Shown one piece after another: positions 1 to 64,000 of a stretch of 64,000 nt of DNA. Position 1 is the stretch's first letter. Every line of letters starts with the position of its first letter. Both the position numbers and the translations under genes were made by a program. The stretch is taken from assembly GCF_036689815.1 (NCBI RefSeq), contig NZ_JBAHUR010000002.1, positions 248,001 through 312,000 of the forward strand, written 5' to 3'. This stretch comes from Magnetovibrio sp. PR-2 (GTDB lineage Bacteria; Pseudomonadota; Alphaproteobacteria; Rhodospirillales; Magnetovibrionaceae). The notes under the pieces were generated by a model, which made no database searches, was not told the origin of the DNA, and saw only the letters and a program-made list of their open reading frames with translations.

Positions 1-465
1 AACCCATACACCGTTGAACATGGCGATGGACGCCTCGGCATCCAAGACAAGCCAGATGGTGCGTACGACCTGATCTTTTTGGATGCGTTCACATCCGACA
101 GCATTCCCGTGCACTTGCTCACCCGTGAAGCGTTTGAGGTGTATGTGCACAAGCTCAGCCCGCACGGTGTCATCTTGGCGCACATTTCCAACAACCATTT
201 GGACTTGGCCCCAGTGCTGGGGGGCATCGCAGGTGACCTTGGTCTCGCGGCATTTGAACGCCTGCGTCAACACAACACGTCTCCCGAAGAACATGACCGC
301 GTGGTCAATGCACAAGCCCACATGGTGGCCATTGCCCGCACATCTGGAGACCTGTTTGACGTCAAAAACAAACCAGAGTGGCAAGCCCTTGAACCGCAGA
401 CGAACATGAGAGTTTGGACGGACGCTTACAGCAATATTTTGGGAGCATTGCGCGCCCTGAAATAG
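1..465 (+). CDS. Spermidine synthase-like (SpeE-fold) protein, C-terminal part
   Basis: The reading frame is open at the left edge and ends with TAG at 463-465, so only the last 154 codons are visible. The fragment shows the hallmark end of the polyamine aminopropyltransferase/SAM fold: a GDGR stretch near residue 8 and then YDLIFLDAF followed by a PVHLLTREAF segment, which in this family carries the acidic catalytic/substrate region. Many alphaproteobacterial proteins of this type are fused to a membrane domain and are not true spermidine synthases; the N-terminus needed to decide is outside the window. It converges on the phosphatase gene with only one base between their ends. Confidence 0.75.
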   Translation, partial: NPYTVEHGDGRLGIQDKPDGAYDLIFLDAFTSDSIPVHLLTREAFEVYVHKLSPHGVILAHISNNHLDLAPVLGGIAGDLGLAAFERLRQHNTSPEEHDRVVNAQAHMVAIARTSGDLFDVKNKPEWQALEPQTNMRVWTDAYSNILGALRALK

Positions 466-466
466 G

Positions 467-1657
467 TTAGCGCGACACCATCACCAGCGTCAGGTCATCG
501 CCTAAGGGCCCCACACTTCGCGCCTCAAACGCAGCACGCAAAGCATCGATGACGGGGATACCTTCGCGGTCTTTCACAGCATCTTCAACCATTCTCAACA
601 GCTGTGTTTCATTGATCACATCACCAAATTCATCCGCCGTTTCAATTAAGGCATCGCTGTACAAAAACAAGAAGTCGCCTGCACGGAAAGGCAATTGATA
701 GGTATCGTACTGAGAACCTTGTTTCATGCCCAACGGCACACCGCGGGTGGTGTGGTACGCGACGCCGGAACCATCCAACTTGCCCATGATGACACTGGGC
801 GCCGCTGCTGCCGAATAGGTTAAGGTATCGCTGTTGGTGTCGATCACCGCATAAAACATTGTGGCGTATTGGCCCAACGGCAGCAGCTCATTCAAATCAT
901 TGTTCAAGTCTGCCAAATACCCTGACACGTCAGCATTCAAAGGACGCATGTGGCTCATCAGCGCATGCAAACGGAAGGTGTTGAGCGACGCACCAACGCC
1001 GTGCCCAGAAAAGTCCACACTATAGACACCGGTCATACCGTCACCCAAAATATGTGTCCCCCAAATATCCCCACCCAGCTCGGAAGACGTCTCAAAATGT
1101 GCATCAATCGCCACGCGGCGCTCGGTACGGATTTCATCCAACAAGGTTTGCGGCGGCAACAAGGCCTCTTGCATGCGCCTAGCCGCACCAAGCTCAGCTT
1201 CTAAGCGCATCTGGTCTTGATAGACTTGTGCCAAGTGGCGTAGCTCCAGGTGCGTGCGCACACGGGTGATCAATTCTGCGGTGTTGATGGGCTTGGACAG
1301 CATGTCCGTTGCGCCACTGGCGTAAATCTTGTTGCGCTCTTCCGGGCTGTTGAGCGCCGTTTGCACCAAAATCGGCACCGTGCCTTGCTCGGTACTCGAG
1401 CGCAGGATTTGCATGAATTCCATACCGTCCATGCGCGGCATCATGATGTCGAGAACGATCAGGTCGGGACTGAAGCTTTCAACCTTGTCCAAAGCATCGA
1501 TGCCGTCCACCGCCGTTTCTTGGTTGTTGACACCAGCCGCCGTCAAAAGTGCACCGATCAGCATCCGGTTGCGTTCATTGTCGTCAACAATCAACACCCG
1601 GGCTTGGGAGAGAAATTCATCTAAAGAGTGTGCGTGGGCCGCTTGTGGTTCTGTCAC
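467..1657 (-). CDS. Response regulator fused to PP2C-type (SpoIIE/RsbU-like) phosphatase
   Basis: This 396-residue protein starts with a receiver domain (about 18-140; acidic pocket D25/D26 and probable phospho-acceptor D70 in LIVLDIMMP), followed by a linker helix and a SpoIIE/PP2C phosphatase domain (about 180-395) with the metal-binding ELGGDIWG and DFSGHG motifs and a GDDLTLVMV ending. Proteins of this architecture dephosphorylate a STAS anti-sigma-antagonist in response to an upstream histidine kinase. Its start overlaps the HATPase gene by 4 bases, and a STAS gene lies just before that, so the target is likely encoded in the same operon. No cognate histidine kinase is adjacent; the operon instead begins with a chemoreceptor. 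Confidence 0.88.
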   Translation of the reverse strand: MTEPQAAHAHSLDEFLSQARVLIVDDNERNRMLIGALLTAAGVNNQETAVDGIDALDKVESFSPDLIVLDIMMPRMDGMEFMQILRSSTEQGTVPILVQTALNSPEERNKIYASGATDMLSKPINTAELITRVRTHLELRHLAQVYQDQMRLEAELGAARRMQEALLPPQTLLDEIRTERRVAIDAHFETSSELGGDIWGTHILGDGMTGVYSVDFSGHGVGASLNTFRLHALMSHMRPLNADVSGYLADLNNDLNELLPLGQYATMFYAVIDTNSDTLTYSAAAAPSVIMGKLDGSGVAYHTTRGVPLGMKQGSQYDTYQLPFRAGDFLFLYSDALIETADEFGDVINETQLLRMVEDAVKDREGIPVIDALRAAFEARSVGPLGDDLTLVMVSR

Positions 1658-2421
1658 CTCTCAAACCGCATGGTCATCATACGGCCTCCTTCGGTAATGG
1701 CGATGCCTGAGGTCAGGCTTTCGATCAAATTCAACCCCCAGCCCGTCACGCTTTGTTCAACCGGCGCTTCGACGTCGAAGCCCGCACCGTGATCCAAGAT
1801 GGAGACACTGAGCGCCTCAGCCCCCCACTTAGCCCAAACTTCAATACGCTTTTGCCCAGCCTCGACGCTTTCGAGCTTGTCTTGAACCGTGTCTGCGTAC
1901 GAGCCTAAGTCATGAAAGCTGTCTGGCAGTGTTTTGTTCAGCCCCATGTTGCCGTGGATCAAGCCGTTGGCCAGCGCCTCTTGCAAGGCCAACTCCAGTT
2001 TCATCTTCAAGTCTTCACTCAGGGCGATTTTTGCATCAATCCAGCGATAAAAGTGCAGGGCCACTTCGTTTTTATAAGCGCTTGCCGTGGTCAAAGAAAG
2101 ATAGACATCGTTGTCTTCAATGCGCCTCACAACACCGTCATCAAATCCGCAAAAGCTGGGGGTTGCCTCAACGCAGGCGCACACCGAAGGGATCATGACC
2201 AGATCCAAACCATGTTCAGTGACCTCAGAGGCCACAAACACGCACCCACCTCCGTTGGATGCGACGGCAGAGATATGACTGTGACCTCCACCGCCGTCAG
2301 CTCCACTCTCGCCCACAGAAACTTGAGTTGTGGATAGGCCTTTCGTTTGCGCGAACGCCGCCACGCTGGGCGGCAACATCGCCCCATACAGCAGATTCAA
2401 ACTGGAAGCCCCCCCGTTCAT
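1654..2421 (-). CDS. RsbW-like anti-sigma/serine kinase (HATPase_c) protein
   Basis: This 255-residue protein has a GHKL ATPase domain in its C-terminal half: the N box ends in EALANGLIHGN (148-158), a G1-type DHGAGF lies at 210-215, and a GWGLNLI glycine motif is near 230. The first 100 residues are unassigned and rich in Gly/Ser. In partner-switching modules such kinases bind a sigma or other target and phosphorylate the STAS partner. The gene sits 6 bases after the STAS stop and overlaps the phosphatase start (ATGA-type), which suggests translational coupling. The actual target is not visible: no sigma factor gene is nearby. It could also regulate a non-sigma output. Confidence 0.82.
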   Translation of the reverse strand: MNGGASSLNLLYGAMLPPSVAAFAQTKGLSTTQVSVGESGADGGGGHSHISAVASNGGGCVFVASEVTEHGLDLVMIPSVCACVEATPSFCGFDDGVVRRIEDNDVYLSLTTASAYKNEVALHFYRWIDAKIALSEDLKMKLELALQEALANGLIHGNMGLNKTLPDSFHDLGSYADTVQDKLESVEAGQKRIEVWAKWGAEALSVSILDHGAGFDVEAPVEQSVTGWGLNLIESLTSGIAITEGGRMMTMRFER

Positions 2422-2427
2422 GGCGGC

Positions 2428-2730
2428 TTAGTTGATGTCGATCAATTCGTTGAACTTGGTAATGTCCAACATCTTTGCGACTTGGTCGCTAGCCCCGGTC
2501 AATGAAATGGAAAGGCTATTTTCTTGGGCCGCTTCTTTCACCAACAGCAAAAGCCCCAAACCTGCGGAATCGATAAATTCCAAGTCAGATAAGTTGACCG
2601 AGCAAGTCGAAGGCCCCGGCTCGCTTAACGACTGAGTGATTTCACGAAACACGTCGTGATCGGAAAAGGTCAAGCGGCCTTTTAGATTCACCGTGCGCTG
2701 AGAGCTGTCAGAATTGATTGTATATTCCAT
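2428..2730 (-). CDS. STAS-domain anti-sigma factor antagonist
   Basis: This is a 100-residue single STAS domain. The segment EFIDSAGLGLL contains S55, the position phosphorylated in SpoIIAA/RsbV proteins. A longer open frame exists upstream, but the start at 2730 is chosen because a GGAGAAGG ribosome site lies a few bases before it, the length then matches the family, and the longer version would overlap the chemoreceptor gene. It lies 47 bases after the chemoreceptor and 6 bases before the HATPase gene in one apparent operon. Expected role: unphosphorylated form sequesters the HATPase protein, releasing its target. Confidence 0.9.
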   Translation of the reverse strand: MEYTINSDSSQRTVNLKGRLTFSDHDVFREITQSLSEPGPSTCSVNLSDLEFIDSAGLGLLLLVKEAAQENSLSISLTGASDQVAKMLDITKFNELIDIN

Positions 2731-2777
2731 TATACCTTCTCCAAGGATTGCCTTCCCGAGGGATTTACCCCAATTTT

Positions 2778-4727
2778 TTATGATCTTACCGTTTTCAGGA
2801 ACGATCCGACAACTTGATTTAATTCTTGCGTCGGTTTGTTCAGGTCTTGACCTTTCCACAGCACCCGAATGGCGGAGCTATAAGACGAGGCCGAAGACCG
2901 GCTGACGTCGGCGACCGCACTCGATACCAACTGAGCATCGTCATTGACATCACGCATGTTGCGCGCGATTTCCTGGGTCGATGCCCCCTGCTCTTCCACC
3001 GCTGCGGCGGTCGCTGACGAGGCTTCGCTGATTTGTTCGATGGTTTTGCCGAACTCACGAATAGACTGAGCGGAATCTTCCGTCGCATTTTGAATACCGG
3101 TGATCTGGATGCTGATTTCATCCGTGGCTTTGGCCGTTTGGTTGGCCAAGTTTTTGACCTCACTCGCCACAACAGCAAAGCCTTTCCCGGCTTCACCCGC
3201 CCGCGCGGCTTCAATGGTTGCATTCAGCGCCAACAAGTTGGTTTGGTCCGCAATGTCGGTGATCAACTCGACCACTTCACCAATTTTCAGTGCCGCGTCG
3301 GACAGCCCTTGAACCTTGGCAATGGTGCGTTCGGCTTCTTGCGTTGCCGCATTGGCCATTTGCGAACCACGCGCCACTTGGCTGCTGATTTCCGAGATCG
3401 ATGACGAGAGTTCTTCCGCAGCCGCAGAAACCGTTGCCACGTTTGCCGTGGTGCGCCCGGACGCTTCCGCAACGTCCAAAGACCGACTGGTGGATTGATC
3501 GATCTTTGAGCCCATTTTCTCCGCAATCTTGATAATGTCACGGGAATCGTCGGTCACAGCCGTCAAGATCGCCGTGACCTGCTGATCGAAGTCCTTGATC
3601 GCCACGTCCATCTCTTCCGAACGGCGCGCTTTTTCTTCGTGTTCTTGTTGTTGTTGAAGCGCCAGCTTTTCTGCCTGGATCATGTTGTCTTTAAAGACCC
3701 CCAGCGCATCGGCCATGACGCCGATTTCATTGGTGCGGTCTTGATGCGGAATTTCGGTGTCGGTATTGTTTTCCGCAAGCGCGTGCATAACGTCCGTCAT
3801 CCGTCCGATGGGACGGCTGATCTGTCCACCAATCACCAATGCCTGAATACCGATCAAAACCGCCATAATCAAAAGCGCGAACAAGATCGTGTAAAACGAG
3901 CTCGACAACGTATCGTTGGCATCTTGTGAGGCCATTGTCCGTGCGGCAAAGGTTTGGGACATCAACTCATCAAACAGCGGCGTAACCTCAGCAAACATCG
4001 TGCTGAGAGATTCTTTTTGTGGAATGAGATCAAGAAGCAAAGGTGCCAATTGATTGAAGGATGCATGGTAATCTTTCATCAAGGTGATGAGCTCTTCACG
4101 ATCGTCCTTAGGCACGGAAGACCATGCCATCTGGAACACGAATTCACCTAAACGGGCCTTCATCTCTTCAATGTATTGAGGGTCCTGGAGAAGCAAAAAG
4201 TCCTTCTCATGTCCGCGCATCAACTGGAGCTTCACCAACAACGTTTGGTCACTGATGATTTCAAGCTCACCCGTGATATTGTCGACAGCCTCAGCCATCT
4301 CACCGCGCAAGCCCGTATCCGGCGTTAAACCGAACGCATTATATATAGCTTGCACATAATCGAATTGCTCTTGATAAGCGTCGAACTTTTCGCGGACCTG
4401 TTCGACCAATACAGCCATATCCGTGCCCGCATGCAATTCGCTCAGCTGATCCAGACCGACCTGGATGTTTTGACTGGTTTGTTCGTGCTTTTCGACATAT
4501 GCGTTGTCGAGCTCCAGCAAGAAATCTTTCTCATGCCTGCGGGCATTGAGGAATTGATATTTCACATCTTCTGTGAGGAGCAGACCATTAACAGCTTTCG
4601 CTTCAACGTCAATGGCATGCTCTAACTGTGAGTTGCTGGTCAAATAGATCACGCCCACGATCACGAAGCCGACAACGGCCGCAATCGCGATAATCACCGT
4701 CTGTAGACGGATCGGTAAGTTTTTCAT
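2778..4727 (-). CDS. Methyl-accepting chemotaxis protein with HBM-like sensor domain
   Basis: This is a chemoreceptor of about 649 residues. It has TM1 near residues 10-30, a large periplasmic all-helical region (about 35-280) with two similar HEKDFLL segments, as seen in helical bimodular (HBM) sensor domains, TM2 near 285-305, HAMP, and a classical signalling hairpin ([24 protein letters not shown]). The ATG at 4727 is preferred because GGGGAT lies just before it; in-frame starts at 4739 and 4802 are also possible. The C-terminus lacks an obvious CheR-tethering pentapeptide. It leads the operon that continues with STAS, HATPase and PP2C genes, an unusual partner set for a chemoreceptor. Confidence 0.9.
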
Positions 4728-4739
4728 TTTTATCCCCAT

Positions 4740-5077
4740 AGTCAACAAGCGCCCTGCCACTCCTATAAGAACGCTTGCTCTGGCTTTTTTGATTGACGTC
4801 ACGCTTACCCCCCGAAAACGTCAATCGATTTGGGTCCCCCGACCCAAAAGTCTTCTTGTATGCATCACTTTAATGGAGTTCTTTTCCTTTTGGTAAACAA
4901 AAACAGTGCAAAAGGATTAGTTCCCGCAATGCAACATTACGTGTCTCTTATGCAACCGCATGAGACACACCAAGCCAGTTCTTTATGCGCTCTTTGGACA
5001 CAACATTATAAGCACATTTGCGCCAAGTATCTGGGGCTCAAAAGTATTATCAGCTTGGTAATAAGGATAATCTCGAG
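4740..5077. other. Intergenic region upstream of the chemoreceptor operon
   Basis: About 340 bases without a convincing gene. One plus-strand open frame (4830-5081) has no homology I recognise and no good ribosome site. The region must carry the promoter of the chemoreceptor operon (minus strand). The only structured element seen is the inverted repeat at 4941-4968. Confidence 0.5.
4941..4968. repeat. Inverted repeat, possible operator or hairpin
   Basis: The arms GTGTCTC-TT-ATGC and GCAT-GAGACAC are complementary over 11 pairs with a two-base bulge and a four-base loop. There is no T-run after it on either strand, so a terminator is unlikely. It lies about 215 bases upstream of the chemoreceptor start. 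Function is not known. Confidence 0.35.
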
Positions 5078-6145
5078 CTAATCAGAGTTTGAGCGAGCCG
5101 TCGTCACGTCTTGCCCCATACCTTCCATGCGCTTGTGCCAGCGCTCACGGGCCAAAGCCTGCATGTCTTCGACTTTGTCCAGTTCGTCGGTAATCTCCAA
5201 CCCTATAAGGGTCTCGACCACGTCTTCCAACGTCACCACACCTTGCACGGCACCGTACTCATCAACAACCAGCGCGATATGGGCCTTGTCGCGCATCAGC
5301 CGATCGTAGGTATCCGACGCGCTTGCGCTGTCTGCAATCACGATAAAATCGCGTTTGAAATCGTGCAGCATGCGTTCAAACTCGTCGCGTGCTTGGGCGA
5401 TCAACAAATCCGTTTTCAGCACGTAGCCTTGAATATCGTCGCTGCTGTCGACAAAAACGGGAATGCGCGAAAACGGTGTTTGGGCGTGGTTGGAAAAGAA
5501 GACCTCCACCGACATGTTGCCAGACACGGAAAAGATCACCGGGCGCGGCGTCATAATGTCGCGCACGGACAGCTTTCTCAGCTTGATCAGGTTGGACGCG
5601 ATTGAGTGTTCCTTGTCATCCAACACGCCTTCGTCACGACCGATCTGCAGCATCGCTTTCATTTCTTCACGGCTGTAGGTGTGCGCCGTCGCATCCGCAG
5701 GCGAGATTAAGCGGGTGAGTTTTTCCGAAGCCCAGACAATGGGGTGCAGAGCAATGGCCATGGCCTGAATGGTCCGCGCCACAATGGGGGCCAGCCCCTG
5801 CCAATACGTCGCGCCCAAGGTCTTGGGGATGATTTCGGAAAACACCAAAATCAAAAACGTCAACACGCCCGACGTAATGCCCAAATACTCATTGCCGAAC
5901 ACCACCGTCGCCTGCGCGCCCACGCCCGCCGCACCAACTGTGTGGGCAATAGTGTTCGCGGTTAAGATCGCCGCCAAAGGTCTGTCGATGTTATCGCGCA
6001 ACTTCGCCAAAAGCTGCGCCGTGCGGGTTTCGGGATCAAGCGAAGCAACGTAAGACGGCCGAATGGATAGCAACACCGCTTCGGACACGGAGCAAATGAA
6101 CGACACGCCGATGGCGAGCATGAGATACAAAAACAATAAAGTCAC
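5078..6145 (-). CDS. CNNM/HlyC-CorC family protein (DUF21 plus CBS pair)
   Basis: This 355-residue inner-membrane protein has an N-terminal DUF21/CNNM membrane domain (about 1-170; helices at 3-25, 60-85, 90-112 and 118-140; signature SEIIPKTLG) followed by two CBS domains (about 195-310; DIMTPRP and VVDEYGAVQGVVTLED). Family members are implicated in Mg2+/Co2+ efflux or resistance. It lacks the extra C-terminal CorC/HlyC domain beyond a short tail. A degenerate copy of its first 55 codons sits about 1 kb away at 7138-7306. The start at 6145 keeps the complete first membrane helix. Confidence 0.88.
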   Translation of the reverse strand: MTLLFLYLMLAIGVSFICSVSEAVLLSIRPSYVASLDPETRTAQLLAKLRDNIDRPLAAILTANTIAHTVGAAGVGAQATVVFGNEYLGITSGVLTFLILVFSEIIPKTLGATYWQGLAPIVARTIQAMAIALHPIVWASEKLTRLISPADATAHTYSREEMKAMLQIGRDEGVLDDKEHSIASNLIKLRKLSVRDIMTPRPVIFSVSGNMSVEVFFSNHAQTPFSRIPVFVDSSDDIQGYVLKTDLLIAQARDEFERMLHDFKRDFIVIADSASASDTYDRLMRDKAHIALVVDEYGAVQGVVTLEDVVETLIGLEITDELDKVEDMQALARERWHKRMEGMGQDVTTARSNSD

Positions 6146-6281
6146 AGCGCAGATCCCTTAATATGTCGAGACGTGTGGTGTGCAGGCTACAGAGCAATGC
6201 CTGTTGGGACAATCGTTTTTGGTAGACGAATCCGACACCTCGCGTCAAACTACGAACCTCAAAGCATCCAGGACTTATTCA

Positions 6282-6461
6282 TTGAGCCACACGCCTCCCA
6301 AAGAGCCCATCGCAAGCCCCTGCATTGGCATGTGCACATTGAACGATCAAGACATCTGTATCGGCTGCTGCAGAACCCTCAACGAAATCAAGGCATGGGG
6401 CGATGCGGATGACAGCGCGCGCCGGGCTATACTTGAGCGTGTCTCTAAACGCCCCCCTTGA
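6282..6461 (+). CDS. DUF1289 small cysteine-rich protein
   Basis: The protein contains SPCIGMC and CIGCCRTLNEI followed by a conserved Trp, the DUF1289 pattern of four or more cysteines that probably binds metal. The frame is open from an ATG at 6180, but the TTG at 6282 is preferred: it has AGGA eight bases upstream and gives a 59-residue protein of the usual size, while the extra N-terminus looks unlike anything conserved. It is followed after 23 bases by the SET-domain gene on the same strand. Function of the family is unknown. Confidence 0.75.
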   Translation: MSHTPPKEPIASPCIGMCTLNDQDICIGCCRTLNEIKAWGDADDSARRAILERVSKRPP

Positions 6462-6484
6462 AGCCAAACAAACGAGAGCATTCC

Positions 6485-6874
6485 ATGAAAAATGCCAAAC
6501 ACCTGAAAGTCTTTGATGCGAAAACCGGGCAAGGCCTGAAGGCCTTAAAATCCTTCACCGCAGGCGAAGAGCTGATTGAGTACCTGGGCCCCAGAATTCA
6601 CAGCGATGAAGCCAATGAAAACCCCAACCCCTACCTCTTTGGCCTCAATGAAGACTACTGCATCGACGGCTCATCCCTGTCCAACCTGGCACGCTACATC
6701 AATCATTCCTGCACGCCCAACGCACAAGCCGTGTTAAGCCATGACGAGCTCAGCATCACCATTGAAGCCATAAAGCCCATTGAGGTCGGCGATGAAATCC
6801 TGATCGATTACGGCGAAGAATATTTCGAAGCCTACATCGCTCCGATTGGGTGTAAATGTTCAAAGTGTGACTAG
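6485..6874 (+). CDS. SET-domain protein, putative lysine methyltransferase
   Basis: This 129-residue protein is a minimal SET fold: NHSCTPN at 73-79 (SAM pocket/pseudoknot motif), an ILIDYGEEYF segment near 105-114 with the catalytic-type tyrosines, and a C-terminal C-x-C-x2-C post-SET-like motif (C123, C125, C128). Such eukaryote-like domains occur sporadically in bacteria, with few known substrates. The start at 6485 follows a GAGAG ribosome site; an in-frame ATG at 6458 overlaps the upstream gene. It likely forms a two-gene unit with the DUF1289 protein. Substrate (ribosomal protein, histone-like protein or other) cannot be read from sequence. Confidence 0.85.
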   Translation: MKNAKHLKVFDAKTGQGLKALKSFTAGEELIEYLGPRIHSDEANENPNPYLFGLNEDYCIDGSSLSNLARYINHSCTPNAQAVLSHDELSITIEAIKPIEVGDEILIDYGEEYFEAYIAPIGCKCSKCD

Positions 6875-6906
6875 GCAGAATTTCTCTTTACCCCCTGCCC
6901 CGAGCC

Positions 6907-6987
6907 TCAGGTGAGAAAAATCTTATACACGGCGATCCCGATCCCAACGATCCACAATGATGCAAGAATCAGCTTCTCAGTGTTCAT
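6907..6987 (-). CDS. Possible 26-residue single-span membrane peptide
   Basis: A short open frame encodes MNTEKL, then a continuous hydrophobic stretch of about 17 residues, then a short KIF tail. This is the shape of small single-pass membrane proteins. A purine-rich AGACGGA precedes the ATG. It is downstream of, and in frame with, the degenerate CNNM fragment on the same strand, so it could also be debris of a duplicated membrane protein. No known family recognised. Confidence 0.35.
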   Translation of the reverse strand: MNTEKLILASLWIVGIGIAVYKIFLT

Positions 6988-7137
6988 ATCCGTCTGCCTT
7001 TGCTTATAGAGTCGGGCGTACTTTATCATGTTGGATGGTCCTGAGCTACCAGCACACGCGGTCGACACCGGGAGGGGAAAAGCGCCAGGCGCAAGCAAGC
7101 TGTCACCATCTAACCAATGGAGAAACAATTTATTCCG

Positions 7138-7306
7138 ACCGCATTGATGCTGCAACTTCGCCAGCAACTTCACCGTCCGAGTTTCTGGATCGAGCGAGGT
7201 TATGAAAGACGACCGTATCAACAACAATACCGCTGCGGACACGGAACAGAAGAACGATATACAGATGGCGAGAAGAATCTGCTAAATGAAAAAAGCTTAA
7301 TATGTC
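7138..7306 (-). pseudogene. Degenerate duplicate of the CNNM gene 5' end
   Basis: The minus strand here is clearly similar to the start of the gene at 5078-6145, including bases just upstream of its start (CTTAATATGTC in both places), the SVSEAVLL-like region and the shared SLDPETRT peptide. It covers roughly the first 55 codons with substitutions and small indels, then similarity stops. There is no membrane-domain remainder or CBS domain. It is best read as the remnant of a local duplication. The stretch 6988-7137 next to it shows nothing I can identify. Confidence 0.7.
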
Positions 7307-7437
7307 CCTGGCTTATCATGTGGTCTATTCAACTAGCGACAAAGTAATGAGAGACGGTACAACAAAAATTGCAAGAGCCAATTAAGATCAACCTACATTA
7401 CAAACACGCCGCACACACAGGACCTCAACCACCCACA

Positions 7438-8552
7438 TCACTCTTCCATAGGCGGCAACGGACCACGCCAAAAAGGTAATTCATCCCAATCACGAGGGAA
7501 CCCCATTCGTGACTGCATACCAAATTGAAACCTGTAGATCAGCGGTTTAAAACGTGCGTACCAAGTTGTGGTCTCTGATATCCGGTTCAACAACAAGTGC
7601 ATTGCCGCGCAGGTCACATACAACCCCTGTTTCGGTAAGGCATCCTGCAATTGACTGGGATCAGCCAACATTTCCTTTGTTATATCTTGGTAGATTTCGG
7701 GGTAATACTCCCTGGGAAACACCATTGTTTTTGGGCTCCTGAACCAAATCGGTTCATGGTGAGCACAAGCATTTCTTACCTCAATCAAAGTACTCAGCAC
7801 AGAACGAAGGGGTCGCGTATGAAAGCCAAACTCCTGCGAAATAGCATCGGCATATTTTTGGTGAAGAATGTTAAAGATGTTGACGAGAACTCCAAAAGAA
7901 ATTCGGTGCATAATGTGGTAAGGTGAATACTCATTTATCACATCTGCGATTTTGTCTACGTCTTTCAATTTTTGGAGCTCCTCCAAATCAGACTGAAGAC
8001 CTTTCTTTGCATCTTCATTTTTCTCGCTTCGAATCGCATCCTTCAAATAAGCGACGACTTCACCTCGACCTTTATGAACAATATTATTGTAGAGCCGCTT
8101 GTTTCGGTTGTTAGTTAAGTTGTAATGGTGACGGGCAAACAGTTTGATTGTTTGAAACCCCTCATCACCCCTATCCGAGTTGTTTCCAATGTGCGAAATG
8201 ATCTTTCCACGTAAAGCAATTTCAATTTTTTCGACGGGGCCCAATAAAAACAATCGCAACTCACGGTCCAACACATACAAGTTAATGATATCGTTGAAGC
8301 TCGTCCCCTGCTCAAAGACCTCCTCAACCGCCTGTTTACCATCTGCGGTGGTCAATATTTTGCCGTGCTCGTCTATTTTTTTTGGTAGTACGGGAAGACA
8401 TATGCCCTCAACCGATGGTAGCCAATGACATTTAAATAATGACGTGCTCGATCATCGTCGCCGATGAATAGCCCCCGTCCTCTCATGAGTGAAATGAGTT
8501 CAGCGTCTTTCAGGAATGTCGAACGTTGGTTAATATCTTCCCATGGCTTCAT
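7438..8552 (-). pseudogene. Abi_2 (AbiD/AbiF-type) HEPN abortive-infection gene, frameshifted
   Basis: Two consecutive frames on the minus strand encode one Abi_2 protein. The first (from ATG at 8552) carries the family start with RGL and IGYHRLRAYVFPYYQ, then stops at 8373-8375. The second resumes at once in another frame and runs to 7438, including an R-x4-H HEPN ribonuclease motif (RNACAHH, near 7757-7780). The break falls on a run of eight A (plus-strand T at 8376-8383); nine would restore an uninterrupted protein of about 372 residues. It could be an inactivating mutation, a phase-variable tract, programmed slippage or an assembly error. The region is AT-richer than its neighbours, consistent with transfer. 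Confidence 0.8.
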
Positions 8553-8565
8553 GATGGATGTTCCC

Positions 8566-8640
8566 AAAAAAAAGGGCCTCCCCAGTTGCGCTATGCCAAC
8601 ACTCGCGTGCCGACTTAAGAAGCTGGGTAAGGCCTAATTC
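8566..8640 (-). ncRNA. Candidate structured RNA ahead of the Abi_2 gene
   Basis: About 75 nt on the minus strand form a closed structure: GGCCT and CCCAG at the 5' side pair with CTGGG and AGGCC at the 3' side, with a GC-rich inner region, and the outer stem is followed directly by eight T (8573-8566). This is a rho-independent terminator shape lying only 13 bases before the toxin-like gene start. A candidate promoter precedes it at 8647-8675. The arrangement promoter, RNA, terminator, toxin is that of RNA-antitoxin (type III-like) modules; an abiF RNA motif upstream of Abi_2 genes has been reported by comparative genomics. Homology to that motif was not tested. Confidence 0.5.
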
Positions 8641-8646
8641 GCAATC

Positions 8647-8675
8647 TATATAACAGGGCCGATTCGCTTGAACAA
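8647..8675 (-). promoter_or_regulatory. Candidate sigma-70-type promoter of the Abi_2-associated RNA
   Basis: On the minus strand TTGTTC (8675-8670) is followed after exactly 17 bases by TATATA (8652-8647). Both boxes are imperfect matches, but spacing is ideal and the predicted start near 8640 coincides with the 5' end of the structured RNA. Confidence 0.35.
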
Positions 8676-8780
8676 GCAAAAAAAACACTAATCTTGTATT
8701 TTTCGCAAGATGCTCGCCCAACAAATAACCTTCTAAAATCAGTTCATTAGATCACCCGTAGACACGATGAACGGAATTGT

Positions 8781-8809
8781 TTGACTTACGCACGACAAGT
8801 ACACAAGAT
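8781..8809 (+). promoter_or_regulatory. Candidate promoter of the divergent structured RNA
   Basis: TTGACT at 8781-8786 is followed after 17 bases by CAAGAT at 8804-8809. The -35 box is good, the -10 box weak. The predicted start near 8816 fits the beginning of the hairpin element that ends at 8889. Confidence 0.3.
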
Positions 8810-8815
8810 GTCGTT

Positions 8816-8889
8816 GATCGGCCCGCCACGCCCCTCAAGATATTGCCTTTAAGGCTTGATCTGGGGGCGCAACTGGCGGGTCTTTTTTT
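8816..8889 (+). ncRNA. Candidate second structured RNA ending in a terminator
   Basis: On the plus strand CCCGCCA and CGCCCC pair with GGGGGCG and TGGCGGG, with an inner GCCTT-T-AAGGC palindrome, and the outer stem runs into a T-tract at 8881-8889. No plus-strand gene lies upstream for it to terminate, which favours an independent transcript of about 73 nt. It shares the exact 10-mer GCGCAACTGG at the same place (3' side of the outer stem) with the RNA candidate at 8566-8640 on the other strand. It may instead be just a terminator. Confidence 0.4.
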
Positions 8890-9218
8890 CGTTCAAATCG
8901 TAAAGTTTCCATCGAAATGTTAAGGAAACACCAACGGGCAAATCATTGGGGGTGGAGCAAATGAATTTCCCTCCAAACCTCGTTCGCTCCCTGCAAGTCC
9001 GCCCTTGATGTGTGAGCCTTCGCCAAGGGCACTCAAATTCGAACGCCAACGTCGCGCTCTCTCAACCTTACGAATTGAACCCCAATGTCGAGACAAACCA
9101 CCGCGCACATGCGTAACCGGACATCAACTAACGCATGTATCCGCACAAAAACTGCGTCGAAAAGTTACCTCATTTTGGGAATGGCTCCAGCAGGCAAAAC
9201 ATAAGCTCTTGAAAAGCT
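8890..9218. other. Gene-free stretch between the RNA candidates and tRNA-Glu
   Basis: About 330 bases with several short overlapping open frames on both strands but none with a plausible ribosome site or recognisable product. No integrase remnant and no repeat of the tRNA 3' end were seen by eye, although the position downstream of a tRNA gene is a typical island site. Confidence 0.4.
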
Positions 9219-9294
9219 TGGCGACCCCTACGGGATTCGAACCCGTGTTGCCGCCGTGAAAGGGCGGTGTCCTAGGCCTCTAGACGAAGGGGTC
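9219..9294 (-). tRNA. tRNA-Glu (anticodon TTC)
   Basis: The minus strand folds as a complete 76-nt tRNA: seven-base acceptor stem GACCCCT/AGGGGTC, D-arm TCTAGAGGCCTAGGA, anticodon stem-loop CCGCC-CTTTCAC-GGCGG with anticodon TTC, T-arm with GGTTCGAATCC, discriminator G and an encoded CCA at 9221-9219. The gene is transcribed towards the Abi_2 islet, so the islet lies at its 3' side. Confidence 0.96.
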
Positions 9295-9541
9295 TCGCTG
9301 GAAGCCCGCGTTTTCTAAACGCTCGTCTGACACAAATCAACCCCTATAAATGCAAAAAATCACTTTTTCTGACAGATTGGTGACAAAGGCCTGATTTTCC
9401 AGACATTCAGCCCAAAAAGGTATACATAAACTACCTGTATGGGGAGCTGTATAGAGGCCGTTTCGGGGCTAAAATACGCTCAGGAGTGAAACCAAATCAC
9501 AAAATTAAATCTCTATTTGACGAACAAGGGGGAGTATTTCC

Positions 9542-10774
9542 ATGCTCAAAGGTAAAGTCCTGATCGCTCAGGGCGGCGGTCCGACGGCTGTTATCAACCA
9601 ATCTCTGGTTGGCGCAATCCTCGAATCGCGCAAATTCCCGGGTGTCGAGCACGTCTATGGCGCGCTGCACGGGGTTTCCGGTATTATCAACGAAGATTTC
9701 CTCGACCTCACCAAGGAAACCACCGCAAACTTGGAAGCCGTGGCGGCGACGCCCTGCTCCGCGCTGGGCTCCACCCGCGACAAGCCGGATCTCAAATACT
9801 GCCAAGAAATCTCCAAGGTTTTGAAGGCCCACGACATCGGCACGTTCTTTTACATCGGCGGCAACGATTCGTCCGACGCCGCACGTTTGGTTGCGGAATA
9901 CGCAGAAAAGTCCGGCCATGACCTGACCTGTATCCACATTCCCAAAACCATCGACAACGACCTGATGGTCAACGATCACACCCCGGGCTTCCCGTCTGCG
10001 GCGAAATTCGTGGCTTCTGCATTTGCGGGCATCAACCAAGACAACGCGGCGCTGAAAGGCGTTTACGTCGGTGTCGTCATGGGCCGCCACGCAGGCTTCC
10101 TGACCGCGGCCTCCGCCGGTGCGCGCTTGTATGATGGGGATGCACCGCATCTGATCTACTTGCCTGAAAGCACGTTCAACATGACCAACTTCGTCAAGGA
10201 CGTGAAGAAGACCTACGACAAATACGGTCGTTGCGTCATCGCCGTATCCGAAGGCATCCACGATGCCAAAGGCACGCCGATCATTACCAAGCTGATGAAG
10301 AACGTCGAAAAGGACGCCCACGGCAACGTGCAGCTGTCCGGCACTGGCGCGCTGGCCGATTTGCTCTGCGATCAGATCAAAGACAAAACCGGCATCACCC
10401 GCGTGCGCGGCGATACGTTCGGTTACTTGCAACGCTCATTCCTGGGCTGCGTGTCCGACGTGGACGCCATCGAAGCGCGTGAAGTGGGTGAGAAAGCGGT
10501 GCAGTTCGCGCACTTCTCCGGCAAAAAGCACGGCACGGTGACCATCCACCGCACCGGCGACTACGCCATCGAATACAAGTTGTCGAAAGTGACCGATGTG
10601 GCGGCCCTGACCAAAGTCATGGCGCCCAACATGATCAACAAAGCCGGCAACGACGTGACCGACAAATTCATGAAGTACCTGACGCCCCTGTTGGGCTCGG
10701 ACGGTCTTCCGGTCGTATCACGCTTGGACCGTTCCAACACGGTGGCGAAAATCTTGTCGAAGAAAAAGAAATAA
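9542..10774 (+). CDS. pfp: PPi-type 6-phosphofructokinase
   Basis: This 410-residue protein of the phosphofructokinase family has an N-terminal GGGPTAVIN phosphate-binding start, GGNDS at 106-110 and PKTIDND at 134-140. The Asp in GGND and the Lys in PKTIDND are the residues that mark pyrophosphate-using enzymes; ATP enzymes have GGDG and PGTIDND. It interconverts fructose 6-phosphate and fructose 1,6-bisphosphate in the cytoplasm and works reversibly. The ATG follows a GGGGGAG ribosome site. A strong terminator follows, so it is probably monocistronic. The exact phosphoryl donor is inferred from motifs only. Confidence 0.9.
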   Translation: MLKGKVLIAQGGGPTAVINQSLVGAILESRKFPGVEHVYGALHGVSGIINEDFLDLTKETTANLEAVAATPCSALGSTRDKPDLKYCQEISKVLKAHDIGTFFYIGGNDSSDAARLVAEYAEKSGHDLTCIHIPKTIDNDLMVNDHTPGFPSAAKFVASAFAGINQDNAALKGVYVGVVMGRHAGFLTAASAGARLYDGDAPHLIYLPESTFNMTNFVKDVKKTYDKYGRCVIAVSEGIHDAKGTPIITKLMKNVEKDAHGNVQLSGTGALADLLCDQIKDKTGITRVRGDTFGYLQRSFLGCVSDVDAIEAREVGEKAVQFAHFSGKKHGTVTIHRTGDYAIEYKLSKVTDVAALTKVMAPNMINKAGNDVTDKFMKYLTPLLGSDGLPVVSRLDRSNTVAKILSKKKK

Positions 10775-10795
10775 GCTTTTTCCACCGACCACATC

Positions 10796-10830
10796 AAAGG
10801 CCGCTCCATACCGGGGCGGCCTTTTGTTTT
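10796..10830 (+). terminator. Rho-independent terminator of the phosphofructokinase gene
   Basis: AAAGGCCGC and GCGGCCTTTT form a nine-pair stem around an eleven-base loop and the stem ends in a T-rich tail, 22 bases after the stop codon. Confidence 0.85.
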
Positions 10831-10934
10831 GCCCCCCTTTGGCCCATGCATGGCAGGTGTGTGAAATTAAGTCATGAAGTCTCAACATTCATCTTTTAGA
10901 ATGTGACTCCCTTCCCCAGAAAGCGACCGTCACC

Positions 10935-11453
10935 ATGTCCCTCTCCTTCGACCCCCAAGACTATTACGACATCAACAAATCGGTGATCATTTGCGGCGGA
11001 AAACCGCCCGAAGACCCCATCGAGCTCATCATGTACGAGATGAGCGCGTTCGCGAAGTCTTTGGAAATCGAGGGCATGAAGGTCGACGTGCAAGACGTTG
11101 TGTCCGGCGGCTTGTTCCACAAAAAGTCCCGCACCAAGTGTCACATTGTCGAAATCGAACACAATGAGCACACCATGCGCATGCTCACCTCGGCGACCAT
11201 TATCGGCAAGGTGGTGAGCATCTATTCGTATGAAAGCATTTCACCGCTGCCGGGCAGTCTGGAACTGGATTACGCCGGCGGGCCCATGGTAGACGCCATC
11301 ACGTCCAGCCTCAAGCGTCTGGAAGACGTCGAGTTTTTCCTCACCATGGATCAAGTGTTCGACTTCATTCACGACCACGGCGTGGAATTTATCCGCAACT
11401 GCTCCCTTTCGTCTGTGCATACCACATCCGTGCCCATGGGCCGTGTCGGATAA
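10935..11453 (+). CDS. Hypothetical cytoplasmic protein
   Basis: This 172-residue acidic protein has no signal peptide or membrane segment and I do not recognise its family. It begins MSLSFDPQDYYDINKS, has a central HIVEIEHNEHTMRML segment with several His residues, and ends in a Ser/Thr/Val-rich tail. The ribosome site is weak. It lies 86 bases before the PDC-sensor gene on the same strand and may be cotranscribed with it. Confidence 0.6.
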   Translation: MSLSFDPQDYYDINKSVIICGGKPPEDPIELIMYEMSAFAKSLEIEGMKVDVQDVVSGGLFHKKSRTKCHIVEIEHNEHTMRMLTSATIIGKVVSIYSYESISPLPGSLELDYAGGPMVDAITSSLKRLEDVEFFLTMDQVFDFIHDHGVEFIRNCSLSSVHTTSVPMGRVG

Positions 11454-11539
11454 GGTTGGGATAGAGCGCTTTTCCCCTCCCCCGGATCGCGCTAAGTTGG
11501 GGAAACGGATTCTCCCCAGGATCAAAGATTGGAGGGGAC

Positions 11540-12529
11540 GTGACCCAGTCCACCGAAGCCACAGATATGACAGAGCAAGACCCGTCCGACATCCGCTCGG
11601 TCATCTTCAAACAGCGCGAAATGCTGACGTCGATGATTTCGCGCGCCATGCGGAAATTGTCCCATGACTGCGTCGATTTGATGCATGACCGCGAAGGTCT
11701 GGAGGCGCGCCTCAACACGGCGCTCGACGAGATTAAATATTGTAAGCACCTCTACGTCATGAACGCCGACGGCGTACAGATTTGCGACAACATCACGCGC
11801 AAGGGCGCTGATCACGCCCACTATGGACGGGACCGCTCCAACCGGCCTTATATGCTGGGTGTGTTGGCTTCGGGCAACTTCCGCTTGTCGGAAGCCTATA
11901 TCTCCAAAAACTCAAAGCGTCCGTCGCTCACCGCTGTGCGTGTGATCCGCGACCCCAATGCCAAGCACGTGGGCTTTTTGGGCGCAGACTATGACTTGCG
12001 CGAACTGCCCGCGACCCAAGGTCTGTACGAAGAAAAACACGATTGGCAACAGATCAAGGGCGATCCGTCGATCCGCACGCACCTGTTTGAACAACAACGC
12101 GTCGAAAGCCGATTGGATAAACGTTTAGAGGATGCCATTCCGCTGTTGGCTGAGCTGATGACGCACCACGGGGTCTATCACTCCAAACTGCATTTTTCGT
12201 CGAGCCGCGCAACCGTTTGGCAGGTGGACAATCCCTATACCTACCGCTTGCTCAGCTGCGAAGACTTAATTGATCCCAGCACATGCTTGGCCTATCCGCA
12301 CCATGAATACATGGACAAAGCGATTGTGCCGACCGACGCCATTGCACCCATCTTTGAAATGTTTCGCGAGCTTCGCTTTGCGGATGAGAACATCTATCTG
12401 CGTTCCGGCTCACTCAACATCGTCAACGGCATGGTCGCCTTGAACTTTTCATGCGACGGCTCACATTACATCCGTTATGACGAGTTTTTGAAAAATGGCC
12501 TGGAGTTTTGGTTTGGTCACGTCGGCTAG
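11540..12529 (+). CDS. PDC (Cache-like) sensor-domain protein without a membrane anchor
   Basis: This 329-residue protein starts with GTG at 11540, preceded by GGAGGGG. After a helical N-terminus (25-70) it has a PDC/Cache-type fold: LYVMNADGVQICDN near 90, then YGRDRSNRPYML and an LTAVRVIRD...VGFLGADYDLREL block, a pattern normally found in the periplasmic part of receptors. No membrane helix or output domain is seen, so it appears to be a soluble sensor or adaptor. A second half (190-329) is unassigned. It ends next to the convergent bacteriohemerythrin gene. Confidence 0.7.
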   Translation: MTQSTEATDMTEQDPSDIRSVIFKQREMLTSMISRAMRKLSHDCVDLMHDREGLEARLNTALDEIKYCKHLYVMNADGVQICDNITRKGADHAHYGRDRSNRPYMLGVLASGNFRLSEAYISKNSKRPSLTAVRVIRDPNAKHVGFLGADYDLRELPATQGLYEEKHDWQQIKGDPSIRTHLFEQQRVESRLDKRLEDAIPLLAELMTHHGVYHSKLHFSSSRATVWQVDNPYTYRLLSCEDLIDPSTCLAYPHHEYMDKAIVPTDAIAPIFEMFRELRFADENIYLRSGSLNIVNGMVALNFSCDGSHYIRYDEFLKNGLEFWFGHVG

Positions 12530-12535
12530 GTCGCA

Positions 12536-12994
12536 TTAGTGCGGGTCAAAGATTTCTATCTCCAAAAGGGCTTGGTTGATTTCCAGTTCCCGCCCACGGG
12601 CATAGGTCATCGATTCACTATCTTCTTCAATAATATGATCCAGCCAAATGCTGTGCAGAAGGTTTTGCAGCTTGTGTAAGTTTTCGACGGTGCGTTCTTT
12701 GCGCCAGTCCTCATCCAACTTTCTCACTTTGTTTTTCACAAAGTCATGTAGCTCGCAATGGCGTTCTTTGTCGGGATAGCCGCAAATGTCCATCACCACT
12801 TCTTCACGGCGATAGTGGTATTGCGTATAACTGATCAGTTGTTCGACGACACGGCGCAGCTCTTCTTCGGTCAGATGTTCGTGATCCAACTTGTTCATCA
12901 AATGGACGATGTGTTGATGATCGTGATCGATGGCTTCGATGCCGATATGGGGTATCCCCCATATCGGCTTGTACAAAGCGCCCATAAAGGGCAA
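12536..12994 (-). CDS. Bacteriohemerythrin
   Basis: This 152-residue single hemerythrin domain has the expected non-heme di-iron ligands: IDHDHQH (22-28), HYRREE after the second helix, HCELH, and WLDHIIEED. Such proteins bind oxygen (or sense it/iron) and act as oxygen carriers or buffers in microaerophilic bacteria. It has no fused sensor or output domain. A second ATG four codons into the protein is possible as the start. Its neighbours, a PDC sensor and a broken sensor kinase, hint at an oxygen- or redox-related locus. Confidence 0.88.
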   Translation of the reverse strand: MPFMGALYKPIWGIPHIGIEAIDHDHQHIVHLMNKLDHEHLTEEELRRVVEQLISYTQYHYRREEVVMDICGYPDKERHCELHDFVKNKVRKLDEDWRKERTVENLHKLQNLLHSIWLDHIIEEDSESMTYARGRELEINQALLEIEIFDPH

Positions 12995-13004
12995 AGTTTA
13001 GAAA

Positions 13005-13781
13005 CTAGGCTCTCCTCATAACTGGAGGGAACTTGGGTCTCACGTCAGCTTCGTTTTTGGCTTGAATGATTTGGCGCTGTGCACGGTCCCGATCGATGAA
13101 TTTTTGCTGCAATTCTTCGGAGGTCATCAAGACCTGCCCCGTTAGAGCTTTGAGCATCTTCACCACAGCAAAAGAACCGACCGCAATCATCATAACGATC
13201 AGACCGGCAAACAGCCATAAAGACTGGCGGGCATCGGCGTAAAGGCTGTCCGTGGTTTGCGTTTCCACCTGCATCCACCCCGTGCCGTTCAGCTTTGCAG
13301 AGATCACCGCGCGTTCTTGCCCATCGTTTCCGTTCACAACGATGAAGCGGCCTTCACTTCCCTTGATGTCGCCCACACTCACCCAAGGGAAAGGTGCGCT
13401 TTGCATCGTCATCTCATGGTTTTCAGGAAAGACGCCAAAAGCAATGGGGGCACCACCGATATCCATCACCAAAAACGACAAGTTTTCCATCTGTGTCTAC
13501 AGGACCAAACAAAGAGCGTGTCGTGGCCCGGGACGCTGCAATCTCCCAGACAACAGCCGGCGGCGCCGTGCCAACAATGGAGACAGGCTGCAGCCCCGGG
13601 TCGAGGCGCACCAACCCCAGCGCCCCGGGGCTTCTTTGAGAGCGTCACTCAGGCGAGGATTGGAAAACGCACGCACGTTTTCATAATCGACTTCACCTGT
13701 GTTGTATTGAATTAAACGTTTACGAATTTGGGTGCGGCTGACAATTTTGCCCTGCAGCTCTTGAATAGTCGGTGTGTGCAT
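13005..13781 (-). pseudogene. Decayed Cache-sensor histidine kinase or receptor
   Basis: The N-terminus (MHTPTIQELQGKIVSR) starts at 13781 and then shifts frame near 13620. The middle Cache segment (LGLVRLDPGLQPVSIVG, then FGPVDTDGK) continues in another frame, and near 13500 the first frame returns, read from TQMENLSFLVMD to a membrane helix (about 13150-13215 region) and a coil ending QIIQAKNEAD, which normally leads into a HisKA domain. Instead it stops at 13005, so the kinase core is missing. Two compensating frameshifts plus 3' truncation indicate a dead gene, unless the shifts are sequencing errors. Confidence 0.75.
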
Positions 13782-13848
13782 AGTCTGGTCTTAGCCCCTA
13801 TAGTGTAGGCATTGTTACACACTCATTAGCAGATCGGTAAATAAAAAA

Positions 13849-15147
13849 TCAGGGCGATTCGTCTAACTTTTTCTCATCATCCCACTCATCTCCCTCGTCT
13901 TCTTCTCCCCCGTGTGTTGCTGTTAAAATGAACCGCAAGCTCACCGATGTAACGACCGTTGTCACGATCGCCATGACCACAACAGCCGAGAATATATTGG
14001 CCACCACAGGGTCGGAAGCATTGGCCCCGACAGCCGTTGTGAACAGTCCGGCTTTAAGCGCGATATCGGCGATGACCAACTCGACCGCACCCCGCGCACT
14101 CATCCCCACACCAACGGCTAAGCTTTCGCGATTGTCAAACCGTCTGCGCAGGCGAGCCATGGCTCCCGCGCCGACGATCTTACCAACGAATGCAGCAACG
14201 ATGAGCAACGCCAAAAACACGGGCACTTCTGTGAAAGCACTCACTTCCAGGTTCAGCCCAACCGATGCGAAGAATACAGGCGCTAAGAACCCCAACGTTG
14301 TGGCACTGATTTTCGACTTAACAGCCATATAGGTGCTTTTGTCCAACACCCGCCGTCCAACGAACATGCCCGCGACGAAGGGGCCTAAGATGAAGTGCAA
14401 CCCCATGAGTTCAGCCAGCACGGCAAACGCAAATGCGGCGATGAGGATCAGGGAAAAATCGAGCTCTTTTTCGCGGATGTGTTTGAGCAACACCGCCCCT
14501 TTGGGAAAGCCGTATATGCCCAACAAAATCGTGATGGCGAAGAAGCTGATAATGTCGAGGCCCAGCCCCATCATCTCTTGCGGTGTGCTTGCACCGTTGC
14601 CCGACACCATGCCCGTCAAGAACGCCAGCAACAGCAGGCTCAACACGTCGTCGAATACCGCAGCTGTCACGATGACTTGACCGACCGGCGTATTGAGCTT
14701 GCCTAAATCCATCAACACGCGCACGGATGCCGGAACCGCGGTGATGGCCAACGCCGTCCCTAAGAAGAAGCTTTGGGCAATTTTTAGCGGGCCTTCGGGC
14801 AAAAACATCCAGCCCAAACCAAAGCCCAATGCCAGCGGCAACACGAGACCACCCAGCGCCACCAAAAAGGCGGTGATGGAATACTTCATGATTTTGTGCG
14901 GCTGCATTTCTATGCCGGCCAACAGCATCAAGAAAAACATGCCTAAGTTGGTCAGTGCGATGAAGATATCGTTGTGTCTGAGATCCCCGATAAACGGGTG
15001 GGATGGCGCCATGGCTGCACCGATGACACCTAAAGCGATGCCCGCAACCAGTTCGCCAATCAATGCGGGCTGGCCCAGTCTTTCTACTGCGATGCCGAAG
15101 GTGCGCGTAACAACCAACAGCACCAAGAGGACATAAAACAGTTCCAT
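13849..15147 (-). CDS. CPA2-family cation:proton antiporter (KefB/Kef-type membrane unit)
   Basis: This 432-residue inner-membrane protein has about 12-13 helices and typical CPA2 segments: QPALIGELVAGIALG near the start, LFLMLLAGIEM, TAAVFDDVLSLLLLAF, GPFVAGMFVGRR and SARGAVELVIADIAL. It exchanges Na+ or K+ for protons. There is no C-terminal TrkA-N (NAD-binding) domain, only a short acidic tail (EEDEGDEWDDEKK). The start at 15147 gives the usual N-terminal helix; the open frame extends further upstream without similarity. Confidence 0.88.
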   Translation of the reverse strand: MELFYVLLVLLVVTRTFGIAVERLGQPALIGELVAGIALGVIGAAMAPSHPFIGDLRHNDIFIALTNLGMFFLMLLAGIEMQPHKIMKYSITAFLVALGGLVLPLALGFGLGWMFLPEGPLKIAQSFFLGTALAITAVPASVRVLMDLGKLNTPVGQVIVTAAVFDDVLSLLLLAFLTGMVSGNGASTPQEMMGLGLDIISFFAITILLGIYGFPKGAVLLKHIREKELDFSLILIAAFAFAVLAELMGLHFILGPFVAGMFVGRRVLDKSTYMAVKSKISATTLGFLAPVFFASVGLNLEVSAFTEVPVFLALLIVAAFVGKIVGAGAMARLRRRFDNRESLAVGVGMSARGAVELVIADIALKAGLFTTAVGANASDPVVANIFSAVVVMAIVTTVVTSVSLRFILTATHGGEEDEGDEWDDEKKLDESP

Positions 15148-15185
15148 AATCTTAAGTTTAGACCCTTCACATGTTCGGGTCCATC

Positions 15186-15827
15186 TTAGTCGCACGACGT
15201 GAGGAAAATATCTCCATAGTACGCCGTGGCACTCAGGCCGCTGTCGTCCGTGTCCGACATCAGGGCAACGGCGTCCACCGTGGTCATGTCCTCACCGACA
15301 AAGCGCTGAACATCGGCCAAGACATTTCGGGTTTCAAGAACCCACTGCCCGGCCCTTGCATTCCCGCTTTGCATGGCCACCATCGTGGCCTTGTCGGTAT
15401 AAGCGTTCGGCCACACATCCCCCACCGGGCGAGAGCCTGACCAGACATAGCTGATGGCGCGGGTTTGCCAGAAAAACGGTCCCGTTGAAACCACCACATA
15501 AACCCGCGCCGCATAATCGTCTCCGGCTTTTATGGTTTCGTTCAAACCTTGCAGGGTTCCGTCAACTTTCCACCGCCATTTCAAACACGGGGTTTGGCTG
15601 AGATCTATTTTGATTTTTTTAAACAGACCCGACGCACTGGCATTGGCTTCGGCCTTCAGCACCGTTCCCGCCTCACCCTCAACCAGAGCGTAGCCAGTCT
15701 CAGCGTTAAACACTTCCGTTTCCCAGCCCGACAAATCGCCTTGAGAAAATGCACCAACCGTTACATCGTTCGCCACCGCAAAGCCTGGCACCGCTACCGC
15801 CAACACGAGGGCAAAAGTAGCCCTCAT
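15186..15827 (-). CDS. DUF3047 periplasmic protein
   Basis: This 213-residue protein begins with a signal peptide (MRATFALVLAVAVPGFAVA, cleavage after the AVA). The mature part shows the DUF3047 pattern: CLKWRWKVDG, ARVYVVV, ISYVWSGSRPVGD and DAVALMSDTDDSG. Function of the family is unknown; it looks like a beta-sandwich. Its ATG shares one base with the recJ stop codon, so it is probably translated by coupling from the recJ message. Confidence 0.82.
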   Translation of the reverse strand: MRATFALVLAVAVPGFAVANDVTVGAFSQGDLSGWETEVFNAETGYALVEGEAGTVLKAEANASASGLFKKIKIDLSQTPCLKWRWKVDGTLQGLNETIKAGDDYAARVYVVVSTGPFFWQTRAISYVWSGSRPVGDVWPNAYTDKATMVAMQSGNARAGQWVLETRNVLADVQRFVGEDMTTVDAVALMSDTDDSGLSATAYYGDIFLTSCD

Positions 15828-17647
15828 CACGACCAAGCCTTCACCGCATCGTCCACCATCAACTGAACGCTTTCGTAGCCGTTCCACACATTGACGCGCA
15901 GGCGGCCGACGAAGTGGAACGGTGCGCCGCCGTGGTTGATGAGCGCTTTGCCCAAATCCGTGTCGAACGCTCGAAACGCAATGCCTTTTAAACGCCCCGC
16001 CCCGCCCGGGTCGGTGAGGATCAAGCTCACATGGCTTTGGTCCGCGCCCACCGGCGTGGCTTTGGCGATGATGGCATCGCGGATGCAAAAGCGTGGTTCT
16101 GGATTGCCGACGCCAAACGGGCCGATTTGGTCCAAGGTTTTGACCAAGTGCATGTTGGCACCGGACGCGGCCATAACGCTGTCGATGTAAAGCCCCGGGG
16201 GTGGAGGCGTGCCACCCACGGCTTTGGATATGCGTTCGGACAGAAACTCTTCCAGCTCTGCGAGCTTGCCCTTCTCCAACGAAAAGCCTGCCGCCATGGC
16301 GTGCCCGCCGCCCTTGAGCAAGAGCCCCATTTGGCGCGCGGCAATCACGGCAGAGCCCAAGTCCACACCGCTCACAGACCGGCCTGAGGCGGTACCGAGG
16401 CTGCCCTCATCATCGCCGTCAAAGCTGATGACGCACGCGGGGCGGTTATAGCGTTCTTTCAAGCGCGAGGCCACGATGCCCACCACGCCCGGATGCCAGC
16501 CCATGCCGTGTGCGATGATCACAGGGCCCGGTTCGCCGTCCCCAATGCGGGTGTCCACTTGCAAAACTGCTTCGTCCAGCACTGCCGCTTCGATGTCTTG
16601 GCGGTCGGCGTTGAAGTCGTTCAAGCGCTGGGCCAGCGCGAAGGCTTCGCTTTCGTCCGGCGTGGACAGCAAGCGTGTGCCCAAATCCGATTGGCCGACA
16701 CGTCCGCCTGCGTTGATGCGCGGGCCAAGAACAAAGCCCAAGTGATACGCACCGGGTTTCTCATTGATGCCCGCCACGTCGCCCAGCATGCGCAGACCTG
16801 GGTTGGTGCGCTGGGCCAAGACTTTAAGCCCTTGGGCCACCAGCGCGCGGTTCACACCCGTCAACGGCACCACGTCGCACACGGTGCCAAGGGCAACGAT
16901 GTCGAGCCACCCCATCAGATTGGGGGCCGGGCGGTCTTTGTACCAATCCCTGTCTTTGAGTTCGCGATTGACCGCCACAGCGACCAAAAACGCCACCCCC
17001 ACCGCCGCCATTTGGCCGTGAGGGCTGTCATCGTCGATGCGATTGGGGTTGACCACAGCATGCGCCTTGGGCAGGTGCGGCTCACCTGCGTGATGGTCCA
17101 CCACGACGATGTCGAGACCCGCGTCCGTGCCCACCTCCAACGCCTCAAACGCCGTCTGTCCGCAGTCCACCGTAACCACAACCGCGTTGCCTTGGTCTTT
17201 GAGCTTAATCAGTGCCGGCGCATTGGGGCCGTAGCCTTCTTCAAGCCTGTCGGGGATATAAACCGTGACCTTTGCGCCCACGGCCTCTAAAAAGCGTTTT
17301 AAGAGCGCTGAGGACGTTGCGCCGTCCACGTCGTAGTCGCCGAAGATGGCGATGCCCTCACCCGCCTCTACGGCGTCGGCGATGCGTGTAGCGGCTTTGT
17401 TCATGTCTTTGAGGTGCGAAGGGTCCGGCAGGTCGGTTTTGAGCTTGGGCTCCAAAAACGTCGGCGCCGTGTCCACATCGTAGCCGCGCGACGCCAACAC
17501 CCGCCCCACCACTTCAGGCACACGCAGACGCTGAGACAGCGCCAACCCCTGACGCTCATCCGCAGACTTCACCAACCAGCGTTTCCCGGTCAGCGAAAGC
17601 TGCTCCTCTTTCAAAAATTCAGAAACGGTCGCGTGTTGAGAATCCAT
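15827..17647 (-). CDS. recJ: Single-stranded-DNA-specific exonuclease RecJ
   Basis: This 606-residue protein has the DHH phosphoesterase motifs of RecJ: FGDYDVDGATSS, VVTVDCGQT and VVDHHAGE in the N-terminal half, then the DHHA1 region with GGGHAMAAGF, and the RecJ OB fold with RFCIRD and LKGIAF at the C-terminus. It degrades single-stranded DNA 5' to 3' in recombination and mismatch repair. Length is usual for the family. In many alphaproteobacteria recJ follows hom and glpX; here a repeat-flanked cassette separates it from hom. Confidence 0.95.
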   Translation of the reverse strand: MDSQHATVSEFLKEEQLSLTGKRWLVKSADERQGLALSQRLRVPEVVGRVLASRGYDVDTAPTFLEPKLKTDLPDPSHLKDMNKAATRIADAVEAGEGIAIFGDYDVDGATSSALLKRFLEAVGAKVTVYIPDRLEEGYGPNAPALIKLKDQGNAVVVTVDCGQTAFEALEVGTDAGLDIVVVDHHAGEPHLPKAHAVVNPNRIDDDSPHGQMAAVGVAFLVAVAVNRELKDRDWYKDRPAPNLMGWLDIVALGTVCDVVPLTGVNRALVAQGLKVLAQRTNPGLRMLGDVAGINEKPGAYHLGFVLGPRINAGGRVGQSDLGTRLLSTPDESEAFALAQRLNDFNADRQDIEAAVLDEAVLQVDTRIGDGEPGPVIIAHGMGWHPGVVGIVASRLKERYNRPACVISFDGDDEGSLGTASGRSVSGVDLGSAVIAARQMGLLLKGGGHAMAAGFSLEKGKLAELEEFLSERISKAVGGTPPPPGLYIDSVMAASGANMHLVKTLDQIGPFGVGNPEPRFCIRDAIIAKATPVGADQSHVSLILTDPGGAGRLKGIAFRAFDTDLGKALINHGGAPFHFVGRLRVNVWNGYESVQLMVDDAVKAWS

Positions 17648-17705
17648 GGCCCCAGCATACGCTAAAATCAGCTGTGATTGCGAGAAGCGAAGACGCCAAA
17701 ACCGC

Positions 17706-17861
17706 CGTCATGCCCGGGCTTGACCCGGGTATCCACGTCTTTGCATGCAATTTGAAAGAAAGGCGTGGATGGCCGGATCAAGTCCGGCCATGACGATGTG
17801 ATGGTTTGAATGTGGCAGTCGTGCCTTAAGCGCCTTCGATGCGGATCATGCAGGGTTTGTC
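17706..17861. repeat. Direct repeat copy A: palindromic element plus duplicated hom 3' end
   Basis: Nearly identical to 19044-19190. It contains a palindromic extragenic element (GTCATGCCCGGGCTTGACCC ... CGTGGATGGCCGGATCAAG) and then, at 17826-17861, the last codons of homoserine dehydrogenase (PCMIRIEGA and stop, minus strand). The preceding codons (about to 17870) remain weakly similar, then homology ends. The copy carries no functional gene. Differences from copy B: a few substitutions and about nine extra bases. Confidence 0.88.
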
Positions 17862-17992
17862 TTCTTCGCGGCTGCTGTTGCTTCAAGTCCGGACATAAAA
17901 CCAATGATGTGTACAGGTCCGAGTTTACCCAGAAGCTGGCATCATTATCCCCGTTTTCATAAATGTTCATAAGGGGCGTTATGGCAAAGCGG

Positions 17993-18943
17993 TTACTTGC
18001 CAGCACCACTCCCACCAGCACCACTCCCACCCGAAGAACTGCCGCCACTATCACCACCACCCGAACCGCTGCCGCCATCGCCACTGTCCGATGCGCCGCC
18101 CGCCGATGCGCCTACGCCCGCAGCACCGCCAATGGCGGCTGCTACGGATGATACGGTGCCTTCGGTGGCCCCTTCCGCCGCCACGCTCATATCGTTTGCC
18201 GCACCCGCACCCACATCCACACCACCTGTCACGGCACCGGATGCCAGTGCCAGTTGGATGGCTTCGGTTGATGCGACTTGAATACCGCTTTGGGGGATGA
18301 AGGCTTGGGCACCCACGGATGGTGCGTTGCCAATATAAAGGGAGGGTTTCAGAAGTTCCCGGCCTGTGTAATAGCGCGTGGCTTCAGCCATCTTCTCCGG
18401 ATCATCGGTCACGTATCTGCCGTTGGTGCCTTTGTGGATGCTGTAGAGCAAGTCCAAGGCGGCTTTTTTCTGTGTGTCCGTGGCATTCGCCAAAGCCCAA
18501 CCGCCGATCTCTTCGCGGCCCAGTTCTCGGTCCGTCAAGGTCAGCAGGAAGTGATGGGTGTATTCTTCAGGCGTGTAACTGTCTTTGAGACTGGAAAAGA
18601 ACCCAAGCCCCTCATTGCGTTTCTCAATATCAACAATGCCATACCGCTTCACGTCGCGTTGAAACAGCGTTCCCGTGCGGCCCAACCACACGTTCTTGCT
18701 GGGCGGGCGATACGGCGTTCGGGATGTTTTGCCGGAGAGGATTTCTGGGTTGGTTTCGGCGAAGGTTTTGACGAACTCGACCTTGCCCGTGGCCCGGTTC
18801 ACAAACGCAACGTGGAGGTTTTGGAGGGTTTCGAGTTTGGTCGCGTTCTCTTCGGCCCAAGCCACACCCGCCAGCACCAAGCCGCCTGCGGTGCCCAGAC
18901 CAGCTTTGAGTAACTGACGACGGTTCAATTTGATGGTCGTCAT
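17993..18943 (-). CDS. Tat-signal exported protein with Gly/Ser-rich tail, unknown function
   Basis: This 316-residue protein starts at 18943 after a GGGGGGAC ribosome site. Residues 1-30 form a twin-arginine-type signal (NRRQLLKAG, then a hydrophobic stretch to AWA). The mature domain (about 35-225) has no family I recognise; it includes LHVAFVNRATGKVEFV and EEYTHHFLLTLTDRELG. Residues about 225-275 are Ala/Val/Gly-rich, possibly membrane-active, and the last 40 are almost only Gly, Ser, Asp and Ala. It is the only gene inside the segment bounded by the two hom-end repeats and looks like an acquired cassette. Confidence 0.7.
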   Translation of the reverse strand: MTTIKLNRRQLLKAGLGTAGGLVLAGVAWAEENATKLETLQNLHVAFVNRATGKVEFVKTFAETNPEILSGKTSRTPYRPPSKNVWLGRTGTLFQRDVKRYGIVDIEKRNEGLGFFSSLKDSYTPEEYTHHFLLTLTDRELGREEIGGWALANATDTQKKAALDLLYSIHKGTNGRYVTDDPEKMAEATRYYTGRELLKPSLYIGNAPSVGAQAFIPQSGIQVASTEAIQLALASGAVTGGVDVGAGAANDMSVAAEGATEGTVSSVAAAIGGAAGVGASAGGASDSGDGGSGSGGGDSGGSSSGGSGAGGSGAGK

Positions 18944-19043
18944 GACGTCCCCCCTAAACAAATGCCCGTGTTCGTTGAGGGGAAGTCTAGGAAATCTACT
19001 GGAGGCAATCAAGTTGTATGCTAGGACGATATACTGGAATCTG

Positions 19044-19190
19044 CGTCATGCCCGGGCTAGCCCCGGGTATCCACGTCTTTGGCTGCAATTTGAAAGAAAG
19101 ACGTGGATGGCCGGATCAAGTCCGGCCATGACACGTGATGGGTCTGAAGTGGCCTTAAGCGCCTTCGATGCGGATCATGCAGGGTTTGTC
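19044..19190. repeat. Direct repeat copy B: palindromic element plus genuine hom 3' end
   Basis: The partner of 17706-17861, about 1.34 kb away in the same orientation. Here the right part is the real 3' end of hom (stop at 19155-19157), and the left part is the same palindromic element, which may act as hom terminator (paired CCGGG/CCGGC arms). Confidence 0.88.
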
Positions 19191-20447
19191 GACGACGCGG
19201 TCCAAGGCTTCGATAGCGGCCAAAGCTTTGACCATGTCGGCTTCCTTGGTTTCGTGGGTCGTCATCACCACCGGAACCGGTTTGCCTTCTTCGCGGCCGC
19301 GTTGGATCATGGATTCCATGGACACGTTGTTGTCACGCAACGCAGCGGCCACGTCGGCGAACACACCCGGCTCGTCCGTCAGGCTGAGGCGCACGTAGTA
19401 AGCACCCACATGTTCGGCCATGTCGCGCGTCGGAACCTTTTCCAGATCGCTGACCGGAACTGAGAACGTCGGCACAGACAGCCCACGGGCAATGTCGCAG
19501 ATGTCGCCCACGACGGCAGACGCCGTCGGCAATTCACCGGCACCACGGCCCACCAGGACCACCGTGTCCACCGCGTCACCATCGATGACGACGGAGTTGA
19601 ACACACCTTCGACTTGAGAAATCGGCGCGCTCAGCGGCACCATGGTCGGGTGCACGCGCTGTTCCACCGTGCCGTTGCGACGCTCAGCCACGCCCAACAG
19701 CTTGATGCGATAGCCCAGTTCTTCGGCAAATTCGATATCCACGGCGGAGACATGCGTGATGCCTTCGACGTGCACGTCTTTGAAGTTGATTTCCACCCCA
19801 AACGCGACGGAGGCCAGGATGGCGAGCTTGTGCGCGGCGTCGATGCCTTCAATGTCGAACGTTGGGTCCGCTTCGGCGTAGCCCAGCTCTTGCGCGTCTT
19901 TTAACACGTCAGAGAAATCGCTGCCTTCGACACGCATGGTCGTGAGGATGTAGTTGCACGTGCCGTTCAAGATGCCTTGCACCTTGTTGATCGTGTTGCC
20001 CGCCAAGCTTTCGCGGATGGACTTGATCACCGGAATACCACCGGCCACAGCCGCTTCATAATTCAAGCTGACACCGCTGGCTTCGGCCATGCCGTCCAGG
20101 GCCGCACCGTGGTGCGCCACCAGGGCTTTGTTGGCCGTGACCACGTGCTTGCCCGCCTGAAGCGCGGCTTCGACGATTTTTTTAGCGATACCGTCTGACC
20201 CGCCGATCAGCTCAACCACCATATCGGCGTCAGAGTTGGTCGCCATGTCCAGGGCGTCGGAATACCAGTCATAGCCTTCGACATCGAAGTCCAGGCCTTC
20301 TTTCGTCAGCGCACTGACGGCGCTTACCACCACCGGACGACCGCAGCGTTTGGCGATGACGTCCTTGTGGTCTTCCAGAACTTTAACCGTTCCGCCGCCG
20401 ACCGTTCCAAGACCGGCGATAGCAACCTTAAAAGGTTCGTTGCTCAT
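19155..20447 (-). CDS. hom: Homoserine dehydrogenase
   Basis: This 430-residue enzyme has an N-terminal Rossmann motif (GLGTVGGGTV), a catalytic domain with ANKALVAHHG, YEAAVAGGIPVI, LNGTCNYILT and EADPTFDIEGIDAAHKL, and a C-terminal ACT domain (about 350-430; RLSLTDEPGVFADVA). It reduces aspartate semialdehyde to homoserine for threonine, methionine and isoleucine; the ACT domain usually confers threonine inhibition. It lies 12 bases after the aminotransferase stop in a conserved two-gene unit. Its last codons are duplicated 1.3 kb downstream. Confidence 0.96.
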   Translation of the reverse strand: MSNEPFKVAIAGLGTVGGGTVKVLEDHKDVIAKRCGRPVVVSAVSALTKEGLDFDVEGYDWYSDALDMATNSDADMVVELIGGSDGIAKKIVEAALQAGKHVVTANKALVAHHGAALDGMAEASGVSLNYEAAVAGGIPVIKSIRESLAGNTINKVQGILNGTCNYILTTMRVEGSDFSDVLKDAQELGYAEADPTFDIEGIDAAHKLAILASVAFGVEINFKDVHVEGITHVSAVDIEFAEELGYRIKLLGVAERRNGTVEQRVHPTMVPLSAPISQVEGVFNSVVIDGDAVDTVVLVGRGAGELPTASAVVGDICDIARGLSVPTFSVPVSDLEKVPTRDMAEHVGAYYVRLSLTDEPGVFADVAAALRDNNVSMESMIQRGREEGKPVPVVMTTHETKEADMVKALAAIEALDRVVDKPCMIRIEGA

Positions 20448-20459
20448 TTTAATTGCCTC

Positions 20460-21683
20460 TTACTTTGCTTGGGCGCGCTTTTTTTCCGCGTTCTCAAGAA
20501 TGTTTTGATGGTTGTCCATAAACTGTTTGATGGACCGAATAGCTTGGCGCGTGCGGTGTTTGTTTTCCACCACGGCCAAGCGCACAAAATCGTCTCCGTG
20601 TTCGCCGAACCCAATGCCCGGAGCGACCGCCACTTGGGCTTCGCTCAACAGCAACTTGGAAAACTCCAACGAGCCCAAGTGCTTGTATTCATCGGGCAAC
20701 GGTGCCCAGGCGAACATCGTCGCGTCGGGGCTCGGCACATGCCAGCCTGCATCGGCTAATCCGCCGATCAAGACGTCGCGGCGTTCCTTGTACATGGCGC
20801 GGATGCCGTCCACACAGTCTTGCGGACCGTTCAGAGCCGCCGCAGCGGCCACCTGGATGGGCGTGAACGCACCATAGTCCAGATACGACTTGATCCGTGT
20901 GAGTGCCGAAATCAGATGGGGGTTCCCCGCTGCAAAGCCGATGCGCCAGCCGGGCATGTTGTAGGTCTTGGACATGGACGTGAATTCCACACAAATGTCC
21001 TTGGCCCCTTTCACTTGCAACATGCTGGGCGGCAACGTATCGCCGTAATAGATTTCCGAATAGGCCAAGTCCGACAGAACGTAGATTTCGTGGTGGCGGC
21101 AGAAATCGACGACCGCTTCGTAGAAATCCAAATCGCAAACCGTGGCCGTAGGGTTGTTGGGATAGTTGATCACCAAAAGCGACGGCTTGGGCACCGAGTG
21201 CTGAACAGCGCTTTTCAGCGATTCAAAAAATTCAGGCCCCGTGGAGACCGGAATGTTGCGCACCGCTGCACCGGCAATGATGAACCCGAACTGGTGGATC
21301 GGATAGCTGGGGTTGGGCACCAAGATCACGTCACCCGGGCTGGTCATGGCAGACGCCAAGTTGGCCAAACCCTCTTTGGAACCCAGCGTCACGATGGCTT
21401 CCGTTTCCGGGTCAATGGACACGTCCCAACGGCGCTCATAATACGCCGACAGCGCTTTGCGCAGGCCCGGAATACCGCGCGAGTTCGAATACCCGTGCGT
21501 GCGTGGATTGTTGGCCGTTTCGCACAGTTTATCGACGATATGCTGCGGCGTTGGCTGGTCGGGGTTGCCCATACCGAAGTCGATGATGTCTTCTCCGGCG
21601 GCGCGCGCATGGGCCTTCATCCGATTGACTTCAGCGAAGACATAGGGTGGTAGGCGACGAATGCGGTGAAATTCTTGTTCCAT
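20460..21683 (-). CDS. AlaC-like pyridoxal-phosphate aminotransferase
   Basis: This class I/II aminotransferase of 407 residues shows MGNPDQPTPQHI near the start, NYPNNPTA, SDLAYSEIYY and the PLP-lysine motif SMSKTYNMPGWRIG. This subgroup, encoded next to hom in many alphaproteobacteria, is usually annotated as alanine transaminase AlaC or LL-diaminopimelate aminotransferase-like; the substrate cannot be settled from sequence. The ATG at 21683 gives the conserved start (EFHRIRRLPPYVF); an in-frame TTG exists at 21716. Confidence 0.88.
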   Translation of the reverse strand: MEQEFHRIRRLPPYVFAEVNRMKAHARAAGEDIIDFGMGNPDQPTPQHIVDKLCETANNPRTHGYSNSRGIPGLRKALSAYYERRWDVSIDPETEAIVTLGSKEGLANLASAMTSPGDVILVPNPSYPIHQFGFIIAGAAVRNIPVSTGPEFFESLKSAVQHSVPKPSLLVINYPNNPTATVCDLDFYEAVVDFCRHHEIYVLSDLAYSEIYYGDTLPPSMLQVKGAKDICVEFTSMSKTYNMPGWRIGFAAGNPHLISALTRIKSYLDYGAFTPIQVAAAAALNGPQDCVDGIRAMYKERRDVLIGGLADAGWHVPSPDATMFAWAPLPDEYKHLGSLEFSKLLLSEAQVAVAPGIGFGEHGDDFVRLAVVENKHRTRQAIRSIKQFMDNHQNILENAEKKRAQAK

Positions 21684-21767
21684 GGTGGTCGTTTCTGCCA
21701 GAAGGTTGAGGTTCAAACAAGTGAATTTGTTAGGTTTTCAGTGGTTTTTTCAAAGCCAGATGCACAC

Positions 21768-21801
21768 GAAAATGCCGCCGCCCCGGTGTGGGACGGCGGC
21801 A
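21768..21801 (-). terminator. Terminator-like hairpin after the OmpA-family gene
   Basis: On the minus strand GCCGCCGTCCC pairs with GGGGCGGCGGC around a short ACACC loop and is followed by ATTTT. It lies 29 bases after the stop of the gene at 21830-22954. The T-run is short but the stem is very stable. Confidence 0.65.
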
Positions 21802-21829
21802 CCGGAAGAACCGGTTCGTCGTCCCGTAT

Positions 21830-22954
21830 CTAAGTGGCCGCACCCGCGAGGTAAATTTCGACGCGGCGATTGCCCGCCTCACCCGAAGGCATGACTTCCA
21901 GATACATCGGCTGGCTGTCGGCAACGGCTTGAATTTCCAGGGCATTTGCATCCAAGCCCAAGGCTTGAAGTTGCGCACCGATGGAAGAGGCGCGATGCAT
22001 GGAAATTTCAAAGTTCACCATTTGGTGCTTGATATAGTCCATATCCCTGGTGCGTGAGCTGGCATGCCCGATAACCACCACACGGCCACCGCGTTCACGA
22101 TGCAACTGGATCACAGCGCCCAGGATCGAACGGTCACGGTGGTCCAAGCTGGCGGAGTTGTTGGCAAAGTTGATGGTCGCCACACGCAACATGCCGTGAA
22201 CCATTTCCGCTCCGGAAAAGCTGTTGGTGGTCGTGCCCGGCTGCGGGAACATGGCGCCGGACGGGGCTTCGGCCACCTGTTCGATCATTTGCGGGCGGGC
22301 CGGAGCCACGCTTGACATGCCGTCGGCGGAAATCACAACGGTTTCAAACTGATCTGCGCCATAAGGCGTGCTGGACGTCACCGGCGGAAATTCAAACGGT
22401 TTGGGCGGCGACGGGAAGGCAGAAGCCATTTCCGCTTCGCTCGGCGGGGTCAACATCGTCGTACCCGGCATACTGGGGGCCGCAGGCGGCTGAGCGCCCG
22501 CTACGACCGGCGATGGCATCGGGGATGCAGGCATCACAGGAGAAACGGGCTGCGCGCTCGGCACAGGCGGAGCCGACGGGTCCGACTGCGGAGCCAATAC
22601 GTTAGAGGCTTGGCCTTGGCGAGCAATGGGCGGAGATGCGTAGTTGCCCTGTTGCGTCTGATCAGCCGAAAGACCGCCAGAAGCTTCAGCAACTTGTTGA
22701 GACGGCACAGGAGCCGGCGGCGGAGCGGCAGGATCGGCGGATAAGCCCTGATTTCCGCCAGCAGCCGTTTGCGCGCCTGGTTGTGACGTTTCAGCCGCCT
22801 GATTGTCGCCGGAGAAGAAATCCGTCGTCTTGTCGTACCAAGACACCGGGTTGATGGCATCGGGTACGGATTCACAAGCGCTGAGCGCAACGCTCATCAC
22901 CAGCGCGGATGCAGCCATGCGAAACGTTCCTGATTGGATCCGGATTTTAGCCAT
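21830..22954 (-). CDS. OmpA-family lipoprotein with long Pro/Ala-rich linker
   Basis: This 374-residue protein starts at 22954 after GGGGCTC. It has a lipoprotein signal ending in a LSAC lipobox, then about 180 residues rich in Pro, Ala, Ser and Gln (an extended linker), then a C-terminal OmpA-like domain (about 250-370) with INFANNSASL, VVVIGHASSRT and a GNRRVEIYLAG end that matches peptidoglycan-binding OmpA/Pal folds. It probably tethers the outer membrane to peptidoglycan. A strong hairpin follows the gene. Confidence 0.85.
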   Translation of the reverse strand: MAKIRIQSGTFRMAASALVMSVALSACESVPDAINPVSWYDKTTDFFSGDNQAAETSQPGAQTAAGGNQGLSADPAAPPPAPVPSQQVAEASGGLSADQTQQGNYASPPIARQGQASNVLAPQSDPSAPPVPSAQPVSPVMPASPMPSPVVAGAQPPAAPSMPGTTMLTPPSEAEMASAFPSPPKPFEFPPVTSSTPYGADQFETVVISADGMSSVAPARPQMIEQVAEAPSGAMFPQPGTTTNSFSGAEMVHGMLRVATINFANNSASLDHRDRSILGAVIQLHRERGGRVVVIGHASSRTRDMDYIKHQMVNFEISMHRASSIGAQLQALGLDANALEIQAVADSQPMYLEVMPSGEAGNRRVEIYLAGAAT

Positions 22955-23169
22955 TTTGAGCCCCGTTTTCTTCCCGGTTGAGCGGGCATCCCAAAAGGGC
23001 TTCCCGCAAATAACTGAATTCATGAACATTAATGCCACATTCACATAAGTTTGTTAAGGATATATCGCAGGTAAAATTGTGACGGGCCTACAACTTATAA
23101 CACTTCGTTTTTGCGGTATAACCTGTTACTACTAAAGTGCCAGAAGATTTGTAATAAAAGGGCCAGCCC

Positions 23170-25032
23170 ATGACTGACAACCGTTCAACGGGACATAAAT
23201 CGCCTTTAACCGAGGCCCCAATTGAACATATCGAAGAATTGCCTGCGATTTTGGCTGATGTCGCCACCAAGTCCCAGGACATGATCCGTGAATTCAACGA
23301 ACGGCACGCCCTGGGCGATCCGGAATGGCAGCAAACCGCACGTTCGGAAATGAGCCTGACGGAAGTCGTCGGCCTTCCGGAAATCTTCGGTGAGCTTACT
23401 CGCCAAATGATCAATGAGCCTGAGCACTTGGCCCAAGCGCAGATGAAGTATTGGGAAAACGGGTTGAAACTGTTGGGTTACCTCAACGCACGCATGGCCG
23501 GCAAAGAGCCAGAGCCTGTGATTCAACCTTCGCCCGGCGACAAACGTTTCAAAGACGACGACTGGACCCAAGAGGTCTATTTCGACTTTCTCAAGCAACA
23601 ATACCTGCTATTTTCCCAATGGGTGCAAGACTTGGTCGGTGCAGCCGGTGGCTTGGACCCGCACGAGCGGCGCAAGGCGGAATTTTTCACCAAACGCGTC
23701 ACGGACGCCATGTCGCCCACAAACTTTTTGCTGACCAACCCGATTGCCCTTCACGAAACCATCGAAACCAAAGGCCAAAACCTCTTGCGTGGCTTGGAGC
23801 TGGCAATCGAGGATATGGAACGCGGCCACGGACGTTTTGCCGTGCGCCAAACCCCGGACAACGCCTTTACCATGGGCGAAGACATTGCCGCCACGCCGGG
23901 CAAGGTCGTGTTCCGCAATGATTTGATGGAACTGATCCAATACACACCGACCACGGACAAAGTGCGCAAAACACCTTTGTTGATCGTGCCGCCCTGGATT
24001 AACAAGTTCTATATCTTGGACTTGGACGAAGAAAAGTCCTTCATGCATTGGGCGGTTTCCGAAGGCCACACGGTGTTCGTCATTTCCTGGGTTAATCCGG
24101 GCGAAAGCCTCAAGGACAAAGCCTTTGAAGATTATTTGAACGAAGGCCCCCTGGCCGCGCTCGACGCTATTGAAAAAGCCACGGGCGAAAAAGAAGTCAA
24201 CGCGATTGGGTATTGCATCGGCGGCACCCTGTTGGCCACCACTCTGGCTTATCTGGCCGCAACCAAACAAAAGAAACGTATCAAAGCGGCAACGTTCTTC
24301 ACCACCCTGTTGGATTTCTCCGACGTGGGCGAGCTGGCCATCTTCACCGATGCGGGCATGGTCCAGCGCTTGGAAGAGCACATGAAGGACAATGGCATTT
24401 TGTACGGTCACGAAATGGCATCGACCTTCTCGCAGCTGCGTGCAAACGATTTGATCTGGAACTTTGCCATCAACAATTATCTATTGGGCAAGGAACCGCG
24501 TCCGTTCGATATTTTGTATTGGAACTCCGACAGCACCAATATGCCGGCGGCCATGCATGCGTATTATCTGCGCAACATGTATTTGGAAAACCGCCTGCGG
24601 CTCAAAGGCGGCATCGACATCATGGGTGTTCCCATTGATCTGTCGAAAGTCAAAACGCCAAGCTATTTCTTGGCGACCAAGGACGATCATATCGCACCGT
24701 GGAAAACCGTTTATGAAAGTGCAACGCTGTTTAGCGGTTCAACCAAGTATGTACTAGGCGGATCGGGGCACGTGGCGGGCGTTATCAACCCGCCGGGTCG
24801 CAACAAGTACGGCTATATGACCCGCTCCAAAGGCGGCAAAGAACGCCCAAACAGCCCCGAAGATTGGTTCAATTTGGCCGAGCAACATGACGGTTCGTGG
24901 ATGCACGATTGGAAAAAATGGATTGCCCGCCACGCTGGAAAAAAAGACCTAGAACCGAGGGTCCCCGGCGAAGGCAAACTCAAAGCCTTGTGCGAAGCTC
25001 CCGGCACCTACGTTAAAATGAGAGGCGAATAA
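23170..25032 (+). CDS. phaC: Class I polyhydroxyalkanoate synthase
   Basis: This 620-residue protein has the PhaC N-terminal domain and an alpha/beta-hydrolase core with the lipase-like box GYCIGG (nucleophile C349), the catalytic Asp in ATKDDHIAPW and the His in GGSGHVAGVINPP. It polymerises (R)-3-hydroxyacyl-CoA on carbon-storage granules. Length fits class I enzymes that work without PhaE/PhaR. The start follows AGGG. The next gene begins only 7 bases downstream, so the two are probably cotranscribed. No phaA/phaB or phasin gene of a known type is in the window. Confidence 0.95.
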   Translation: MTDNRSTGHKSPLTEAPIEHIEELPAILADVATKSQDMIREFNERHALGDPEWQQTARSEMSLTEVVGLPEIFGELTRQMINEPEHLAQAQMKYWENGLKLLGYLNARMAGKEPEPVIQPSPGDKRFKDDDWTQEVYFDFLKQQYLLFSQWVQDLVGAAGGLDPHERRKAEFFTKRVTDAMSPTNFLLTNPIALHETIETKGQNLLRGLELAIEDMERGHGRFAVRQTPDNAFTMGEDIAATPGKVVFRNDLMELIQYTPTTDKVRKTPLLIVPPWINKFYILDLDEEKSFMHWAVSEGHTVFVISWVNPGESLKDKAFEDYLNEGPLAALDAIEKATGEKEVNAIGYCIGGTLLATTLAYLAATKQKKRIKAATFFTTLLDFSDVGELAIFTDAGMVQRLEEHMKDNGILYGHEMASTFSQLRANDLIWNFAINNYLLGKEPRPFDILYWNSDSTNMPAAMHAYYLRNMYLENRLRLKGGIDIMGVPIDLSKVKTPSYFLATKDDHIAPWKTVYESATLFSGSTKYVLGGSGHVAGVINPPGRNKYGYMTRSKGGKERPNSPEDWFNLAEQHDGSWMHDWKKWIARHAGKKDLEPRVPGEGKLKALCEAPGTYVKMRGE

Positions 25033-25039
25033 AGCCAAA

Positions 25040-25423
25040 ATGTCTCAGCCAGACACCTATGACTACAAAGAACTCCTGCGCGGTGCGGAGACGCATATCG
25101 TCTCTCTCCAGCAGGAGAACGAAGCGCTGAAGGAAGACCTCAACAATATGATTGAGGCCCAAGCCCTTGAAACTGAGCAAATGGTGCAAATGTCCGAACA
25201 GTTGTGGAAGCTTGAAGAAGCATTGATGTCCGCGACCGAAGAAAAGGATGTTGCTTTGATGCTGCTCAACAGTCTCAAAGACAATGTTGAGCGTATTAAG
25301 TCTTTCGCAGAAACGACTTTGGGTGCGGTCAAAGAAAACAAAGCCTCTCGCCTGTCCATGGCCGCGCACGTTTACGAAATCAAATCCATGGTCGACACCT
25401 TAAGGATTGAGAAAAAAGGCTAA
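25040..25423 (+). CDS. Coiled-coil protein cotranscribed with phaC
   Basis: This 127-residue, highly charged protein consists almost entirely of heptad-rich helix (about 15-75 and 85-125, with LQQENEALKEDLNNM). It has no signal peptide or membrane segment. I do not recognise a family. Starting 7 bases after phaC, it may be a granule-associated or PhaC-modulating protein, comparable in size to phasins and PhaR-type accessory proteins, but that is inference from position and shape. Confidence 0.65.
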   Translation: MSQPDTYDYKELLRGAETHIVSLQQENEALKEDLNNMIEAQALETEQMVQMSEQLWKLEEALMSATEEKDVALMLLNSLKDNVERIKSFAETTLGAVKENKASRLSMAAHVYEIKSMVDTLRIEKKG

Positions 25424-25426
25424 ACC

Positions 25427-27661
25427 TTATACGCCAAGCATTTCCGCCTCGTTGGCGGTGACTTGACCGGCGAGCGTGCGTTCGGCCGGAAAAACCATTG
25501 ACACAGTGGTGCCCTCACCCAGTTGACTGTCGATTTCCAACTTACCGCCATGGAGCTCCATAAGCTGCTCAGCCAAGGGCAACCCTAGTCCTGTCCCTTC
25601 ATAGCGTTTTGACAAATGTTGCCCGTCAACTTGCCCGAAGGGGCTCAGCGCCGTTTTGATGTCTTCTTGTGACATGCCGATGCCCGTGTCTTTCACCCGA
25701 ATGACTATGGAGCCGTCAACCACACAGCCTTGCAAAGTCACCTCACCCGATTGGGTAAATTTTGCCGCATTGCCCAACAGGTTCAAGAGAACTTGTTTGA
25801 TCCGCAAGCGATCGCCAAGCAAAATATAAGACCCGGTTTCATCGAATTCTTCAATCAAGGCGTTGTCCCCAGCCGTCACTTGGCTGCGCACCATGTCCAT
25901 GACTTCTTCGACTTCCTTGCGCACGTTTACCGGTCCGTCATCCAACGTCAACATGCCTGCTTCGATCTTGGACAAGTCCAAAATGTCGTTGATGATGTTG
26001 AGAAGATGATGGCCGCTTTGGGCGATGAATTGCGTGTATTCGGACAATTGATCCGGCAGCTTGGCAATCACACCCGACGACATCATTTCCGAAAAGCCGA
26101 TAATCGAATTCAACGGTGTGCGCAGCTCGTGGCTCATATTCGCCATGAAGTTGGATTTCGCCATATTGGCCGCGCGTGCTTCCATCATCGCCAGCTCCAA
26201 CGACCGTTCGACGGCTTTGCGATCCGTCAAATCCAAACCCACGGCCTGAAAGTGGGTGATTTTGCCTTCATCGTCGAAGAACGCCTGGTTATTCCAGCGC
26301 AGCCAGCGTTCCTCGCCCTTTTGGTTTTTAACCATGTGCTCGAAAACGTAATTGGGATCTTGCGGCGTGCGCGACGACAAAAAGCGTTCCACATTCGTCA
26401 CTTCGTCCGGATTGATGTAATCCTTCCACCGTTTGCCGACCCAACTGTCGGGTGTGCCGCCAAAGAAGTCCGCAAGCGCTTGATTGACGAAGACTTCTGT
26501 TGTGTCAGGCCAGAAGCGGTGAATCAACTGTTCGTCATTTTCGACAAGTTCGCGGTAGTGTGCTTCCGATATTTGTAGCGCCTTGGTGTGCGTTTGCAAA
26601 CCTGCGACCATTTGGTCGTAAGCACGGGCGAGACGGCCCAGTTCTCCGTCTTCGTAGTTTTGGTTTGATCGCACACTGAAGTCGCCCATCTCAACCTTAT
26701 GCGCCAGATCCGTCAAACGTCTGATGGGTTTGATCACAAGTGCTTGGGCACCAATCCAACCGCCCACCAGCGATATTCCAGCAAGACCGAAGATCAAAGC
26801 CAGTTGCCAAGCAAGCTCTTTGCGCACTTGGACTGCCAAAGGGGCTAGCGGCGCCAAAGCTACGACTTTTGCGTCCCCGGGCACGCCCGACACACGCTCA
26901 GTGCTGATCATAAAGTCTTCACCTTCAGCATTGGTGAAATGACGCCCCTCCTCATTTTCACCCATCAGCGCATGTCCAAGGGGGGTTGAGGCGATGGACA
27001 CCCCCACCTCAAAGCGCCCTTGCGGATAGGACGCCATGACAGTGCCTTCGCCGTTGACGAGCAACATTTCCTGCCCCGTCGTCGAGACCAACGTCGCAAA
27101 GTAATCCCCCAACCACGTCAAACTCAGCCCGTTGTTCACGGTTCCCGCGACCGAACCATCGCCTGCGAACAGCGGCATGGAAAAGACCAACACGGGCTTG
27201 CCCGTCAGAACACCGAACTTAAAAGGGCTGACAGCAAAAGACCGGGTTTCAAAGGCTTCGACGATGTTTGGCGACTTGCCCACAAACTTCGGCTGCACAA
27301 GCGTGCCGGAACTGCACACAATGTATTTGTCCGCGTTCACCACGGAAAAGTTTGTGTACTTGGTGAACTTGGCCTGGACTTGACGCAACACCCGCATGCA
27401 CGAAAACACGTTACGTCCTAAAACGGCATCGGTCACAGCCAAGCCCGACAACAACTCTTCGGACGCGGAGATCAAATCGTCGATTTTAACTTGGGCTTCT
27501 TGGGTGGAACGATCCAGCAAGCGATACGCATCAAACGTGCGTCGTTCCATAGTTTGGGAGGCCGTGTAAATTTGGAACAACGACAAAGGCACGACAACGA
27601 CGAGGATCAAAATTATGATCCGCGCACGAATGGTCCGCTTGGTTTTGGGTTTGTCCACCAA
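25427..27661 (-). CDS. Cache-HAMP-PAS sensor histidine kinase
   Basis: This 744-residue membrane kinase has TM1 (about 13-32), a periplasmic double-Cache-type domain (35-280) containing two cysteines (FSCMRVL and YIVCSSG), TM2 (about 288-308), HAMP, a PAS domain (about 365-485), HisKA with MSHELRTPLN, and HATPase_c with NLLGNAAKF, DTGIGM and GTGLGLPLAEQ. No receiver domain is attached and no response regulator is next to it. It converges on the phaC operon with 3 bases between gene ends. Confidence 0.9.
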   Translation of the reverse strand: MVDKPKTKRTIRARIIILILVVVVPLSLFQIYTASQTMERRTFDAYRLLDRSTQEAQVKIDDLISASEELLSGLAVTDAVLGRNVFSCMRVLRQVQAKFTKYTNFSVVNADKYIVCSSGTLVQPKFVGKSPNIVEAFETRSFAVSPFKFGVLTGKPVLVFSMPLFAGDGSVAGTVNNGLSLTWLGDYFATLVSTTGQEMLLVNGEGTVMASYPQGRFEVGVSIASTPLGHALMGENEEGRHFTNAEGEDFMISTERVSGVPGDAKVVALAPLAPLAVQVRKELAWQLALIFGLAGISLVGGWIGAQALVIKPIRRLTDLAHKVEMGDFSVRSNQNYEDGELGRLARAYDQMVAGLQTHTKALQISEAHYRELVENDEQLIHRFWPDTTEVFVNQALADFFGGTPDSWVGKRWKDYINPDEVTNVERFLSSRTPQDPNYVFEHMVKNQKGEERWLRWNNQAFFDDEGKITHFQAVGLDLTDRKAVERSLELAMMEARAANMAKSNFMANMSHELRTPLNSIIGFSEMMSSGVIAKLPDQLSEYTQFIAQSGHHLLNIINDILDLSKIEAGMLTLDDGPVNVRKEVEEVMDMVRSQVTAGDNALIEEFDETGSYILLGDRLRIKQVLLNLLGNAAKFTQSGEVTLQGCVVDGSIVIRVKDTGIGMSQEDIKTALSPFGQVDGQHLSKRYEGTGLGLPLAEQLMELHGGKLEIDSQLGEGTTVSMVFPAERTLAGQVTANEAEMLGV

Positions 27662-27796
27662 ATTCCCCAGAATTCCCTACCAACGCAGCCTCTCTGCGCC
27701 AGCCTCTTCCCTCGGGACCGTATCGTATACCCCGGCTTGAGGTTAATTCAAGATGGAATTGTCTGACAAAGCCAATGCGTGCATTCTCGTCGCTGA

Positions 27797-28012
27797 TTAC
27801 CAGTGGGGTGGTTTTTGATCTGCGGCAGGGCCTTCACCCACTTCGTCTTCCAAAGTGATAATGCGGTCTTTGGTTTGAGAAAGCTCACGTTTGAGCTCTT
27901 CGATCTTGGTCCATTGCTGGGTCACCATATCGGACAAGTCCTGAAAGTCTTGATCGCGGTGCGCCAATTGCTCTTCCAAAACTTGAACGCGAGCTTCGAG
28001 ATCATCTGCCAT
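27797..28012 (-). CDS. slyX: SlyX-like coiled-coil protein
   Basis: This 71-residue protein begins MADDLEARVQVLEEQLAHRD, continues as a heptad coiled coil and ends with a short proline-containing tail (PPHW), the typical SlyX layout. The start at 28012 is chosen because GGGGAA lies seven bases before it; a longer frame overlaps meaB. It is the last gene of the tight minus-strand operon that begins at 30802. Function of SlyX is unknown. Confidence 0.8.
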   Translation of the reverse strand: MADDLEARVQVLEEQLAHRDQDFQDLSDMVTQQWTKIEELKRELSQTKDRIITLEDEVGEGPAADQKPPHW

Positions 28013-28016
28013 TTGC

Positions 28017-29009
28017 TTATTCCCCACCGGCTTCATCTTGCGTCACAGCACCCAACAGATCGCGGGCCGCGCGCCGCACGTCCATATCGCGTTTGTAGGC
28101 CCGGTCCAAAAGACCTTGCAGCTTGCCACCGCGTTCCGACATCAAGCGTTCGCGCAGCATATCTTCGGCGGTTTTGATGATGCGCATTTCCAGAATTTGG
28201 CGTTTGCGCACTTCCATTTCGCCGCTGCTTTCCAAGTGATCGTAATGTTCGATGACTTTTTCGGCCAGCTCTTCCATACCCTCGCCCGTTTCCGCACTGG
28301 TGGGGATCACGGGGATGGTCCATTGCTTGTCGCCTTTTCCGGGGCGCCCCAAGTGCAGCATGCCTTTTAGGTCCTGCACCGTGCGCGGTGCATCAGGCTT
28401 GTCGCATTTGCTGACCACGTGGATGTCGGCGATTTCCAACACCCCGGCCTTGATCGCCTGGATTTCGTCGCCGAGCCCGGGGGCCGAGACCACCAAGACA
28501 GAATGCGCAGCTTGCACAATGTCGACCTCGTCTTGGCCCACGCCAACCGTTTCGATCAAGACAATGTCAAAGCCCGCCGCGTCCAGCACGTCCACCGTGT
28601 CCAAAGACGCCCGCGCCAAGCCGCCCAGCGCACCGCGCGTTGCCATAGAGCGGATAAACACACCTTCGTCTTCGGCAAATCCTGTCATGCGCACCCGGTC
28701 ACCCAAAATCGCACCGCCGGAAAACGGGCTGGAGGGATCAATGGCGATGATGCCCACGGTTTTGCCCAGCTTGCGAAAGGCCCGTGTCAATGACGCCACC
28801 ATGGTGGACTTGCCCGCACCCGGAACCCCGGTCAGGCCGACGATGTGCGCATTGCCGGCATGGCGGTGAAGTTCAGCCATCAGGCTTTCCGCGTCCGTCG
28901 AGCGCCCCTCTGCCAACGACATGGCGCGCGCGACAGAACGGGCCTTTCCCGTCAAAACCTCATCGACGAGTTTTTTGATGTGGACTTGCGCTTCGGTCGC
29001 GTCGCTCAT
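28017..29009 (-). CDS. meaB: Methylmalonyl-CoA mutase-associated GTPase MeaB
   Basis: This 330-residue G3E-type GTPase has Walker A GVPGAGKST, a switch region with ETVGVGQDEVDI, and the SKCDKPDAP specificity motif, plus a C-terminal helical dimerisation arm. It protects and reloads the B12 cofactor of methylmalonyl-CoA mutase. No mutase gene is in the window. It overlaps the carbonic-anhydrase stop by 4 bases and is followed after 4 bases by slyX. Confidence 0.93.
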   Translation of the reverse strand: MSDATEAQVHIKKLVDEVLTGKARSVARAMSLAEGRSTDAESLMAELHRHAGNAHIVGLTGVPGAGKSTMVASLTRAFRKLGKTVGIIAIDPSSPFSGGAILGDRVRMTGFAEDEGVFIRSMATRGALGGLARASLDTVDVLDAAGFDIVLIETVGVGQDEVDIVQAAHSVLVVSAPGLGDEIQAIKAGVLEIADIHVVSKCDKPDAPRTVQDLKGMLHLGRPGKGDKQWTIPVIPTSAETGEGMEELAEKVIEHYDHLESSGEMEVRKRQILEMRIIKTAEDMLRERLMSERGGKLQGLLDRAYKRDMDVRRAARDLLGAVTQDEAGGE

Positions 29010-29533
29010 GAATGTTCGCTTTCGATGTCTTTGTATTCCTGGGCCAGCTTTTCATAGTTGGGTTGGATGTAGCCCATCATTTCCCGGTCTTTATCGTTCA
29101 CGTCGCGCAGATACTTCGCCGGCGAGCCTGCCCACATTTGACCGGCCCCAACACGCTTGCCCGGCGTCACCAAAGCGCCAGCCGCAACCAAGGCGCCCTT
29201 TTCCACCACAGCCCCGTCCATGACGCAAGCCTTCATGCCGACGAAGCTGCCTTCTTCTAACGTACAGGCGTGGATCAAGGCCATATGGCCGATGGTGACG
29301 TTGTCTTCGATGATCGTCGCATACGGACGCGAGACATGCACGACGGTGCCGTCTTGGATGTTCACGCCCTTACCAATGCGGATGTTATTGACGTCGCCGC
29401 GCAACACGCAGCCGTACCAGATCCCGGTTTTTGCGCCGATCTCCACATCGCCCGTAACCACAGCGGTTTCAGCAACAAAGGCCTGACCGTCGATTTTCGG
29501 CGTCACCCCGCCGTAGGGAAGTATCGTCGCCAT
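29006..29533 (-). CDS. Gamma-class carbonic anhydrase family protein
   Basis: This 175-residue left-handed beta-helix protein has repeated hexapeptides. The zinc-binding histidines are visible in GTVVHVSRPY and IGHMALIHAC. The ending YKDIESEHS is a short helix. Such proteins interconvert CO2 and bicarbonate or act as acyltransferase-like homologues; activity is not proven by sequence. The start at 29533 follows AAGGAC and matches the family start (MATILPYGG). Encoded between the hydrolase and meaB. Confidence 0.88.
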   Translation of the reverse strand: MATILPYGGVTPKIDGQAFVAETAVVTGDVEIGAKTGIWYGCVLRGDVNNIRIGKGVNIQDGTVVHVSRPYATIIEDNVTIGHMALIHACTLEEGSFVGMKACVMDGAVVEKGALVAAGALVTPGKRVGAGQMWAGSPAKYLRDVNDKDREMMGYIQPNYEKLAQEYKDIESEHS

Positions 29534-29553
29534 TTGGGGAAGTCCTTCTTCAA

Positions 29554-30252
29554 TCAGCGCGCAAACCAAGTACGGAACGCATCGGTGACGGCCTCGGGTT
29601 TTTCCAAGGGGCTGAGATGGCCGCAGTGTTCGATCACCACCAGCTCAGCATTGGCGCCGATGCCGTCAGCCATTTCTTCGTGCACTTTCACAGGTGTCAA
29701 GGCGTCGTCTTCGCCGCACAAAATCAACGTCGGGCAGTTGATGGCGGCTAAATCGTCTCGCCCGTCAATGCGGTCCATAATGGCCGTTTGCTGACGCACA
29801 AAGGCCTCGGCCCCCACCCGCTCGGCCATTTCGCCAAAGATTTTGCCCGCCGTGTCCATATGGTCGGGATGAACCAAGTTCGGGACCATTTCTTGAACGA
29901 TGGTGTCGAGCTTGCCCTCGTCGGCGATGTTCATGGTGCGTTTGCGGTTTTCCGTTTGCTCCGGCAAATCTGCACGTGCGTTGGTGTCGACCAACGCCAA
30001 GTGCGTGATGCGTTCGGGGCATTGGCGCATGACTTCTTGCGCCACGTAGCCGCCCATGCTCAACCCTGCCAAGGCAAAGGGGCCATGGGCCAAGCCCTGC
30101 AAGCGCATGGCAATGACTTCCATGCTGTCATTCTGGCTGGCATCAGCAACGCGGACATCGTAGGCGTCCGACAACGCTTCAATTTGCGGTTCCCACAGCG
30201 CCCGGTCGCACAGCAGGCCCGGAACCACGATCAGGACGGGTTTATGTTCCAT
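29554..30252 (-). CDS. Alpha/beta hydrolase
   Basis: This 232-residue protein has the fold's oxyanion stretch VPGLLCDRALW, the nucleophile elbow GLSMGG (Ser near residue 85), the acid region LILCGEDDALTP and the catalytic His in EHCGHLSPLEKP. It resembles small soluble esterases or C-C hydrolases; the substrate is unknown. An AGGTGAAAT ribosome site precedes it. It sits 7 bases after the isochorismatase-like gene in the five-gene operon. Confidence 0.88.
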   Translation of the reverse strand: MEHKPVLIVVPGLLCDRALWEPQIEALSDAYDVRVADASQNDSMEVIAMRLQGLAHGPFALAGLSMGGYVAQEVMRQCPERITHLALVDTNARADLPEQTENRKRTMNIADEGKLDTIVQEMVPNLVHPDHMDTAGKIFGEMAERVGAEAFVRQQTAIMDRIDGRDDLAAINCPTLILCGEDDALTPVKVHEEMADGIGANAELVVIEHCGHLSPLEKPEAVTDAFRTWFAR

Positions 30253-30259
30253 ATTTCAC

Positions 30260-30802
30260 CTATTTGATCAGCTGGCTGATGTGTTTGAACTCAGCCGTGC
30301 CGGATTTTTTCAACCATTCGAACAGCACGCTTTCAACCACCACCACTTGGCCCCCGTGTTGACGGATGCGTTCCAGCCCCGCCCGGTGGTTCTCCGGCGT
30401 ACGGGATGCGGTGGCGTCTTCGACGACAAAGACCTCATAACCGGCCTCTAACAAATTCAGCGCGGTCTGCAGCACACAGATGTGAGCCTCAATCCCGCAC
30501 AAAATGGCCTGCGTTGCGCCAGTAGCTTTAAACCGCGCCATGAACTCAGCATTGGCGCAGCACGAAAACGTGTCTTTTTCCAAGGGACTGCCTTCAGGCA
30601 TGAAGTCTTGCAAGTCGTCCACGGTGGGCCCGACACCCTTAGAGTATTGTTCTGTCACCATCGCGGGAATGTTCAAGATATCGGCGCCCAGCAGCAATTT
30701 AGCCGCTCCCTGGGGCGCGCGCCCTTCGTCGAACATCACCGGATTGAGCTTGGATTGGATATCAATCACCACCAAGCACGATTGTTTTGCGTCCATCAAC
30801 AC
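30260..30802 (-). CDS. Isochorismatase-family cysteine hydrolase
   Basis: This 180-residue protein has the expected triad: Asp in VVIDIQSKL, Lys in TEQYSKG and Cys in GIEAHICVLQTAL. It resembles YcaC-like hydrolases of unknown substrate. The GTG at 30802 is preferred because AGAGG lies nine bases upstream; ATG at 30796 is possible. It is the first gene of the operon isochorismatase-hydrolase-carbonic anhydrase-meaB-slyX. Confidence 0.88.
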   Translation of the reverse strand: MLMDAKQSCLVVIDIQSKLNPVMFDEGRAPQGAAKLLLGADILNIPAMVTEQYSKGVGPTVDDLQDFMPEGSPLEKDTFSCCANAEFMARFKATGATQAILCGIEAHICVLQTALNLLEAGYEVFVVEDATASRTPENHRAGLERIRQHGGQVVVVESVLFEWLKKSGTAEFKHISQLIK

Positions 30803-31025
30803 GTTCAGAAACCTCTTTGTCTTTCATTGGGCCATAAGTTACCCCCGAGCTCCAAGATGTGCAATGCAGCAACACATGTAGGCTGAAATGCTTGTTTTCC
30901 AGGGTTTACATTGACATATGGGCCCAAACATGTTGAATTCCGGGCCTTCGAGCGCCAAAGCGGGCGCACCCAGCGGGTCCATGGGGACCTCTGAAACAAA
31001 AACAAACAGAAAGCGCCCTACATTT

Positions 31026-32699
31026 ATGAGTTTTGCCGATACCGGACTGAGTGAAGACGTCCTGCGAGCCGTAGCCGATTCCGGCTATGACACCCCTACG
31101 CCCATCCAAGAGAAAGCCATCCCCATCGTCCTTATGGGCCGTGACATCTTGGGCTGTGCACAAACAGGTACGGGCAAAACCGCATCCTTTACCTTGCCGA
31201 TGATCGACATCTTGGCCCATGGCCGCGCAAAAATGCGCATGCCGCGCTCGCTGATTTTGGAGCCCACCCGCGAACTGGCGACCCAAGTTGCGGAAAACTT
31301 CGACAAATACGGCAAGTATCACAAGCTCAACAAAGCTTTGCTCATCGGCGGCACCGACATGAAAGCCCAGTCCAAAGTCTTGGACGGCGGCGCGGACGTC
31401 TTGATCGCAACGCCGGGCCGTTTGCTCGACATGTTTGAACGCGGGCACCTGTTGATGCGCGACGTCAAAATCTTGGTGATCGACGAAGCCGACCGCATGC
31501 TGGATATGGGCTTTATTCCCGACATCGAAAAAATCGTGTCCATGCTGCCGTTCAACCGCCAGACCTTATTCTTCTCCGCCACCATGGCGCCGGAAATCAA
31601 AAAACTGGCCGACAAGTTTTTGATGAACCCGAAAGAGATCACCACCTCGGCCCCCGCCACCACGGCGGCGACCGTGACCCAAGGTCTCTTGATCGTGAAG
31701 CCCGGCGCACAGCACCGGGGTCAGGACGGGAAGAAGAAGCTCAAACGTGACGCCTTGCGCGCCATGATCGGCCACGAAGACGTGCGCGACGCGATTGTCT
31801 TTTGCAACCGCAAATCCGACGTCAACATCGTTTATAAATCCCTGTCCAAGCACGGCCTCAAAGTTGGCCAGCTCCACGGGGATATGAGCCAACCGGCCCG
31901 CACAGAAACCCTGCAACAGTTCAAAGCCAAAGAGTTCAACATTTTGGTGTGTTCCGATGTGGCGGCCCGCGGCCTCGACATTCCGAACTTGAGCCACGTG
32001 TTCAACTTTGACGTCCCCATCAACGCCGAAGATTACGTGCACCGCATTGGCCGCACCGGGCGTGCCGGGAACGAAGGCCACGCCTATTCCATCGCGTTGC
32101 CCGAAGACGGCAAATTCGTCAAACAAATCGAAGCCCTGACATCGAACGAAATTCCTCGCCTCAACATCGAAGGTTTTGACGGTGGTGAGTTGAGCGAAAA
32201 GGACGATCGCGGTGGACGCGGTCGTGGTCGTGGCGGCGAGCGCAATGAAGGTCGCAGTGAAGGTCGGGGCCGAGGTCGTGGACGCGGTCGCGATAAACGC
32301 GATGACAAACCCGCTGAGCCAAAAGCCGAAGCCCCCGCACCTGAAGCGCCAGCAACCGAAACGCCAGCCCCTAAAGCGGACGCGCCTGCTGCGGATAAGC
32401 CCGCGCAGGCTACAAAACCGGAAAAAAGAGAAAAACGCGAACGCGCCCCGCGCAAACGCGAAGGGACGCGAGATCGCTCCCGTGGTCGTCACAAAAAATC
32501 GACCGAGCGACGCATTCGCGAAATCCACAACGAGATTTGCGACGGCCACATGCCCGCATTCCTGATGAACCCGTTGGACATTTCCGACGACAAATCGGAA
32601 ACGTCGGAAGCCAAGCCGGAAAAGAAAAAGGCGGCTCCGCGTCGCCGCCCGCGCCGCAAATCAGCTGCAAAGAAAGCTCCGGCGAAAGCTGAGGACTAA
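31026..32699 (+). CDS. DEAD-box RNA helicase, RhlE type, with long basic tail
   Basis: The helicase core (about 1-375) has the Q motif TPIQEKAIP, Walker A AQTGTGKT, DEAD (VIDEADRM), SAT (FFSATM), and motif VI HRIGRTGRAG. The C-terminal 180 residues are low complexity: an RGG/RGR-rich block, a Pro/Ala/Glu-rich block, a basic helix (STERRIREIHNEICDG) and an Arg/Lys-rich end, typical for RNA-binding tails. The ATG at 31026 matches the family start (SFADTGLS); the frame is open from 30918 and starts there are possible. Likely roles are ribosome assembly or mRNA decay. Confidence 0.9.
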   Translation: MSFADTGLSEDVLRAVADSGYDTPTPIQEKAIPIVLMGRDILGCAQTGTGKTASFTLPMIDILAHGRAKMRMPRSLILEPTRELATQVAENFDKYGKYHKLNKALLIGGTDMKAQSKVLDGGADVLIATPGRLLDMFERGHLLMRDVKILVIDEADRMLDMGFIPDIEKIVSMLPFNRQTLFFSATMAPEIKKLADKFLMNPKEITTSAPATTAATVTQGLLIVKPGAQHRGQDGKKKLKRDALRAMIGHEDVRDAIVFCNRKSDVNIVYKSLSKHGLKVGQLHGDMSQPARTETLQQFKAKEFNILVCSDVAARGLDIPNLSHVFNFDVPINAEDYVHRIGRTGRAGNEGHAYSIALPEDGKFVKQIEALTSNEIPRLNIEGFDGGELSEKDDRGGRGRGRGGERNEGRSEGRGRGRGRGRDKRDDKPAEPKAEAPAPEAPATETPAPKADAPAADKPAQATKPEKREKRERAPRKREGTRDRSRGRHKKSTERRIREIHNEICDGHMPAFLMNPLDISDDKSETSEAKPEKKKAAPRRRPRRKSAAKKAPAKAED

Positions 32700-32702
32700 G
32701 GT

Positions 32703-33635
32703 TTAGTCTTCAGCCGGCATCCAAGCTTTTACAGCGTTACGTCCATTTTTCTTGATGTCGTACAGCGCCATGTCGGCCCGCTCGATGGTGTCGACGATGT
32801 GCTCTTTCACATTGATCACAGCAACACCAAACGAAGCGGTGACGTGAAGTTCTGCCTGGTCATTGCCTTCGCCCGCCATCACCACTTCGCGCTCAATCGT
32901 GGCGCGCAGGCGTTCAAGTACATGCATGGCCGTATCCAGTTCGGTGTTGGGCAGACACAACAAGAACTCTTCCCCACCATAACGAAACACCATGTCGTAA
33001 GGGCGCAGCTGTTCCACCAACAGACCTGAGAGATGACGCAACACCACGTCACCCACCACGTGGCCGTAGGTGTCGTTGATGGTTTTGAAGTGATCCAGGT
33101 CAACCATGCAAATTGTGGAGGGCAAATTGGTGCGCCGGGCGCGTTCACGCTCCGCATCCAGCTCGACCATCATCTCATGACGGTTGCGCACACCCGTGAG
33201 CGGATCCATTTTGGTCAGCCCGCGCCACGCATCGTTTTGCATGTGCTGGACCAGCATATTGAGCTCCAGCAAGGCATGCGTGAAACGGCTGTAATCATCA
33301 ATGGGATGGGGCTCGCCGTTTTCGGTCCCGCGCAAAAACGCCTGGACCTGCTCCAGCACGTCCGCGAGCTTCTGGCCTAACGTCAAATAATCCGGATTGT
33401 TGCGAAAGGCTTGGGATTCAGGACCTAGATACCAAGCCCCCAAGGGAAAATCCCCAATCGCTTCAATACGAAAGCCCGATGTGTCGTGATTCACCACGAC
33501 CTGTTCGTGCCAGTTCTTAAACCATTCCGTTTGTTCGGCAATTGCCCGTTCGACCGACCCGATGCCCGCGATTACCGTTTCCGGTAAAACCACAGCCGGA
33601 CGGCCAGCAGCTTCTACACGTTTCGTGCTATCCAC
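32703..33635 (-). CDS. Diguanylate cyclase with CZB-like N-terminal domain
   Basis: This 310-residue cytoplasmic protein has a GGDEF domain (about 140-305) with GGEEF at 220-224 and an intact inhibitory RPYD site at 211-214, so c-di-GMP synthesis with product feedback is expected. The N-terminal 35-130 region resembles the chemoreceptor zinc-binding (CZB) fold of DgcZ: H43 in a helix and PLGAWYLG at 64-71. The Cys that normally precedes the LGxW motif is Pro here and the later His pair is not evident, so zinc binding may be lost. It converges on the helicase gene with 3 bases between gene ends. Confidence 0.85.
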   Translation of the reverse strand: MDSTKRVEAAGRPAVVLPETVIAGIGSVERAIAEQTEWFKNWHEQVVVNHDTSGFRIEAIGDFPLGAWYLGPESQAFRNNPDYLTLGQKLADVLEQVQAFLRGTENGEPHPIDDYSRFTHALLELNMLVQHMQNDAWRGLTKMDPLTGVRNRHEMMVELDAERERARRTNLPSTICMVDLDHFKTINDTYGHVVGDVVLRHLSGLLVEQLRPYDMVFRYGGEEFLLCLPNTELDTAMHVLERLRATIEREVVMAGEGNDQAELHVTASFGVAVINVKEHIVDTIERADMALYDIKKNGRNAVKAWMPAED

Positions 33636-33728
33636 GCCCGTTTCCCTTATCCCTGTTGAGACACGCGCGTACCCCCACGCTCATGCCCTCAGAACACTAT
33701 GCTCTTCATTTCTGATTCTAGAACTATT

Positions 33729-34859
33729 CTATATATAATATTCGTCCATGGGAAGGAAGCCGTTAAAACCTACGGATGCGTAAGTCGTCGTATATGCGCC
33801 TGCGGGCTCGATCAGGACCCGGTCTCCGGTCTTCAGCGCCAAAGGCAACTGCACTAAGGTTTGTTCATAGAGGATGTCCGCACCATCACACGTGGGCCCA
33901 GCAATGGCTACGGGCCCCATATCCCCCCCATCGTGCGGCGTGATGAAGTTGTATTTGATCGCCTCGCCCATGGTTTCGGCCAAACCACCGAACATGCCAA
34001 CGTCCAGGTAGACCCAACGCCTAGGCGCGTCTTCGCGTTTTTTGGAGACCAGAACGACTTCGGACATCAACACGCCCGCTTCGGCGACGATGGCGCGTCC
34101 GGGCTCGATCATCAACGCCGGCACGTTTTCGCCGAAGTGCTCCACCAACGCAGCGTTGATGGTTTCAGCAAATTTGACGAACGGGTCGATCATGTCGCGA
34201 TACTGAGCCGGAAAGCCCCCGCCCATGTTCAGGACCTGAAGTTCTACGCCCTTTTCAAACAAGCGCTGGAACACATCCGCCGCATGGTTGATAGCCCAGC
34301 CCCACTGGTGCGGGTCGGGCTGTTGCGAGCCCACGTGGAAAGACAAACCAAACGCCACCAAACCTTTGCCCGGTGCTGAGGCCAGCAAATCCACCGCCAT
34401 GTCCGGCACACAGCCGAACTTGCGCGACAGCGGCCATTCGGCGTTGCCGTTTTCGGTCAGGATGCGGCAATACACTTTTGCGCCCGGCGCATGCTCAGCG
34501 ATTTTGTCCAGCTCCCCTTCGCTATCGAAGGCAAACAGGGTAATGCCCAGCTCATGGGCCGCCTGAATGGCATCAGCTTTTTTGAGCGTGTTGCCATACG
34601 AAATATCGTCCGGTGTTGCCCCCGCATCCAAGCACATCTGAATTTCGTTGAGCGACGCGGCGTCAAACTTGGCTCCCAGCTTCACCAAGCGCTGTAAGAT
34701 TTGCGGGGCCGGGTTGGCTTTAACGGCGTAATAGATGTCGGCATCCGCCATGCCCTGGTCGAGACTGACGTACTGACCTTCGATCACATCCATATCCACC
34801 ACCAAGCACGGGGCTTGAGGGGCGTTTTGTGCCAGAAATTTTTCAATTTTTGGTGTCAT
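33729..34859 (-). CDS. Ornithine/lysine decarboxylase, PLP fold III
   Basis: This 376-residue protein of the eukaryotic-type ornithine decarboxylase family has the PLP lysine in YYAVKANP, the SFHVGSQ stretch, the GGGFP phosphate site, EPGRAIVA and the active-site Cys in GPTCDGAD (C324). It makes putrescine from ornithine; some alphaproteobacterial members also use lysine. The start at 34859 (TPKIEKFL) follows GGGAATGC and fits the family. With the spermidine-synthase-like gene at the left edge it could serve polyamine synthesis, though they are far apart. Confidence 0.92.
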   Translation of the reverse strand: MTPKIEKFLAQNAPQAPCLVVDMDVIEGQYVSLDQGMADADIYYAVKANPAPQILQRLVKLGAKFDAASLNEIQMCLDAGATPDDISYGNTLKKADAIQAAHELGITLFAFDSEGELDKIAEHAPGAKVYCRILTENGNAEWPLSRKFGCVPDMAVDLLASAPGKGLVAFGLSFHVGSQQPDPHQWGWAINHAADVFQRLFEKGVELQVLNMGGGFPAQYRDMIDPFVKFAETINAALVEHFGENVPALMIEPGRAIVAEAGVLMSEVVLVSKKREDAPRRWVYLDVGMFGGLAETMGEAIKYNFITPHDGGDMGPVAIAGPTCDGADILYEQTLVQLPLALKTGDRVLIEPAGAYTTTYASVGFNGFLPMDEYYI

Positions 34860-34950
34860 GAGCGCATTCCCAACTCGCAAAGGGGCCGCGCGTTATAGGC
34901 TCTTTTTCAAACGTAGAAAAGAAAAATCGTACGCCTTGAACAATCCTACC

Positions 34951-35982
34951 CTAGCCGACAATGCCTGGCAAAATGCTCGACGCCGATCCCATCAACACAG
35001 GCGATAAGATCGCAACCAACTGCCCCATCTGTTCGGGCAGCGATATCTTGAACTCTTTTTTATCCAGCCACCCACGGATCGCCGAAAGCGTGTCGGGCTG
35101 TTTCATCTTGACCAATTCTTCACGCGCAATCGCACGCGCACGTGCGATAAAAATCACATAAGGAATACCAAACATGACGCCCAACAGCACGACGTAGACC
35201 ATGCTTTGGTAGAGAACCACCGCATCCACGTGGGCCAGATACTCCGCACGCATCGCGCTTTCAGCCACTTCGCCTTTGGGCCGTTCTGTGACGAAATGTT
35301 GCGGCCAATAAAAGAAATTGCGCAAAGACATAAGCCCGCTCACCAGCCCCAGCGCACCGAGGTACAAATAGCTTCGCAATTCCAAGATGTTGCTTTTGAT
35401 AACATCTAAGTCGTATTTGCGTTTGTCATTTTGTTCAAAGGTTAAAAACGCCACGCCGACAGATATCGCAAAGCCTGCAATAATCACGATATATTCGACA
35501 TAGCTTACCAGATCGTAAAGGGTTAAGGGCGAATCATAAAGGATAGAGGACAGCTTTTTCATCAACTCCGTACTGCCGATTGTGTTGTGAAAAAGCTCAT
35601 TGGAAACGCACTGAAACGTTTTCTGTTCGCCGATCACTGCATGCGCATACAACAGTCCACACACACCGGCTAAGACAATTGCATGAGTGGTCAGAAACAA
35701 GGACCAAGATTTTCGCGAAACAATGCGGATCACGAAATAGACAACCGCCAGAAGACAAATGGCTGCCATAATGAATACGGAAGATAGCCACGTATACCGT
35801 CCTGCAGCTTCTGCAGCCTTCTGTGCCCCACTGGCCCCGGAATAGCATGTGTACTGATATGATATGTCACAGACCGAGAAGGCCACCAAACCACCTTTGC
35901 CGATGACGAATACCCCGATCGGGGCGGCCACACACAGCAGCACCAAGCCCCAAGCTTTCCAATTCTCGGTCAGGATTTTCAC
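34951..35982 (-). CDS. Hypothetical multi-pass membrane protein
   Basis: This 343-residue protein starts with GTG at 35982, seven bases after GGAGGG. It has about six hydrophobic spans (near 10-28, 62-85, 95-115, 163-185, 215-232 and 270-292), a Cys-containing first loop (SVCDISYQYTCYSG), and a soluble C-terminal segment ending in a hydrophobic patch. I do not recognise a family. It is bordered by the LysE exporter gene and looks somewhat AT-richer than core genes. Confidence 0.65.
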   Translation of the reverse strand: MKILTENWKAWGLVLLCVAAPIGVFVIGKGGLVAFSVCDISYQYTCYSGASGAQKAAEAAGRYTWLSSVFIMAAICLLAVVYFVIRIVSRKSWSLFLTTHAIVLAGVCGLLYAHAVIGEQKTFQCVSNELFHNTIGSTELMKKLSSILYDSPLTLYDLVSYVEYIVIIAGFAISVGVAFLTFEQNDKRKYDLDVIKSNILELRSYLYLGALGLVSGLMSLRNFFYWPQHFVTERPKGEVAESAMRAEYLAHVDAVVLYQSMVYVVLLGVMFGIPYVIFIARARAIAREELVKMKQPDTLSAIRGWLDKKEFKISLPEQMGQLVAILSPVLMGSASSILPGIVG

Positions 35983-36053
35983 CGCCTCGCCCCTCCAACC
36001 ATGAAGGGTGTGATTATTGCATACAGCAACCAAGCGGTGTCAACTTTGTTAGC

Positions 36054-36680
36054 TTAACGCATCCCCGAAGCTAACGCTGCGCCAAACGCAATGAACAGTG
36101 CCCCGGAGATTTTATTGAGCTTGCCGGAAATGGCCTTTTTGCCGCGTGCGACGAGCCGACTGGATAGCGTCGCAAACACCATCAAAGCGCTAAATGACAG
36201 CACCATCAACGTCACGCCCAAAATCATGAACTGCGGCGCAATGGCGGCTTCGACGTTGATAAATTGCGGGAACAAAGCACCAATCAGCAAGATTGCTTTG
36301 GGGTTGGACATGGCAACGGCAATGCCTTGCATATAGGCCTTGCGACGGCTGGGCATGGTCGCGCGGACTGTGCCCGTATCCATATCCAGCTTCGGTTTGG
36401 TGCGCAGCAGTTTAATGCCGAGGTAGATCAAGTATCCCCCGCCCACAATGCGCAACCAGAAAAACACGTCCGCCGATGCACCCAAAATGGCCCCAAGGCC
36501 AAAGGCCGTCAGCGTGATCAAAATCGCCAAGCCAGAGATGTTGCCCAAAATCGCATACATGGCGCGCAAAGGCCCCGACTGAGCCCCATGGGTCAGCGCC
36601 AACAGCACAGCAGGCCCCGGCGACAACACCGCCGCACAGACAACCAAGACAAAGGAGAGCCAGACATCGATTGTCATCAA
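36054..36680 (-). CDS. LysE/RhtB-family amino-acid exporter
   Basis: This 208-residue inner-membrane protein has six predicted helices and the RhtB/LysE signature near the start (AAVLSPGPAVLLALTHGAQSG) plus a NPKAILLIGALFPQFI segment. Members export homoserine, threonine, leucine, lysine or related compounds. The substrate is unknown. It follows the AT-rich orphan at 36691 by 10 bases and could be cotranscribed with it. Confidence 0.9.
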   Translation of the reverse strand: MMTIDVWLSFVLVVCAAVLSPGPAVLLALTHGAQSGPLRAMYAILGNISGLAILITLTAFGLGAILGASADVFFWLRIVGGGYLIYLGIKLLRTKPKLDMDTGTVRATMPSRRKAYMQGIAVAMSNPKAILLIGALFPQFINVEAAIAPQFMILGVTLMVLSFSALMVFATLSSRLVARGKKAISGKLNKISGALFIAFGAALASGMR

Positions 36681-36690
36681 ACTCGATCCT

Positions 36691-37431
36691 TTAAGGTGAC
36701 TGACGCCATTTCGGTGTCTTGGATATTTTTAAGATAGACTTTTGCAATCTGGCCTTTTCCACTTCTTGCAACCAATCAAATACCTCGAGACCGAAGAATA
36801 CCGCAGATTGCACCTGCTCCTCGGTAAATGGAGGAGATACATCCTTGCCTGTGCCTCTAGCATAATGAAACAAAGACCGTGCACGAAGGTCAAATTCAAG
36901 CAAAAATCGTAATGGCGACATTATATCATTTCTACTCACAGCTCTACTATGGTCATTGATGCGCAAATATACATTCTCCTGACGAGCAGAATATATTTGA
37001 TGACAATGCAACAAATCTACTAACCGCAATGCCTCATCTCCGTCCTCAAATTCGATTATGTCACGCAATCGAAGAAGGATATCTTTATCAAGTTCTGGCA
37101 GAGGTGGAGCTTGGTTTAATGCAGAAGGATTTTCAACAACATACACCCACTGCTTTAAGACTAGCGCACATTGTTTTGTATAGGAGCAAATCGCGCTCAA
37201 ATCTGATGCTAAAATAGCACGTGCTGCGAGCAGTTTCCTGCGATTCTGCTCCTTTGCCTTCCGCGTAGACAACAGAGTAGCACCAATGACTGTTACAGCT
37301 GCACCGCCAATAGCCCCGGCAAACGACCAAAAGGCAGATGACAATGCTGAAAATAAATGAAGCTGAACACCCATCAACGTTACGATGGCACCGATCACAA
37401 AACCAAATGCAATAAGCACATGATCGTTCAT
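36691..37431 (-). CDS. Hypothetical membrane-anchored protein, AT-rich
   Basis: This 246-residue protein has two N-terminal hydrophobic spans (about 6-27 and 33-53) followed by a basic stretch (TRKAKEQNRRK) and a long cytoplasmic helical region with several cysteines. No family recognised. Its DNA is clearly AT-richer and uses rarer codons than flanking genes, suggesting recent acquisition. It sits between thiSG and the LysE exporter, all on the minus strand. Confidence 0.6.
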   Translation of the reverse strand: MNDHVLIAFGFVIGAIVTLMGVQLHLFSALSSAFWSFAGAIGGAAVTVIGATLLSTRKAKEQNRRKLLAARAILASDLSAICSYTKQCALVLKQWVYVVENPSALNQAPPLPELDKDILLRLRDIIEFEDGDEALRLVDLLHCHQIYSARQENVYLRINDHSRAVSRNDIMSPLRFLLEFDLRARSLFHYARGTGKDVSPPFTEEQVQSAVFFGLEVFDWLQEVEKARLQKSILKISKTPKWRQSP

Positions 37432-37483
37432 ACAACCTTGCCTCTCAAAGGTTAGATTGGTGGCACTAAGCTACAGGTGACAA

Positions 37484-38491
37484 CTAAATCAATCCCGCCA
37501 AAGGAGAACTGGGATCCGCATACATTTTCTTCGGCATGCGGCCCGCCAGATACGCCAAGCGTCCGGCCTCCACGGCCATCTTCATGGCACGCGCCATTTT
37601 AATGGGGTCTTTGGCTTCGGCAATGGCGGTGTTCATCAACACGCCGTCACAGCCCAATTCCATCGCCACAGCCGCATCGGACGCGGTGCCCACGCCTGCG
37701 TCCACCAGAACCGGCACATTGGCCTGTTCGATGATCAAGCGGATACCCACCGGGTTTTGAATGCCCAAGCCCGAACCGATGGGGGCGGCCAGCGGCATAA
37801 TCGCGACGCAGCCCATTTCTTCCAAGACCTTGGCTTGGATGGGGTCGTCGGCGCAGTACACCATGACTTTGAAGCCTTCATCAATCAGAGTTTGCGCGGC
37901 ACTCAGCGTTTCAGGCATGTTTGGATACAGCGTCTTTTGATCGCCTAAGACTTCCAGCTTCACCAAATCCCACCCCCCCGCTTCACGGGCCAAACGCAAG
38001 GTGCGCACGGCTTCGTCCGCACTAAAGCAGCCCGCCGTGTTGGGCAGGTAGGTATAGGTCTTGGGATCGACATAATCGACCAGCATGGGTTCTTTGGGGT
38101 TGGTGACGTTCACACGGCGCACGGCAACCGTGACGATTTCCGCGCCAGAGGCTTCAATAGCCTTCGCGGTTTCTTCGAAATCCTTGTATTTGCCCGTGCC
38201 GACCAGCAAGCGCGACCAGTACTGTTCGCCTGCAACTTCAAAGCAGTCGCCCCCCTTTTTGCCACCGCTGCAGTCATCGTTCGCCGCACCGGAACCGCCG
38301 CCGATAAAGTGCACAATTTCAAGCTTATCACCGTCACCTAAGGGCTGTGCCTCATAGGTGGATTTGGGCACGATCTCCAAATTGCGCTCGACCGCGACCT
38401 TGGTCGGGTCCAGACCGATTCGGCCCAAGAGGTCGTAAACCGTGAGCGGAGCTTCGAAATCTTTTGATTCGCCGTTGATGGTGAGACGCAT
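37484..38491 (-). CDS. thiG: ThiS-ThiG fusion: sulfur carrier and thiazole synthase
   Basis: Residues 1-66 are a complete ThiS: MRLTINGE start and a VHFIGGG end. After a short Ser/Gly/Cys linker, residues about 85-335 are thiazole synthase Thi[66 protein letters not shown]. ThiG builds the thiazole ring of thiamine using sulfur delivered as ThiS thiocarboxylate, which requires a free ThiS C-terminal Gly. Here that Gly is internal. An in-frame ATG at 38509 with AAGG upstream is an alternative start. No TPP riboswitch is seen upstream. Confidence 0.92.
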
Positions 38492-38545
38492 GCCTCTGAG
38501 CCCTTCCATATTTTTGCCTTTTTCGGCGTATATTCACTTCAGCTC

Positions 38546-38560
38546 AGCGTAAATAACGCT
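38546..38560. repeat. Small inverted repeat between thiSG and aroQ
   Basis: AGCGT and ACGCT arms surround AAATA in the 170-base divergent promoter region between thiSG and aroQ. It could be an operator or leader hairpin; nothing else supports a function. Confidence 0.25.
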
Positions 38561-38664
38561 AAACGATGTGTAACATACGCCAAAATCGCTATTCCGCAAG
38601 GGAGTGTGCGTGCTATAAACCGCCTATACAGTGAACAGGCTCAAACGGGCCAGGGGTAATCGGA

Positions 38665-39111
38665 ATGTCAGCCAAGGTCTTGGTCCTCAACGGACCGAAC
38701 CTCAATCTATTGGGAACGCGTGAACCCGATGTTTACGGTGCGGAAACGCTCCAAAGCATCGAAGCATCTTGCCGTGCGCGCGCCGAAGGCTTGGGCCTTG
38801 ACATTGAATTCCGTCAAACCAACATCGAAGGTGAGCTGGTCGACTGGGTTCAAGATGCCCGCAACACACACGATCTGCTGATCGTCAATGCCGGGGCTTA
38901 CACCCACACCTCTGTCGCTTTGCTTGACGCTTTGCGGGCCGCCGATCTGCCGGCGATCGAAGTTCACCTGTCCAACATCCACCAGCGCGAAGAATTCCGC
39001 CATCATTCCTACGTTTCCAAAGCCGCCATCGGTATGATCGCTGGCTTTGGCGGCTTCAGTTATGAATTGGCCCTGGAATCCGCTGCGCGCTTGCTTGACA
39101 CTAAAAAGTGA
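38665..39111 (+). CDS. aroQ: Type II 3-dehydroquinate dehydratase
   Basis: This 148-residue protein matches AroQ from start to end: [19 protein letters not shown] with the catalytic Tyr, [22 protein letters not shown] with the substrate-binding Asn, [18 protein letters not shown] with the catalytic His, and a [11 protein letters not shown] end. It dehydrates 3-dehydroquinate in the shikimate pathway. It begins the aroQ-accB-accC operon that is conserved in alphaproteobacteria. Confidence 0.97.
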
Positions 39112-39123
39112 GAACCATTGCTC

Positions 39124-39570
39124 ATGAGCAAAAAAATCGACGTCGATGATGACCTGATCCGCAAACTGGCCGACATCATGGATGATACCGGCCTGACGGA
39201 AATCGAAATCGGTCAAGCCGACTTCACGGTTCGCGTCTCGCGCGGGTCCACCGCCGTTGCCGCCATGGCTCCGGCTGCTGCCCCCGCCGCTGCCGCCCCT
39301 GGTGCTGCAGAAGACGCCATCAGTCCGGCCGACCACCCAGGTGTTGTCACTTCCCCAATGGTGGGCGTGGCCTACACCGCACCGGAACCGGGCGCGGCCC
39401 AGTTCATCAACGTCGGCGACACCGTCTCCGAAGGCCAAGTGGTGATGCTGGTCGAAGCCATGAAGGTCTTCAACCAAATCAAAGCACCTAAATCCGGCAC
39501 GGTGAAAAGCATCATGGTGGAAAGCGGATCTCCCGTCGAATTCGGCGAACCCTTGTTGATTATCGAATAG
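39124..39570 (+). CDS. accB: Acetyl-CoA carboxylase biotin carboxyl carrier protein
   Basis: This 148-residue protein has an N-terminal helix ([18 protein letters not shown]), an Ala/Pro-rich hinge (about 44-68) and a biotinyl domain with the modified lysine K114 in [10 protein letters not shown]. The usual motif is EAMKLMN, so VFN is a common alphaproteobacterial variant. The start at 39124 is 12 bases after the aroQ stop. It carries the carboxyl group between AccC and AccAD in the first step of fatty acid synthesis. Confidence 0.96.
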
Positions 39571-39583
39571 AGAGAGGGTGAGC

Positions 39584-39664
39584 ATGCTGAAACACACCTC
39601 CCTCGCGCCAAAGGCACTCGAAGAGGTCCGCTCAATCCCAACCAATTGTAAATTGGGGGATTAA
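39584..39664 (+). CDS. Candidate 26-residue peptide between accB and accC
   Basis: In the 97-base gap between accB and accC an ATG at 39584 preceded by GAGAGAGGGTGAGC opens a 26-codon frame (starting MLKHTSLAPKALEEVR) that stops at 39664, four bases before the accC ATG. The strong ribosome site and exact fit suggest a translated leader or coupling peptide. The peptide is not a known family. It could also be chance. Confidence 0.4.
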   Translation: MLKHTSLAPKALEEVRSIPTNCKLGD

Positions 39665-39667
39665 GGG

Positions 39668-41020
39668 ATGTTCGACAAAGTCCTCATTGCCAACCGCGGA
39701 GAAATCGCCCTGCGCATTTTGCGTGCGTGTAACGAAATGGGCATTCGCACCGTTGCGGTGCACTCCACCGCCGACGAAAGCGCCATGCACGTGCGCTTGG
39801 CCGACGAAGCGGTCTGTATCGGCCCGCCGCCCGCAAAAGACAGTTACTTGAACATGGCTGCCATCTTGACCGCCGCGCAAATTTCCGGCGCGGATGCCAT
39901 TCACCCGGGTTACGGCTTTTTGTCTGAAAACGCCGACTTCGCCGCCATGGTCGAAGAACACGGCTTTGTCTTCATCGGCCCGACCGCTGAACACATCATG
40001 CTGATGGGCGACAAAATTGCGGCCAAAGACGCGGTGATGAAAGCTGGTATCCCCGTGGTGCCCGGCTCGGACGGCGGTGTGGACACCTACGAAGAAGCCG
40101 TCAAAGTCTGCGCTGATATGGGCTATCCCGTGATCATCAAAGCCACCGCAGGTGGCGGTGGACGCGGTATGAAACTGGCCAGAACCCCGGACGATTTGGA
40201 ACTGGCGTTCCGCTCGGCCCGTTCTGAGGCCGAAAGCGCGTTCGGCAATGCGGAAGTTTATATCGAAAAGTATCTGGAAAAGCCGCGCCACATCGAAATT
40301 CAAGTCCTGGCCGACAACCACGGCAACGTGGTTCACCTGGGCGAGCGCGATTGTTCGCTTCAACGTCGCCACCAAAAAGTCTTAGAAGAAGCGCCGTCCC
40401 CTGCGCTCAACAAAGAACAGCGCGAACAAATCGGCACCATCGCCGCTGAGGCCGTGAAAAAAATCGGGTATCGTTCGGTAGGCACCATCGAGTTCTTGTA
40501 CGAAAACGGCGGGTTCTATTTCATTGAAATGAACACCCGCCTGCAAGTGGAACATCCGGTGACGGAAATGATCACGCGCCTGGACTTGGTGCGCGAAATG
40601 ATCCGTATCGCCGCCGGTGCGCCGCTGGGCTATAGCCAAGAAGACATTCCGTTCAACGGCCACGCCATCGAATGCCGCATCAACGCCGAAGACCCGGTCA
40701 CCTTTATGCCGTGTCCCGGCAAGGTGGGTATCTATCACGCCCCGGGCGGCTTGGGTGTGCGCGTCGACAGCGGTCTCTATACCGGCTACAGCGTGCCGCC
40801 CCACTACGACAGCATGATTGCCAAGCTGATCGTTTTGGGCACCAACCGCAACGAATGCCTCATGCGCTTGCGTCGGGCTTTGGGTGAGTACGTAATTGAT
40901 GGGCTGAAAACCACCATCCCGCTGCACCAACGCCTGGTCGTAGCCCAAGACGTCATCAACGGGGATTACGACATCCACTGGCTGGAAAAATTTATGGATG
41001 AGGAAGACGGCGACAACTAA
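39668..41020 (+). CDS. accC: Acetyl-CoA carboxylase biotin carboxylase subunit
   Basis: This 450-residue ATP-grasp enzyme has the AccC landmarks: [20 protein letters not shown], the glycine-rich [28 protein letters not shown], the [14 protein letters not shown] metal/catalytic motif and the C-terminal domain. It carboxylates biotin on AccB using ATP and bicarbonate. GGGGATTAAGGG precedes the ATG. A strong terminator follows the stop, closing the operon. Confidence 0.97.
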
Positions 41021-41043
41021 GCCGTCCCTTCATAGCAAAACAA

Positions 41044-41076
41044 AAAGCGCCCTTTTCACCAAGGGCGTTTTTTTGT
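41044..41076 (+). terminator. Rho-independent terminator of the aroQ-accBC operon
   Basis: CGCCCTT and AAGGGCG form the stem around a six-base loop, followed by seven T; A-runs on the left side would also allow function on the minus strand. It starts 24 bases after the accC stop. Confidence 0.88.
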
Positions 41077-41182
41077 TTGTCTAAGTGTGATGGCGCGCAC
41101 ATTAGAGACGCTCAAAACCTGCGACAATAGAACAATCGAGAGAGTCTCTCTCGCTTCACGATTTTCGCAATGGACAAAGACG

Positions 41183-41500
41183 ATGGACGGCTTAACGCTC
41201 TTTTTGGTGATTTTTGGGATCGGCACCGGTTTTATTGCCCTGTGGGTGGTCGCCGATGTTTCGCGCCGCCTCACCAAACGCACCAACGCCGTCATGGCCG
41301 AAGCCCAGGCCGACATGGTCCGCGTTATAAAACGCTATGACCGCAACATGCGCATCTTAAGCGACAAGATCAACGACCTCGAATACGACGTGACCAAGCT
41401 CAAAAAAGACCACAAGCGCGAAGTTGCCCGCTTAAAAACGGCGCTGGCCGAAGCCGAACACAACCAGCTGCGCCGCCAAATCGCCGCAAATTCGCTTTAA
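41183..41500 (+). CDS. Small membrane-anchored coiled-coil protein
   Basis: This 105-residue protein starts at 41183 (GGACAAAGACG upstream). One membrane helix at 3-24 (LTLFLVIFGIGTGFIALWVV) is followed by a charged region with a coiled coil (about 55-95, DKINDLEYDVTKLKKDHKREV). No known family. The shape suggests a single-pass scaffold facing the cytoplasm. It stands alone between the acc operon terminator and the thioesterase gene. Confidence 0.6.
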   Translation: MDGLTLFLVIFGIGTGFIALWVVADVSRRLTKRTNAVMAEAQADMVRVIKRYDRNMRILSDKINDLEYDVTKLKKDHKREVARLKTALAEAEHNQLRRQIAANSL

Positions 41501-41581
41501 CCCCCTGCCCGCTCCCCTTATCTATACCCGCTGAACGAATTGGCTTAAATTATACCGTGTCGAAACAACGCGGAATTTGCC

Positions 41582-42004
41582 ATGCCAAAAATTCAGGTCG
41601 AAGACTTCAACACCATTGTCGCCGAAGAGATGCCCTGGGCGCATGAGGTGGGCTTTGCCGCCGATGCCCTGGGCCCGGGCACAGCCACGTGCCGCCTTCC
41701 CTATGACGACAGCTTCCTGCGTCCCGGCGGGACGGTGTCTGGCCCGACCATGATGCTTTTGGCCGATGCCACCATGTACGCTGTGGTTCTATCTGCCATT
41801 GGTCGCGTGACCTTGGCGGTGACCACCAACTTCAACATCAACTTTTTAAGAAAGCCGGGCGCACGCGATCTCATCGCCGAGGGCAAAGCTATCAAGGTCG
41901 GTAAACGCTTGGCGATTTTGGAAGTGACGCTGTATTGCGAAGGCGATGAAGACCCGGTCGCGCATGCAACAGGCACCTATTCCATTCCCCCGAACCGGGA
42001 CTGA
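41582..42004 (+). CDS. PaaI-family hotdog thioesterase
   Basis: This 140-residue single hotdog domain has GGTVSGPTMMLLADATMYAVVLSAIG (the catalytic helix with its Asp) and VTTNFNINFLRKP and ends in a short tail. Members hydrolyse acyl- or aryl-CoA thioesters; the exact substrate is not evident. A TAAATTATACC stretch upstream may be its -10 region. It converges on the small membrane protein gene at 42008. Confidence 0.88.
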   Translation: MPKIQVEDFNTIVAEEMPWAHEVGFAADALGPGTATCRLPYDDSFLRPGGTVSGPTMMLLADATMYAVVLSAIGRVTLAVTTNFNINFLRKPGARDLIAEGKAIKVGKRLAILEVTLYCEGDEDPVAHATGTYSIPPNRD

Positions 42005-42007
42005 GCT

Positions 42008-42364
42008 TTAACGCTTCACGCGGGTTTGTTCGCGTTTTTTCACCGGAACCGGAGCCAATTCGCGGCGCGGCGGCGGGGCCAAGTACGGGCGGGCACGGGC
42101 CCAAAGACGGCGCAGTGAGCCCGAACCGTCACCGCGCTGGTGTTCGTCGGCCAACAACATGGTGGCAACGCCAATTTGCACGCTGCCAAACGTCAGTCCA
42201 AAGAAGAACGTGATCATGAACAGCGCCATGTACCAGATGTCAGACGCCCAAATCAATGTTTTCAAGCCGTTCACGTCCAATACCATCAACCCGGTCACAA
42301 AAATGATCCCAAGGGTAAAGCCAATGGCGGCGTGGGTGAGCAGAAAACGAATCAACTTAGGCAT
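42008..42364 (-). CDS. Hypothetical small membrane protein with basic tail
   Basis: This 118-residue protein has two or three membrane spans (about 8-30, 40-58 and 60-72) and a Pro/Arg/Lys-rich cytoplasmic tail (PPPRRELAPVPVKKREQ). I do not recognise a named function. Similar short proteins appear commonly in this bacterial group by general impression only. It is divergent from aat with about 120 bases between them. Confidence 0.6.
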   Translation of the reverse strand: MPKLIRFLLTHAAIGFTLGIIFVTGLMVLDVNGLKTLIWASDIWYMALFMITFFFGLTFGSVQIGVATMLLADEHQRGDGSGSLRRLWARARPYLAPPPRRELAPVPVKKREQTRVKR

Positions 42365-42485
42365 TTCGCGGCCTCTCTCATTGTGGTGCGTGAGGGAAGC
42401 TTAACACAAAAAATTGCGGATGATCAAATCTCACCCCAAAATTCGGAAGATTGCGTGAAAACCTGAGCCATGGCATCTTGGGACC

Positions 42486-43172
42486 ATGGCACGACCCATT
42501 CCAGGCCCACACCGTTTAAGCCCTGAAATTCTCGTCCGCGCGTATGCGGCGGGGGTGTTTCCCATGTCCGAAGCGCGCGACGACCCGAACATTTTCTGGG
42601 TCGATCCGGAACTGCGCGGCGTCATCCCCTTAGACGGCCTGCATGTCTCAAAGTCCCTGCGCAAAGTCTTGCGCAAGGGGGAGTTTGAGGTCACGGCCGA
42701 CAAGGACTTCCCCGGCGTTATCGAAGCCTGTGCGGAACCCCGCCCCGGCTCGGACGGCGATTTGGGCACCTGGATCAATGACGAGATCATCCGCGCCTTT
42801 TGCGAAATGCACGAACTGGGCTTGGCGCACTCGGTCGAGGTCTGGCGCGCAGGCGCGTTGGTTGGCGGGCTCTACGGCATCTCGCTCAAAAGCGCGTTCA
42901 TGGGCGAAAGCATGTTTTCACGCTGCCGTAATGCATCAAAAGTGGCCCTAGTGCACTTGGTGGCGCGTTTAAGGATCGGCGGGTTCACCCTGCTCGACAC
43001 CCAGTTCCTGACCGAGCACCTCGCCACCATGGGCGGTGTGGAGATCTCGGATCACGATTATTTGGAACGCTTAGAGCGGGCCTTGAAAGTCGACGCTGAG
43101 TTTCCCTCAGCACTGGGCGATGGGGTGTTCTCGGCGGACCGGCTGTGGGCTGAGATTGAGGCTTTGAGCTGA
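42486..43172 (+). CDS. aat: Leucyl/phenylalanyl-tRNA-protein transferase
   Basis: This 228-residue protein has family landmarks: LVRAYAAGVFPMSEARDDPNIFWVDPELRGVIPLDG, HVSKSLRKVLRKGEFEV, WINDEIIRAFCEMHELGLAHSVEVW, GGLYGISLKSAFMGESMFS and LLDTQFLTEHL (each shown in part). It attaches Leu or Phe to proteins with N-terminal Arg or Lys, marking them for ClpS/ClpAP; clpS and clpA are also in this window at 60.8-63.6 kb. The next gene begins one base after its stop. Confidence 0.94.
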   Translation: MARPIPGPHRLSPEILVRAYAAGVFPMSEARDDPNIFWVDPELRGVIPLDGLHVSKSLRKVLRKGEFEVTADKDFPGVIEACAEPRPGSDGDLGTWINDEIIRAFCEMHELGLAHSVEVWRAGALVGGLYGISLKSAFMGESMFSRCRNASKVALVHLVARLRIGGFTLLDTQFLTEHLATMGGVEISDHDYLERLERALKVDAEFPSALGDGVFSADRLWAEIEALS

Positions 43173-43173
43173 C

Positions 43174-44046
43174 ATGACATCATCGGCCTTTTCCTTAAAC
43201 GATAACCTGCGGAAAATTCTCACAACCTATATTATATTGGTTGCAGTCTATACGATTTATGCGTTCCAAGACATTCTAGTTTATGAATTCTTATTCAAGG
43301 AAAGTTGGCCCTACGTCACCATTTTCCGTCACGCGGAAGCCGAAATGTCCATCATTTTTTTGGCATCATGCGCTCTGTTTTTCGTTGCGTTGTTCAAACG
43401 CCGCTGGTTTTTGGCGCTGTTTGTTTTTGTCATTTACCCTGTTTCAACATTCTTTTTCTTGTTCATGATACCTGATAAATGGGAATACGGGCATTCGCTG
43501 GAAGACACCCAGGGGAACCTCTATACCTATCTCGACAGGAGTTTTCTGCAGGGCCAATCGATCATGCTGGGGAGGTTGCGCTCACGCTCGATTTTCTTTG
43601 ATGACTACGAAATATTGCTCAGAACCAATGGCGACGCACCAAGAACTTATGTGCAAATCGTCAGACCCTGGCAATACGAAAACGACTATTGGCACCTGCA
43701 CCTCACACATACAGGCTTCATAATTGGGTTGCGCGGGGGCGGCGAAATGTATTTCGCCTACGATATAAATACGGGCCAAGCTTATGACGCCAGTAACGTA
43801 CAAAAGCTCTCACCATTTTTGGCTTTAACAGATGCCGACGACTACAATGAACGTGATTTTTGGCTATTGGTGAAACGAGGGCTCGGCGAACGCGAGCTTC
43901 TTGAGGGGCAAGCCCGCCGAGACGTCGTCGAGCACGACTTGCAAAACCCGCACAAGTTGGTGCGTAATCTTGCCCATAAAGTTCTACAGGCCGACGAGGC
44001 GTCAAAAAAGAAAGCTCAGGAATATCTGGGCGAACTCATCCAATAA
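43174..44046 (+). CDS. Hypothetical membrane protein downstream of aat
   Basis: This 290-residue protein has three hydrophobic spans (about 16-38, 55-75 and 80-103) followed by a soluble 190-residue domain facing one side of the membrane, ending in a helical KKKAQEYLGELIQ. No known family. The DNA is AT-richer than aat. It starts one base after the aat stop, so it is probably cotranscribed. Confidence 0.65.
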   Translation: MTSSAFSLNDNLRKILTTYIILVAVYTIYAFQDILVYEFLFKESWPYVTIFRHAEAEMSIIFLASCALFFVALFKRRWFLALFVFVIYPVSTFFFLFMIPDKWEYGHSLEDTQGNLYTYLDRSFLQGQSIMLGRLRSRSIFFDDYEILLRTNGDAPRTYVQIVRPWQYENDYWHLHLTHTGFIIGLRGGGEMYFAYDINTGQAYDASNVQKLSPFLALTDADDYNERDFWLLVKRGLGERELLEGQARRDVVEHDLQNPHKLVRNLAHKVLQADEASKKKAQEYLGELIQ

Positions 44047-44089
44047 TAAGCGGTCAGGATCGCTTGTCGCAATGGTAGGACGATAAAGC

Positions 44090-44524
44090 TTAATTGATCG
44101 GAGAGAGTTCCGGAGCACCCTCTGTCTCGTCCCCCACCTCTGGCACAATCAAGTCCTCACAATCCTTCACCCACACGTCGTAGACCGGGTGTTCGAGCGG
44201 ATTGAGGCCGGGGCTGGAGGCGAACATCCAGCCGCGGAAGGTATCCGCCGCTGCTTCGCCCGGGCGGACTTCCCAGACGTCCAAGAACGCCGCACTTTCG
44301 GGCGTTTCTTCGGGCGGTTTTTTGTCGCAATGGCGGGTGATGATTTCCAAGGTGCCGAACCGCACCACTTCGCCTAAGCGCGCCTTAATGGTGGTGATGC
44401 GCGCCGTCACCTTGTCCAAGCCTTGCAAAACCGCTGTTTCATGGGGGTCCGCCAGCGCCAAACACGGAGTCAGGGTACTGACAGAAAGTCCAAACAAAAC
44501 AGCGATTAAGACGGCTTTGTTCAT
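44090..44524 (-). CDS. DUF2155 periplasmic protein
   Basis: This 144-residue protein has a signal peptide (NKAVLIAVLFGLSVSTL) and the DUF2155 features: ITTIKARLGEVVRFGTLEI, a Cys followed by KKPPEETPESAAFLDVWE, FRGWMFASSPGLNPLEHPVYDVWVKDC. The two cysteines could form a disulfide. Function is unknown; the family typically sits next to aat and NDUFA12 in alphaproteobacteria. Its start overlaps the methyltransferase stop by four bases. Confidence 0.85.
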   Translation of the reverse strand: MNKAVLIAVLFGLSVSTLTPCLALADPHETAVLQGLDKVTARITTIKARLGEVVRFGTLEIITRHCDKKPPEETPESAAFLDVWEVRPGEAAADTFRGWMFASSPGLNPLEHPVYDVWVKDCEDLIVPEVGDETEGAPELSPIN

Positions 44525-45279
44525 GCAGGCTTCACCGCTTTGAAACGCAAGCGCACATAGTCCGCGACCCACTTGTTGTGGGGATCGAACAAGGTCGGTT
44601 GCAGGTGGTCGCGAATTTCGTCAATGACCTGTTCGTGCATGTCTTCGGGAATGACTTGCATGAAGCTGCCCGCGAACGTTTCCAGCCACGGGCCGATGTC
44701 GCCACCCAGCTCCGTCGGGCGACGAATAAGCGTGCAGTTGCGCACGTCAAAGCCCGCGCGTTCCAACATCATCTTGGCCGAGCTGTCGCCCAGGTAAGAC
44801 CACGGGTCGTACAAGGTCGGATCGTAACCGCGTTTGGTCAGCGCGTTATACAGCGCCATGCGGATGGACTGGATATTGCCCGCCCCGCCCATTTCACAAA
44901 CGAAGCGCCCGCCCGGTTTCAAAGCTTTGTAGATGTTTTCAAAGACTTTGGACAAGGGGCTCATCCAGTGCATGGCGGCGTTGGAAAACACGGCGTCGAA
45001 CTCTCCGTCGAAGGTCATTTCCAAGGCGTCGATGGCCGCGACTTTTACGCCACGGGTCTGTGCACCTTCGATCAGTTCGGCTGAGTTATCGATACCCAAA
45101 ACGTCCGCACCACTTTCTATAATCTTTTCGGTCAAGATGCCTTCACCGCAGCCGACGTCGAGGATTTTCTCCCCTTCTTTCGGATTGAGCACTTGCACCA
45201 CCGGCTCGCCCAACAGCGAGACGAATACTCCGTGACGGAGATAGGTCTCCGGCGACCACGTTTGCTTCGCTTTAATCAT
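44521..45279 (-). CDS. Class I SAM-dependent methyltransferase
   Basis: This 252-residue protein has a Rossmann-like methyltransferase core: motif I ILDVGCGEG, acidic end of strand 2 in LGIDNSAELI, then DAVFSNAAMHWM and LKPGGRFV. It resembles TAM/trans-aconitate-type methyltransferases; the substrate is unknown. It is inserted between the MCE genes and DUF2155 and overlaps the latter by four bases, suggesting coupling. A 150-base gap separates it from the MCE gene. Confidence 0.82.
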   Translation of the reverse strand: MIKAKQTWSPETYLRHGVFVSLLGEPVVQVLNPKEGEKILDVGCGEGILTEKIIESGADVLGIDNSAELIEGAQTRGVKVAAIDALEMTFDGEFDAVFSNAAMHWMSPLSKVFENIYKALKPGGRFVCEMGGAGNIQSIRMALYNALTKRGYDPTLYDPWSYLGDSSAKMMLERAGFDVRNCTLIRRPTELGGDIGPWLETFAGSFMQVIPEDMHEQVIDEIRDHLQPTLFDPHNKWVADYVRLRFKAVKPA

Positions 45280-45429
45280 CTGATTCGGTCCACTCTTAAC
45301 CTGGGGTTAGAGCTTGGATACGAAAGCCCGGACGAAAAAGCAACCGTCATTTTATACATAAGTGGTATACGGGCCCTGGAATTGAGCCATTTTGAGGTTT
45401 TTTTGGGGGCAGACTTGTTAGCTGCCGTC

Positions 45430-45885
45430 TTAGTTTCCGTCGCCACCCGTGGCCAAGAAGATGATTTCACCCACTTGATCTTCCAAAGACCGGAAGTCTT
45501 TGGTATCGGCAATAACATCGCCCGGGGCCATGGTTTGAGCCGCTTCGCCGGGGATCAACATGACATATTTGTCGCCCAACATGCCCGAAGACGCGATGGT
45601 CGCAGCCGTGTCGGCAGGCAACTGAATGTCGGGACGGATGGACATACTGACCACAGCGTCAAAGGTGACGGGATCCAAGGTATTTGACGTCACCGTGCCG
45701 ATTTTGATGCCGCTGACGCGCACGTCGGAGCCTTTGGTCAAGCCGCCCACTTTGAAAAAGCGTGCGGTGATTTCGTAGCCCTCCACCCCTTTGAGCTGCG
45801 CGGTGGTGGTGGCGAAGTAGACGAACATCACGGCCACCACCAAAACGGCAGCGCCCAACACGGTTTCGATTGCATTGCGTCCCAT
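45430..45885 (-). CDS. mlaD: MlaD-like MCE-domain lipid transport protein (second copy)
   Basis: This 151-residue protein has an N-terminal anchor helix (about 8-28) and a single MCE domain: GLTKGSDVRVSGIKIGTV and SSGMLGDKYVMLIPG. It is the substrate-binding component of the Mla ABC phospholipid transporter in the inner membrane. A second, divergent MCE gene lies 9 bases upstream (45895-46470). No mlaE/mlaF permease or ATPase gene is adjacent. This copy is closest in length to classical MlaD. Confidence 0.9.
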   Translation of the reverse strand: MGRNAIETVLGAAVLVVAVMFVYFATTTAQLKGVEGYEITARFFKVGGLTKGSDVRVSGIKIGTVTSNTLDPVTFDAVVSMSIRPDIQLPADTAATIASSGMLGDKYVMLIPGEAAQTMAPGDVIADTKDFRSLEDQVGEIIFLATGGDGN

Positions 45886-45894
45886 GGTTTCGTC

Positions 45895-46470
45895 CTACTC
45901 CAACTTCAAATCCGGCAGCGGAAGGAGGTCTTGCTCAACCGCTTCGTCTGTTTCTTGGTTCTGCATTTCGTCGGGCTCTTCAGCCGCCTCTTCAGCCGCC
46001 TCTGCCGCCGCCGCTTGGCGTGCGTGACCTTGGGCGATGATCAGGTCCAGCAATTCCCCCACCACCACGGCGCTTTGGGTGTAATCGATGCTGTCGCCTG
46101 GTTTCAAAAACTCTTCTTCAACACCCGGTTCCAGCACCACGAATTTTGAACCGAACAGCCCGTCGGTATGAATAGCGGCCGCACTGTCGACGGGAAAGTC
46201 GATGCCCTTGTCCAAATTCAGCGTGACCACGGCGCGAAAGTACTGATCCAGCTCTTGCTTGCCGACGCTGCCCACGCGAATCCCGCCCAGGCGCACTTCG
46301 TCGCCTTCAGACAAGCCGTCCACCCGGTTGAAGACCGCAGTCACGGGCAGAGAATTCACGCTGAGCTCTTCGGATTTTTGCTTGCCGGCATACGAATACG
46401 CGAACAAGCCCGCCAGCACCGCAAATACGGCGCCGCCAACCCAGATGTCGCGTGTTTCATTGGCTTGCAT
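45895..46470 (-). CDS. MCE-domain protein with long acidic tail (first copy)
   Basis: This 191-residue protein has an N-terminal helix (about 9-25), one MCE domain (GLSEGDEVRLGGIRVGSV, TDGLFGSKFVVLEPG, VVVGELLDLII) and a 45-residue acidic/Ala-rich tail (AAEAAEEAAEEPDEM). It is paralogous to the following gene, and both probably sit in one heteromeric or paired MCE ring. The acidic tail is unusual for MlaD. It follows NDUFA12 by 33 bases. Confidence 0.88.
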   Translation of the reverse strand: MQANETRDIWVGGAVFAVLAGLFAYSYAGKQKSEELSVNSLPVTAVFNRVDGLSEGDEVRLGGIRVGSVGKQELDQYFRAVVTLNLDKGIDFPVDSAAAIHTDGLFGSKFVVLEPGVEEEFLKPGDSIDYTQSAVVVGELLDLIIAQGHARQAAAAEAAEEAAEEPDEMQNQETDEAVEQDLLPLPDLKLE

Positions 46471-46503
46471 GTCTCAGCTTTCCCCCAGAACAGCCAAAGT
46501 ACG

Positions 46504-46869
46504 TTAAGCGCCCGGCGTCCAGGCTTCATAGTCGCCCGTGGCTTTGGCACGTTGGCCGCCGCGCTCGTCGCTGCCTTGCGGATGATACGCGTTGAGCGTG
46601 CCCGTCAGGTTGGGCAAGTGTTCCATCTGCCAGTCTTCGGGCTGTGCAGCCGCTTCGGACAAAGGCGCGTCCACGGTGTGGTGGATCCAGGCGTGCCACT
46701 CGGGCGGAATTTTGGAGGCTTCTTTTTTGCCCTTAAAAATCACCCACCGGCGCTCGCGCCCATTGAGTTCTTTTTTGCAGACATAATACTTGTTGCCAAA
46801 TTCGTCGGAGCCCACCTGCTTGCCGTGAAGCATGGTGTAAATATGCGTACCGATTGCGCCGATATCCAT
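46504..46869 (-). CDS. NADH:ubiquinone oxidoreductase accessory subunit NDUFA12-like
   Basis: This 121-residue protein matches the NDUFA12/B17.2 family: GSDEFGNKYY, RRWVIFKG, IPPEWHAWIHHTVDAP, and an ending with AYHPQGSDERGG. It is a supernumerary complex I subunit shared by mitochondria and alphaproteobacteria. The start at 46869 follows AAGGAA. It begins a minus-strand block that continues with the two MCE genes. Confidence 0.93.
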   Translation of the reverse strand: MDIGAIGTHIYTMLHGKQVGSDEFGNKYYVCKKELNGRERRWVIFKGKKEASKIPPEWHAWIHHTVDAPLSEAAAQPEDWQMEHLPNLTGTLNAYHPQGSDERGGQRAKATGDYEAWTPGA

Positions 46870-47055
46870 GGACTGTGGTTTCCTTAAAGACTGGATCGTG
46901 ATTTCTGGTGCCGAAGAGGCTCCCCTCAACAGCGGCCCCATTTATCGCATGAGACTTGCGTGGCGTCTAGAGTTACTGCCTAATGACAATCTATAAGAGT
47001 TTAAATTATCTTTGACTCTTTATAATTGTGCATTCTACCTTCCTTTTGAGGGTAG

Positions 47056-50000
47056 ATGATCATGACATTATTCAACTCAAAAGTGCTGGAGCGGTTCACC
47101 AAGAACCCCGCCCCGATCCCGGAAAAGCATGCCCAAATCTTAGAAGATTGGGCAACGGCTATTCGTACCAATACCATTGAAAACCTTAAAGAAACGGCAC
47201 TCTACAGCGATTTTACCCAGCGTCTTGTGGTCGATATCTTGGGCTACACGCCCCCGACGGCAGCCAAAGACGGGAGTTGGACCGTAGATCATCAGCACAC
47301 CATCGGCAAAGGGGCCGTGGATATTGCTCTGGGTATCTTTTCAAATACCGATGACACCGTTTTAGCCCCGGTTGAGCTGAAAAGCGCAAAAATAAAAGAC
47401 TTAGACGCCATTATGGCGGGGCGGAACAAATCTCCGGTGCAACAGGCCTGGGAATACGCCAATGCTGCGTCCGGGGCCAGATGGGTTTTGGTTTCAAACT
47501 ATCTTGAGCTGCGTCTGTATTCCTACAACGAAGGCACCCTGAAGTTTGAGACGTTCGACTTTCTCAAACTGACCGACCCGGCAGAGTACGCACGGTTTTA
47601 TGCACATCTGGCGGCGGAAAACTTGCTCGACGGCAAAACCGAAGCCCTGTTGCAAGACAGCAAGCGCGAAGACAAAAAGATCACCGACGCGCTCTATCGT
47701 GAATACAAAGAAATTCGCAACGATCTGATCGACGACATCAATGCGCACCCCTGTATGGATGCCCTAGAGGCCATCGGGCATGCGCAGACGATTCTTGACC
47801 GCGTCTTGTTTATCGCTTTTGCCGAAGACACCGGATTGTTGCCGGAAAAAACGCTTAAACGGGCCTACAACTTCATTAATCCATACGCCCCCATCCCCGC
47901 CCCTGTTTGGAACACATTCAAGGCCCTGTTTCGCTCCATAGACAAAGGCAATCCGGCACTTGGCATTCACCGTTACAACGGCGGATTGTTCCAACACAAT
48001 CCTGACATCGAAAAACTGGAACTGTCGGACGCGGTTTGTGAAGGCTTCAAAAAGTTGGGGGATTACGACTTTGCGTCTGAAATCAGCGTCACGATTTTGG
48101 GCCACATCTTCGAACAATCCATTTCCGATTTGGAGCGTTTGCAAGCCCAAGTCCGTGGCGAAGAGGTGGAGCCTGAAAAAACTTCCGGCACAACGGGGCA
48201 GCGCAAAAAGCACGGCGTGGTCTATACACCTGACTACATCACACGTTTTATTGTCGAACGCACCGTCGGCGCGCACTTAAGCGAGCTGTTTGCTGATGTC
48301 GTGTCGAAGTTCGCGACCAAGGCGAGCACTGTTGATGACTATGAAAACATCAAATGGAAAAGTCAAAAGGCCGAGCTCAACGCCTGGACGGCTTACCGGG
48401 ATCGATTGGCGGCTTTGAAAATTGTGGATCCGGCCTGTGGGTCGGGGGCATTCTTGGTGGCGGCTTTTGATTACCTCAAAGCCGAATACAACCGCGTTAA
48501 CACCAAAATCGCTGACCTGTCCCCAAAAAAGATGGCGAACTTTTTCGACCCCGACCGCGAAATCCTCACGCACAATCTGTACGGCGTAGACGTGAACGCG
48601 GAAAGTGTGGAGATCACAAAACTGTCCTTGTGGCTGAAAACGGCACGCCCCGGCAAAATCCTCGACAGCCTAGATCACAACATCCGCGTCGGCGACAGCC
48701 TCATCGAAGACGCCAACTACGCCTACTTAGAACATGCGTTTAACTGGAAAGACGCCTTCCCGGAAGTTTTTGAGGAAGGAGGATTCGACATCGTGCTGGG
48801 CAATCCGCCGTATGTGCGGATGGGCTTAATCACACACATGAAGCCATATCTTGAAACCCGCTTCGGGGTCTATCACGGCAACGCCGACCTGTTTTGCTAC
48901 TTCTATGAACGTGGCGTGAGGTTACTCAAAGGTGGTGGGCGGTTAGGGTACATATCTAATGCAACTTTCTTTAAGACCAGCTCTGGCCTTCCATTGCGGA
49001 AATACTTGGCGGCACACTCAACCATAGAAACGATTGTTGATTTTGGTGATATCCAGATTTTTGAGGGTGTAGCAACACTACCTGCTGTGTTGATCTTGAA
49101 AAACCAGCCGCCCAAGCAAACAGACAAACTGTTCTTTTGGAATGTTGATCAACTTTCAGAAAACAACTTCAGCAAAGCATTCGAAATCGCCAAGACCCCC
49201 TTTTCTTTGCGACATCTGAGCGAGCAAGGTTGGGAGCTGGAAGATGAACGACTGACTGAGTTGCGGGACAAGATCAAATCAGCACACACAATAGTTTCTG
49301 AACACTATGGCTCACCTTATCGAGGCATTTTGACTGGCCGAAATACTGCTTTTGTCATCGATGAAAAGAAGAAAAACGAACTCGTCACAGCTGACCCCAA
49401 ATCGGGTGAAATCATAAAACCGTTTCTAGAAGGAAAAGACATCAAAGGATGGCGTATGGAAAGTCGTTCGTTGTACGTCATATTTACCCGACGTGGTATC
49501 GACATTGAACAGTACCCAGCGCTGCTGAAGTATCTTGAACAATTTCGCGAAATACTAGAACCCAAGCCGAGGGGATGGCAGCCTTCTTATGCTGGTGAGA
49601 AGTGGAAAGGTCGTAAGTCTGGTTCATATAAATGGTACGAAATTCAAGACTCCGTCGATTATCACCAGCAATTCTCAGAACCCAAAATTATCTATGCACA
49701 TTTTAATCGACGATACTTTGCGTACAGTGACAGTGAAGCCTATTGCAATGACAAAGGTTACATCATCCCCAATGCTGGGCGCGACTTATTGGCCTTTTTG
49801 ATGTCTAATTGCCTATGGTTCATTCTCAAAAACCAAGCCCCGCAAGTTATTGGTGGCTCAAGAGAAGTCAGAACCTACTTCATAGACCAACTCCCCATCC
49901 CCGCCGCAACCAACACCCAAAAAGCCGAACTCGGCACACTGGCTGAACAATGCCAGGCCGCAGCCGAGGAGCGTTATGCTGTTCAATCCGCAGTCCGCAA

Positions 50001-50295
50001 TCGCATTCCTGATCTCTGCCCCATTGACCGGGAGCCGAAGCTTAACACCAAGCTGAAGGATTGGTGGCTCCTGGACGACTTCGCCGCGTTTCAAAAACAA
50101 ATCAAAACCGCCTTCAAAACCGAAATCCCACTCAAAGACCGAAATGACTGGGATGCTTGGCTGGGCGAACAAAAAGCCGAGGTTCTGCGCCTGGACGGCG
50201 AAATCGCACGCCTGGAAAACGAGATCAATGCCCGCGTGTATGACCTGTTCGGTCTGACCGATGACGAGAGCGCTCTGCTGGAAGCCAATATCTAG
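47056..50295 (+). CDS. Type IIG restriction-modification enzyme (Eco57I-like)
   Basis: This 1079-residue protein combines nuclease and methylase. The N-terminal part has a PD-(D/E)xK-like site (D89 in VDIALG, then E107-L-K109 in VELKSAK); the centre has the N6-adenine methyltransferase motifs DPACGSGAF (458-466) and NPPY (583-586); the C-terminal third is a target-recognition region with TaqI-like features (PFLEGKDIKGW) and an end helix (RLENEINARVYDLFGL). It would cut and methylate one DNA sequence, which cannot be predicted here. The DNA for the recognition region (about 48.9-49.9 kb) is visibly AT-richer than the rest. It stands alone; a TATAAT at 47021 may be its -10 box. Confidence 0.9.
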   Translation: MIMTLFNSKVLERFTKNPAPIPEKHAQILEDWATAIRTNTIENLKETALYSDFTQRLVVDILGYTPPTAAKDGSWTVDHQHTIGKGAVDIALGIFSNTDDTVLAPVELKSAKIKDLDAIMAGRNKSPVQQAWEYANAASGARWVLVSNYLELRLYSYNEGTLKFETFDFLKLTDPAEYARFYAHLAAENLLDGKTEALLQDSKREDKKITDALYREYKEIRNDLIDDINAHPCMDALEAIGHAQTILDRVLFIAFAEDTGLLPEKTLKRAYNFINPYAPIPAPVWNTFKALFRSIDKGNPALGIHRYNGGLFQHNPDIEKLELSDAVCEGFKKLGDYDFASEISVTILGHIFEQSISDLERLQAQVRGEEVEPEKTSGTTGQRKKHGVVYTPDYITRFIVERTVGAHLSELFADVVSKFATKASTVDDYENIKWKSQKAELNAWTAYRDRLAALKIVDPACGSGAFLVAAFDYLKAEYNRVNTKIADLSPKKMANFFDPDREILTHNLYGVDVNAESVEITKLSLWLKTARPGKILDSLDHNIRVGDSLIEDANYAYLEHAFNWKDAFPEVFEEGGFDIVLGNPPYVRMGLITHMKPYLETRFGVYHGNADLFCYFYERGVRLLKGGGRLGYISNATFFKTSSGLPLRKYLAAHSTIETIVDFGDIQIFEGVATLPAVLILKNQPPKQTDKLFFWNVDQLSENNFSKAFEIAKTPFSLRHLSEQGWELEDERLTELRDKIKSAHTIVSEHYGSPYRGILTGRNTAFVIDEKKKNELVTADPKSGEIIKPFLEGKDIKGWRMESRSLYVIFTRRGIDIEQYPALLKYLEQFREILEPKPRGWQPSYAGEKWKGRKSGSYKWYEIQDSVDYHQQFSEPKIIYAHFNRRYFAYSDSEAYCNDKGYIIPNAGRDLLAFLMSNCLWFILKNQAPQVIGGSREVRTYFIDQLPIPAATNTQKAELGTLAEQCQAAAEERYAVQSAVRNRIPDLCPIDREPKLNTKLKDWWLLDDFAAFQKQIKTAFKTEIPLKDRNDWDAWLGEQKAEVLRLDGEIARLENEINARVYDLFGLTDDESALLEANI

Positions 50296-50615
50296 CTAAT
50301 CCCCTCCCCCCAAAACCCCGATTCCCGCCGCCTCATTTCACCCCCGAAACAGATGTATCGGGTGCTCAATTTTAAGCCATTTGGGCGTCATAAACGCGTA
50401 ATGCCCCGTGTTTTGGGGATTCCCGGTTGTGCAATAGTTAAATTGAGTGAAACCCATAGGAAACCATGGATGAACCGCTCAAATTTTGCCCCTTAAGCAC
50501 TTGATTCCACTCAGATTCACCCCACCCCAAACACCACATCTAGGGCCTAAAAATAATTTATGCACAATTTTTTGTGCCCGAATTGAAGATGATTCATTGT
50601 CCGTTAACGCAAGCT

Positions 50616-50631
50616 GAGCTACATATAGTGC
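50616..50631. promoter_or_regulatory. Candidate NrdR box 1
   Basis: The 16-mer GAGCTACATATAGTGC matches 11 of 16 positions of the NrdR box consensus ACACWATATATWGTGT, mainly in the right half. It lies about 170 bases before nrdJ. NrdR is the usual repressor of ribonucleotide reductase genes and binds paired boxes. Confidence 0.5.
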
Positions 50632-50667
50632 CGCACCGCTCCTCACAGCACACATGGTGGTACTTAT

Positions 50668-50683
50668 TCACCATATATACGCT
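50668..50683. promoter_or_regulatory. Candidate NrdR box 2
   Basis: TCACCATATATACGCT matches 11 of 16 consensus positions, mainly in the left half and centre. Its start lies 52 bases after that of box 1, about five helical turns, which would place both on the same DNA face. Known pairs are usually about three turns apart. Confidence 0.5.
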
Positions 50684-50803
50684 GAAACCGCACCGATAAG
50701 CGGCGGAAATGGGGCGTTTTGGGGGTACGAGGGGGTTACCTGTCTCCCCCGTCCGTTCGTTAGAGATAGAAGCAACCACAAGTTATTGGGGATCTGGGGT
50801 CCT

Positions 50804-53800
50804 ATGCGTATACAGCGTCACTTCACCAAACAAGGCCAATCGCCTTACGACAATATTGAATTCCGTTCCGCCTCGAGCGAAATCCGCAACCCGGATGGCT
50901 CGGTGGTGTTCCAGTTGGACGACATGGAGGTTCCCGCCTCTTGGTCCCAAGTGGCGTGCGATGTCATCGCGCAAAAGTATTTCCGCAAAGCCGGCGTTCC
51001 GGCTGCGTTGAAGCCCGTTCAAGAAGACGACGTGCCCGCGTTTTTGTGGCGCTCCGAAATCGATAAGGCGGCTTTGAAAAAGCTGGACGCGGACGAGCGT
51101 TCCGGGTCTGAAGTTTCCGCCAAGCAAGTGTTCGACCGTTTGGCCGGCACCTGGGCCTATTGGGGTTGGAAAGGCGGCTACTTTGACGCTGAAGAAGACG
51201 CTCAAGCCTACTTTGACGAAATGCGCTATATGTTGTGCAAGCAAATGGCGGCACCGAACTCGCCCCAGTGGTTCAACACCGGTCTGCATTGGGCCTATGG
51301 CATTGACGGCCCGGCTCAAGGCCACCAATACGTGGACTTTAAAACCGGCAAGCTGGTCAAATCCAAATCCGCTTACGAACACCCCCAACCCCACGCATGC
51401 TTCATTCAGTCCATCGGCGACGACTTGGTCGGCGAAGGCGGCATCATGGATTTGTGGGTGCGTGAAGCGCGTCTGTTTAAATACGGCTCCGGCACGGGCA
51501 CGAACTTCTCCAACCTGCGTGCCGAAGACGAGCCCCTGTCCGGCGGCGGCAAGTCTTCCGGCCTGATGAGCTTCTTGAAAATCGGCGACCGCGCTGCGGG
51601 TGCCATCAAATCCGGCGGCACCACGCGCCGTGCGGCGAAAATGGTTGTGGTCGACGTGGACCACCCTGACATTGAAAACTTCGTCAGCTGGAAAGTCACC
51701 GAAGAACAAAAAGTCGCGGCCCTGGTCACCGGTTCCAAAACCGTGTCCAAACACATGAACGCCGTTATGGCGGCGTGCCACGGCGGTGCCGATGGTGACG
51801 ACGACGCCCGTTTTAATCCGAAAGAAAACGCCGCGCTGAAAAAAGCCATCTTGGCTGCGCGCCGCGCCTTCATTCCGGAAAACTACGTTCAACGTGTGAT
51901 CCAGTTTGCCAAGCAAGGCTACACCGAAGTTGAGTTCCCGGAATTCAACACCGATTGGGACTCTGAGGCCTACATGACTGTTGCTGGACAGAACTCCAAC
52001 AACACCGTGCGCATCACCAACGATTTTCTGGAGCGCGTGCTGCAAGACGGTGAGTGGGAACTGATCCGCCGCACCGACGGCACCGTGCACAAGCGCATCA
52101 AAGCACGCGATTTGTGGGACGACATTGGCAACGCTGCCTGGGCATGCGCCGATCCGGGTCTGCAATTCGACACCACCATTAACGAATGGCACACGTGTCC
52201 CGAAAGTGGCCGCATCAACGCGTCCAACCCGTGTTCGGAATACATGTTCCTGGACGACACGGCGTGCAACTTGGCGTCATTGAACCTGCACACGTTCCAA
52301 AAAGCAGATTCAACCCTGGACGTCCCGGCCTTTGAACATGCCGTGCGTTTGTGGACCGTGACCTTGGAAATTTCCGTGCTGATGGCGCAATTCCCGTCCG
52401 CTGAAATCGCCAAGCTGTCTTACGAATACCGCACGCTGGGCCTGGGCTTTGCCAACATCGGCGGCTTCTTGATGGCCGGTGGTCATTCTTACGACAGTGA
52501 CGAAGGGCGCGCCATTTGTGGGGCTATCTCTGCACTTATGACCGGTGTGTCTTACGCCACGTCTGCCGAAATGGCGGGCGAGCTGGGTGCGTTCCCGGGG
52601 CATGACAAAAACGCCGACGCCATGTTGCAAGTTATCCGCAACCACCGCCGCGCGGCACATTCCGAAGCCACCGGCTACGAAGGCCTTTCGGTCCTGCCCG
52701 TTCCGTTGGACGCAGACAGCAGCCCCGACGGCGCCGTTGTTGTGGCCGCCCGCGAATCCTGGGACTTGGCGTTGGAGCTTGGCCAGCAACACGGTTATCG
52801 CAACGCCCAAACCACCGTGATCGCCCCGACCGGCACCATCGGCTTGGTCATGGATTGCGACACCACGGGGATCGAGCCGGACTTCGCGCTTGTGAAGTTC
52901 AAAAAGCTCGCAGGCGGCGGTTACTTCAAAATCATCAACCGCATGGTGCCGCGCGCGTTGGAGCACATGGGCTATAACGAAGCCGAAATCGAAGCGATTG
53001 AACGCTACGCCCTGGGCCACGGTTCGTTGAAAAACTTCGACGGCTCCATCAGCCATGCCGTCTTGGCGGAAAAAGGCTTCAACACCGAAGTCCTCACCGC
53101 CTTGGAAGGTGCATTGAAAGACGCGTTCGACATCAAGTTCGCGTTCAACAAATGGACCTTGGGCGAAGAGTTCTGCACCAACACGCTGGGCATCGAAGCT
53201 TCGGTCTTAGACGACATGTCGTTCGATATGCTGGCACACTTGGGCTTTTCCAAAGCCGACGTCGAAGCCGCCAACACCTATGTATGTGGCGCTATGACCT
53301 TGGAAGGTGCCCCGCACTTGGCCGACGAACACCTAAGCGTGTTCGATTGCGCCAACCCGTGTGGCCGCATCGGCAAGCGCGCACTCAGCGTCGAAAGCCA
53401 CATCCGCATGATGGCGGCAAGCCAGCCGTTCATCACAGGTGCCATTTCCAAAACCATCAACATGCCCAACGAAGCCACGGCAGAAGATTGCAAAGAAGCC
53501 TACATGCTGTCTTGGCAACTGGGTCTGAAAGCCAACGCGCTCTATCGCGACGGCTCCAAACTCAGCCAACCGCTGCAAGCCTCTTTGATCGACGACGATT
53601 TGGACGACGATGAAGAAAGCCTGTCCGAAGCTTACAACGACAACGCTGCCGCAGCGGCGCGTGCCGAGATCATCACCGAGCGTGTGATCGAACGCATGAT
53701 TGAGCGCGAAAAATTGCCCGATCGCCGCAAAGGCTACACCCAAAAAGCCATCGTTGGCGGACACAAAGTCTACCTGCGCACGGGTGAATACGACGACGGG

Positions 53801-54526
53801 CGCATCGGTGAGGTCTTCATCGATATGCACAAAGAAGGTGCGGCGTTCCGCTCTTTGATGAACAACTTCGCCATCGCGATTTCCATCGGCCTGCAATACG
53901 GCGTTCCGCTGGAAGAGTTCGTCGAAGCGTTCACGTTCACGCGCTTTGAGCCGTCGGGCTTGGTCGAAGGCAACGACACCATCAAGATGGCCACGTCTAT
54001 TTTGGACTACATCTTCCGCGAACTGGCCGTGTCTTACTTGTCGCGCAGCGATTTGGCCCACGCCAAGCCTGCGGACCTGATGCCCGACGCCATGGGTGAA
54101 GGCCATGACGAAAGCGACATGGACACCATGGAAGAAGCCATCACGGCGGTTGAAAAACTGACCAGCCAAGGCTTCGTGCGCTCGCAAAAGCTCACCGTTA
54201 TCAAAGGCGGCGCGTCTGAGAAAAAAGTCGAGCCGGCTCCGGCGGTTGCCCAAGAAACCCAAGCCGTCGCTGCCGCTGGTGGTTCGGCTGGCGGTGTTCC
54301 GCAATCGCTTTCGGGCGGTGCCATGGAAACCAACACGGGTGGCGGCACCATGAACGTGGAAAGCACGTTGGTGGAAACGGTCGACATCCATATGGAACGT
54401 GTGCGTGAAGCGCGTATGCGCGGCTACGAAGGGGACAGCTGTCCCGAATGCGGTAACTTCACGCTGGTGCGCAACGGCACCTGCCTGAAGTGCGATACCT
54501 GCGGTGGAACGACGGGCTGTTCTTAA
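50804..54526 (+). CDS. nrdJ: Class II (adenosylcobalamin-dependent) ribonucleotide reductase
   Basis: This 1240-residue enzyme has the class II features: [14 protein letters not shown] near 150, a [12 protein letters not shown] nucleotide/substrate region, [21 protein letters not shown] with an active-site Cys, and [21 protein letters not shown] long insertion-rich C-terminus ends with C-x2-C pairs ([16 protein letters not shown]) that reduce the active site. The start at 50804 (MRIQRHFTK) is preferred since it gives the conserved N-terminus; the longer frame is not similar to anything. It makes deoxyribonucleotides from NTP/NDP with or without oxygen. The last 26 bases are repeated 80 bases downstream. 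Confidence 0.95.
54501..54526. repeat. nrdJ 3'-end repeat, copy 1 (coding)
   Basis: The last 26 bases of nrdJ including the TAA stop (GCGGTGGAACGACGGGCTGT, then TCTTAA) occur again exactly at 54581-54606. Confidence 0.9.
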
Positions 54527-54545
54527 GAGAACGCGTCGTCCCACC
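54503..54545 (+). terminator. Hairpin spanning the nrdJ stop codon
   Basis: GGTGGAACGACG (54503-54514) pairs with CGTCGTCCCACC (54534-54545) with one mismatch, and inside it GTTCT-TAAG-AGAAC forms a second perfect stem whose loop holds the TAA stop. Only a weak T-rich tail follows, so it may act in mRNA 3'-end protection or termination rather than as a classical terminator. Confidence 0.55.
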
Positions 54546-54580
54546 TTCGGGTTTTCCTGTGGGGTATGCCCCACACCCCG

Positions 54581-54606
54581 GCGGTGGAACGACGGGCTGT
54601 TCTTAA
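54581..54606. repeat. nrdJ 3'-end repeat, copy 2 (non-coding)
   Basis: An exact 26-base copy of the nrdJ end, in direct orientation, 80 bases after the first. The sequence after it differs from copy 1, and here it pairs with a different right arm. Confidence 0.9.
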
Positions 54607-54782
54607 CCGAACAGGCTGTTCCAAGCGGCTCCCCGCTTGCCGACCACCACGCTGAAACGAATGCTTTCAGCCCGGCAAGAAGACAACTTCGGGGAAGCGC
54701 GTTTGGGATAAAGCCCCTGTCATCCGGGCCCCTCTGGGGGAATATACCAAAGGTTTCGGCCCGGCCACCCAGGACCAAATAC

Positions 54783-54815
54783 AAAAGGACGCAGAAAAAT
54801 CTGCGTCCTTTTTGT
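54783..54815 (+). terminator. Strong rho-independent terminator
   Basis: AAAAGGACGCAG and CTGCGTCCTTTTT form a 12-pair stem around AAAAAT and run into a T-tract; the A-run on the left makes it potentially bidirectional. It is probably the end of the nrdJ transcript. Confidence 0.9.
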
Positions 54816-54867
54816 TTGGTTCTCCCCCTTTGTGTTATGATTTAACCAAAGAGAACGAGGAGCTTTC

Positions 54868-55503
54868 ATGACACGTTTCGCCATTGTTTTGGGCCTGTGC
54901 GCCATAATCCTCACCCTGCCCGCCCCTGCCCACGCAGACCCAGGCTCTGACGCTTACAACCGGGGCGACTATGGCAAGGCCATAGAAGCGTGGCGCAAAG
55001 AGGCCTATTCCAATCCTCAATTCGCTTACAATCTGGGCTATATGTATGAAACCGGCCAGGGCACCACACCGGATCCGCAAGAAGCGTTTAAGTGGTACGA
55101 AGAAGCCGCCCGCGATGCGCGCGGCGATGGCTACAAAGAACTCAAACGCGATGCTGTGCATGCGTTGGTGCGCATCGTCATCACGACGAAAAACCCAAAA
55201 CGCATTGCCACGGCTTCGAAGTACATCAGCACTCATGCGATGAAAACCGGCAACCCGTTAAGCCTGCGCTATCGTGGCTTATTAATGGAATTTCAGGCCG
55301 ACGATTCCATTGCGCGCAAAATCCGCAATGCCCAAAACCCCATGGAAGCGGCCTATGGCTACCTGCGCGTCGCTGCCGAGCGCGGCTCAACCGCAGCCAA
55401 AGCAGAAGCGTCCCGGGTGTTCAAAAAGGTCAAAGATAAACAAGCCGCCAAGCGCGCCGTGAAACGCACCCGCAAAGAATTGAAACGCAATGGCGTGAAG
55501 TAA
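54868..55503 (+). CDS. Sel1-repeat secreted protein
   Basis: This 211-residue protein has a signal peptide (1-24, ending AHA) and Sel1/TPR-like repeats: YNRGDYGKAIEAWRKEA, FAYNLGYMYETGQGTTPDPQEAFKWYEEAA, and YGYLRVAAERGSTAAKAEA (each shown in part). The C-terminus is strongly basic (KRAVKRTRKELKRNG). Sel1 proteins mediate protein-protein contacts in the periplasm; the partner is unknown. GACGAGGAGC precedes the ATG. Confidence 0.82.
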   Translation: MTRFAIVLGLCAIILTLPAPAHADPGSDAYNRGDYGKAIEAWRKEAYSNPQFAYNLGYMYETGQGTTPDPQEAFKWYEEAARDARGDGYKELKRDAVHALVRIVITTKNPKRIATASKYISTHAMKTGNPLSLRYRGLLMEFQADDSIARKIRNAQNPMEAAYGYLRVAAERGSTAAKAEASRVFKKVKDKQAAKRAVKRTRKELKRNGVK

Positions 55504-55506
55504 CGG

Positions 55507-55788
55507 CTATATCCGGTCGCTGTCCGGTCCGCTTTCTCTGTCGCCGTCCTGATCTTCGGGGTGAACGCGGCGGATTAAGATGTCACCATTTTCTAAAATG
55601 ACCGGCGCTTCGTATTGGGGAATGGATTTCATAAACAGTTTCAGCGCCATCATCACCGAGCGCATGGAGTCTTCAATCATCTCACGCGGGTCTTGTTTGG
55701 GCTCATGCCCATCTGCCAGGGCTGATCCCATGGGCGCGCTCAAAGCCGCCACGACAAATACGACGCTCAACAAACGGGTTTTCGACAT
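55507..55788 (-). CDS. Small secreted acidic protein, unknown function
   Basis: This 93-residue protein has a signal peptide (about 1-25, SALADG), a helical centre (REMIEDSMRSVMMALKLFM) and a YEAPVILENGDILIRR segment followed by an Asp-rich end. The YEAP...NGDI(L/I)IRR pattern I associate with small conserved alphaproteobacterial proteins without assigned function. It converges on the Sel1 gene with 3 bases between gene ends. Confidence 0.65.
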   Translation of the reverse strand: MSKTRLLSVVFVVAALSAPMGSALADGHEPKQDPREMIEDSMRSVMMALKLFMKSIPQYEAPVILENGDILIRRVHPEDQDGDRESGPDSDRI

Positions 55789-55886
55789 ACGCTTTGATCC
55801 TCCTCAGATGTTTGGCAAGTTTAGCATGCTTGGCGCTTTATTTCTTGCCCTAGCCTCTCCATATAAAAGCAAAAGGAGGCCTGATT

Positions 55887-56141
55887 ATGACGAAACCACA
55901 CGTAGCGGCTTGTCAGCCCACAGAAGTCGAACTGGTTGAAGGCAAAAAATACGCCTGGTGTGCTTGCGGATATTCCGAAAAACAGCCGTTTTGCGACGGT
56001 GCGCACAAAAAATGCGAACTGCGCCCACTGGTATTTACCGCCAAAAAGACGGAGAAAGCTTGGCTCTGCCAGTGCAAATACTCCAAAAACCCACCCTATT
56101 GCGATGGTTCGCACACGGACATTTTGTCCGATGTCACTTAA
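55887..56141 (+). CDS. CDGSH iron-sulfur domain protein (tandem domains)
   Basis: This 84-residue protein has two complete CDGSH sites: C25-x-C27 ... C36-D-G-A-H40 and C61-x-C63 ... C72-D-G-S-H76. Each should bind a 2Fe-2S cluster through three Cys and one His. Tandem CDGSH proteins resemble mitochondrial MiNT (CISD3). Likely a soluble redox or cluster-transfer protein. AAAAGGAGG precedes the start. It appears to be a single-gene transcript. Confidence 0.93.
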   Translation: MTKPHVAACQPTEVELVEGKKYAWCACGYSEKQPFCDGAHKKCELRPLVFTAKKTEKAWLCQCKYSKNPPYCDGSHTDILSDVT

Positions 56142-56198
56142 TTCAGTTTGTATTCAGGTGTAGAATAATAAGATGTTCAAAACAGTGGAGCACGACAT

Positions 56199-56693
56199 AT
56201 GACTGTATGGAAAAAAGCCGTCTCAGTGGCCCTGGTGGGATCGACCCTAATGTTGGGCGCTTGCGCCAACACGGGCGAACAACCGGGTCAGAAAGAAACC
56301 CTCGGCACCGTTGCCGGCGCGGTTTTGGGCGGCATTATCGGCTCGAAGCTTGGTGATGGCGAAGGCCGTCTGTGGGCCACAGGCGCAGGTGCTGCGCTCG
56401 GCGCTTGGCTGGGCAACAACATCGGCCGCTCACTGGACGAACAAGACAAGGCCATGTTGGGCAGCACGTCCCAAGCGGCCTTTGAACACACCCAAACCGG
56501 CACCACATCAAGCTGGAGAAACCCCGATTCCGGTAACAGCGGATCGGTGACCCCGACACGGACCTTCCAACAATCCAACGGCACCTATTGCCGCGATTTC
56601 GAACAGGTCGTGCGGGTTGACGGGCAAGACGAAACCGCCATGGGCACGGCTTGCCGCCAAACAGATGGAACGTGGGTGGTTATGAATGATTAA
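56199..56693 (+). CDS. Glycine-zipper (17 kDa surface antigen-like) lipoprotein
   Basis: This 164-residue protein has a lipoprotein signal (LMLGAC lipobox), a glycine-zipper segment (GTVAGAVLGGIIGSKLGDG, then GAGAALGAWLGNNIG) and a C-terminal beta-rich domain with two Cys (YCRDFEQVV and GTACRQTDGTWVV) as in rickettsial 17 kDa antigen-like proteins. Probably outer-membrane anchored. It converges on ppnP with 3 bases between gene ends. Confidence 0.88.
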   Translation: MTVWKKAVSVALVGSTLMLGACANTGEQPGQKETLGTVAGAVLGGIIGSKLGDGEGRLWATGAGAALGAWLGNNIGRSLDEQDKAMLGSTSQAAFEHTQTGTTSSWRNPDSGNSGSVTPTRTFQQSNGTYCRDFEQVVRVDGQDETAMGTACRQTDGTWVVMND

Positions 56694-56696
56694 TAA

Positions 56697-56978
56697 TCAT
56701 TCGTAGGTGCAGAAATACGCCGTGTCTTGCGCCACCTGCAGCTGGAAGCTTTCGTTCGCGTCCACTTCGAAAGAAGAGCCGGACGCGAACGTTTGCCAAT
56801 CGCTTGCACCGGGCAATTTAACCGTCAGCGCACCCGACACCACGGTCATGACTTCTTTTTTGGACGTGGAAAATTCGTAATCCCCCGGCGCCATGACGCC
56901 CACGGTGGCGGGCAGGTCTTCGCCTGCAAACGCGATGGATTTGACTTTGCCGTCGAAATATTCGTTAACGTCGAACAC
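56697..56978 (-). CDS. ppnP: Pyrimidine/purine nucleoside phosphorylase PpnP (DUF1255)
   Basis: This 93-residue cupin-fold protein matches Ppn[53 protein letters not shown] and TAYFCTYE. It phosphorolyses several nucleosides to the base and (deoxy)ribose 1-phosphate. Length is normal. It stands divergent to the RidA gene. Confidence 0.93.
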
Positions 56979-57111
56979 GTGAGCTCTCCTTCAATGCAAT
57001 TTGGTTGGCGCATGTAATCCAATCTGACGCCCGTGTGCAAGGAGAATTGAAAACTTGCCACCTTGGGCTTACTCTCTTTCCCAACAGATGTTCTCATTTA
57101 AGGAAATTTAC

Positions 57112-57576
57112 ATGTCCGCCATCGACGCCCGTCTGGCCGAACTGGGCCTGAGCCTACCCGAAGCCGCCGCCCCTGCCGCCAATTATGTGCCCTACGTGCA
57201 AACCGGAAACCTGGTGGTCGTGTCCGGCCAAATCACGCTGGAAAATGGCACACTCCAATACGTCGGACGCGTCGGCCAGGACTTCACCACCGAAGAAGCC
57301 TACGAAGCCGCAAAACTTTGCGGTCTCAACCTCATCGCGCAAGTCAAAGCCGCCTGCGGTGGCGACTTGGACCGCGTTAAACGGGTGGTACGTTTGGGCG
57401 GTTTTGTGAACTGCACGAATGAGTTCACCGACCAGCCCAAAGTCATCAATGGCGCGTCCGACTTGATGGCCGAGGTGTTCGGCGACAAAGGTAAGCATGC
57501 CCGCGCCGCCGTGGGCGTCAACACCCTGCCCTTGGGCGTCGCGGTGGAGGTCGAGGGCATGTTTGAAATCGACTAG
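57112..57576 (+). CDS. RidA/YjgF family protein (endoribonuclease L-PSP-like)
   Basis: This 154-residue protein starts at 57112 after AAGGAAA (the frame is open from 57055). It shows VSGQITLENG, VGRVGQDFTTEEAYEAAKLCGLN, VKRVVRLGGFVNC and HARAAVGVNTLPLGVAVEVE, typical of the longer alphaproteobacterial RidA subgroup. Canonical RidA proteins hydrolyse reactive enamines/imines from PLP enzymes; this subgroup's substrate is not known. Confidence 0.9.
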   Translation: MSAIDARLAELGLSLPEAAAPAANYVPYVQTGNLVVVSGQITLENGTLQYVGRVGQDFTTEEAYEAAKLCGLNLIAQVKAACGGDLDRVKRVVRLGGFVNCTNEFTDQPKVINGASDLMAEVFGDKGKHARAAVGVNTLPLGVAVEVEGMFEID

Positions 57577-57595
57577 CCCGGCTTAAGTCACCTCT

Positions 57596-57919
57596 TTACG
57601 TCAACGTCGTCAGAAACTGCACCAACTTGACCGCCCCCCCGACCAACTGTTGTGTGTTTGCGGCCGCGTTGATTTCGGCTTCGATCTCTTCCATTTTTTG
57701 GACATCCGCGTCGGAGGCTTGAATTCCCGGCGTAATAATCAAAGCGGTTCGGGCATCGCTGACTTTTGCATAAGCCTCGTTCACAGAAGGTTTGAGCGCA
57801 TTCGCTGTGTCCCAATCTTCTGCCTGCACCGCCTTGCGGTATTCCATGTCCAGTGTGTACGCTGCGTCCTTGGCTTTGGCGTAAACGACTTCATCATTGT
57901 CCGTTGCAGAATCTGCCAT
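57596..57919 (-). CDS. Hypothetical small helical protein
   Basis: This 107-residue acidic, Ala-rich protein has no signal peptide; it is predicted mostly helical, with a mildly hydrophobic C-terminus (LVGGAVKLVQFLTTL). No family recognised. It follows the lipoprotein gene by 19 bases on the same strand and both are similar in composition (Ala, Gln, Asp-rich helices), so they may function together. Confidence 0.6.
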   Translation of the reverse strand: MADSATDNDEVVYAKAKDAAYTLDMEYRKAVQAEDWDTANALKPSVNEAYAKVSDARTALIITPGIQASDADVQKMEEIEAEINAAANTQQLVGGAVKLVQFLTTLT

Positions 57920-57938
57920 GGTCAGTTCCCCTTATGAA

Positions 57939-58829
57939 TTACTTGGATTGCAAGGATTGTAAGGCTTGAGTGAACAGAAGCTTCATCTCGTCATCGCCGT
58001 TGATCGTCGTCACGATGTCGTCGACCTTGCCCTGAAGCTTGGTGAAGTCGCGGCCCGTAAGCTGAGAAGCGATGTCAAACGAAATGCCGATACCTTCGAC
58101 GATATCGTCAAGGGTAACCATGCCATAATCTTCCGTGAGCTCCTTGAGCTTCATCCCCATGATGGCGGCTTTGGTCGCCGCCTCGACAACTTGACGGTTT
58201 GCCTGCAGTTCGGCTTGCGCCAAATCATCCACGCTTTTCGCCAGAACCTTCATGCGGAATTGTTTTTCGCTTTTGGCCAAGGTCTTGTCATCGCGCACGG
58301 CATTGATTTGGGTCAACAAACCGACCCGTTCTCTCATAAATTCGACGGGGTATTTTTGCTGATTGTGCGCCAAAGCTGCCATGCTGGCCGCTAATTTCTT
58401 GATCAGCGGGGCGGCTTGTTCAACGGAGTCCGCCGCCAACACACTGCCTTTATCCAAAGAGCCGAACACCTTGGAAAACTGAATGTATTGCTGTTTCAGT
58501 TTGTCGTATTTCGCCTGACGGACCGGCTCACCGGGAGAGACTTGGGGCTTGTAAATGTTCACCCACGTTTCAAATTGTGACGGGGCGACATCACCCGAGC
58601 CCGAAAGCGCCTGGCTGACAAACTGGGAATTTTTTTGCTGATCGGTCAAAGCGATTTGCGTCACTTCGCGATGCGCATTCGCTTGGGCAAGATCAATAGC
58701 GCTGATCGATTGGGCGCTGAACTGGCTTGCGCCGAGTTGCAAGGTTTTGGCTTTTTCTGAACACCCCGTGATGACCAACGTCAGAGCACAAACCGCCAAA
58801 ACGGCTAAGAAACCATTGTTTTCTTTCAT
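57939..58829 (-). CDS. Helical lipoprotein, unknown function
   Basis: This 296-residue protein starts at 58829 after GGGAG. It has a lipoprotein signal (LVITGCSEK) and a mature part that is nearly all helix, rich in Gln, Ala, Ser and Lys. No known family was recognised. It is followed by the small helical protein at 57596 and probably forms a two-gene operon with it. Confidence 0.65.
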   Translation of the reverse strand: MKENNGFLAVLAVCALTLVITGCSEKAKTLQLGASQFSAQSISAIDLAQANAHREVTQIALTDQQKNSQFVSQALSGSGDVAPSQFETWVNIYKPQVSPGEPVRQAKYDKLKQQYIQFSKVFGSLDKGSVLAADSVEQAAPLIKKLAASMAALAHNQQKYPVEFMRERVGLLTQINAVRDDKTLAKSEKQFRMKVLAKSVDDLAQAELQANRQVVEAATKAAIMGMKLKELTEDYGMVTLDDIVEGIGISFDIASQLTGRDFTKLQGKVDDIVTTINGDDEMKLLFTQALQSLQSK

Positions 58830-59045
58830 CTCACTCCCTTTCGTACGACTGATGCATCGCCCCGATTTGTTCCCCACACGACCATCAGTAAAAACAATTC
58901 ATCATTGGTTCAATCATATACACACGACTATAGGGAGTCCATTCCATGGATAGAGAAAAACACGTCAATGCAATTTATAAGTGTTGATTATAGGGCTCAG
59001 TTCTTTCCCCTTGCTTCACGCTCCCTTCGCTCACATATCTTTTCC

Positions 59046-60209
59046 ATGCCCGACGGTTCCGAACAGTTTCAAATCTCACTCACCGAACACTTAGCCGAAA
59101 TCCCTGCTCATGACTGGGATGCCTGCGCTGGCGCGGACAATCCGTTTTTGTGCCACGCGTTCTTGAGCGCGTTGGAAGACAGCGGCTCGGTCTCAGCCCA
59201 AGCGGGTTGGGCACCGCGACACGTCCTCATTCATGATGAGGCCGGGCAATTGGTGGCTTGTGCGCCGCTGTATCTGAAGGGCAATTCATCCGGCGAGTAC
59301 GTGTTCGACTGGAATTGGGCCGAGGCCTATCAGCGCGCAGGGGGCGAGTATTACCCCAAGCTGCTGTGCGCCGTGCCGTTTACGCCCGTCACAGGGCCAA
59401 GATTGTTGGTGAGAAACGGCTTGAGCTCCGCAGTCTCCGCCGAGCTCAAACGCCAACTTATCGGGGCCATGGCCAGCGTCGCCAAAAGCGCCAACTTATC
59501 CAGTGTGCACCTCAACTTCCTCATGGAAGACGACCGGGCTGTCTGCGACGACATCGGCGTGTTGGCCCGCGTTGGCCTGCAATATCATTGGACCAACGAC
59601 GGCTATGACAGCTACGACGACTTTTTAGGTGCGCTGTCGTCGCGCAAACGCAAGGCGTTGAAAAAAGAGCGCCGCGAGGCCCAAAAAGACGTTGAAATTG
59701 AACGCCTCAGCGGCTCCGACATCCAGCCGCACCACTGGGACGCCATGTATCGGTTCTATTTAGACACAGGCGCGCGCAAATGGGGCCAGCCTTACCTCAA
59801 CCGCCCATTCTTTGACCTGTTAGGCAAGGGCATGGCAGACCGCATCGTGTTGGTGATGGCCAGCCAAGACGGCGAAATCGTCGCCGGGGCGTTGAACCTC
59901 GTCGGCTCTGAGGCGCTCTATGGCCGCTATTGGGGGTGTTCGAAGGACATTCGCTATCTGCATTTTGAGCTCTGCTACCACCAAGCCATCGACGAAGCCA
60001 TTGCCCGCGGGCTAGACCGGGTAGAGGCCGGAGCCCAGGGCGAGCACAAGATTGCCCGGGGCTACCTGCCCACCCTCACCCACTCGGCTCATTTCATCCG
60101 CGACGCCAATTTCAGCGCCGCCATCAAAGATTTCTTAATCCATGAGCGTCAAGCTATAGAGCATGAATTCAAAATCTTGATGGAAGACAGCCCTTATAAA
60201 ATGGGCTGA
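59046..60209 (+). CDS. FemAB-like/GNAT-superfamily acyltransferase (DUF482)
   Basis: This protein of about 387 residues shows the DUF482 pattern: IPAHDWDACAGADNPFLCHAFLSALEDSG, WAPRHVLIHDE, VFDWNWAEAYQRAGGEYYPKLLCAVPFTPVTGPRLL, YDSYDDFLGALSSRKRKALKKERREA, and EAGAQGEHKIARGYLPTLTHSAHF (each shown in part). Family members are FemAB-like aminoacyl/acyl transferases, once called peptidogalycan biosynthesis proteins; the substrate is unknown. The ATG at 59046 matches the conserved start; upstream in-frame starts at 58905 and 58968 are less likely. The next gene starts 8 bases after its stop. Confidence 0.85.
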   Translation: MPDGSEQFQISLTEHLAEIPAHDWDACAGADNPFLCHAFLSALEDSGSVSAQAGWAPRHVLIHDEAGQLVACAPLYLKGNSSGEYVFDWNWAEAYQRAGGEYYPKLLCAVPFTPVTGPRLLVRNGLSSAVSAELKRQLIGAMASVAKSANLSSVHLNFLMEDDRAVCDDIGVLARVGLQYHWTNDGYDSYDDFLGALSSRKRKALKKERREAQKDVEIERLSGSDIQPHHWDAMYRFYLDTGARKWGQPYLNRPFFDLLGKGMADRIVLVMASQDGEIVAGALNLVGSEALYGRYWGCSKDIRYLHFELCYHQAIDEAIARGLDRVEAGAQGEHKIARGYLPTLTHSAHFIRDANFSAAIKDFLIHERQAIEHEFKILMEDSPYKMG

Positions 60210-60217
60210 GGAAATGT

Positions 60218-60526
60218 ATGAAAAACCTTTGGAAACTGGGCCTTGTGGGGCTGGCACTGAGTCTGTGGACCGCTGATGCAAGCGCCATCTCAATCAACAA
60301 GTGCGCCCAGATGCTCACGGACAAGGCCGGGCGCCAGACCATCTTCAACCGCTGCACCAAGTGCATCACCGTGTCGGTGGAACGCCGCCGTCCGGGCAAT
60401 TCCAACTCCATCCCCAACATGCGCACCTACAACATCGGGGTGGGTTCAAAACAGCCCCTACCGTTTCGCGGCCCGGGCCTGACGCGCATCACCAACGAAA
60501 CCGTGTGTCCGCAGGCTGTACGCTAG
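60218..60526 (+). CDS. Small secreted basic protein with Cys pairs
   Basis: This 102-residue protein follows a GAGGAA ribosome site. A signal peptide (1-23, ending ASA) precedes a small basic domain with four Cys (KCAQ, RCTKC, VCPQ) that could form disulfides or bind metal. No family recognised. It is probably cotranscribed with the acyltransferase. Confidence 0.65.
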   Translation: MKNLWKLGLVGLALSLWTADASAISINKCAQMLTDKAGRQTIFNRCTKCITVSVERRRPGNSNSIPNMRTYNIGVGSKQPLPFRGPGLTRITNETVCPQAVR

Positions 60527-60538
60527 GCTCAGCCCCCC

Positions 60539-60712
60539 TTAATGTGGAACCGTGACGATGGCGCTTTGTTCCGTCAAAGCGGCCAATACGCCCGCCCAGC
60601 CGTTGCGGCGTGCTTCGCGTTTGGCCCCGTCGAGGCCCAAATGGCGGCTCAGTAATATGGCGAGTTGGTGGTTGGCGTTGAATTTCCGACCGTTGTAAAC
60701 GTTCATGCTCAT
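60539..60712 (-). CDS. 57-residue hypothetical protein
   Basis: A short open frame with a strong GGGAG ribosome site seven bases before ATG at 60712 encodes MSMNVYNGRKFNANHQL, then a helical AILLSRHLGLDGAKREARRNGWAGVLAAL and a short end (stop 60539-60541). The composition and codon use look genuinely coding, and opposite-strand frames here are not convincing. Function unknown. Confidence 0.65.
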   Translation of the reverse strand: MSMNVYNGRKFNANHQLAILLSRHLGLDGAKREARRNGWAGVLAALTEQSAIVTVPH

Positions 60713-60848
60713 GTGAAGGCTCCCATCTCAGATCATCTGTCCCCCTCTCTACGTTGAACGCGAGGAAACGGATCTCTGTGACGCGGAAAATTGCCTTGCG
60801 CGCCACATTTCTGGGGATAACTCCCCTATGAGAGTATTCGGTGGGTGT

Positions 60849-63200
60849 TTACGACTTCACCACCGCAGGCACAGAGCCCTTGGCCGTTTTCGCCGGAAGA
60901 CCGACCTTTTTGCCACCTGAGCGCTTTGTCTTCGGGGGTTTGGCCTTCGGTTCTGGGAAGTCGAAAACGATTTTGTTGTCTTCGACCTTCACCAAGACCT
61001 CACCACCGCTGGCAAGGCTGCCAAACAGCAGTTCTTCGGACAGCGGGCGCTTGATGTGCTCTTGGATAACACGGCCCAACGGGCGGGCACCAAAGTTGCG
61101 GTCATAACCTTTTTTGCCCAACCATTCACGTGCATCGTCGGTCAGTTCGATGGTGACGTTGCGTTCACCCAGTTGGACTTCCAGTTCCATAATGAACTTG
61201 TCGACCACGCGAGACATAACCTTCGGCGACAGGTTCGCGAACGGGATAATGGAATCCAAACGATTGCGAAACTCCGGCGTGAACATTTTTTCAATGGCTT
61301 CCGTGTCGTCGCCTTCGCGGGCTCCCCGCTCGAACCCGATGGCCGGCTTGGCCAATTCGGTCGCTCCGGCGTTGGTGGTCATAATCAACACCACGTTACG
61401 GAAATCGATGGATTTGCCGTTGTTGTCGGTGAGCTTGCCGTGGTCCATGACCTGCAACAATATGTTGAACAAGTCCGGGTGAGCTTTCTCAATCTCGTCC
61501 AGCAACAACACACAATGGGGTTGCTGATCGACGGCATCGGTGAGCAGGCCGCCCTGATCAAAGCCGACGTAGCCCGGCGGGGCACCGATGAGGCGTGAGA
61601 CCGAGTGACGCTCCATGTATTCCGACATATCGAAACGCACCAATTCCACACCCATGGTCATGGCGAGCTGGCGTGCGACCTCGGTTTTGCCGACACCCGT
61701 GGGGCCGGAGAACAGGTAAGAGCCGATGGGCTTGTCCGGTTCGCGCAACCCCGCGCGGGCCAACTTGATGGAGCTGGACAACGCCGTGATGGCCTTGTCC
61801 TGGCCATAAACCATCGACTTAAGATCACGCTCTAAGTTCTTGAGAACTTTAACATCATCACTGGAAACGGATTTCGGTGGGATGCGCGCAATTTTGGCCA
61901 CAATGGCTTCCACATCTTTGACGGAGACGTTCTTTTTGCGCTTGTTTTCGGGCACCAGCATGCGCGATGCACCGACTTCATCAATCACGTCGATGGCTTT
62001 GTCAGGCAGTTTGCGGTCATTGATGTAACGGTCTGCAAGCTCGACAGCAGCGCGCAGCGCCGGGTCGGTGTAGTGCACATTGTGGTGCTCTTCATAGTAC
62101 GGCTTGAGCCCCTTCAAGATCTTCACCGTGTCATCCACAGAGGGCTCGTACACATCGATTTTTTGGAAACGGCGCACCAGTGCGCGGTCCTTTTCGAAGT
62201 GATTGCGATACTCCTTATAGGTTGTCGACCCGATGCAGCGCAGCGACCCGTTCGCCAGCGACGGCTTTAAGATATTGGACGCATCCATGCTACCACCCGA
62301 CGTTGAGCCCGCACCGATAACGGTGTGAATTTCGTCGATGAACATGACGTTGTTCACGTCCTCTTCCAGCTCTGTAATCACGGCTTTCAGACGTTCTTCG
62401 AAGTCGCCACGATAGCGTGTTCCGGCCAGAAGCGCGCCCATATCCAGGGCCCAGATTTGCGCTTCAAGCAGAACTTCCGGCACGTCTTTTTCATGGATGC
62501 GACGGCCCAAACCTTCAGCAATAGCGGTTTTGCCGACGCCGGGGTCACCGACATATAGCGGGTTGTTTTTGGTGCGGCGGCACAGCACTTGGATGGTGCG
62601 TTCGACCTCTTCCGTGCGGCCAATCAGCGGATCGATTTTACCGTCGGCGGCTTTTCTGTTGAGGTTCACACAGTAGGTCTCCAACGCTTCGGAGCCCTTT
62701 TTCACCATGCCCTCTTCGTCCATGTCTTCTTCCGCGCCGGACACCAGGCGTTCTTCAGACTGACCGGGAGCTTTGGCGATGCCGTGAGAGATATAATTCA
62801 CCGCGTCCAAGCGCGTCATGTCTTGTTCTTGCAGGAAATACACCGCGTGGGATTCCCGTTCCGAGAACAGTGCGACCAAAACATTGGCGCCCGTAACCTC
62901 TTCGCGGCCGGACGATTGCACATGAATGATGGCGCGCTGAATGACGCGTTGGAAACCTGAGGTCGGTTTCGGGTCTTCTAAGCCGTCCAAGGGCGGCAAG
63001 ACCAGCTCATTTTCCAAGAAATCAGAGATATCGCCCTGGATTTTCTCCAAATCCACGTCGCAGGCCCGCAAAACAGAAACCGCGTCCGGATCGTCGGACA
63101 GCGACATCAGCAAGTGTTCCAAGGTTGCAAATTCGTGGCGGTATTCACCTGCAATATTCAGGGCACGGTGCAGAGTTTGTTCTAAATTTCTAGATAGCAT
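60849..63200 (-). CDS. clpA: ATP-dependent Clp protease ATP-binding subunit ClpA
   Basis: This 783-residue AAA+ unfoldase has the Clp N-domain (about 1-145), AAA module 1 with GDPGVGKTA and AAA module 2 with GPTGVGKTE, VRFDMSEYMERHSVSRLIG and LLLDEIEKAHPD, then the D2 small domain and a Lys-rich Pro/Gly-containing C-terminal tail (PPKTKRSGGKK) longer than in E. coli. It unfolds substrates for ClpP. clpS lies 64 bases upstream on the same strand. ClpP is not in the window. Confidence 0.96.
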   Translation of the reverse strand: MLSRNLEQTLHRALNIAGEYRHEFATLEHLLMSLSDDPDAVSVLRACDVDLEKIQGDISDFLENELVLPPLDGLEDPKPTSGFQRVIQRAIIHVQSSGREEVTGANVLVALFSERESHAVYFLQEQDMTRLDAVNYISHGIAKAPGQSEERLVSGAEEDMDEEGMVKKGSEALETYCVNLNRKAADGKIDPLIGRTEEVERTIQVLCRRTKNNPLYVGDPGVGKTAIAEGLGRRIHEKDVPEVLLEAQIWALDMGALLAGTRYRGDFEERLKAVITELEEDVNNVMFIDEIHTVIGAGSTSGGSMDASNILKPSLANGSLRCIGSTTYKEYRNHFEKDRALVRRFQKIDVYEPSVDDTVKILKGLKPYYEEHHNVHYTDPALRAAVELADRYINDRKLPDKAIDVIDEVGASRMLVPENKRKKNVSVKDVEAIVAKIARIPPKSVSSDDVKVLKNLERDLKSMVYGQDKAITALSSSIKLARAGLREPDKPIGSYLFSGPTGVGKTEVARQLAMTMGVELVRFDMSEYMERHSVSRLIGAPPGYVGFDQGGLLTDAVDQQPHCVLLLDEIEKAHPDLFNILLQVMDHGKLTDNNGKSIDFRNVVLIMTTNAGATELAKPAIGFERGAREGDDTEAIEKMFTPEFRNRLDSIIPFANLSPKVMSRVVDKFIMELEVQLGERNVTIELTDDAREWLGKKGYDRNFGARPLGRVIQEHIKRPLSEELLFGSLASGGEVLVKVEDNKIVFDFPEPKAKPPKTKRSGGKKVGLPAKTAKGSVPAVVKS

Positions 63201-63264
63201 TCGCTTATGTTCTCCGCTCTAAGACGCCTTTTCGGGGGCTATTAAAAAATGGCTTTCTTCTTAC

Positions 63265-63636
63265 TTAGGCATCTTTTTCGATTGTGCACTGTAAAGGATG
63301 CTGATTTTGTCGCGCCAGGTCCATGACCTGGTTGGCCTTGGTTTCCGCAACTTCGTGCGTGTATACGCCGCACACGCCCACGCCCTTTTGGTGGACATGC
63401 AGCATGATCTGTGTGGCTTCTTCCGCCGATTTGTTGAAGATGTGCTCCAAAATGTGGACGACGAACTCCATCGGTGTGTAGTCGTCGTTGAGCATCAACA
63501 CCTTGTACATGGACGGTTTTTTGGTTTTAGGTCGGGTTTTGAGCACCAGACCGGTATCGCCGTCGTCATCACGACCGCCGTCTTGCCCACCGCCTGCGGG
63601 GCCCATTGTTACGAATACGTCTTTTCTTTCGGTCAC
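63265..63636 (-). CDS. clpS: ClpS adaptor for N-degron substrates
   Basis: This 123-residue protein has an unstructured N-terminus (about 1-38) followed by the ClpS core: [27 protein letters not shown] with the [10 protein letters not shown] pocket residues, and [23 protein letters not shown]. It delivers proteins with primary N-terminal destabilising residues (Leu, Phe, Trp, Tyr) to ClpAP. It precedes clpA in the conserved clpSA unit. Confidence 0.96.
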
Positions 63637-63867
63637 TTAAGGTATGTCCTCAGTTTTCAATTCGGCGGGGAGGTGCCGGGAATCACACTGTCTAAACCAT
63701 GATACCGCGAACGCCGGGTGGCGTAAAATCACCCAAATGGTTGGTTTTGTCTGATTTGGGGGTAAATGAACAAAAATCCAGCCCCCGACGTTAACTTTTT
63801 GCACCCGGTTGCGAATGTGTAACAGTGCTCCGATATGTTTGCGGGGGTGTGACAGCAGGAGGACCCA

Positions 63868-64000
63868 ATGGCCCACAATTCCCAAAAAGTAACGTTTTCA
63901 GGTGGCAGCGGCGAACAGCTCGCCGCGCGTCTCGACCTGCCTGATGGGCCTGTACGCGCCTATGCGTTGTTTGCGCACTGCTTCACGTGCTCCAAGGACC
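63868..64000 (+). CDS. Alpha/beta hydrolase, probably of the hydrolase-OsmC fusion type, 5' part
   Basis: Only the first 44 codons are inside the window. The ATG at 63868 follows a GGAGGA ribosome site. The visible residues [37 protein letters not shown] match the beginning of alpha/beta hydrolases that carry a C-terminal OsmC domain in many alphaproteobacteria (shown here only as motif; first 44 residues). The fusion itself cannot be confirmed without the rest. Confidence 0.75.

Follow-up and report, generated by a model that had tools for sequence, protein, structure and literature searches.

At the end of a tRNA-Glu gene, the window (the whole stretch of DNA that was analysed, 64 kb in length) appears on balance to carry a divergent RNA-antitoxin module of the AbiF/AbiD type, in which a degenerate leader or attenuator, here called R1, is combined with a separate canonical abiF RNA, here called R2. 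The system is of a known kind and of unusual build, with its degenerate leader, a canonical RNA on the opposite strand and a split toxin frame. The evidence consists of the parts themselves and their positions, the family to which the toxin belongs, the match of R2 to an RNA family, and the conservation and covariation of the leaders of related genes.

Toxin gene and reading frame

Judged by its sequence, the toxin is an Abi_2/AbiF-type HEPN protein. The main frame (7438..8448, minus strand), which holds the Abi_2/HEPN domain, covers positions 52-302 of the Abi_2 profile, is assigned to AbiD by PADLOC and matches PF07751 (Abi_2) with an E value of 2.2e-27 and 97 bits, against a cut-off of 25.6 (97.6 bits in the whole-genome search). 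Its RNxxxH (R-x4-H) motif reads RNACAH at codons 7776-7759, of which R194 and H199 do not vary among the aligned relatives; other invariant residues are also kept, and apart from the break described below the 305-aa frame is open. The fold can be regarded as settled, because a profile of the relatives of the toxin matches PDB 8vz6 with an E value of 4e-85; 8VZ6 is a solved AbiF-RNA complex (PMC12737573).

The frame that begins at the ATG, however, is not the one in which the domain continues. This N-terminal frame (8373..8552, minus strand; 59 aa, Abi_2 profile positions 12-56) runs for 59 codons up to a TAG at 8375-8373, and from there the domain is continued in another frame. The two frames, 8552-8373 and 8448-7438, meet at a tract of eight A (A8, 8376..8383, minus strand) that reads CAA AAA AAA TAG in frame, and an intact single ORF was not found. 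The tract that precedes the stop contains the heptamer A AAA AAA followed by TAG. This heptamer is a known -1 slippery sequence, and single-base changes in homopolymers also come from mutation, phase switching or sequence errors. The break at A8 may thus be a mutation, a phase switch, a site of slippage or a sequence error. An earlier note on this DNA, made from the sequence alone, had described an Abi_2 gene with an R-x4-H motif; family and motif hold, but the split of the frame at A8 had been overlooked.

In a tree with its relatives the toxin stands on a very long branch, and the nearest full-length relatives share 26-29% identity with it. Samples of the class and the phylum rendered no closer relative with more than 36% identity over half of the protein, and no close relative was found in viral contigs scanned with the single toxin protein.

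The leader R1 and its promoter-like sequence

Directly ahead of the toxin gene, on the same strand, lies R1 (8566..8640, minus strand), a long hairpin which together with a tract of eight U forms an intrinsic terminator 13 nt ahead of the toxin ATG. Reading the minus strand, the arms of the stem at 8634-8623 and 8585-8575 pair with each other (GGCCUU-A-CCCAG / CUGGGGAGGCC), the U8 tract occupies 8573-8566 and, after 13 nt, the ATG follows at 8552-8550, so that the stem, the eight T and the 13-base gap are all located where the earlier note had placed them. As in an AbiF-type module, a terminator, formed by R1 and its U8, stands between a short RNA and the start of the toxin.

The folding energy of R1 is about -29.1 to -29.3 kcal/mol, with a z-score of -2.2 to -3.3 relative to dinucleotide shuffles, a value that varies with the chosen ends. 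A scan of both strands of the 64 kb for stable hairpins directly 5' of at least 7 T in 8 bases gave as its top two sites R2 (8820-8889, plus strand; -35.1 kcal/mol) and R1 (-29.1 kcal/mol), with the remaining sites at -20 to -27 kcal/mol; shuffled 64 kb windows contained 1-6 sites each at or below -20 kcal/mol, the energies being compared at that cut only.

The promoter-like sequence TTGTTC-17-TATATA (8647..8675, minus strand), with boxes at 8675-8670 and 8652-8647 separated by a 17-nt spacer, shares 7 of 12 bases with the consensus and was not listed by a consensus promoter scan; taken alone, it is therefore not above chance. The distance from its -10 box to the stem is 12 nt, as in the relatives, and by this agreement the box ranks in the top 3% of window positions. 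The promoter that had been proposed for R1 thus stands with regard to its boxes and to the spacing of its -10 box, but its match to the consensus is weak.

Leaders of related Abi_2 genes

Two sets of related Abi_2 loci were compared, one of 97 loci that come from genomes, plasmids and a single phage record, and one of 73 loci, almost all from viral contigs. Just 5' of the Abi_2 genes there is a conserved element made up of AACAnnA, a CCCGCC-type stem, A, NGC, a loop, GCN, CANNNN, the stem again and a U tract. An abiF-type hairpin-terminator is present in the sense leader of 89 of the 97 genome and plasmid loci, as counted with a covariance model that included 36 of those loci and no sequence from the window, and in about half of the 73 viral loci. 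All significant matches among the 170 relatives were in the sense orientation, none being found antisense at E < 0.05.

Compensatory changes affect 8 of 10 pairs in an alignment of 36 leader sequences (35 cells, compared with 4.8 in shuffles), the members of which were chosen by a descriptor that itself demands pairing, and 10 of 10 pairs in an alignment of 92 leader sequences (118 cells, compared with 19 in shuffles), which was fitted to the model with a bias towards structure. The covariation that the earlier note had proposed to look for is hence present in the stems of the relatives. The genome carries a second Abi_2 gene, which likewise has a canonical abiF-type leader (L001:2169-2240, minus strand; 24.6 bits), with a branched apical part and located directly 5' of its ATG.

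The architecture put forward at the outset, that is a promoter, a hairpin RNA with a terminator and a HEPN/Abi_2 toxin, is thus conserved in those 89 of the 97 loci, and it is that of the experimentally studied RCd22-AbiF (PMC12373285), where the RNA, co-transcribed with abiF, terminates ahead of the gene and neutralises the protein both in cis and in trans. Since the relatives keep the leader hairpin-terminator, the architecture can be ascribed to the known AbiF (RCd22/AbiFr) type.

Many of the loci without an abiF-type leader have other hairpin-terminators at the same place. One such alternative hairpin, AACTGAGCCCGGCC...GGCCGGGCCTTCTTATAT, is common to the phage-borne Abi_2 genes L171, L172, L175, L176, L187, L191, L192, L194, L195, L198 and L207; it lies ~220-320 nt before the Abi_2 match, is missed by the abiF models and possibly represents a second type of leader RNA for Abi_2 genes. 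An assignment of R1 to the second phage leader class (ACTGAGCCCGGCC...) was considered and rejected, as there was no clear fit.

Comparison of R1 with the abiF family

A search of the segment with the Rfam abiF model (RF03085), which the earlier note had suggested, left R1 without a match up to an E value of 10 in a 501-nt search, the match to the family appearing on the other strand. With two covariance models built from the relatives R1 scores 6.6 bits, which is not significant. Its best fold is a continuous stem in which part of the linker strand is paired away. A relaxed abiF core, GC..GCGCAACUGG (5' stem-A-GC, 3' GCGCA-ACU-stem), is present in R1 and likewise in 19 of 983 other hairpin-T sites, a chance level of ~2%. 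The two-stem fold with an unpaired 3' linker that is typical of abiF can be drawn on this core, at a cost of 5 kcal/mol over the best fold.

In position and architecture R1 resembles an abiF leader, while neither Rfam nor the custom models recognise it. The proposal that it is a new or divergent member of the family is weakly supported: the leader position and the relaxed core speak for it, but the score and the cost of the abiF fold speak against it. The best reading of the sequence is that R1 sits at the conserved leader position and has probably drifted far from the abiF consensus. Leader RNAs that belong to diverged Abi_2 genes escape the abiF model of Rfam.

The divergent RNA R2

R2 (8822..8889, plus strand) is located ~180 nt farther upstream than R1, on the opposite strand and directed away from the toxin. 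It is an abiF-type hairpin, CCCGCC-A-CGC...GCG-CAACU-GGCGGG, with the terminator UCUUUUUUU. RF03085 matches it at 8822-8881 (plus strand) with 29.7 bits and an E value of 0.004 in a search of the whole 3.75 Mb genome, in which it is the only match at E<=1; the score is below the Rfam gathering score of 37, and the alignment spans the full model and both stems, with a 28-nt apical insert in R2. In searches of the 64 kb, the model of the relatives gave 23.0 bits (E 3.6e-4) and that of the 92 relatives 26.5 bits (E 2.8e-5). The fold has a z-score of -5.2 to -5.7, and the abiF fold is within 2.4 kcal/mol of the best one. Other matches to the custom models in the genome were discarded as abiF RNAs, three of them (L124, L125, L127) being simple terminators and one (L123) a stretch within coding sequence with mismatched pairs.

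With R2 on the plus strand and the Abi_2 gene on the minus strand, R2 is not a sense leader; an antisense counterpart gave no significant match among the 170 relatives, and the AACA 5' flank conserved in the family is absent from it. It was also considered as the leader of a remnant toxin gene, a possibility that was rejected since there is no trace of Abi_2 on the plus strand between 6000 and 9400. A weak promoter-like sequence, TTGACT-17-CAAGAT (8781..8809, plus strand), can be read at a suitable distance 5' of R2, and the promoter profile of the relatives found no match upstream of R2, this sequence included.

R1 and R2 have in common GCGCAACTGG, a stretch that has no further copy in the window and half of which is family consensus, and the 3' strand GCGCAACUGG is present in both. 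By plain local alignment their likeness is not significant, 851 of 5000 shuffles being as good.

This distribution of features bears on an alternative that we consider improbable, namely that R1 is a transcription attenuator only, no longer an antitoxin, and that R2 alone acts as the antitoxin in trans. The abiF fold and scores of 23-29.7 bits are indeed found in R2 and not in R1, and the action of RCd22 in trans besides cis (PMC12373285) would agree with it; however, R1 still retains the relaxed core and the GCGCAACUGG strand of R2, and the promoter of the family is not recognisable at R2.

Genomic setting

The tRNA-Glu gene (9219..9294, minus strand) marks with its 3' end the limit of synteny with related genomes and the edge of a probably inserted segment: relatives of the genus and the family align with the window only rightwards from about 9196-9219, where the tRNA-Glu gene ends. 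The module consequently lies in a segment that is absent at this site from the tested relatives, and this segment was probably inserted at the end of the tRNA-Glu gene, to judge from the alignments. An attachment-site repeat was sought in the window and not found. Of the two Abi_2 genes of the genome, one adjoins R2.

Several other features were observed close to the module. As a neighbour of the module, 6458-6874 encodes a small SET-domain protein of bacterial type (PF00856, E 5.6e-21). The gene at 5078-6145 is partially duplicated (76%) in its 5' part, the stretches concerned being 5998-6118 and 7152-7272; CNNM/CorC-type models match the protein of this gene below their thresholds.

A module in decay, with the toxin a frameshifted pseudogene, R1 a degenerate leader and R2 what remains of another module that has lost its toxin gene, is in our view an unlikely explanation as well. 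It would account for the broken frame at A8, for the very long branch of the toxin together with the degenerate state of R1, and for the fact that R2 faces a region free of Abi_2 remnants that ends at the edge of the island. On the other hand, the remainder of the 305-aa frame has stayed open with RNxxxH and the other invariant residues in place, the hairpins of R1 and R2 rank first in stability within the window and so show no visible decay, and A AAA AAA TAG is a classic -1 slippery site too. That R1 and R2 are ordinary terminators of unrelated transcripts, near an Abi_2 gene by chance, is very improbable, for although R1 goes unmatched by the models, a hairpin-terminator occupies exactly its place in almost all relatives, and R2, the best abiF match of the genome, is adjacent to one of the two Abi_2 genes found there.

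Proposed mode of action

For the AbiF/AbiD module that we favour, we infer transcription, termination, RNA binding, antitoxin activity and a phage trigger. Most transcripts from the R1 promoter would end at the R1 terminator as a leader RNA of ~75 nt, toxin mRNA would be scarce, and R1 would in this way attenuate the toxin transcript in cis, by analogy with RCd22-AbiF. The toxin would act as an Abi_2 HEPN ribonuclease, and R2, possibly with R1, would bind the protein and silence it in trans, R2 being the better candidate. Full-length toxin would require, from the present frame, a -1 slip at A8, so that the module could be set to a very low level, be switchable or have no activity.

More tentatively, and with little confidence, it could be proposed that the antitoxin function has been split between two separate RNAs with divergent transcription, of which the canonical abiF RNA acts in trans and the diverged leader mainly as an attenuator, and that toxin synthesis is additionally gated by -1 slippage at A8. 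Each of the oddities of the module, that is the degenerate R1, the opposite-strand R2 and the split frame, could be explained as decay. Cas13 and its guide RNAs are held to descend from AbiF proteins and their RNAs (PMC12737573, PMC12373285). If the proposal were true, a leader turned into a plain attenuator next to a free-standing abiF RNA would amount to an antitoxin RNA independent of the toxin transcript, and this independence is a step required of a guide RNA.

Comparison with known systems

Type III toxin-antitoxin systems of the ToxIN kind share with the module the order of RNA, terminator and RNase toxin. They differ from it in having tandem repeats and ToxN, in place of which the module has a HEPN/Abi_2 fold; by reading, no tandem direct repeats of the ToxIN type are present in the leader sequence, and R1 is one hairpin. 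R2 shares with the abiF RNA of RF03085 the full model and both stems, while the 28-nt insert, a score below the gathering one and the opposite orientation set it apart. PbAbiF-AbiFr (PDB 8VZ6; PMC12737573, PMC12373285) is likened to the module by the profile match of the relatives at E 4e-85 and by the presence of one hairpin RNA per protein; AbiFr, however, is described as one cis-encoded RNA, and neither PMC12737573 nor PMC12373285 mentions a second, divergent one. AbiF-RCd22 of the Clostridioides difficile prophage phi027 (PMC12373285) has in common with the module an Abi_2 HEPN protein with RNxxxH and a terminator just before the gene. The present module is also likened to it in that RCd22 is a ~100-nt RNA with its own promoter, read-through of which gives the toxin mRNA (PMC12373285). 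RCd22, however, carries two abiF motifs in one sense RNA, whereas here the toxin frame is split and one degenerate sense hairpin is accompanied by one canonical motif encoded on the other strand.
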